Below, piece after piece: positions 1 to 33,926 of a stretch of 33,926 nucleotides of DNA. The notes beneath the pieces are model-generated. The model did no database searches. It saw only the letters and a list, made by a program, of their open reading frames with translations, and was not told the origin of the DNA. This DNA is from Methanobacteriota archaeon (lineage in GTDB: Archaea > Thermoplasmatota > Poseidoniia > Poseidoniales > Poseidoniaceae), in assembly GCA_009937205.1 (NCBI GenBank), contig JAACCR010000050.1, positions 1 to 33,926 of the forward strand, given 5' to 3'. The translations under genes and the position numbers were made by a program. Every line of letters begins with the position of its first letter. Positions within the stretch are counted from its first letter, which is position 1.

Positions 1-1
1 A

Positions 2-1267
2 GTCATCGTTTACTTGCCATTGTTCAACATAGTTTCCATTGTCACATAGATGCATGTATTCGTACGGGTCGTATGACTCCTCCTCAGCATCATCGTGGAA
101 CGGATTTAGTTCTCCTAATTCCAGGTCCATTTCGTCTGCAATATCTTCGCCGAATGTTTCTATGGTCTCAGTCATTGAGGCTTGTATTACATGCCCCATC
201 ATCCAGGACATCAAAGGGTTAATTGGGCCACAACTGTTACAAAATCTAACATTGGTTGAACCGCCATCTCCTAGCTCAACTGAAAGTGAATCGGACATCT
301 CAAAGTACATGCCAGTATCTGCCAAATCTGATTCAGTAATCTCCAAGGCACCTGAATTTGAGAGAGAGTCTGAAAGACTGAAATCGAATTCACCTACACC
401 CATACCGAACTCTTCGGTTGGGATACCTGTCAAATCAAAAGCATAATTCATTGAAGCGGAATAAGTTCCATCCATCTCCCCACACTCGTCGTTGACGTCA
501 GCCCACAAATCTGTAGAGCCTGTTTCAATACAGTTCCATTCTGTTTCATCTTCAGTTGAAACAGTGGAGTATAATTCACTAGCTTCATTTAATCTCCATT
601 CTGTGTGGGATGAATCTAATCCAATATCTCCGCTTGCGCTAATTCCAAAATCAACATCAAGAACTTCTCCACCGCCTTCAATTTGAGCGATAATTGTGAA
701 TTCAGCACCCATTCCAGCATTAATCGCTAAGTCTAGGTCAGCGCCAACCAATTCGCCGGTAGCGACATCAAAATATTCCACGTATAGTGCATCGGTTGTA
801 AATGTGTTATCAACATCATAACTTGCTTCTATATCAAATCCCGTAGGGTCCATAGATCCAAAGGTTGTCTCATCCCATTGTGTGTATAATGCTGAATCTG
901 CTAACATTCCGTGTCGAATTGTCAAATCAGTTGTTCTTGTCCAAACATCACCACTAATTCCATTGACATTTTGTGCCGTATGGTCTTCTTCCGAAAGCAC
1001 ATACATATTTGTTGCACCAGTTGTGATTTCTGCAACAATGAGTTCAAATCCTGCTGACGTTGCAGCATCCATTACATCGCCAAGAACATCGTTAAAATCT
1101 ATTTCGATAAAACCTTCAATGTCGCCATCTAGGTTAGACCAATCATATTCCATTCCATATGATACTACATTTGTAGGGGTTGAAGCCATGGCCCCTTGAG
1201 GGACGATGGATAGGGCTAAGATTGTCGCTAAAAGAACGACGGAAACTGTTCGCTGGGACTGCTTCAT
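2..1267 (-). CDS. Secreted/surface protein with N-terminal signal peptide, truncated at the window start
   Basis: Minus-strand frame open from ATG at 1267 to the window edge (absent from the ORF track because it has no stop here). Starts MKQSQRTVSVVLLATILALSIVPQGAMASTPTN..., a signal-peptide-like start, then acidic, Asp/Gly/Thr-rich sequence. Confidence 0.8.
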   Translation of the reverse strand, partial: MKQSQRTVSVVLLATILALSIVPQGAMASTPTNVVSYGMEYDWSNLDGDIEGFIEIDFNDVLGDVMDAATSAGFELIVAEITTGATNMYVLSEEDHTAQNVNGISGDVWTRTTDLTIRHGMLADSALYTQWDETTFGSMDPTGFDIEASYDVDNTFTTDALYVEYFDVATGELVGADLDLAINAGMGAEFTIIAQIEGGGEVLDVDFGISASGDIGLDSSHTEWRLNEASELYSTVSTEDETEWNCIETGSTDLWADVNDECGEMDGTYSASMNYAFDLTGIPTEEFGMGVGEFDFSLSDSLSNSGALEITESDLADTGMYFEMSDSLSVELGDGGSTNVRFCNSCGPINPLMSWMMGHVIQASMTETIETFGEDIADEMDLELGELNPFHDDAEEESYDPYEYMHLCDNGNYVEQWQVNDD

Positions 1268-1325
1268 GTGTGGATTGAGAAGAGGGCCCCTCATAAAAGT
1301 TAGGGTTGTTATTAAATTCAAAAAA

Positions 1326-2405
1326 TTACCTTAATAAGGATTCTCTGTTGCCCCATATATCAAGCCAATGTCGTAGGTCTGATTCTATTCCTGCTGCTGA
1401 AACACGACATCCGCAAGCATTAGCATGTCCACCTCCCGTTGGATCAAGTGATGTTGCTAACCGAGATAAATCATAACGATCTTGTCCGTTTTCAATAAAG
1501 GAGTTAGCATAGAAACTAGCTGATAGTGCTGGCCTATCCGGAGTCTCTATTGCACCGTCCGAGTAACCATGAATTATGCAACAAGCATCAGCATCCTCTC
1601 CAGCCCAAGCTGTTACCAAATATCCATTAGAACGAACTCCTTTTTCATCCATACGACAAATAGCCAATCTATCTACAATCATAGTGTTCTCTTCTACAAT
1701 CTTCTGCGCCAAAATTCTGTCAGACTTGGCTCTATCAACATGTTGTGAAATTTTTTCATCTTGTAATAAATCTTTCAACGATAATCCACTTGACAATAAA
1801 TTTAGTACATTTTGAAGGTGCTCAGGATGTCGTAGAGAGAGTGAACGCGATAATTGTAATACTTTGCCGTCGGCCAAAAAATCCTCCTTGGAAATCCCAC
1901 CCGAATCTAATGCATCCACGATAGGCATTATTTCATTGAGATGGTCCAAATCCAGGACTGGAGAAAGTAAATCATATGCCAATCTTGCTGCGCTGGGAGT
2001 TGCTTCCCAATGGCAAACACCGCCTCTAGCAATGAATTCCTCCTCTTGTTTTGGAGAAGGGCGATTTGTTTGATGGTGGTCAATATACCACCCGCAATTT
2101 TCATGGAAAGGTAAATCGACAATTGCGGTGTTTTCATCTATGTATGAATCCATTGCTCCTGAGCGAACCAATGCTGCATGAGCAAAAACAACTTGCGCGT
2201 TTGGATTGGCTGCCTTGAGCACTGCTGCTGCGCATAACCCATCTAGATCAGAATCGGCAACAATACGTTTGAAATTCGGCAAACCTGCCATCTCCAAGAC
2301 CTCAGTACCGCTCACCATATCCATGCGTAAGCACGGGTGAAGAATATGTTTTCCTTGTCTAAAGTCCAAAAGTGACTTCAATAAAGCCCTGTTACCGTCA
2401 CACAT
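1326..2405 (-). CDS. DHH-family phosphoesterase (RecJ-like)
   Basis: ADSDLDGLCAAAVLKAANP, IDHHQT and GGGHANACGCR motifs typical of DHH/DHHA1 proteins. The ORF track start (2513) overlaps the Nudix gene; plausible starts are 2405 or 2324. Confidence 0.88.
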   Translation of the reverse strand: MCDGNRALLKSLLDFRQGKHILHPCLRMDMVSGTEVLEMAGLPNFKRIVADSDLDGLCAAAVLKAANPNAQVVFAHAALVRSGAMDSYIDENTAIVDLPFHENCGWYIDHHQTNRPSPKQEEEFIARGGVCHWEATPSAARLAYDLLSPVLDLDHLNEIMPIVDALDSGGISKEDFLADGKVLQLSRSLSLRHPEHLQNVLNLLSSGLSLKDLLQDEKISQHVDRAKSDRILAQKIVEENTMIVDRLAICRMDEKGVRSNGYLVTAWAGEDADACCIIHGYSDGAIETPDRPALSASFYANSFIENGQDRYDLSRLATSLDPTGGGHANACGCRVSAAGIESDLRHWLDIWGNRESLLR

Positions 2406-2814
2406 GGAGACCTCATGCGGAGTTGTTCTTGTAAACCTAGGAACGGTATTACTACTCCAATACCCGCAAGGACATTGGGATTTCCCGAAAGGCCATGTTG
2501 AAGAGTCTGACACTGATCATTTTGAAACCACTAGAAGAGAATTATTAGAAGAAACTGGAATTAAAGATATCCATTTCGTAGAGGATTTTGTTGAAAGGAG
2601 CGAATACACCTATCGGCATAGAGGTAATATGAATACCAAACAAGTATACTGGTATCTAGCAGAAACTGAAAGAATCACCGTCACATTATCACATGAACAT
2701 CGCGGCCATATGTGGCTTGATTGGGAACAAGCCGAAGAGCAATTAACTCATGCAGAAACAACAAAAATATTGCAACTTGCACGTATTCATATGCGCTCAC
2801 TTGGTAAAGAATGA
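2404..2814 (+). CDS. Nudix hydrolase (Ap4A-hydrolase-like)
   Basis: Nudix box GHVEESDTDHFETTRRELLEETGI (one residue longer than canonical), preceded by WDFPKGH. Confidence 0.88.
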   Translation: METSCGVVLVNLGTVLLLQYPQGHWDFPKGHVEESDTDHFETTRRELLEETGIKDIHFVEDFVERSEYTYRHRGNMNTKQVYWYLAETERITVTLSHEHRGHMWLDWEQAEEQLTHAETTKILQLARIHMRSLGKE

Positions 2815-2817
2815 GTG

Positions 2818-3513
2818 TTAAATGTCATCGTATTGAGAATCGGTTTGTCTCATTTTTTGCAGTATATCTGTAATCCCTGATTCCGCTCCTCGTTTTCCTA
2901 ATGGTTGCCATAATGTTTCTTCACTAACTAACATTTTTGATATCCAACGGCTCATGATAAACAGCCAATCGGAAAACCGATTGATATAGATTAGCGAGAT
3001 GTTGCTAACTGCGTCTTCTCCCTCTAAATCCTTCAGCCTAACCATCTCTCTTTCCAACCTCCTTGTAACCGTTCTAGCGAGATGTAAAGCTGCAACTGGG
3101 CCATCCCCGGTTGGTAAAATAAAACTAGACAGGGGTTCTAAATCCAATAGCCAAGCATCCATTTCTTCAAGCAAAACATCAGATTGTTGTTGACCGATTA
3201 ATACCATGTATTGGGGGATTTTTTCCGGATCGCAAGCCAACTCTCCTCCAAGATCAAACAACTCATTTTGAATCCGCTTCAGTGCTGAAGATATTACTAA
3301 TTGAACCCGCTCTATTGCTTTACTACCGCCACCATCTTCATGCGCTGGTAAACGATTAATTTCCATTGCTACGATTCCGATAACTGCGTTTAATTCATCA
3401 CAGCAACCTACGACCTCAAATCTCTGGTCAGATTTACTTCTACGTGAACCATCAACCAATGATGAACTACCGTCATCGCCTCCACCAGTGTAGACTCTTG
3501 TGATACGAACCAT
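2818..3513 (-). CDS. PduO-type ATP:cob(I)alamin adenosyltransferase
   Basis: N-terminal TRVYTGGGDDGSSSLVDGSRRSKSD, DELNAVIG, QNELFDLGGELA, ARTVTRRLEREMV and YINRFSDWLFIMSRW motifs. Confidence 0.88.
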   Translation of the reverse strand: MVRITRVYTGGGDDGSSSLVDGSRRSKSDQRFEVVGCCDELNAVIGIVAMEINRLPAHEDGGGSKAIERVQLVISSALKRIQNELFDLGGELACDPEKIPQYMVLIGQQQSDVLLEEMDAWLLDLEPLSSFILPTGDGPVAALHLARTVTRRLEREMVRLKDLEGEDAVSNISLIYINRFSDWLFIMSRWISKMLVSEETLWQPLGKRGAESGITDILQKMRQTDSQYDDI

Positions 3514-3537
3514 GGCCCCGCCCTCAACCCGACGAGG

Positions 3538-4023
3538 TCATGCCTCTATGAGTGGTTTGCGGGCGTTGAACCCCGCGTCTACGGCATGATACCATTCGAT
3601 ATCTTCTTCACCCAATGCCCAAGAAAATAGCGCGAGATTGCCATCTATCACCCCATACCATTCCAATCGCCCTGGTTCCAAACAAGCTACTCTTGTACCT
3701 GTTGATTCCAGGTTTTTCGCTGCTTGCTGCCATTGAGAGACAAGTTTAGCCAAATATTCTGCAATCTCTGAGACATGTTCGTGATTTGGATTTAGTGTTT
3801 CTAGCAATACTTCAAGTTCTTCACATAGATCGTGGGCTTCATCATTCATTACCTGTAAATCAATTAACAATTTTGATGCGAGCGGTAAAGATTCTCTAGC
3901 ACCTTCAATGGTGAGGATAACGGCATCGCTTGGGAGATGTGCGAGCATGGGGTCGGTGTCTAACAGAGCGGTTATCTCCACTGGACGACCTGAAAACTTT
4001 GAAGCATCTATAATTTCAGTCAC
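3538..4023 (-). CDS. DUF2203-like protein
   Basis: LTIEGARESLP..., LESTGTRVACLEPGRLEWYGVIDGNLALFSWALGEEDIEWYHAVDAGFNARKPL resembles the DUF2203 pattern (LCWxxGExxIxxWH...GFxxRxPL). Confidence 0.72.
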   Translation of the reverse strand: MTEIIDASKFSGRPVEITALLDTDPMLAHLPSDAVILTIEGARESLPLASKLLIDLQVMNDEAHDLCEELEVLLETLNPNHEHVSEIAEYLAKLVSQWQQAAKNLESTGTRVACLEPGRLEWYGVIDGNLALFSWALGEEDIEWYHAVDAGFNARKPLIEA

Positions 4024-4187
4024 CGTAGTTCCTTGTTATGGCACTCCTTCAAGTCATCGGCCAATTTCAATGAGAAAATGATGGTTTTCAAGATGGTTAA
4101 TTCGGCCAACATAGACTCATTGTAAATCAATTAGCCCAATTATGACCTGTTTCAGCTCATCTTGAATATCGAAAGTTGTGTAAAGGC

Positions 4188-4466
4188 TTACTTTCCGAGG
4201 CTTGGAACAATGTTAACAGTTTTTAGTTTCAATTTACGGACTATTTTACTTGCTGATAATACTGCAAGTAGGGCCCACATAGTCATTTCAATTATTATCA
4301 GAACGATGTATGCTGGACCAATGTCTCCAAGCAAATCAATTGCATCGTATGGAATACCATAAAATCCAATGAAAAGCGCTTGAGAAAGTATGCTAGATGA
4401 AAACCAAATCAATACTGCATACCAAAGCATTCCCCCTATACGATTTTGTTGTACATCCCTAAACAT
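4188..4466 (-). CDS. Small membrane protein, about two TM segments
   Basis: Hydrophobic ORF (MLWYAVLIWFSSSILSQALFIGF; GPAYIVLIIIEMTMWALLAVL). The track start at 4496 is TTG; the ATG at 4466 has GAGG upstream. Confidence 0.6.
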   Translation of the reverse strand: MFRDVQQNRIGGMLWYAVLIWFSSSILSQALFIGFYGIPYDAIDLLGDIGPAYIVLIIIEMTMWALLAVLSASKIVRKLKLKTVNIVPSLGK

Positions 4467-4528
4467 CTCAATCCTCAATATACAATTAGTCGTCAATCCT
4501 CTTAAGTCCTTCGCCTAATTGTGCAAGG

Positions 4529-4560
4529 AATTGCCGTATATTCGGCAATTTATACATAAA
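4529..4560 (-). promoter_or_regulatory. Putative archaeal promoter with operator-like inverted repeat
   Basis: Perfect 8-bp inverted repeat AATTGCCG-TATATT-CGGCAATT (4529-4550), next to TATA-like TTTATGTATAAA on the minus strand (4549-4560), upstream of the 4188-4466 gene. Confidence 0.45.
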
Positions 4561-4606
4561 GCGGAAACAAAATACTCTTTTAGGTAGTTTTCCGGAAAGA
4601 GCGTAA

Positions 4607-5410
4607 TTATTCCTCTTCGCTTAATATTGGAAGATTTTGTGCGGCGATTGGATCGATTAATTTCAAATATTGATGAATCGCTTTTATCCATTCTTTTGCT
4701 ACTGCTTTCTCCCCTCCAACATCAACAAGAGAATCTAGCCATTTATCTGCTTCTTCAACATCTTGCATGAATAGATAAATTCTGTGAAGTGCCAAATATG
4801 CCATTGGGTTAAGATGTTCTTCATCTGCATCCCACCCCTTTTCGAAACAGGATATTGCCCCATGCGATCCAGATAACTGACCACGCTGTAAGGCGACCAT
4901 GCCCGCTTGTGACCATGCCAGTGGTAGACGTCCGATCAACAACCCTCTGAAAACAAGCCAAGTCTGAATTCCTGCTAGAACGACTAGAGAAAAGAATCCT
5001 GCCCATTGCTCACTCAAAGACAAATCTGGCCATGTCTGAATAATTAGGCCCGTCATGCCGACACAGAACATGAATCCGGACATTGGAGCGATGAGAACTT
5101 CTCTGCGAGTAACCATCATGTGATGGACGCCTGCAATTATTCCAAAAGCACCTAGTAAAGCAAGAGTCGCTAAATGCCCTGAAACTGCTACTGGATGTGG
5201 TGCAGATTGGCCAATGAAAAATCCAAAAGTTATCAGCAATGTTAGTGTTCCAAAACGCTTACTGGGTGTTGGGAATGGTTGCCTTCTACTCCCTAAGACG
5301 AGTATTATTCCGATTACTGCTTCGAATGCAATCAGCAGCCAACGCATATCCGATTCGTTAGCGAATATCATCTTCTGCCCCAACTCAACCAAATGGCCAG
5401 TGTTTTTCAC
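4607..5410 (-). CDS. Integral membrane protein, unknown function
   Basis: 267-aa ORF with multiple hydrophobic segments in the N-terminal two thirds and a soluble helical C-terminus. Confidence 0.75.
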   Translation of the reverse strand: MKNTGHLVELGQKMIFANESDMRWLLIAFEAVIGIILVLGSRRQPFPTPSKRFGTLTLLITFGFFIGQSAPHPVAVSGHLATLALLGAFGIIAGVHHMMVTRREVLIAPMSGFMFCVGMTGLIIQTWPDLSLSEQWAGFFSLVVLAGIQTWLVFRGLLIGRLPLAWSQAGMVALQRGQLSGSHGAISCFEKGWDADEEHLNPMAYLALHRIYLFMQDVEEADKWLDSLVDVGGEKAVAKEWIKAIHQYLKLIDPIAAQNLPILSEEE

Positions 5411-5411
5411 C

Positions 5412-5846
5412 CTATGCTTTGTGATATCCGCTACCGCGATTTATCTCTGTGGCACGATATAATTGTTCAAGCAATAATACTGATGCCAATTCATGTGGAA
5501 ATGTCATCAAGGATAGTGAGATTCTAGCGATTGACTGTGATTTCCCGCTCTTTGGCCATCCATCAAATGGTCCGATCGCCAGATGCGTGTCCTGCCCTTG
5601 TAATGCCCACTCTTTGCACAATGTTGCTAATTCTTCAGAAGTATATTGTTTACCTCCTTCATCTAATAAAATCAATATTCCTTGCTTTGATTGTAATTGT
5701 TCCAAATAATCATCAACGCTTAATTTTTCACTATGCAACTCGGTTTTTATTCCCCGTGGCAATATCCTCTCACTATAACTTTGGATTAAGGAAGACATGG
5801 ATTTGTCTTTTGATTTGCCGTGGAAGTGAACTACAATCCTGCCCAT
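5412..5846 (-). CDS. rlmH: RlmH-like SPOUT methyltransferase (23S rRNA pseudouridine methyltransferase family)
   Basis: LLDEGGKQYTSEELA, AIGPFDGW and FPHELASVLLLEQLYRATEINRGSGYHKA match the RlmH/YbeA pattern (DxxGKxxxSExFA, IGG, HxLxRxLLxEQLYRAxxI..PYH). Best start is M14 at 5846. Confidence 0.85.
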   Translation of the reverse strand: MGRIVVHFHGKSKDKSMSSLIQSYSERILPRGIKTELHSEKLSVDDYLEQLQSKQGILILLDEGGKQYTSEELATLCKEWALQGQDTHLAIGPFDGWPKSGKSQSIARISLSLMTFPHELASVLLLEQLYRATEINRGSGYHKA

Positions 5847-5966
5847 AGATATGCCAATGTGTTTGAGCACATGGCTTAATCGCATGATTTAGTGGAATTG
5901 TTGATATGGAGTTGATTGTTAGGGTTTTTACACAAGCCTCAAGTTTAGGAGGGGAGAGGGTAAGAT

Positions 5967-6302
5967 ATGGGATGGTGGCCGTTCGCAAAGAAATCTGCAA
6001 AGCGAGTCGTCAACGACCCGCTATTGAAAGATAATCGCACCTGGATTGGCGAATTAAGAGATCTTTGTGAAATGAATTTTGATTCACCTGAAGAGGCTCG
6101 CCGGCAAATCCGCCATAGACAAGTTGAATGGCGTAATAGTTGCAGTGAAGGTATCTTGACAAAAGCAAATTTGGAAGGATTGGAAAGTCGAGCTTTTCAC
6201 CTTCTAACATGTGATGATTCGGAATGGATGCGATGGTTGGATGACTTGGATTTCTGGAAGCCCGGGTGGAAACCTGTAACGGATGATACAAACGAGGCTT
6301 GA
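5967..6302 (+). CDS. Hypothetical protein
   Basis: 111-aa ORF with GGAGGGGAGAGGG just upstream of the ATG; overlaps or abuts the next gene. Confidence 0.7.
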   Translation: MGWWPFAKKSAKRVVNDPLLKDNRTWIGELRDLCEMNFDSPEEARRQIRHRQVEWRNSCSEGILTKANLEGLESRAFHLLTCDDSEWMRWLDDLDFWKPGWKPVTDDTNEA

Positions 6303-6328
6303 AGAAGGAGAGCCATAGCCCCAAACAC

Positions 6329-7015
6329 ATGGGTAAGCCGACTGTGCACTTGCTGTATACTTGTCCATTTAGTTGGAAAATACGTGGCTTAGTAGATTAT
6401 ATTGGGCTTGATGTTGATTACATTGGCATTAATGGACTAAGAGCAAAAAAGGAACTAGCTTTTGTCGAAGATTGGAATAAAGTTCCAGTCTTAACCGACT
6501 CCGATGGCTCAATACATTACGATTCCACTCCGATGATGTTCTATCTTGATGAGAAATACAACTCCTCTAAATTAACGACAACGAGTGATGTTGCGCGACG
6601 CGATGAATGGTTGCAATGGGTTGATACAAAAATGTCTAAGGCAACCATTCCAATATTATATGGTGGTTTATTTTCAGCCCTCCAAACAACTGTTCGGGTT
6701 TCAAGACTTGAAAAGTTTGGCTTCTTTTCTAGACGCCTATATGCCTGGGCTGGATTCCCAATAATGTGGGGATTTATCGCTCGTTCAAGAGTGAAGAAAG
6801 ATGGTCGCACACCTAAGCAGTTATGGCATGACCTTCTTAGTGAATTCACATCATCTCATACCGGAGATTTCTTTTCAGGAGATTCCCCTGATATCGTTGA
6901 TTTCGCTGCATTTGGCTATATGCGTTCTATCTCACCCTTTCCTCAATTTTCAAAATTGGAAGACCATGAAGCTGGAATGGCTTGGTATAATCGCATGATG
7001 GCGACTATTCAATGA
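6329..7015 (+). CDS. Glutathione S-transferase / PGES2-like thioredoxin-fold protein
   Basis: VHLLYTCPFSWKIRGLVDYIGLDVDYIGINGLRAKKEL...KVPVLTDSDGSIHYDSTPMMFYLDEKY resembles a GST N-domain; helical C-domain follows. ORF track start 6299 is TTG; ATG at 6329 preferred. Confidence 0.78.
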   Translation: MGKPTVHLLYTCPFSWKIRGLVDYIGLDVDYIGINGLRAKKELAFVEDWNKVPVLTDSDGSIHYDSTPMMFYLDEKYNSSKLTTTSDVARRDEWLQWVDTKMSKATIPILYGGLFSALQTTVRVSRLEKFGFFSRRLYAWAGFPIMWGFIARSRVKKDGRTPKQLWHDLLSEFTSSHTGDFFSGDSPDIVDFAAFGYMRSISPFPQFSKLEDHEAGMAWYNRMMATIQ

Positions 7016-7024
7016 GGTGAAAAT

Positions 7025-7870
7025 TTGCCAATAGTTAACCTACTCGGACTAGAGTTTGAGGTGGTTGAAGCGGATAGTATCTTTGTTGGTACTGACAAAG
7101 GCGGTTGGGTATATTCTGGTCAGAGACCAAGGCATGAAGTGAAATGTCCTAAATTTTATATTCTCAAAGAACCAATTTCAAGAAGACAAATTGCAACCAT
7201 ACTTAACGGTCCAGAACCTGATGAAAGGCCTGATGACTTGATGGAAGGCATTGATGGATCTGCATTGAAGGAAATTCTTTTACATGCAAATAGTAGTCTG
7301 CAAAAATTGGCAGATTCTACTTTGGATAAAGAGTATGAATGGGAAGTTCGTTGTCCAAGTGAAGGGGAATGGCGAATCGCACATCAACAAATAATATTGA
7401 ATCATCCTACTAAAAAGGTGGAGATACTCGCTGATTCACCAGCATCAAATTACCGCGGTGCAATGATGGATGGCAGCCCTAGAAAATCACCAGGGATCGG
7501 ACCTACTGCAAACCACAGGGCGGCGATTGAATCCCACCCAACTAAGAATTTAGTTGCACTTTCTTCAATCCCAATGGACAGAAGTTTGAACGATGTGATT
7601 ACTAGATTAGTAATCACTCCTATTAGAACAGAGCCACGCTTAATGGTCCCCGATAATGCTGATTTTGCAAATAATCTTAGAGGTGAATTGTTCTGGATGA
7701 CAATTCTTGGAATCGTTCCTTCATTTGCTATCCCAATTTTACGAGGAATGTCTGATTATGCAGTAAATGGTTGGCCAAATTTATTATTTGGCGGATTATG
7801 TATTGGCTTTGTTAGTGGTGCTTTTTGGAGGCCACGCAGACCGAGTATCACAATACAAGATGTGAAGTGA
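7025..7870 (+). CDS. Degenerate FGE/SUMF1-like domain with C-terminal TM segments
   Basis: RPRHEVKCPKFYILKEPISRRQIATIL and YEWEVRCPSEGEWRIAHQQ resemble FGE-sulfatase motifs (PxHxVxxxxFxIxxxxVT; RLPTEAEWEYAAR). C-terminus has two hydrophobic segments. TTG start with GAGGTG upstream. Confidence 0.6.
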   Translation: MPIVNLLGLEFEVVEADSIFVGTDKGGWVYSGQRPRHEVKCPKFYILKEPISRRQIATILNGPEPDERPDDLMEGIDGSALKEILLHANSSLQKLADSTLDKEYEWEVRCPSEGEWRIAHQQIILNHPTKKVEILADSPASNYRGAMMDGSPRKSPGIGPTANHRAAIESHPTKNLVALSSIPMDRSLNDVITRLVITPIRTEPRLMVPDNADFANNLRGELFWMTILGIVPSFAIPILRGMSDYAVNGWPNLLFGGLCIGFVSGAFWRPRRPSITIQDVK

Positions 7871-10195
7871 TTATTCTTCCTCAACATACGCCGTAACCAA
7901 TGATTCCCAGTATGAATCTTGGCGGATAGAGTCGGCCGCACAAATTGCAGCCATGTTGACTATGTGGCGCACACCATCTTGCCTTGCAACTAATTGAACT
8001 GGTTTATCCATGCCTTCTAGAATTGGCCCTGTCATCTCTGCGTCTCCAAGTTCCTCGAGTAATTTGTAAGCGATATTTGCTGCCGCAAGATTAGGCAAAA
8101 CAAGTACATTAGCTGGTCCATCAAAGGCCATGAATTCGTATTCACCTTGTATTGCTCCATTGAGTGCTGTATCTCCTTGCATTGGTCCGTCTATTATCAA
8201 GGACGGGTCGAGTTCTCTGGCAAATTCAATCGCTTCTTCAATCCTCTCAGAACGTTGTGCTCTACTGCTGCCAAAATTGGAGAATGATAACATTGCAACC
8301 TTAGGGTCAACACCAAAACGACGAGCAACCTTTGCGGTTTGAACTGCTATTTCCGCTAATGTTCTACTATCTGGATATACATTGACAGTAGCATCTGCCA
8401 AGAAAACGGTTCTACCTTTGACATTCATCATATAACATCCAATAATGCAATGCGCGTCATCTGCTGAACCTATCAATTCGATAGTTGGCCTAAGTACGTC
8501 TCCATAATTTCTTGAAACTCCTCCAACGAATCCATCAGCATGACCACTCTTTACCATTTGACTTGCGAAATATGGGCGGCTCTTCAGCAACCTTGCAGCG
8601 TCAAGATAGGTCATACCTTTCCGCTTCCTATGATCTAACACAGCCTTTGCATATTCTCCCTTGCGGCGTTTATCACGACGCGGGTCATAAGACTCGTAAT
8701 CGAAATGCAAGCCCAATTCTTCAACCATTGAATCTATTCTCTTCTTTGGACCAAGTAATATTGGAATGCAGATTTTCTGTTCTACTAATTGTGCAGCAGC
8801 CTTGATAACTTTCTCATTATCTCCTTCAGGGAAAACAATTCTCTTGCCTTTTCTACGGACTTGATTGATGACGTGGCGCATTACTGAATAAGATAATCCA
8901 AAGCGACCTTCTAGTTGTTCTTTGTATTTTTCAATGTCGAAATCTTCGGCCTTGACACCAGTTATTCCCTCATCTACAGCCGCTTGTGCAACCGCACTGG
9001 CCTCCCAAATTAATACGCGTCTGTCGAACGGTTTGGGAATTATATATTCCGGCCCATATTGCATTGTCGCGCCATCATAAGCTGCTGAAATATAATCTGG
9101 GACTGGTTCTTTGGCCAATGCTGCAAGCGAATAAGTTGCAGCCATTTTCATACCTTGCGTAATATCACGCGCTCTAACATCTAATGCTCCGCGGAAAATA
9201 TATGGAAACCCTAATACATTATTCACTTGATTAGGATAATCTGATCTTCCAGTAGCAATAATTGCATCATCCCTTACTTCAAGGATATCCTCTGGATCTA
9301 TTTCTGGAGTCGGGTTAGCAAGTGCAAAAATTACCGGTTTGGCAGCCATTGTTGCCACCATTTCTTTAGAAACTAATCCACCTTTAGACAATCCTAACAT
9401 CATATCTGCTCCTTTCAATGCATCTGCTAAATCTCCTCCTTTGACATCATGTGCAAATGTTGCTTTGAATTCATTTAGTTCTCCGGCATCTAAACGCTTC
9501 TTTGTCACAATACCTTGGCTATCTACCATCAAGATATTTTCATTTTTCACCCCTACTGCAACATAGTGGTTAGCACAAGCAATTGCACTTGCACCAGCAC
9601 CGATAACAACAACTTTGATTTTTGATACTTCTTTTCCTTGTAATTCAACCGCATTCAACATTGCTGCTGCAGAAATAATTGCAGTTCCGTGTTGATCGTC
9701 ATGCATAACTGGAATGTCTGTTGCTTCCGCAATTCGCCGTTCAATTTCAAAACACTCTGGCGCCTTGATATCTTCGAGATTAATACCGCCGAATGTTTTT
9801 GCGATATTACAAACCGTATTGATAAATTCTTCAGTATCTTCTGTATCAACTTCAATATCAAAGACATCAATATCTGCGAAAGTTTTCAATAACAATCCTT
9901 TTCCTTCCATGACTGGTTTACTGGCTAATGCACCAATATTTCCAAGTCCTAATACTGCTGTACCGTTTGAAATTACTGCGACTAAATTACCTTTAGATGT
10001 ATATTTGTACGCATCTTCAGGGTTCTTTTCAATCTCTAGACACGGGTAGGCTACACCGGGTGAATAAGCCAAACTCAATTCATATGCTGTTGAATGTGGT
10101 TTAGTAGGTACAACCTTGATTTTTCCACGCGGTTCTAGTTCGTGATATTCTAACGCTTCTTGGCGCAACCTGCGCTCCTTTTTCTCGCGTACCAT
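7871..10195 (-). CDS. maeB: NAD(P)-dependent malic enzyme fused to a phosphate acetyltransferase-like domain (MaeB type)
   Basis: 774 aa. N-terminal malic enzyme motifs (SLAYSPGVAYPCLEI, AVISNGTAVLGLGNIGALASKPVMEGK, DDQHGTAIISAAAMLNA). C-terminal PTA-like motifs (RIVFPEGDNEKVIKAA, LSFSNFGSS, DGPMQGDTAL, NVLVLPNLAAANIAYKLLE). Confidence 0.95.
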   Translation of the reverse strand: MVREKKERRLRQEALEYHELEPRGKIKVVPTKPHSTAYELSLAYSPGVAYPCLEIEKNPEDAYKYTSKGNLVAVISNGTAVLGLGNIGALASKPVMEGKGLLLKTFADIDVFDIEVDTEDTEEFINTVCNIAKTFGGINLEDIKAPECFEIERRIAEATDIPVMHDDQHGTAIISAAAMLNAVELQGKEVSKIKVVVIGAGASAIACANHYVAVGVKNENILMVDSQGIVTKKRLDAGELNEFKATFAHDVKGGDLADALKGADMMLGLSKGGLVSKEMVATMAAKPVIFALANPTPEIDPEDILEVRDDAIIATGRSDYPNQVNNVLGFPYIFRGALDVRARDITQGMKMAATYSLAALAKEPVPDYISAAYDGATMQYGPEYIIPKPFDRRVLIWEASAVAQAAVDEGITGVKAEDFDIEKYKEQLEGRFGLSYSVMRHVINQVRRKGKRIVFPEGDNEKVIKAAAQLVEQKICIPILLGPKKRIDSMVEELGLHFDYESYDPRRDKRRKGEYAKAVLDHRKRKGMTYLDAARLLKSRPYFASQMVKSGHADGFVGGVSRNYGDVLRPTIELIGSADDAHCIIGCYMMNVKGRTVFLADATVNVYPDSRTLAEIAVQTAKVARRFGVDPKVAMLSFSNFGSSRAQRSERIEEAIEFARELDPSLIIDGPMQGDTALNGAIQGEYEFMAFDGPANVLVLPNLAAANIAYKLLEELGDAEMTGPILEGMDKPVQLVARQDGVRHIVNMAAICAADSIRQDSYWESLVTAYVEEE

Positions 10196-10389
10196 TTCGT
10201 TCCCCTTCCTGTTGGGAGTGGGTCTGTGGTTTGAGTGTTGTGTGTTTTAATTACAAATTCTTCAAGTTTTTTCAGTAAAAAAATCTAACCGGATTGTGGC
10301 TGAGGGCGATAATAACGGCGAAATTGGTTGATTATTAGTTTCACATCTAAGGGCCGCTTTCAAATACTGTAAAAGCCGCCTCGCATACT

Positions 10390-13300
10390 ATGACCCATTA
10401 TTCCAAGGTACCCAAGGCGTCTCGCAGTGCCAGCCAAGCAATCTCGCTTGTGCTGATAATGTTGCTTTCTAGCCTGGCACCTATACTGGCATCTCCTGTT
10501 GTTTCTACACATGGATTGAATGAAAGTGCGATATGGCCAAAGGAGGGGCATAACGACACTGGCTGGGTTCAACTCGACACCGTCGGTGCAGGGGTAACTC
10601 CTGGCGCCCAAGGCATCACTGAATGGCAATTAGAGTTCGCTCCAGGTGCAGATTTGTCAAATGTTTCCTTGCAATTAAGAGTAAATGGTAGCGATGGTTT
10701 ACTAATTGAGGAGCCGATTCTTACCGCCTCTGATATCGGAATTAACTTGTTTGATTGGAGAGGACTTGGGATGTTTGGTTCAAACGATTTCTTTGATGGC
10801 TCCAACCCACATTCCAGCCGATTGAACCCAAATAGTGACACCGGCGCAGGGTGGACTCTACCAAGCGATGCTGAAATTACAGAATTGGTATTTGAAGCCT
10901 TAGCACCTGCTGATCCTGCTGTGTCTTTTGAGCCAATAAATCTCGACATTAGAGCTAATGCGATTCATCCTGACGATGGTAGAATGATGGTTGGTGTTAC
11001 AAATTCTGTTGTTGTATTAGATGCAAATAATGATCCACAAATAATCGATATCATCACATTTGAAAATGCTAGTTCTGTTCTTGATATAGCAGTAGATGAA
11101 GTTAATCGCTACCTGATAGTCCTAACCGATACAGATGGAATACATTTCTTGAACCTAGATGACTGTTCTTTAGCGATGATCGTTCCTGCTCCTGTCGTAA
11201 CAGATACATATCAAACAAAATTACTAACACTAAATGGAATGGTCTATTTGTCAGGTTATGGAGGATTATTCCAATATGATGCTGCTGCAAATTCTTGGCT
11301 AAACTTAGCAGATTCTACTGATGCTAATTGGAATGGTGGATTCTCCGTTGACATGATTGAAAACAATGGAATCATCTATGTCAGTTCATGGGAGAATGGT
11401 ATCAACCGGTGGGACATCTCCTCTGCCACTTCCCTCTCTGCTTGGACTACTGCAAATGTATTGCATTCAGATTATATCTGGTCTATTACAGTCACTAATA
11501 ATCAAATTTTATTCGGTTCATATGATAACGGAGTTGCCCGCTTTGATTGGAATTCTAATTTCTGGTTAAGTACTTGGAACTCTGCAAATTGGTTAGCCAA
11601 TGATGATATTTGGGGTGTTGAATCACTCGGCGATCAATTGCTAATCTTGAACGGGGCAAATGTCCATTATTACAATACTACAAGTGGAGTTTTCGGAACC
11701 ACTGATACATTGTCAAGTTATGGCATCTTTGCAGGTAGATCGATGTTTACTTGGCCTTCAAGTGGCTCTCGCGCACCAATGACTGATACAATCCTACTAA
11801 CAGACTATACAGGGAAGATTGTCAAATTAACACCTACTAAGTCCACTCGCTACGATGGTCAAATCCCGATATCAAGTTCACCAAGTGCAGGTGATATGAC
11901 AAATATTGTTGAGTTGGATAATATCCTATTCATCACCAATCCGTATGTTTTGGATAGATATGACATCGGACAATCCAAATGGCTAAGTCCAGTAATCCAT
12001 GGTATGGCTGCTACTTCAATACATACTGATGGCAGTAGTGTATTCATGGGAACTGAAGCAAATGGAATCATCAATTATGCTAAGAATGGTAGCGTAATTA
12101 ATTCCTATTCCAATGCAAATGGAATGTATAGTAATTCCATCACAAATTTTGCAATCAATAATGGAATCATAGTCTCTACTCATCAAAGTGGTGGAATAAG
12201 TATTATCAATCTCTCATCGTCTTCAATTTTGAGTTATGATTCATCTGATGGGATGGACTCGGATTTTCTAAATGATGTTGCTATCCATCAAGATATAGCC
12301 TTTATTGGAAGTGAAGATTCTGGAATTATTCGATATGATATTAGCAATGATACATTTCTCTCATCTTGGATCTCAACTGGCGTTAACGGAGTAGATTACG
12401 CACCTATCGCAGTTGTTGGAGATATACTACATCTAGGACTTTCAGGCTATGGTGTTGCTCGCAAAGACCTAGCTACTGGAGAGATATTAACGCCTTTGAC
12501 TACACGGGGGGGCGTCTTGCCAAGTTCTAACATCTATGCTTTGGAAAGTGATGGTTCTGATCTCTACATCGGAACCCAGCGTGGAGCAATACGCTGGGAC
12601 GGTAACCAAGCAGATAATTTTGTTAGCGGTAGCCAATGGCAAACAAGGCCAAATCAATTCTTTGACTTCTCTATTGATGGAGGGGATTTGTATGTTGGAA
12701 CAAACATTGGAGTTTGTAAATATGTATTGTCGACTATAACTATTGATGATTGTCAAAATGTCCAAGATGGAATGCCAAATTGGGCTGTATATGCTGTCCA
12801 CTCCGATTCTGATTTCGTATATGGTGGAACTCTTTCCGGTGTTGGATTGATTGATATTACAAATTTTGAACATGATTCAAATTGGGGCGAAGGCGCTCAA
12901 AGTGATACTGCTCCTGTGGAAGTAATCGGTACTACAGCCTATATTGGGCTTGATGGAATTGGTGTATTGAGGTATGATATTACCAACAATACATGGCTTC
13001 CTACTTGGACTGTTAATGGGGTATTAGATACAAACGGAATTACCAGTTTAGTGGCTGACATTAGGCCTAACCAAATTTGGATTGGTGGTGATGACGGTTT
13101 CCAATTGATTGACATTGTCAATGAAACCGAAGAATATGATATTGAAAAAACCAATGCTATGTATTCTGGAAATGGCGATCCGTATCAGTTGATGATTCAT
13201 GGAGACACATTATATTTCCATCAATCCACTCAAAGCGACAGCATCCGTAGAATAAACATCTTGAACTTCACTTCGATGACATCACTCGATATTGGAAGTC

Positions 13301-16300
13301 AATTATCAGAAAATAATGGTGATGTTTACGGAATGAATTTCATCGGTGACATCTTGATGGTCGGATTGGCTTCTGGCCAATGGTGGAATGCAGATGGGTC
13401 TGGCGGTATTGCTCAATGGAATGCCAGCAATAATTCATGGGGGCCAAATGTTGAACCTATTGGAGAGATTAACCGAGTAACATCTTACCTTTCATCTGCT
13501 GGTAATCATTGGGTTGCCTGGGGCGAAACTAAATTGGATCTTTACAATAATGGCTCTTTAGTTAATTCTTGGGATGATTCTGTATTTGACTTCCCAATAA
13601 GAGGAATTGTTGAATTTGATGGTGCGACATTGTTCGCGACTGAAGATGGTGTGGCAAGATATAACGAATCTTCTAATTCTTGGCTAACAACTTGGACTGA
13701 AGGTAGTGGATTACCAAATAATGCAGGAGAGAGGTTCTATGACATCTGGACTGATGGTACTGATTTGGTAGTCGGAGGCGCTGACTTCACTAATTGGGGC
13801 GGATTTAGTACTGGTAGGATTTCCCACTTAGATAGTACTGGTACTTGGTCTACATTTACCGGTGGGCAAAGTGGAATGCCAAATGGATATCCAATTTCTA
13901 TGACAATTTGTGGTGGAGTTCTCAATGTTGCTATGTACAATAATTTCAATGGCGGAATTGCAGTAATCGATTTACAAAATTCTACTGCTGGCACTCATAT
14001 TTCTGGAACTTCTTTGGAAGATGATACTCCTTCAGCAGTGGCTTGTGATGGAGTTAATACACTTTACATCGCTTATTATGCTGACGATATGCCTGTTTCA
14101 AAGTATAGTTATCAAACCGGAACTTGGTTGAATGACATAACTTCTCGAAATCACAATATTCCTTCAGACAGAGTGTGGTGGGATGCAATAAATTATCACG
14201 CTGGTAAACTAATTCTAGGACATGGATTGGGTACTTCTGGCAATAATATCATTGGAGGAGGATATTCAGTTATCGCTACATCCGGGAATACTGCGGCTTC
14301 TGCAACGGTAATCACACAAGGCTCATCAGTCACGTCTTTCCAACCTTATGGCCAAGGTTGGATTATTGGACAAGCGGGTGGAACTTCTGGCTATAGCCAC
14401 GTAGACATAGTATCTTCACAAGGGCTAACTCCTTTGATCAAACTGCCTGGACTTGTCAGTGGACAAATAACAAGTATCGCGGGTAGTGCAACAACTATTT
14501 GGGTTACAACCTTTGGACAATCTCAAGGGTTCGGAATCGCTGGAGGAGCTGGTATTCTTCAAGGTGATCGGAATGCTGATGGATCTATTGAATGGGATTA
14601 TGGATGGTCTCTATCCGCACAATCTCGCGGTAATGATGTTGAATTGATCGGAAATGATCTCTATGTTACTACATCACCCGCAGGGTTGTACAAATTAGAT
14701 GTTCAAACTCTACAACTTACCACCTATACTGGAGCATTGCACAACAGCCACTATGGAATGGTGAAAACAGGAAATGACTTGGTTATCGGGTTATCTGGAC
14801 AAGGTAATTCAATACCAGGTGTGCAAGTTTTCAATATTAATTCTCAGACCTTTACTCAAGGGAAGTTAATCGCAGGATTACCATCCCCTGTGATCAATGG
14901 ATTTGGCAGTACTAGTGATGTCATGTACATCGCTACAAATGGTGGAATCGGTAGATGGAATTATACTACAAGTGATTGGATGAATCCAATTACCATACTT
15001 GAAGGATTACCTTCAAACATTGTTGAAGACATATTAGTAGATGGTAATGATATTTGGTTGACCACTCCAAGTGGACTTGCAAAGTACAGCCCTGGGACTG
15101 GAACTGTCACAACTATGACCTCGCAAACTGGATTGTTTGGAACCTCAACTTGGGGCCTAACAATGAAAACCAGTGGTGCTAATTCCACTCTATACGTTTC
15201 ACACGATGGTAAAAGTACGGAAAGACCTGGTGTTTCCAGTTTTGAGACTAGTACGCCTACATTGATTGATACTCATCGCTTTGACCAAATTCCTTCCAAT
15301 ACTGTTTCCGCATTGGCTGCAGATTGGTGGGGATTACATATCGCCACTGATATCGGTCCAATGACGCACTGGAATGGACAAGTTGGTGAATTTGAAGATG
15401 GAATGGCCTCTTGGCAAATTAGCGGGTGGCCTATTACGAGTATGCAAAGTGACGGCGATGATGTTTTGGTTATTACCGAGCAAGGTGCTGCAATAATCAA
15501 AGCACGAACTGCTACACACGCAATAATAAAATCCTGGTTTAAAACCAATACTTCAGATGGAATATTAACTGCCAACAATGTTTGGCTAACCACTGAAAGT
15601 GATGGCCTATGGGGTTATGAAAGAACTGCATCTTGGAATGAATTAGATCGATTTGAAATGCGTCGTGCAATACCACTGAACGCTGGATTTAATATGAAAA
15701 ATTCTAACATTAGTGAGTGGACGCATCCTGGCGCTCAAATCCAATTGGTTGATGTTGACAATCCTGTCAAATTAGATTCCACTGCTGGTTCTGCGGGCGC
15801 GCATGGTTTGCTATTCCAAAATGTACCTTTGACCTTTACCTCAACGGTTGCTGGCGCTGCTACTTGGTCTCGTTCTGTGTCACTCAAATATAATGCTACA
15901 GTCAACTTAACCAGTGACCCTGGACTTGAAAATACCATGCAGAATGCTGTTGATAATGGTGTGATCATAAATGGAACTCGTTATGTCACACTAACATTAC
16001 GTTCACCAAGCAATGGCTCCCTACAAGCAAGATTAGTTTATGATTATATCAAGTTGGAGACTCCTGTTGAAATGACTAATTTGATCGACAGACCTGATGA
16101 TGGCGGGGGCGCGTTGATGGCTGATTGGACACTCGTTCATGATGAAGACTTTGCTCGTTACCTCGTATATGTTAACGACGGCCCATTCGTTACTACTGGT
16201 GGTTCAGCATTAACTGCAGCAGACCTCACTGGAAGAACGATTGACAAAGCGATTTCATTGCATAGCCGTTTGTCAAGCGGAGTAACTACTGCAAACGGAG

Positions 16301-18660
16301 TACCACTTGTTGATGGAACTGAATATTATGCTGTAATTGTCGTTGAATATAATGATGGAAGATGGGGATTAATCTCATCACCGATGGGACCAGCAACTCC
16401 TACAGATGAAGTACCTAATTCACCACTTTGGGCTACTGCTGGACCATATGATGGTGGCCAAGATGGTGATTTAGAAGTTGAATGGGCACGTTGTACTGCT
16501 CTCGATTTAGCAAGTACCCGCATTTACACATCAACATCTCAAATGACTGATATTTTAGGACTTAGCATAACTGCTGACCTTCCACCAAGTGAAGGGAATA
16601 CTACCATATTATCACTTGATGCTGGCAAACCATACTGGTTGGGTCTAACTTGTGTAGATGAAGCTGGTCAAGAAGATTGGCAAAATGCTACGATTATTGG
16701 CCCAGTTGTACCGACTGGTGGACTAAATGATAACACAGCACCTGCTAAATTAGAAAATGTTGTTGCAATAGATACTCCGGATGATGATGGTGGAAGAATT
16801 ACTATCTCATGGAATATTAGTGCTGATGAGGATGGTACTTTCTATGCCATCTTTATGATGATAGGTGATGAAGAAGTTCAGTATCCAGACAATGTTAATT
16901 CCTTTTCGCAAACGGCTATCATAAATGACTGTGCTGAAAATTCAACTATTATTTCCAATATGGATGGAGTTGATCTGCAAGATGGCCAACTTTACTGGGT
17001 TGGCGTTGTTGCTTACGATGATTGGCTCAATGCTAACTTGGATGATGTCGATGTTGTCGGCGTTACACCGTTTAGAAACACGATGGGTTCAGGCTCAGCA
17101 CCGAGTCGAATTGGCGTAATCAATGCCTTTGATCATGCTGATGATGATGGAACCGCAATAGATGTTATTTGGTCTATTTCTGATGCTGATGATTTCTCCC
17201 ACTACATCGTATGGGTTGCAGATAAACCTGTTACAGACCTCTCAATACTTTGGGCTGCAATAGGTGATGATTCAGCAAACTGTGCCTGTTTGAAGGTGAA
17301 TAAGCAATGGATTGATGAAGATAAGAATCCGATTGAAATCACATTGAGTACTGCCCTATATGGGGGAGATTCATTGTTAGATACTACGCCGAAATCGATT
17401 ATGCCAGATGTTGAATTATATGTCACCGTCACTGTTCATGATAACAAAGGAAATGTATTCCTCACCGATTTAGTTCAAGCAACTGTTACTCCAATCGATA
17501 ATTTGAATGATGTTGTTGCACCAGATCGATTACAAGACTTGGAATTAATTGACAAGCCTGCTGATGATGGAACTGCACTATTACTGGACTTTAATTTGTC
17601 TGATGATGGTGATGTAAAGTCATATGAAGTCTATGCAGCGACTTGGGAATTCACTTCTGTTAGCACTGGAGGAGATGGCCCAATCGCTCCAATCGCAACT
17701 TTATCAAGAAACCCAGAATTGCCTCTGTCTATCAAATTGACTGCGGGTGATACACCTGTGGTTCCTGGCCAGATGGTTTGGGTCGCAGTAGTCGTGATAG
17801 ATTCTTCTGGAAACTCCTTTGAAGATAATTTAGTTGTAGTGAGTGCTGCATCTGTAGACGATGGGATTAATGATATGGGAGCCCATTTACCAGATATTAT
17901 TGGAATTAGTTTAGCATGGAATGAAGAAGTAAATATTCTAGTTCAGTGGCAACATTCCTCATCGTCTTCAGTTAGAGGATATCAAATTTATATCTCCGAT
18001 GAAGAATACACGACTACTGATGACGCTGTATTAGTCGGAGAAGTAAAAGCCAGTAATACATTCCTAATCACTCAAAATGGATTTGAGGATCTTGTGAATA
18101 ATACCGCATGGTATGTATCGGTAAGTGCAATCGATGAAGAATATCACAAAGAAAGTGTCAAGCCGATTAAATTAGACGCCTTTGAGGCCGGTAATATTGG
18201 CGGTGGAAATGACGAATCTGGAGCAGAGGATGAAAGCAAGCAATTGGGTTCATATTTGACAACTCCAAATCTCTTAGCCATGGGATTAGCCATTGTCGCC
18301 CTATTCCTAATACTAGCAATTTTCAAGAGTCGGGGCAGTAACCAACGCCGTAGTAAAGATTGGGAATTACAAGAAGCTACATGGGGATTACAAAATCAAA
18401 ATGATGCTGGATGGGATAATGTTCCGAAGGGAACTCCTGCCCCTCCACCTGCAGCCACCGTTACTCAAACTCAATCAAGTGACATATATGCTGCCGCAAA
18501 CAGAGTTCAATCTGATAGTTATGGCCGACCTGCATATCAAAGCCAACAACCGGTGTTACAGCCTGTTATAAACGAGACACTGCTTGATGATTTAATCGAA
18601 AAGCCGGCACAGCAATCTCAACAGAACATTGACACATCATTCCTTGATGACCTGCTGTGA
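10390..18660 (+). CDS. Giant surface protein: signal peptide, many beta-propeller repeats, FN3-like repeats, TM segment, Gln/Pro-rich cytoplasmic tail
   Basis: 2756-aa ORF. N-terminal SASQAISLVLIMLLSSLAPILASP; repeated propeller-blade motifs such as NGINRWDISSATSLSAWTT and NGVARFDWNSNFWLSTWNS; C-terminal TM LLAMGLAIVALFLILAIF followed by KSRGSNQRRSK and the tail. Confidence 0.92.
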   Translation: MTHYSKVPKASRSASQAISLVLIMLLSSLAPILASPVVSTHGLNESAIWPKEGHNDTGWVQLDTVGAGVTPGAQGITEWQLEFAPGADLSNVSLQLRVNGSDGLLIEEPILTASDIGINLFDWRGLGMFGSNDFFDGSNPHSSRLNPNSDTGAGWTLPSDAEITELVFEALAPADPAVSFEPINLDIRANAIHPDDGRMMVGVTNSVVVLDANNDPQIIDIITFENASSVLDIAVDEVNRYLIVLTDTDGIHFLNLDDCSLAMIVPAPVVTDTYQTKLLTLNGMVYLSGYGGLFQYDAAANSWLNLADSTDANWNGGFSVDMIENNGIIYVSSWENGINRWDISSATSLSAWTTANVLHSDYIWSITVTNNQILFGSYDNGVARFDWNSNFWLSTWNSANWLANDDIWGVESLGDQLLILNGANVHYYNTTSGVFGTTDTLSSYGIFAGRSMFTWPSSGSRAPMTDTILLTDYTGKIVKLTPTKSTRYDGQIPISSSPSAGDMTNIVELDNILFITNPYVLDRYDIGQSKWLSPVIHGMAATSIHTDGSSVFMGTEANGIINYAKNGSVINSYSNANGMYSNSITNFAINNGIIVSTHQSGGISIINLSSSSILSYDSSDGMDSDFLNDVAIHQDIAFIGSEDSGIIRYDISNDTFLSSWISTGVNGVDYAPIAVVGDILHLGLSGYGVARKDLATGEILTPLTTRGGVLPSSNIYALESDGSDLYIGTQRGAIRWDGNQADNFVSGSQWQTRPNQFFDFSIDGGDLYVGTNIGVCKYVLSTITIDDCQNVQDGMPNWAVYAVHSDSDFVYGGTLSGVGLIDITNFEHDSNWGEGAQSDTAPVEVIGTTAYIGLDGIGVLRYDITNNTWLPTWTVNGVLDTNGITSLVADIRPNQIWIGGDDGFQLIDIVNETEEYDIEKTNAMYSGNGDPYQLMIHGDTLYFHQSTQSDSIRRINILNFTSMTSLDIGSQLSENNGDVYGMNFIGDILMVGLASGQWWNADGSGGIAQWNASNNSWGPNVEPIGEINRVTSYLSSAGNHWVAWGETKLDLYNNGSLVNSWDDSVFDFPIRGIVEFDGATLFATEDGVARYNESSNSWLTTWTEGSGLPNNAGERFYDIWTDGTDLVVGGADFTNWGGFSTGRISHLDSTGTWSTFTGGQSGMPNGYPISMTICGGVLNVAMYNNFNGGIAVIDLQNSTAGTHISGTSLEDDTPSAVACDGVNTLYIAYYADDMPVSKYSYQTGTWLNDITSRNHNIPSDRVWWDAINYHAGKLILGHGLGTSGNNIIGGGYSVIATSGNTAASATVITQGSSVTSFQPYGQGWIIGQAGGTSGYSHVDIVSSQGLTPLIKLPGLVSGQITSIAGSATTIWVTTFGQSQGFGIAGGAGILQGDRNADGSIEWDYGWSLSAQSRGNDVELIGNDLYVTTSPAGLYKLDVQTLQLTTYTGALHNSHYGMVKTGNDLVIGLSGQGNSIPGVQVFNINSQTFTQGKLIAGLPSPVINGFGSTSDVMYIATNGGIGRWNYTTSDWMNPITILEGLPSNIVEDILVDGNDIWLTTPSGLAKYSPGTGTVTTMTSQTGLFGTSTWGLTMKTSGANSTLYVSHDGKSTERPGVSSFETSTPTLIDTHRFDQIPSNTVSALAADWWGLHIATDIGPMTHWNGQVGEFEDGMASWQISGWPITSMQSDGDDVLVITEQGAAIIKARTATHAIIKSWFKTNTSDGILTANNVWLTTESDGLWGYERTASWNELDRFEMRRAIPLNAGFNMKNSNISEWTHPGAQIQLVDVDNPVKLDSTAGSAGAHGLLFQNVPLTFTSTVAGAATWSRSVSLKYNATVNLTSDPGLENTMQNAVDNGVIINGTRYVTLTLRSPSNGSLQARLVYDYIKLETPVEMTNLIDRPDDGGGALMADWTLVHDEDFARYLVYVNDGPFVTTGGSALTAADLTGRTIDKAISLHSRLSSGVTTANGVPLVDGTEYYAVIVVEYNDGRWGLISSPMGPATPTDEVPNSPLWATAGPYDGGQDGDLEVEWARCTALDLASTRIYTSTSQMTDILGLSITADLPPSEGNTTILSLDAGKPYWLGLTCVDEAGQEDWQNATIIGPVVPTGGLNDNTAPAKLENVVAIDTPDDDGGRITISWNISADEDGTFYAIFMMIGDEEVQYPDNVNSFSQTAIINDCAENSTIISNMDGVDLQDGQLYWVGVVAYDDWLNANLDDVDVVGVTPFRNTMGSGSAPSRIGVINAFDHADDDGTAIDVIWSISDADDFSHYIVWVADKPVTDLSILWAAIGDDSANCACLKVNKQWIDEDKNPIEITLSTALYGGDSLLDTTPKSIMPDVELYVTVTVHDNKGNVFLTDLVQATVTPIDNLNDVVAPDRLQDLELIDKPADDGTALLLDFNLSDDGDVKSYEVYAATWEFTSVSTGGDGPIAPIATLSRNPELPLSIKLTAGDTPVVPGQMVWVAVVVIDSSGNSFEDNLVVVSAASVDDGINDMGAHLPDIIGISLAWNEEVNILVQWQHSSSSSVRGYQIYISDEEYTTTDDAVLVGEVKASNTFLITQNGFEDLVNNTAWYVSVSAIDEEYHKESVKPIKLDAFEAGNIGGGNDESGAEDESKQLGSYLTTPNLLAMGLAIVALFLILAIFKSRGSNQRRSKDWELQEATWGLQNQNDAGWDNVPKGTPAPPPAATVTQTQSSDIYAAANRVQSDSYGRPAYQSQQPVLQPVINETLLDDLIEKPAQQSQQNIDTSFLDDLL
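16060..18160 (+). repeat. About six FN3-like protein repeats within the giant surface protein
   Basis: Repeated pattern: IDRPDDGGGALMADWTLVHDEDFARYLVYV; IDTPDDDGGRITISWNISADEDGTFYAIFM; FDHADDDGTAIDVIWSISDADDFSHYIVWV; IDKPADDGTALLLDFNLSDDGDVKSYEVYA; plus two more divergent units. Confidence 0.75.
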
Positions 18661-19454
18661 TGGGACAGGACGAGCCGGCGCAATCACGTCCGCGTGATTC
18701 GGTATTCACCACAGTTACGTGGGATGGGTTACATCATGTCGCTGACTTTCAAATACATTTGAATCGCTTGTCAAATCATGCTGAGCGATTGAGAATGACC
18801 TTGCCGGAAAACCTCGAGTCGGAAATAAAAAAGGCATTTGTAGATATCGTTACCCTAAAAAACGGAGAACTAAAACAACCGATTGGCCTTGTTAAAATTG
18901 TTATTGATTGTACTGGTAAATCGGGTATGAGGTTAGTGGAGAGATCAATCACTTTACGTAATGAAGAAATTGAAGCTATCACCGTACCTGCTCCACGCTG
19001 GAATAGAAAAGTTACTGGAACGAAGCACGGCGATTGGGCTCCTTATCATCGGGCTAGATTAAAGGCTGATAGTGAAGGTTCTGACCTTGCATTACTAGTG
19101 CATGAATTCTCAATTATTGATGGCGATAGAGCATCACCAATAATCCTTGATGAAGATGGAGTTGTGTGGTATTCCAATAGTGAACAGGGTGGCGTTGAAA
19201 GTATCACTCGAAGTATTATATTATCTGGACTTGAACAATATGGTTTCCCATTTCAGAGTGGTAACTTAACTGAAAGAATCGTTGCACGTGCACACGAAAT
19301 GGTTGCGTTAGGGAGCGGAATGGGCGCTTGTAGAATTATTACTATTGATGGTGAAGACATTGGCGGCTCTGCTGATTTATTGACTCAGACCTGTCGCCAA
19401 ATATTATCGCAACACTATGCAGATTCTAACAATTGGACAAAGATGGTGAATTGA
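18657..19454 (+). CDS. Class-IV aminotransferase fold PLP enzyme, probable aminodeoxychorismate lyase (PabC-like)
   Basis: YHRARLKADSEGSDLALLVHEF, ILDEDGVVWYSNSEQGGVESITRSIILSGLEQYGFPFQSGNL, GSGMGACRIITIDG; adjacent to fused PabB-PabA. Confidence 0.75.
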   Translation: MMGQDEPAQSRPRDSVFTTVTWDGLHHVADFQIHLNRLSNHAERLRMTLPENLESEIKKAFVDIVTLKNGELKQPIGLVKIVIDCTGKSGMRLVERSITLRNEEIEAITVPAPRWNRKVTGTKHGDWAPYHRARLKADSEGSDLALLVHEFSIIDGDRASPIILDEDGVVWYSNSEQGGVESITRSIILSGLEQYGFPFQSGNLTERIVARAHEMVALGSGMGACRIITIDGEDIGGSADLLTQTCRQILSQHYADSNNWTKMVN

Positions 19455-21743
19455 ATGATTTGTCCGATTCTAAACTTACGAAATAGCCTAAACAAGGCTG
19501 GTTTACTTGGTAGAAATGCAGTTAATTACGGGTCTCCTGATTCGCTTATCCTGCTCTCTGGAGGGCCCGAAAGCCATCTTGCACAACATTCATTCCTTTG
19601 CGGTCCAAGTTCTACAAGAGTTGTTATCAAACAACCAAATAGGCAAAAAATAGCGCCACAAGAGACTACAGATGCATTGAATGGTGAATTCAATCTCTTA
19701 CTTAAAAAGCCACAATTCATTGCTGAAATTGAGCAATGGCGCCATGGCTGCTGGTATCATGCAGATTCAATATTTTCTGATGGATTAGACGATTTATTTG
19801 TAAAATTGAGACTACATAGCAATGAAGATAATTTTGTTTCTAATTCTATTATTTCTGATAAAAAATTACCGCAGCGGCCATTTTGGAGCGGAGGATTGTC
19901 ATATGATCTGTTACAATGGACACAACCAATCGCTCTACAAAACCCCCCTAAAGAAGACGCTTTACTAGCAGTTCTTTGGTTGATTGACAAAGTGGTTATT
20001 CATGATAAGAAAACAGAGCAGATAGATGTATTTTCACTTGCAGGTGATGATTGGTCCAATAAGGTTAACAAATTGTTATCCAAATTTGAAAATAAACCTT
20101 TTTTACCACATCAATTACCTAGTGGAGTAATTGAAGAAATTAGTAGCCACAGTGATCAAGAGCATGAAAATGTAGTAAATCAAATTCAAGATTCTATTCG
20201 TTCAGGTCAAGTATACCAAGTTAATTTTGGAAGAAGATGGAGTGGAGAATTACTATGTCATCCAAGCGATGTATTTGACCGCTTGTCAATTGAAAACCCT
20301 GCGCCATTTTCTGCATATCTTGAAGCGGAGGACCTTGGATTTGCCTTGGCCTCCAGTTCCCCTGAGACTCTACTGAGATGTGATGATGAAGTAATCAATA
20401 CTGCACCGATAAAGGGTACGTGTCCAAGAGGGGATAGTAGCGAAGAGGAAGAATTGTTGCGGATAGAAATGTTAGTTGATGAAAAAGAAAGAAGCGAACA
20501 TAGAATGTTGGTTGATTTGATGCGTAATGACCTATCAAAAGTTTGTTCGGTTGATTCGGTAAAGGTAGAACGTTTTGATGTTGAAGTATATGCCAATGTA
20601 CAGCATTTAGTAAGTCATATCAAAGGTTCAATATTACCTAATATGAGTGGCATTGATGCGATTCAAAGTATCTTCCCAGGTGGCAGTATTACCGGATGTC
20701 CTAAAACTGCAGTTTGTGCAGTAATCGATCAATTGGAAGGAAAATCGCGTTCCTTTTGGACTGGATCAGTTGGTTGGATAGATGTATTCAGTGGTTCAAG
20801 TTCTTGGAATATTTTGATTCGCACTTTAGAAGCTCACAGAACAGGTAAACTCTGGAGTGGTGAGATTGTTGCAGGTGGTGGAATTACCATAGCAAGTAAT
20901 CCCGCAGCGGAAGTATCTGAAGCAAAATGGAAAGCTGAGGCTTTGAGGAAGGCATGTGGATGGATTCCAACTAGTCGCCAAAGCGGTCAATCTGCCCAAT
21001 TGAGTATTCATCCGCAAATAGCTGAAAATAGCGATACCACTGGAACTGGAACTCTTGGTAAGGTTTTCCAATTTGAAGAAATGCGTAATTTACTACATGA
21101 TGATTCTTCAATAAACTCATGTGGAGTATTGTTGATTGACAATTTGGATTCATTCACCTACAATATTGCGCACAATATCGCAATCCTTGGACACGATGTG
21201 ACGGTTCTTCGCGGACGCGGTGCAATCGCAGATGCTTTTTCCGATCCAACTACATTATTCGATTTGCTAAAATTGCTAAATCCAACTCACCTAATACTAG
21301 GTCCTGGACCTGGCAATCCATCCGATTCAGAATTGACTATGGCATTATCGAGGCATGCTCTTGCTGGGCAATTGAATGTGCCACTGTTGGGAGTTTGTCT
21401 TGGACATCAAGCACTGGCTGAGGCTGATGGCATGAATGTAATTCGCGCACCGCTAGGCCCTGTTCATGGCACTCCGAGGCCATGCCACCATAATTCAAGT
21501 GGGGTGTTTACTGGAATAGATTCACCTACTAATTTTACTCGCTATCATTCACTGGTTGTTGAGGGTAAAAAACCCAATTCGCAATTAGTGATTTCTGCTA
21601 CTGATAAAAGTAAATCTATCATCATGGCACTTCAACATACTACGCTACCTATTTGTTCTGTTCAATTCCATCCAGAATCTGTTGGTTCTGAATATGGAAA
21701 CATTTTGTTGACTAATTTCTTGAGGATGTATGCGGATGCTTGA
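19455..21743 (+). CDS. pabB: Fused aminodeoxychorismate synthase: PabB-like domain followed by PabA-like glutamine amidotransferase
   Basis: Chorismate-enzyme motifs QVYQVNFGRRWSG, ASSSPETLL, NTAPIKGTCPRG, HRMLVDLMRNDLSKV, PGGSITGCPK. C-terminal class-I GAT: LLIDNLDSFTYNI, LILGPGPGNP, LLGVCLGHQAL, VQFHPESVGSEYG. The Lys in PIKGT favours ADC synthase over anthranilate synthase (PIAGT). Confidence 0.9.
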   Translation: MICPILNLRNSLNKAGLLGRNAVNYGSPDSLILLSGGPESHLAQHSFLCGPSSTRVVIKQPNRQKIAPQETTDALNGEFNLLLKKPQFIAEIEQWRHGCWYHADSIFSDGLDDLFVKLRLHSNEDNFVSNSIISDKKLPQRPFWSGGLSYDLLQWTQPIALQNPPKEDALLAVLWLIDKVVIHDKKTEQIDVFSLAGDDWSNKVNKLLSKFENKPFLPHQLPSGVIEEISSHSDQEHENVVNQIQDSIRSGQVYQVNFGRRWSGELLCHPSDVFDRLSIENPAPFSAYLEAEDLGFALASSSPETLLRCDDEVINTAPIKGTCPRGDSSEEEELLRIEMLVDEKERSEHRMLVDLMRNDLSKVCSVDSVKVERFDVEVYANVQHLVSHIKGSILPNMSGIDAIQSIFPGGSITGCPKTAVCAVIDQLEGKSRSFWTGSVGWIDVFSGSSSWNILIRTLEAHRTGKLWSGEIVAGGGITIASNPAAEVSEAKWKAEALRKACGWIPTSRQSGQSAQLSIHPQIAENSDTTGTGTLGKVFQFEEMRNLLHDDSSINSCGVLLIDNLDSFTYNIAHNIAILGHDVTVLRGRGAIADAFSDPTTLFDLLKLLNPTHLILGPGPGNPSDSELTMALSRHALAGQLNVPLLGVCLGHQALAEADGMNVIRAPLGPVHGTPRPCHHNSSGVFTGIDSPTNFTRYHSLVVEGKKPNSQLVISATDKSKSIIMALQHTTLPICSVQFHPESVGSEYGNILLTNFLRMYADA

Positions 21744-21780
21744 AGAATCTAAAGCGACTCGGGTTGTTTGAGGGAACCCC

Positions 21781-22167
21781 ATGCCGACCTGCCGTCACTG
21801 CTTCAGCACCTATCCGCGTAACTATTTCATTCATGGAGTTGGCCCTCGAGCGCAAGTGTGTGTTCGTTGCGGAGTTGAGAAAGGTTTAGTGACTGAAGAA
21901 GAGGCTCCTACTCTATTCAGCAATTCTCAAAAGAATGCTAGATTTGGTATTGTTGCACGAAGATACGGTTTCTTTCTCTATCTGCCAATGTTGTGGATTT
22001 TCTGGTCTGTTTCTCTGTCCGAAGTAGATCCATGGGGAATGTTTTTTCTCATTGCTCTAATCTTACTAACACTATTGACGCCTATTTGGTTCATCTATCG
22101 TTCGTCCCAGTTCTCGGGGGATATGGCTCGTTTGACACCTGCCTATGATCGTCCTGAAGGACATTGA
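21781..22167 (+). CDS. Small membrane protein with N-terminal zinc-ribbon-like CxxC pair
   Basis: MPTCRHCFSTYPRNYFIHGVGPRAQVCVRCG, then two hydrophobic segments. Confidence 0.7.
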   Translation: MPTCRHCFSTYPRNYFIHGVGPRAQVCVRCGVEKGLVTEEEAPTLFSNSQKNARFGIVARRYGFFLYLPMLWIFWSVSLSEVDPWGMFFLIALILLTLLTPIWFIYRSSQFSGDMARLTPAYDRPEGH

Positions 22168-22175
22168 TACAAGAT

Positions 22176-22784
22176 TCAGGGCTGAATCAATTTGTATAGT
22201 TCCCATGCAATCCACCCAGGAACTACACCCGCCACTACATCGACAACATAATGCTGCTTTGTCCACAAAGCGCTTAATGCAATAATTACTGGGAATAAGA
22301 AAGGCCAATTCCCAACTTCTGCAACATTATTAGCAACATGGAAGGCAACTAAAGTCGCTACAGAAACATGCATGCTTGGAAAGCAGTTGGTATTATCATC
22401 ATATTTTTGAACAAGTTGCATAAAACGTACGCTGCGAGTCTGTTTAATATCACTAAAGTCTCTCCAGTCCGCAGGTGTTTCTACTGGATAATAGCGGACA
22501 AATGCCATTTGAATAAATAGTAAGAAGACGAATGACATAAATGAATAATTATATTCTTTCATATTATCAATTGTTAAAACCGTTGCAATTATCATTGGGT
22601 AATACAAGCCAGAATATAACCAAACCCAATAGCCTTTGAATTTGAAAAGTTTGTCAACTTTCATATCAAATTGCTTTGCAGGTTTTATCATATGATTCTG
22701 AGTTAAAAAATAAAATTGATAGACTCCCACTATTAAGAAAATCGTCATTACGATTGCAACAATTATATCTTGTAATGGCATCAT
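22176..22784 (-). CDS. PAP2-superfamily membrane phosphatase
   Basis: CFPSMHVSVATLVAFH and TKQHYVVDVVAGVVPG match PAP2 motifs (PSxH and HxxxDxxxG); multi-TM. Confidence 0.85.
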   Translation of the reverse strand: MMPLQDIIVAIVMTIFLIVGVYQFYFLTQNHMIKPAKQFDMKVDKLFKFKGYWVWLYSGLYYPMIIATVLTIDNMKEYNYSFMSFVFLLFIQMAFVRYYPVETPADWRDFSDIKQTRSVRFMQLVQKYDDNTNCFPSMHVSVATLVAFHVANNVAEVGNWPFLFPVIIALSALWTKQHYVVDVVAGVVPGWIAWELYKLIQP

Positions 22785-22873
22785 TAGATGCTTGCCTATT
22801 ATTTTTGAACTTCAAGGTTGTTACGGCAAATATAGGAAATTGTAGTTTTTAGCACCTAGTAATTTTACCGACA

Positions 22874-24157
22874 TCAAGATTTTGCATGGATTTTAAGAAC
22901 GTCTCCATCACTTAATTCATGATCTGCACCAACCACTCTTCTTGTCCTTCCATCCACTCCTTTGATGAATCCGTCTCCTAAGTCAGAATGTACCTTGTAA
23001 GCAAGAGGCTTCGCCTGAATAGCATTCGGAACAACGAAAGCATCTGGTAAAACTTTACCATCACCATCAGTCCAATGTAATTCATCTTGTACTGGATATA
23101 CTACAATGTGGTCTAATTCATCAAAGAGAACTTTGTCAATGATTGTTGCAACGCCTGTTCCTCCATTAGAACTCAAACGTTCTTGCATATGCGAGAGTGC
23201 TTTGATTTGCGCCTCGTTCAATCCTTTGTCTTTCTCTATTGTGAACGAGTCTTGCCCAGTGGTGTAATTGATCAAACCTGCTGATTGGGCCCTACGTAGA
23301 GCCAATTCAACATCTGCCATACAAGCAACTATTGTTCCATTTGCTGTAATTTCCTTTAGAACTCCTTTAGGAGCGATATCGCATTTATTTGCTGCAATAT
23401 GAATTGGGAATAAGTAAATGCGAACATGTACTGCCAGTTTCGTGATTATATCATCTTGCCAATCCCAAGGTTGTCCACAATCGCCAACTTCATTCCTGAA
23501 ATCATCAAATGCGTTAGCAACCAAATTTATAGTAGCCCCTAATCCAGTTAATCTTTCATGAATAAATGAAATTAAGCCCTTCTCACCTTCAGCTTGAACT
23601 CTTCTAACACCTCTTTGCCAACCATCGTTTAGTAAACCGGAGATCCAAGCATCTAATTCATCTGCAAGAAACTCAATCTCTTGATTAATTCTCAACTGAG
23701 CATCTTCTTTTGTTTGACCTGGTCCGAGCGGATTTCCTTCAATATCTGTTGATCCTGCTGCATCAATTACCTGAATTAACGCATCACTATTTGCTAAATC
23801 AGCTAAGAACGCGTTACCTCTCCCTTTGCCTTCACTGGCACCAGGAACTAAACCTGCTACATCGACTAAGAAACATGGAACTAGTCTACGGAATCTAATA
23901 CAACTCCCTGTTCTTGGCTGACATATACTGCCTTGACGTGGGTCGTCTTCGCCGATTGGTGGTAAGCGCCCTTCGGACTCCAGTCGTTGTCTGATATCCT
24001 TGCATGGGCATGGTTTACGCGCTTCAATCAAAGCAACGCCTACATTTGGTTCTATAGTACAAAATGGATAGTTTGCAATGTCAACCTTTGCAAGTGTTGC
24101 AGCGCTGAAAAATGTTGATTTACCAACATTTGGTTTTCCTACAAGACCTATTCGCAT
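22874..24157 (-). CDS. ychF: YchF-like OBG-family GTPase/ATPase with C-terminal TGS domain
   Basis: MRIGLVGKPNVGKSTFFSAATLAKVDIANYPFCTIEPNVG, LVDVAGLVPGASEGKGRGNAFLADLANSDALIQVIDA, C-terminal TGS-like ...VVGADHELSDGDVLKIHA; Cys-rich insert KPCPCKDI. Confidence 0.92.
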   Translation of the reverse strand: MRIGLVGKPNVGKSTFFSAATLAKVDIANYPFCTIEPNVGVALIEARKPCPCKDIRQRLESEGRLPPIGEDDPRQGSICQPRTGSCIRFRRLVPCFLVDVAGLVPGASEGKGRGNAFLADLANSDALIQVIDAAGSTDIEGNPLGPGQTKEDAQLRINQEIEFLADELDAWISGLLNDGWQRGVRRVQAEGEKGLISFIHERLTGLGATINLVANAFDDFRNEVGDCGQPWDWQDDIITKLAVHVRIYLFPIHIAANKCDIAPKGVLKEITANGTIVACMADVELALRRAQSAGLINYTTGQDSFTIEKDKGLNEAQIKALSHMQERLSSNGGTGVATIIDKVLFDELDHIVVYPVQDELHWTDGDGKVLPDAFVVPNAIQAKPLAYKVHSDLGDGFIKGVDGRTRRVVGADHELSDGDVLKIHAKS

Positions 24158-24172
24158 TGGGGAATTCCCCCT

Positions 24173-26311
24173 TCAGGCCTCTGTGATAAGGCTGACTAAA
24201 TCTTTCTTTGTTCCTGACGTATCTAGGCCTAAAGAAGTTGCAAGTTCAACTAATTCAGCCTTCTTCATCTTGTTGAGTTGGGCTTTGGAAGGGACTTCAA
24301 CTTCCGATGTTGATTGTTTAGCAGCATTCGCTTTGCGAATCTTTGCAATTGCAATCGAAAGTTCTGGTAAGTTGATTTGTCCATCTCCGTCAATGTCGAT
24401 AGCAGCGATAAGGGAATCCATTTCCCACGGTGGTAGGTTTGCAACCTTTGAACTCTTCAATGCCATTTGGAATTCATAAGCATCTACCATTCCAGAATTA
24501 TCTAAATCAATGGACTCGAAAAATTGGAAAATGGTTTGCCCTGAATCTGCTAAATAATCTGCAAGCATTGTTAATTCATTACCAGTCTCTTTTGATTGTT
24601 CTTCTTCAACAACTTCTTCTTCTTCTGGGAATTCAGTGACTTCATCATCGTGTAGTGCTGCGGAAACTGCGATTACAGTGCTTCCACCTTCTTTTTCTTC
24701 TATTTCCCCTACTACCAGCGTGGTATCGACTCCAACTCCTCGTCCTAGCAGTGTGCGAATTGTTGTTGTTCCATCTCCTAGATTGTAGGTATCAATATCC
24801 GAAACAGATGTTTGAGAATGGTTTGATGTGATCTTTGAAGCACTTGTTCTTATGACTACTAATGTGGCCAATATTGCACCTATTGCAGTGAAATAGAATA
24901 ATGCTGCTCCGACTAAATAGAATCCTTCTGTTTGAGCAACTGCATCTTCAACACCTGAATTTGCAACTGCTTGCATTGTAAAGTCTCCAATCAGATTTGT
25001 AATTGTAGATGCAAAGCCTCCGAATAAAACAAACCAAACTGTTAGGTTGGCTTTACTTGGTTCGGAAAGTTCTTTGTTACAAGCCAATGGATGTGAAATG
25101 TAAGCACCTGATAAGATCATCAAACCACCAACAGTCCATAGGAATCCCATGTCAAGAGTTGTTGCCATATCTCCAAGTTGTCCTGTTCCGAGGAATACAT
25201 CCATTCCAGTGAAGAACGCTCCAATTGCATAGAGAGGTAGCAATACCATTGCAAGTGTTGCCGCAAGAGCCCCTGGATTCTTGACGATTGCAGATGTATT
25301 GCCACTAGCGGTGAATAGTAAGTTGACGCTACCTGCGATTATTGGTAGTAGGCCAAGTGTCATTACGATTGCACCAAGGTTGAGTAATGTTGTAGAAGCA
25401 CTCGCTGAAGCAATGAAGAATGGTGGAAGGGTAATGAATAGCAAGAATAGATTCGCTTGGCGCATTGAGGCAGACCAAATTGGTGTACCTGATGTCATCG
25501 GGATAATGTGGTATGCTGCAGAGAATATTAGAGCCAAGATTACCCAAGAGCTACCCATTTGACCCGCAAGCCAAACTATTTGGGTTGAGCCGGCAAGTTC
25601 GCCAAAGAATCCTAAGAACATTGACAAAATAAATGTCAGTAGAGCGAATATCAGGAACCAAGCACTGGTGGAAACTTCTTCATCGCCCCTATTTGCAACT
25701 GTTAGTAAGACGTTTACAAATAATCCAGCAACTATCATTGCAACTGCCAATTTGGAGACTGCATCGATTAATACAATATTTATTGCACTGTCTATGTCTT
25801 GCCCTAGCAGCCCTAATAGCGATGGTAATAATGCAGCAAATATTGTTGTTAAGGTAAACAAAAATGCTGAAAGTGATGCGCTTGCTTCACTTGCCATTTT
25901 CCCATTGCTGCTACGTGAAATTGAAACAAGTCCTGCACCAACAAGAGTTGAAAATACTGCAACTCCAAGGAATTTGGTAGTGGTTGCTGTTAATGCATCA
26001 CCATTATCGTATGCCCATCCAATGCTTGCTAGAGAATCTAGCGCTGTTGGATCGTAGTGATGCCACAGTCCGAGGAATCCACAAATTGAAGAGAATACGA
26101 ACCATAGCATGCCGAAATTAATCCATGTTCTAGCACCGCTACCTGGCTTGCTATCGAATAAGTCCACTAAACCTGCTGGGGCCTTGTTGAGGAAGAATAG
26201 TGAAAATTGGCGCATTGCCTCTGACATACTGCCTATTCCTTTTTCTGTGTAATTCGCGGTAAACCACATTGCGATTACTGTTATTGCAATTCCAAAAAAT
26301 ACTGATTCCAT
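24173..26311 (-). CDS. Multi-pass membrane protein with C-terminal EF-hand pair and SAP motif; TM region possibly a degenerate heme-copper-oxidase subunit I-like fold
   Basis: 712 aa with a dozen or more hydrophobic segments. Two canonical EF loops DLDNSGMVDAYE and DIDGDGQINLPE. SAP-like C-terminus LNKMKKAELVELATSLGLDTSGTKKDLVSLITEA. Confidence 0.85.
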   Translation of the reverse strand: MESVFFGIAITVIAMWFTANYTEKGIGSMSEAMRQFSLFFLNKAPAGLVDLFDSKPGSGARTWINFGMLWFVFSSICGFLGLWHHYDPTALDSLASIGWAYDNGDALTATTTKFLGVAVFSTLVGAGLVSISRSSNGKMASEASASLSAFLFTLTTIFAALLPSLLGLLGQDIDSAINIVLIDAVSKLAVAMIVAGLFVNVLLTVANRGDEEVSTSAWFLIFALLTFILSMFLGFFGELAGSTQIVWLAGQMGSSWVILALIFSAAYHIIPMTSGTPIWSASMRQANLFLLFITLPPFFIASASASTTLLNLGAIVMTLGLLPIIAGSVNLLFTASGNTSAIVKNPGALAATLAMVLLPLYAIGAFFTGMDVFLGTGQLGDMATTLDMGFLWTVGGLMILSGAYISHPLACNKELSEPSKANLTVWFVLFGGFASTITNLIGDFTMQAVANSGVEDAVAQTEGFYLVGAALFYFTAIGAILATLVVIRTSASKITSNHSQTSVSDIDTYNLGDGTTTIRTLLGRGVGVDTTLVVGEIEEKEGGSTVIAVSAALHDDEVTEFPEEEEVVEEEQSKETGNELTMLADYLADSGQTIFQFFESIDLDNSGMVDAYEFQMALKSSKVANLPPWEMDSLIAAIDIDGDGQINLPELSIAIAKIRKANAAKQSTSEVEVPSKAQLNKMKKAELVELATSLGLDTSGTKKDLVSLITEA

Positions 26312-26324
26312 ACATCACACCTCC

Positions 26325-26597
26325 TCAATCCAATAGGACCTCTCCCAATAAGTTGGAAACTATCACAGCAACTCCTGCGATCAATCCAATCAAGTAATAC
26401 CAAATCCCTGAACCACCCAAGTTACCAATCAATGGTATTAGGTCGCTGAGTAATGGAATGGAATCCCATCCAAATACATTAGAAAATAGCGCTAATAGGC
26501 CAATTACGCCCACTAAAAACAAAGTCAATAGTACGCGGCTAGTTGATGGTTCTCCGTTTCCGGTGGTCACATCTGGTAGTGTCGTAGTGTTCGTCAT
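26325..26597 (-). CDS. Small two-TM protein adjacent to the EF-hand membrane protein
   Basis: ATG at 26597 with GAGG upstream; TM segments VLLTLFLVGVIGLLALF and GIWYYLIGLIAGVAVIVSNLL. ORF track start at 26642 is less likely. Confidence 0.65.
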   Translation of the reverse strand: MTNTTTLPDVTTGNGEPSTSRVLLTLFLVGVIGLLALFSNVFGWDSIPLLSDLIPLIGNLGGSGIWYYLIGLIAGVAVIVSNLLGEVLLD

Positions 26598-26614
26598 CGT
26601 CCTCGTCTCCAAAT

Positions 26615-26631
26615 TGACCCCATAGGGGTCA
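26615..26631. promoter_or_regulatory. Perfect 7-bp inverted repeat upstream of the small TM gene
   Basis: TGACCCC-ATA-GGGGTCA. Confidence 0.5.
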
Positions 26632-26666
26632 TTCTGTTCCACTTGGGGAGCGGTAATAAGTATTGA

Positions 26667-26685
26667 CTAGCAACACAGTTGCTAG
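26667..26685. promoter_or_regulatory. Perfect 8-bp inverted repeat in the same leader/promoter region
   Basis: CTAGCAAC-ACA-GTTGCTAG. Confidence 0.5.
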
Positions 26686-26709
26686 ACTGTGCATTGGATG
26701 GGTGTTTAT

Positions 26710-27876
26710 TCACAATGAACGCAAATTCGCTAGAACGTTGCCTCGGCGACTTTTTGAAATTCCTAAAGGAGTAGGCAATGTCTCTTCTAAGGAAATTTCA
26801 GTTGCCCAAATTGTTTGGCATTGGCATTCTAGTCCATCGAATTCTCGCAAATCTCCTGAAACTGCATAACGCTCTATTGCAGCAACGACATGCGAATCAC
26901 ATTCACCGCAGTTATGGGCTCCACGAACTTTTCCTCCAGCCGTCGGGTGAACGATAAGGCGGGAAATTTGATCTGCATCACCATTGAATCCACCATCGGG
27001 ATGGATGTAGGGGTGGGCTCGCTTGATCATCTCGACCAGTGACCATAACCATGGAGGGCGATACTCGTTATTGCGGTGTAATCTATCAATGATTGTACCT
27101 CTTTGGATATTCATTGGATTAACGGAGATCTCATCGCTCTTTTCTGCAACTGCTTCAATCCACTTTACACTATGATTCAATGCATCAGCTTCAGACATAA
27201 ATGGTGGTTTAAACATTAGGTATGTCTTTATTCTGATATTGAATTTTTGCATATTAACAACTGCCCGCTCCCAAGATTTTGTTGTAAACCCTTTATTGAC
27301 ATGAAACCTTAATACTTCATCATCATAGGCTTCTAAGCCAATTGCTACTGCGAAATTTTGATTGATTTTAGTTGCCCATGCTAATTTTTCTTCGGTCATT
27401 TGTTCACAGCGACTCTCAACTATCAATTCCTTACCGAGACGTTGACAATCTGCTAATACGGTCTCTTGGAACTCCACAGGGATTTCCCTGTCTTCAAAGA
27501 GACTACCTGAAGTGTAAACCTTAACCATTTGATGGTCTTCAAAATCATTGAATTTCTGTTTTGCATATTGCCACTGTGAATGTAGGTTTTCATTGGTAAC
27601 ATCATCACGTGTGTCATTGAAATAACCGCAAAAAGTACAACCTGAACTCCACCACCAATGGCAACCTTTGGTTCTAAGAATAACTGTTACTGCGCTGCAT
27701 GGCGTACCATCTGCTGTTGTTTCTGGAGTGTAATATACGGTTGCTGGTTCATCTGCATCCCATGATTGTTGGCGTTCTTTTGCCCAAGGGGTATTCGCTG
27801 GAGCTTTTATCAAATCATGAATACGGACGCCTTTGTTACTCTCACCGAGCAAAGTAAGTGAAACCGGCTTGTTCAT
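26710..27876 (-). CDS. Radical SAM protein, archaeosine biosynthesis RaSEA-like
   Basis: VTVILRTKGCHWWWSSGCTFCGYFND cysteine motif; KVYTSGSLFEDREIP, ELIVESRCEQMTEEKL, VAIGLEAYDDEVLRFHVNKGF, ISVNPMNIQRGTIIDRL as in Elp3-like radical SAM/RaSEA proteins. Confidence 0.8.
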   Translation of the reverse strand: MNKPVSLTLLGESNKGVRIHDLIKAPANTPWAKERQQSWDADEPATVYYTPETTADGTPCSAVTVILRTKGCHWWWSSGCTFCGYFNDTRDDVTNENLHSQWQYAKQKFNDFEDHQMVKVYTSGSLFEDREIPVEFQETVLADCQRLGKELIVESRCEQMTEEKLAWATKINQNFAVAIGLEAYDDEVLRFHVNKGFTTKSWERAVVNMQKFNIRIKTYLMFKPPFMSEADALNHSVKWIEAVAEKSDEISVNPMNIQRGTIIDRLHRNNEYRPPWLWSLVEMIKRAHPYIHPDGGFNGDADQISRLIVHPTAGGKVRGAHNCGECDSHVVAAIERYAVSGDLREFDGLECQCQTIWATEISLEETLPTPLGISKSRRGNVLANLRSL

Positions 27877-27946
27877 GTCTCTTCCTCCTGTTGCTGGGTC
27901 ACCCCTTTAGCCTTCAATCCACCGATTATAGAAATTAATGTCTTAC

Positions 27947-28810
27947 CTACTCCACAGGTGTATAAAGAATCGTAGAACCCGCCATCACGAATTGGCCCTT
28001 CGGATGCTCCGAATCCCCGTCTTCTGCTGAGATCACACCGACATTGAATTTTGATGCTTGAACTCTAACGTCGACTCTAGAGCCTAGGCGTATCATCCCG
28101 AATCTTTGACCTCGGCGCAATGTTGCACCCTGACTTACCCATGGAACAATCGTTCTTGCCAATGCCCCTGAAATTTGCATGACTTCGGCTATTGTTCCAT
28201 CATCACTTTGGAATACTGAACGAACTCTTTCATTGTATTGACTTTCTTTTTTGAATGCTGCAGCAAAGGGTCCACGGCGCATACCCTTGCCAGTTCTGTG
28301 TTCCATTGCCGTGATAGTGCTAGCCATTGGAGCGCGATTGACATGTACATCAAGTGGTGACATGAATACTGCTATTCTCCAAACATCTGTATCCGATTCT
28401 TGGCCTTTGGGAACTGCTTCGAATTGCTGTTCGGTTGTGAATGATAGTGGTTCATCCAATGGTTCTGGATACCAGTCTCCTGTCTGTTTGTCACTTGTAC
28501 ATTTACCAGATTCTAATTCTTTCTTACTTGGCCGGCGTCCAATCGCTCTTTCTCTTTTTGCAAACATTACATGGCCATCAGCAGGCGAAGTAATAATTCC
28601 TGGCTGAGAAGGAATCTTCCGGTCTGGATCTCGCCAAAAATTGGCAAAGAATGCGGATAACATCAAACAAAATATTCCGAAAAGTGGAACGAGACCACTA
28701 AGTGGATCAATTATTGCTCCTATGACAACAGCGCTAACGCCCATCATCATTGGAATGATGACCGGCCCGTGCCCACCATGGGCTGAACCACCCACTGATA
28801 CACACCTCAA
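27947..28810 (-). CDS. Phosphatidylserine decarboxylase family protein (probable archaetidylserine decarboxylase)
   Basis: FWRDPDRKIPSQPGIITSPADGHV, AVFMSPLDVHVNRAPM, ARTIVPWVSQGATLRRGQRFGMIRLGSRVDV (pyruvoyl-forming GS site). Confidence 0.9.
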   Translation of the reverse strand: MRCVSVGGSAHGGHGPVIIPMMMGVSAVVIGAIIDPLSGLVPLFGIFCLMLSAFFANFWRDPDRKIPSQPGIITSPADGHVMFAKRERAIGRRPSKKELESGKCTSDKQTGDWYPEPLDEPLSFTTEQQFEAVPKGQESDTDVWRIAVFMSPLDVHVNRAPMASTITAMEHRTGKGMRRGPFAAAFKKESQYNERVRSVFQSDDGTIAEVMQISGALARTIVPWVSQGATLRRGQRFGMIRLGSRVDVRVQASKFNVGVISAEDGDSEHPKGQFVMAGSTILYTPVE

Positions 28811-29514
28811 TTGTCAGACTCTGCGTCTGCTTCATCATCAGCGTCTGCTTCTGCTTCTGCTTCTGCGTCTGCTTCTTCTTCGATTACTTCAATCGGTGAA
28901 GTTTCTTCAGCAGCTGCTTCTGCTTCTGCTTCTTCTTCTGACATTTCGGAAGCTCTAACTTCAACCATTTCATCGATGCGTTCGTTGAATGCGCGAGTCA
29001 TGTGTTCACTTTGGCGTTCTGTTTCAACAGCACGTTCAATCATTGTATATCTATCCTTAATGGCCTTATTCAGGTCCTCGAATAATGACATGTGAGCGAC
29101 ATACCAATCGTCACGTGCTTTCATCTCAGTAACTGCTAAACGCAAATCCCCATCAAGTTCCTCTGCAATGTTGAATACTTTACCAAGGCGATCTTTTTCA
29201 CGAGAATACTTTTCTTCCATCTTTGCCAAAGCAGGTTCTAAATGCTCAACTTGCTTTCCACCTCTTACTGCTCTAAGTTCGAGTTCTCTAATTCTAACTT
29301 CCTTTTCGGAAAGTAGTGCTTCATTTGCTTCATTGGTTATTTCTCGCTCAATGATTTCCTTCTCAAGAACTTCGATTTCAGCCTTTGCCGTTCGCAAATC
29401 TTCAACCTGTGACTCGTGTGCTGCGAATAACTTCAACAAACGATCAGTTTGAGTCTCCAATTCTTCTTGAAGTTGTTTAATTCTAATTTCCGGAGTGATA
29501 GTTCCTTCAGACAT
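28807..29514 (-). CDS. Coiled-coil protein with low-complexity Glu/Ala/Asp-rich C-terminal tail
   Basis: Long charged helical sequence, then EEEAEAEAAAEETSPIEVIEEEADAEAEAEADADDEADAESDN. Stop overlaps the PSD start by 4 bp. Confidence 0.85.
   Translation of the reverse strand: MSEGTITPEIRIKQLQEELETQTDRLLKLFAAHESQVEDLRTAKAEIEVLEKEIIEREITNEANEALLSEKEVRIRELELRAVRGGKQVEHLEPALAKMEEKYSREKDRLGKVFNIAEELDGDLRLAVTEMKARDDWYVAHMSLFEDLNKAIKDRYTMIERAVETERQSEHMTRAFNERIDEMVEVRASEMSEEEAEAEAAAEETSPIEVIEEEADAEAEAEADADDEADAESDN
28811..28945 (-). repeat. Low-complexity GCAGAA/GCAGAC-type repeats encoding the acidic tail
   Basis: Plus strand shows runs such as gcttctgcttctgcttctgcgtctgcttcttcttc. Confidence 0.75.
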
Positions 29515-29605
29515 ATTCTCACCTTAGGCATAGCCTATGTCTTGAGCCACATGCCACCTCCCCAAGAAACCGACGCATAAAGGGCGGTAAAGTATCCACA
29601 TCTTG

Positions 29606-29618
29606 AAAGCAATATAAT
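29606..29618 (-). promoter_or_regulatory. Putative TATA box for the coiled-coil gene
   Basis: Minus-strand gaaattatattgc about 100 nt upstream of the ATG at 29514; consensus match only. Confidence 0.3.
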
Positions 29619-29630
29619 TTCACGAAGTTT

Positions 29631-31082
29631 TCACAATTTTTGTGCTGCGTGGGCTGCAATTACTTCTGCAACACAGCCTGTTACTGCTTTACTGGCAGGT
29701 ATGTGGGTGAATTCGTTAGGTCCGTGTGCATTAGATTCTGGTCCTAAAATTCCAGTGATCATGAATTCTGCTTGTGGAAATTGTTGCTGCAACATCGGCA
29801 TGTATGGAATTGTTCCTCCTTCACCCATAAACTGAACTGGATTTCCATAGTGATTATTACTTGCTTCAGTTAATGCTGAATGGAGCCATTCCGCTAGTGG
29901 TTTTGCGTGGAAACCATCTGCTGGATGTTCTGTTTCCCATGTGATGTGCGCACCTTGCGGCGGGTTTTCTGTTAGAGTTTTAGCAATCAATTCTGTTGCC
30001 GATTCACTATCGACTCCCGCAGGAATGCGAATTGATAATTTCAATTTAGTATTGGTTCGCAGTACATTGCCGCCTGCTGCACAAGTTGGCATTCCATCGG
30101 CTCCAGTAATTTCCAATGCTGGTCTCCAAGTCCGATTCAAGATTAATTCACTCAAGTCACTATCATTCGCTGATACTCCATCTAAGAAAGGGAACTTTGA
30201 ATATACTTCATCGCCAAGGATTTTTGCAGCTATTTCTGCTTGCTCTATTCTAGATTGTGGAATGTCAACCCATAATTCAGGAACTATTACCTTGCCAGTT
30301 GTTGAATCGGAAATTCTGTCTAAGAGATTGCGAGCGATTCTAAATGAAGATGGAATAATTCCTCCAGCATCTCCTGAATGCACTCCTGCGGTTGAGACTT
30401 CGACGTTTAGAGTTCCAACTATTACACCCCTAAGAGAGGTCGTAAGCCAAAGATGATCCCAGTCGCCCGCACCTGAATCCAAGCATATCACCATTGCCGG
30501 TGTGCCGATTCTGTCTGCAAGTGCTTCGAGGTGAGCGGGTAGGTCTGGTGAGCCAGATTCTTCACTGGCCTCAACTATTAATTTCAAATTAGCATGAGGA
30601 ATTCCTTGTTGTTGTAAACATCGTATTGCGGTAAGGCTTGCATATGCTCCGTAGCCATCATCGGCTCCGCCACGGCCATACAATTTGTCACCACGGCGAA
30701 CAGGTGTCCATGGTCCAAGCCCTTCATGCCAACCAACAAATTCTGGTTGTTTGTCTGCATGTTGATAGAGTAATACTGTTTCATCTAACGTTCCTGGTAC
30801 TTCCATATAAATCAGCGGAGTCTTACCTTCAAGTCTGCGAATTTCTACTGTGAGTCCTTCTATGTCCTGTATTTTACACCAATCTGCAATGTGTTGAATC
30901 GCTTTTTCAATGTGGCCATTCTCGTACCAGTTTGGATCAAATGCTGGAGATAATGCTGGGATACGAATGTATTCGGACAAGGATGGAATGATGTCATTCT
31001 CCCAAGTTTCTTCAATGAGATTTTTCATTTTCACTAGGTCAATGTCTACGCCCATGTAAACTGCTGTGAGGCATCGGTTCAT
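29631..31082 (-). CDS. M20-family metallopeptidase / dipeptidase
   Basis: VLLYQHADKQPEFVGW, LYGRGGADDGYGAYASL, VEASEESGSPDL, SLRGVIVGTLNVEVSTAGVHSGDAGG, GPESNAHGPNE. Start uncertain (31082 or 31055); track start 31178 overlaps the divergent gene. Confidence 0.93.
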   Translation of the reverse strand: MNRCLTAVYMGVDIDLVKMKNLIEETWENDIIPSLSEYIRIPALSPAFDPNWYENGHIEKAIQHIADWCKIQDIEGLTVEIRRLEGKTPLIYMEVPGTLDETVLLYQHADKQPEFVGWHEGLGPWTPVRRGDKLYGRGGADDGYGAYASLTAIRCLQQQGIPHANLKLIVEASEESGSPDLPAHLEALADRIGTPAMVICLDSGAGDWDHLWLTTSLRGVIVGTLNVEVSTAGVHSGDAGGIIPSSFRIARNLLDRISDSTTGKVIVPELWVDIPQSRIEQAEIAAKILGDEVYSKFPFLDGVSANDSDLSELILNRTWRPALEITGADGMPTCAAGGNVLRTNTKLKLSIRIPAGVDSESATELIAKTLTENPPQGAHITWETEHPADGFHAKPLAEWLHSALTEASNNHYGNPVQFMGEGGTIPYMPMLQQQFPQAEFMITGILGPESNAHGPNEFTHIPASKAVTGCVAEVIAAHAAQKL

Positions 31083-31106
31083 AGGCCATTTGCTTGAGCA
31101 TTGTGC

Positions 31107-31727
31107 ATGCGCGATGCTACAGATGTGTTCAGTGAATGGGCGGGTAAAGGCAAAGATGAAGGAATGGAAAGAGGTCATGCAGCCTCTGTTGATGAAATGT
31201 TAAACTTAGCATTAGCAACAAATAATCTATCTCAGAGGCCATTTACAGCAATCGATATCGGGTGCGGCAATGGTTGGGTCGTTCGTAAATTGCAATGTCT
31301 TGAAAATTGCCTTTCTGCCGAAGGGGTTGATGGAGCTACTTCTATGATTGAAAAGGCAATACAGATTGACCCTAAAGGAAAATATTCTGTTGCCATGTTA
31401 CCGCAGTGGCGACCTAATAATCCAGTAGATCTAATTCACAGTATGGAATTCCTTTACTATCTACTAGACCCGGTGTCAATGATAAAAATAATTCATGATG
31501 AATGGCTTAATAGTGGCGGTGTTTTTGTTGCTGGTGTTGACCATTACTTTGAAAATAAAGACTCATTGGAATGGCCAACTGCTCTAGATGTTCACATGAC
31601 TACACTCACTCAACAACAGTGGCATGAGGCTATGCTAAATGCGGGATTCACCGATGTAAAAATAATCAAAACAGGTGTCAAGGATAATTTTATTGGAACC
31701 TTAACAATGCTGGGAATTAAGAAATAA
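31107..31727 (+). CDS. Class-I SAM-dependent methyltransferase
   Basis: FTAIDIGCGNGWVVRKLQ SAM motif; DLIHSMEFLYYLLDP motif region. ATG at 31107 (track start 31101 is TTG). Confidence 0.85.
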   Translation: MRDATDVFSEWAGKGKDEGMERGHAASVDEMLNLALATNNLSQRPFTAIDIGCGNGWVVRKLQCLENCLSAEGVDGATSMIEKAIQIDPKGKYSVAMLPQWRPNNPVDLIHSMEFLYYLLDPVSMIKIIHDEWLNSGGVFVAGVDHYFENKDSLEWPTALDVHMTTLTQQQWHEAMLNAGFTDVKIIKTGVKDNFIGTLTMLGIKK

Positions 31728-31751
31728 GCAATTGATTTGGAAGATAAATCT

Positions 31752-31922
31752 TTAATTGATTTTAACCTTTTTAGCAGTACTTTGTGCACATTCTGTGTCT
31801 ACAGCTGGAATAACTCCATGGATTATGCAACGGATTGAACCAATGAAAAATATTACTGCCATTTTCCACGCACCGATTAGGTGGGAAAGGTATCCTTTCT
31901 CTACGTCTGCTAAATGACCCAT
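31752..31922 (-). CDS. Small 56-aa protein, possibly DUF6356-like
   Basis: ORF absent from the track (below length cutoff): MGHLADVEKGYLSHLIGAWKMAVIFFIGSIRCIIHGVIPAVDTECAQSTAKKVKIN*. Lies 15 nt downstream of the helicase stop on the same strand. Confidence 0.6.
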   Translation of the reverse strand: MGHLADVEKGYLSHLIGAWKMAVIFFIGSIRCIIHGVIPAVDTECAQSTAKKVKIN

Positions 31923-31937
31923 AATAGAAGCGGCTCA

Positions 31938-33926
31938 TCAGTTGTTGTTAACATGGCCGGTGTCGGTGCCAACGGGACCACACAGGCGTATCTTCCCATT
32001 GTAGTATGGGCATTGCTTACACTTTGGTTCATCTACTTTTTTCATTCTATCTGGTTCATCTGATTGATCACTTAGTCGTGCCATCCAATCTAAATGGCCT
32101 TCCAATTCCTTACGCGTTGTTTGGTAATCATCATCAGTTAAACGGACCATTCTTCCTGATGCTCCGAGGAGTAATGCAGGTGCTAAAATTTCCCTTTGTT
32201 CCGATACTGGCTTTGCAGATTCCATCGCCTCCAAAGCAAGAGAATATAGTGTAAGTTGCAAACGGTATTTTGCAAGTATTTCCTTTTCTGCATCAGTAGT
32301 TGCAAATGGGGTTAGAGAGTCCCCCTCTAATCTTTGCAATAGATGGCCTTTACTAACATCTGATTCATTGAATTCACTCCTACAGCCTGTTGTTTTTAGA
32401 TCGACAACTTGCAAATAACCTTTGTTGGATTTATCGCGCAATGCCAATACCAAATCAGCTCTTCCGTCAAATGAAATTGTAACTTGTTCTACTTCTGCAA
32501 CTGGTTGAGGACCAGATAATGAAAACACTGTTTTGTATTTATCCTTCATCGAAATATTATGCTTGTATAAGAATGGTAATTCTGTCCTAAGGCCTTCAAC
32601 AGTAAATCCATCTTGAGTTTCTCCAACTGATAATTTTCCAAGTAATCCATTTTGAATTAACTGTGATAATTGAATTAGTCTCTTTGCGGTTATTCTGGCT
32701 TGCTGTGCAATGTTTTTATCGCTGCTAGAAGAGTCAATATTGAATTCCGCTAGTACTTGGTTAATGACTGACTTATCTGCTAAAGCATCCTCACTTTTCT
32801 GGCGCCAACCATCTGGCAAGTCTAGGCAAGGTTTCCCTGCTGATGCTGCCGGATTGGCAAGGCCTACCTCGACCAATCGATGCATTATTAATCCGAATTT
32901 TTTAGCGCTTGGCCAATCATCGACCGAATCAACTTGTTCATTCATCAGTTGCATTTTCTCCGGTTTCCATCCCTTGATATGTTCTAGCCAATGTCGGCGG
33001 CGGCATTCGTGAGATGTGTCCAGGGAGTGTGAACTCATCCGAATCGATTGAGAAACCATTGGTAAATTGGTAATGGATGTTGATGGCGGCGGTGTGACCT
33101 TCAATATTTTGTTTACTCTTTTTTCAACCTCTAACCAATTGCTTAATGGTGACTTGGTTTTAACACTGTCAAAACAATCTGGTGAATGGTAAATTCTAAT
33201 GCTTGAAATGGCATTTCCACCTAAACCGGAATCTGAATAAAGTTTCACTGGGTTTATTTTTAATTCTGATTCGGCATAAGGACTCAATGGTGTACCAATA
33301 ATATCTTTTTCGAGTAACCAAGGTGAATCTACCACTGAATTGGAATGGGCGAGACCGCGCAATCCCTCTACTAACATCAACCCCATGCTACGTTTGCTAG
33401 GCTTACCCTTTTTCAATTTCAAACAGGCTTCTTTTGCGTCTTGTGTTGCCTCTTTTTTATGACTACCTACGAGAATTAATCTATCCTCAACTCGAGTCAA
33501 AGCGACATAAAACTCACGCCTTCTTTCTGCTTGTGTTTGCGCTGAATCCATGTTCTTTGTGAATTGCCAAAGTCCATCATATGGCCTCTCTCGACTCACC
33601 CATGGATTAATTCTTCCAGCAAGAACTTGAGGGGTGACTAATACGTTTTCTTTGACCGCCATCGTCGCATCCATCTTACCAGCATTGAAAATTCCAGCAA
33701 CTACAACGACCTTTGATTGAAGCCCTTTGACACCATGTATTGTCATTATCTGAACTGCTCCGCCAGAAGGTACCGATACTGCCTTAGGGCCTTTTTTCTT
33801 GAGTTCGGATAATTGTTTCATTCGGCTGTAAATTGCACTGCAATCATGTCCTAATTCATTACCAATTTTATTTGCCAATGCATACCATGCTTCTCCGTTT
33901 TGCCTGTCAGCATCTCCTGGATAGGC
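31938..33926 (-). CDS. UvrD/AddA-like helicase C-terminal part with PD-(D/E)XK nuclease domain, truncated at the window end
   Basis: VQIMTIHGVKGLQSKVVVVAGIF and RREFYVALTRVEDRLILVGSHK (SF1 helicase motifs V and VI); GRADLVLAL...LQVVDLKTTG nuclease motif; Cys residues in HECRRRHWLEHIKG and CKQCPYYNGKIRLCG. Frame stays open to 33926. Confidence 0.88.
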   Translation of the reverse strand, partial: AYPGDADRQNGEAWYALANKIGNELGHDCSAIYSRMKQLSELKKKGPKAVSVPSGGAVQIMTIHGVKGLQSKVVVVAGIFNAGKMDATMAVKENVLVTPQVLAGRINPWVSRERPYDGLWQFTKNMDSAQTQAERRREFYVALTRVEDRLILVGSHKKEATQDAKEACLKLKKGKPSKRSMGLMLVEGLRGLAHSNSVVDSPWLLEKDIIGTPLSPYAESELKINPVKLYSDSGLGGNAISSIRIYHSPDCFDSVKTKSPLSNWLEVEKRVNKILKVTPPPSTSITNLPMVSQSIRMSSHSLDTSHECRRRHWLEHIKGWKPEKMQLMNEQVDSVDDWPSAKKFGLIMHRLVEVGLANPAASAGKPCLDLPDGWRQKSEDALADKSVINQVLAEFNIDSSSSDKNIAQQARITAKRLIQLSQLIQNGLLGKLSVGETQDGFTVEGLRTELPFLYKHNISMKDKYKTVFSLSGPQPVAEVEQVTISFDGRADLVLALRDKSNKGYLQVVDLKTTGCRSEFNESDVSKGHLLQRLEGDSLTPFATTDAEKEILAKYRLQLTLYSLALEAMESAKPVSEQREILAPALLLGASGRMVRLTDDDYQTTRKELEGHLDWMARLSDQSDEPDRMKKVDEPKCKQCPYYNGKIRLCGPVGTDTGHVNNN

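Follow-up and report, generated by a model that had tools for sequence, protein, structure and literature searches.

The window, i.e. the whole 33,926-nucleotide stretch of DNA analysed here, carries on its reverse strand an ORF for a 712-residue membrane protein, which lies between a small two-TM protein and a GTPase and whose features are collected in Table 1. From its AlphaFold2 (AF2) model 13 membrane-spanning helices can be read, with most of the TM part at pLDDT 80-94. A previous sequence-only reading described this ORF as a long multi-TM region followed by an acidic linker, two canonical EF-hand loops and a SAP-like motif; each of these elements is present. The EF-hand pair matches EF-hand_7 (residues 593-652, 35.1 bits against a Pfam curated cut-off of 30, 1.7e-8), with both loops canonical, and the terminal motif matches SAP (PF02037, residues 679-711, 32.0 bits against a curated cut-off of 23.9, 9e-8). 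What that description overlooked is that the TM region itself belongs to a recognisable family, namely subunit I of the heme-copper oxidases.

Table 1. Features of the CcoN-like locus and its conserved neighbours
Feature	Residues	Coordinates	Strand	Basis and remarks
Whole ORF, 712 aa	1-712	24173..26311	(-)	ATG start; CcoN-like and heme-less, carries the EF-hand pair and the SAP motif
Extra N-terminal TM helix	2-23	26243..26308	(-)	AF2 model; outside the CcoN alignment, which begins at residue 43
Twelve-helix heme-copper-oxidase subunit I core	58-491	24839..26140	(-)	hhalign, PDB profile match, Foldseek; all ligands to heme and copper lost
Helix VIII superfamily motif PxxxxxxNxxxT	P323, N330, T334	25310..25345	(-)	Kept; column-wise in 39/39 of the family and 7/7 CcoN
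Conserved motif following the last TM helix, SDIxxYxLxxGxTTIRxLLGRGVGVDT	503-535	24707..24805	(-)	Alignment of relatives; cytosolic side predicted
Acidic linker EFPEEEEVVEEEQ	560-572	24596..24634	(-)	Sequence; AF2 confidence low
EF-hand pair, loops 602-613 DLDNSGMVDAYE and 639-650 DIDGDGQINLPE	593-652	24356..24535	(-)	Pfam, ligand conservation, tail model
SAP motif	679-711	24179..24277	(-)	Pfam, own-genome search, helices in tail model
Two-TM partner (putative), about 90 aa from MTNTTT		26325..26597 (ORF to 26642)	(-)	13 bp upstream of the CcoN-like gene
RaSEA-type radical SAM protein (archaeosine)		26710..27876	(-)	TIGR01210 1.2e-91; conserved upstream neighbour
YchF/YGR210-related GTPase		22874..24157	(-)	NF007171 4.9e-126, PF08438; conserved downstream neighbour, 15 bp

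A Pfam scan of the 712-residue protein alone gave no significant match, COX1 included, in the TM region. A profile of 23 relatives searched against the PDB recovered the cbb3 subunit I chain 6xkw_n (E 3.5e-6) as the sole match at E up to 10, and Pfam COX1 matches were obtained for 3 of 23 relatives (best 5e-15); one relative scanned whole (L038) matched COX1 above the cut-off at 4.5e-15. A BLASTP comparison of one relative with a Sinorhizobium cbb3 subunit I yielded an E-value of 5e-16 across 420 columns. In profile-profile comparison with hhalign, 39 diverse relatives aligned colinearly over residues 43-493 with a CcoN set of seven alphaproteobacterial sequences (probability 99.1, E 4.4e-19; E 0.22 for the reversed CcoN alignment used as a decoy). 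A Foldseek search of the AF2 model against the PDB returned 20 matches at E <0.001, every one of them the subunit I of a heme-copper oxidase or NO reductase; CcoN came first, with a TM-score of up to 0.79 (by target length). Two other candidate affinities were considered: the aa3-type COX1 as nearest kin was rejected, with a non-significant profile comparison (E 0.13), and NnrS (PF05940) gave no match, whether for the window protein (E up to 1) or for 23 relatives (E up to 5). The TM part is thus, with near certainty, a relative of heme-copper-oxidase subunit I, closest to the CcoN of the cbb3 type.

Subunit I of the oxidases is known from textbooks as a metalloenzyme, and it is the metal-holding residues that this family has lost. 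Seven alignment columns are His in 7/7 CcoN and none is a conserved His among the 39 relatives: the helix II column of the low-spin heme holds A/F/T/Y, that of helix VI R/K/H/Q (His in 4/39), those of helix VII S/T and A/E, and those of helix X V/L/M and H/M/Q/T (His in 10/39 in the latter). The bis-His ligands of the low-spin heme (helices II and X) are therefore missing, as are the proximal His of the high-spin heme and the three His of CuB, conserved His being absent at and beside the helix VI, VII and X positions; the residue standing opposite the CcoN ligands in these three helices shifts by one or two positions or more between alignments, but in none of the candidate columns is His conserved. 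The most His-rich columns anywhere in the family reach 56% (H268) and 51% (H84), no Cys column is conserved in the diverse family alignment, and the only in-membrane Met column stands at 62%. The helix VIII motif, which as a regular expression is also found in 29 of 31 true Thermoplasmatota COX1 proteins, is retained. In-membrane residues invariant across both families that carry the protein (see below) include few polar ones (N330, T334, Y473) and none that are charged. The TM part evolves under strong purifying selection (dN/dS about 0.065 against L008 and L009, which among the five close relatives compared are the most diverged), so the gene is not decaying, and on this ground a pseudogene was rejected. 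The protein is hence a pseudo-oxidase, in which the twelve-helix scaffold is kept under strong purifying selection and all heme and CuB ligands are lost. It is very probably not a terminal oxidase and, because the residues that hold heme and copper are absent, the oxidase fold seems to have been co-opted for a role other than respiration.

The soluble tail is of a predicted Ca2+-binding type. Across 107 aligned rows from MGIIa, the subgroup to which the window belongs, the ligand positions of the EF loops are near-invariant (D602 107/107, D604 104/107 and E613 106/107 in the first; D639, D643 and E650 each 107/107 in the second), so the resemblance is not due to chance. Modeled by AF2 on its own, the tail reaches a mean pLDDT of 82.8 and matches calmodulin and centrin in the PDB by Foldseek, and both the EF-hand pair and the SAP motif were recovered by searches of the own genome. 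With the topology set from the heme-copper-oxidase orientation plus one extra N-terminal helix, the 39 relatives have on average 11.9 K/R per protein in loops predicted inside and 1.1 in those predicted outside; given this bias the C-terminus is predicted to be cytosolic. Two outcomes that would have told against the sequence-only reading, missing HMM support for EF-hand or SAP and a predicted extracellular C-terminus, are thus not seen.

Poseidoniales are an abundant order of marine archaea, and the family is confined to them, usually as a single copy beside a normal COX1. Three taxonomic families were read, from kinship and record titles, as MGIIa (Poseidoniaceae; f1), MGIIb (f2) and MGIII (f3). 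Some match was found in 170 of 171 MGIIa genomes, several incomplete ones matching in the EF or SAP part only, and across the class the TM profile matched 249 of 293 genomes, with a single match in nearly all of them. Among the matches listed for a draw across the phylum, all came from MGIIa or MGIIb and none from the MGIII-like family or other Thermoplasmatota families; MGIII genomes that carry COX1 are without the CcoN-like family. A scan of genome contigs recovered 150 relatives, the best 80 of which are titled Poseidoniales/Poseidoniaceae, Poseidonia or uncultured Euryarchaeota, bar one Rhodobiaceae MAG. The genome of the window itself, 82% complete, encodes one ordinary COX1; CcoO/FixO (PF02433) gave no match in this 82% complete assembly, with positive controls. 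A second PF00115 match in an MGIIb genome (G201; L212 397-2070, reverse strand) is a divergent protein of 558 aa with histidine-rich stretches, encoded downstream of an ORF that by eye resembles the copper-binding oxidase subunit II. Considered as a ligand-bearing missing link, it was set aside as a different protein outside the CcoN-like family.

The tails show a variable architectural pattern. In the set of 147 relatives read, an EF-hand region is present in all full-length MGIIa proteins, with two loops by a strict pattern in most and one strict loop or degenerate loops in a few (L177, L178-L181); two proteins of genus g11 (L175/L176) have two EF-hand pairs. EF-hands occur in 0/10 MGIIb proteins, from which it appears that Ca2+ sensing is an MGIIa elaboration. 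SAP is missing from most MGIIa members read, and in MGIIb it is found, without EF-hands, in five of the ten proteins (L165-L169), the other five having neither domain. Three proteins of genus g3 (L045, L046, L053) bear HhH repeats; the same modules (IKGVGPFIEEKLNALGI) are seen in L242 and L244, large proteins with a predicted TM segment from the same genomes. The tree of the TM domain, some deep forks of which are weak, fits a single gain of the EF-hands in MGIIa and a scatter of SAP over both families. Thus, the order multi-TM, EF-hand, SAP, singled out in the sequence-only reading, exists in this ORF but is not the defining unit, the EF-hands being restricted to one family and SAP being a loose add-on. 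A 767-aa version (L057 8001-10301, and L010) has a third EF-loop match and no SAP and ends in QTHSC; it may reflect a local duplication or a frameshift.

The gene neighborhood is strongly conserved. The two-TM protein adjoins the CcoN-like gene on the same strand in 117/117 loci and is scored as upstream in 112; the other five are classed differently by the distance rule, probably on account of an ORF that, called from its first start codon, overlaps its neighbor. In the loci inspected singly the gap between the two genes is at most 18 bp. The two-TM protein could be assigned to no known family and shows a conserved LPDVTxGxxEP motif with invariant G13, E16, P17, W66 and G71. Its derivation from CcoQ/CcoP was tried and rejected: one member matched FixP_N weakly at E 0.024, but profile comparisons with CcoQ/CcoP scored about as poorly as reversed decoys. 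The RaSEA-type radical SAM gene lies within 500 bp upstream in 114/117 loci and the YchF-related GTPase adjoins the CcoN-like gene in 112/117; none of the neighboring genes read is respiratory. Elsewhere in the window, a 2756-aa ORF (10390-18660, forward strand) has no Pfam match at E up to 0.001.

SAP is appended widely in these genomes: each has about 7-10 proteins with the motif, including eL32, eS1, FKBP26, Pus10 and membrane peptidases. The own genome has 10 SAP proteins, among them eL32, eS1, FKBP26, Pus10 and a TM-anchored M28 peptidase (L220, L222, L221, L228 and L224, respectively), and 14 control genomes almost never match. An EF-hand pair also sits at the C-terminus of an APC-type amino acid permease of the own genome (L232, contig C59), a second membrane protein with a Ca2+-type tail.

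These observations lead to the tentative proposal that the CcoN-like protein and the two-TM protein encoded upstream of it form a membrane complex that would carry out no redox chemistry. In MGIIa the predicted cytosolic C-terminus would act as a Ca2+ switch: binding of Ca2+ to the EF pair may alter the docking of the tail and the conserved post-TM segment, and the complex would thereby be a Ca2+-responsive membrane scaffold or sensor recruiting cytosolic partners. The adaptor, most plausibly toward RNA or the translation machinery, would be the variable tail with its SAP or HhH modules, because SAP sits on eL32, eS1, Pus10 and FKBP26 in these genomes and the genes next door encode an enzyme of tRNA modification and a GTPase of the YchF type. 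That the CcoN-like protein works with the two-TM protein is probable. The statement as a whole, a non-redox Ca2+-responsive scaffold or sensor complex with a two-TM partner and a partner-recruiting tail, we put forward somewhat short of even confidence, and the choice of scaffold or sensor over transporter more hesitantly still. The scaffold role draws on the gene neighborhood and the other SAP carriers, and these neighbors could simply have housekeeping functions. Least secure is the RNA link, which is not a core function, since most of the MGIIa members read and half of the ten MGIIb proteins are without SAP. A broader version is doubtful, by which a single conversion shared by the whole order Poseidoniales turned the oxidase fold into a two-subunit device that is redox-inactive, regulated by Ca2+ and able to bind RNA or ribosomes through interchangeable SAP/HhH tails; it would amount to a non-respiratory use of the oxidase scaffold.

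The main rival is a Ca2+-regulated transporter or channel, in which an ion or small molecule would pass through the emptied heme/copper cavity, with the EF pair controlling the gate from the cytosolic side. The multi-TM core is strongly constrained, the permease of the same genome likewise ends in an EF-hand pair, and oxidases of this fold carry proton paths, all of which speak for such a reading. However, the scarcity of invariant polar residues in the membrane and the lack of charged ones would be unusual for an ion transporter, though other cargo is unaffected by this argument, and the neighborhood gives no hint of a substrate; we consider this rival rather unlikely. The idea taken from the sequence-only reading, that Ca2+ or membrane state is coupled directly to nucleoid DNA through SAP, profits from SAP and EF-hand matches above the Pfam cut-offs and from a tail predicted to be cytosolic. 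It is nevertheless quite improbable, in view of the absence of SAP from most MGIIa members read and of the other identified SAP carriers, which are mostly ribosomal, tRNA-related or membrane proteins.

Two further alternatives would keep the protein closer to respiration. As an accessory subunit or assembly factor it might attach to the aa3 oxidase, or else to the cytochrome b/Rieske proteins, which are unusual in MGII, and tune them by Ca2+; the subunit I fold and the ordinary COX1 of the same genomes speak for this, as does the lack of a canonical bc1 complex in MGII (PMC6336850), whose electron transport chain has low-affinity cytochrome c oxidases (PMC6336850). Yet the neighboring genes read, which are not respiratory, and the MGIII genomes, which have COX1 and lack the family, argue against such a role, and we judge it unlikely. 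That the protein is still a heme protein with other ligands at shifted positions is least probable, to the point of being remote: the column facing part of the HxH pair of helix X is still His in 10 of the 39 relatives, but across the diverse family no column is more than 56% His, Cys is conserved nowhere and Met forms a single in-membrane column, at 62%.

Poseidoniales-specific protein modules and families with calcium-binding domains have been reported (PMC9258230), without, in the text consulted, an identification as oxidase relatives. In the open-access literature we found no description of a ligand-less heme-copper-oxidase relative fused to EF-hands. While keeping the oxidase scaffold, the family lost every cofactor ligand and is now a standard component of an abundant order of ocean archaea, with predicted calcium sensing added in one branch, MGIIa; it would thereby show what the oxidase fold is capable of without metals and offer a concrete entry to Ca2+ signaling in uncultured archaea.

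Among known systems, CcoN/FixN of the cbb3 (type C) oxidases is the best structural match. It has in common with the window protein the twelve-helix core, colinear over residues 43-493, and the residues W70, R133, T204, W218, W247, P277, S280, P323, N330, T334, P408, W426 and G431, whereas the His positions conserved in the seven CcoN sequences are all lost. The window protein further differs in its extra N-terminal TM helix, the family in its added EF-hand/SAP/HhH tail on the predicted cytosolic side, and the two-TM partner is unrelated to the CcoQ/CcoP of CcoN systems. The aa3-type COX1 proteins of the same archaea, encoded at separate loci, share the superfamily fold and the helix VIII motif but keep the HPEVY, HHM and HxH motifs. 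The cNOR/qNOR enzymes form the second-best structural group (TM-score by target length 0.68-0.71 for two cNOR entries), a lower match than that to CcoN, and here too the ligands are absent from the window family. With calmodulin-like proteins the tail has in common the canonical paired EF loops; in contrast to these, its EF-hands are fused to a membrane protein and come as one pair, or as two in genus g11.
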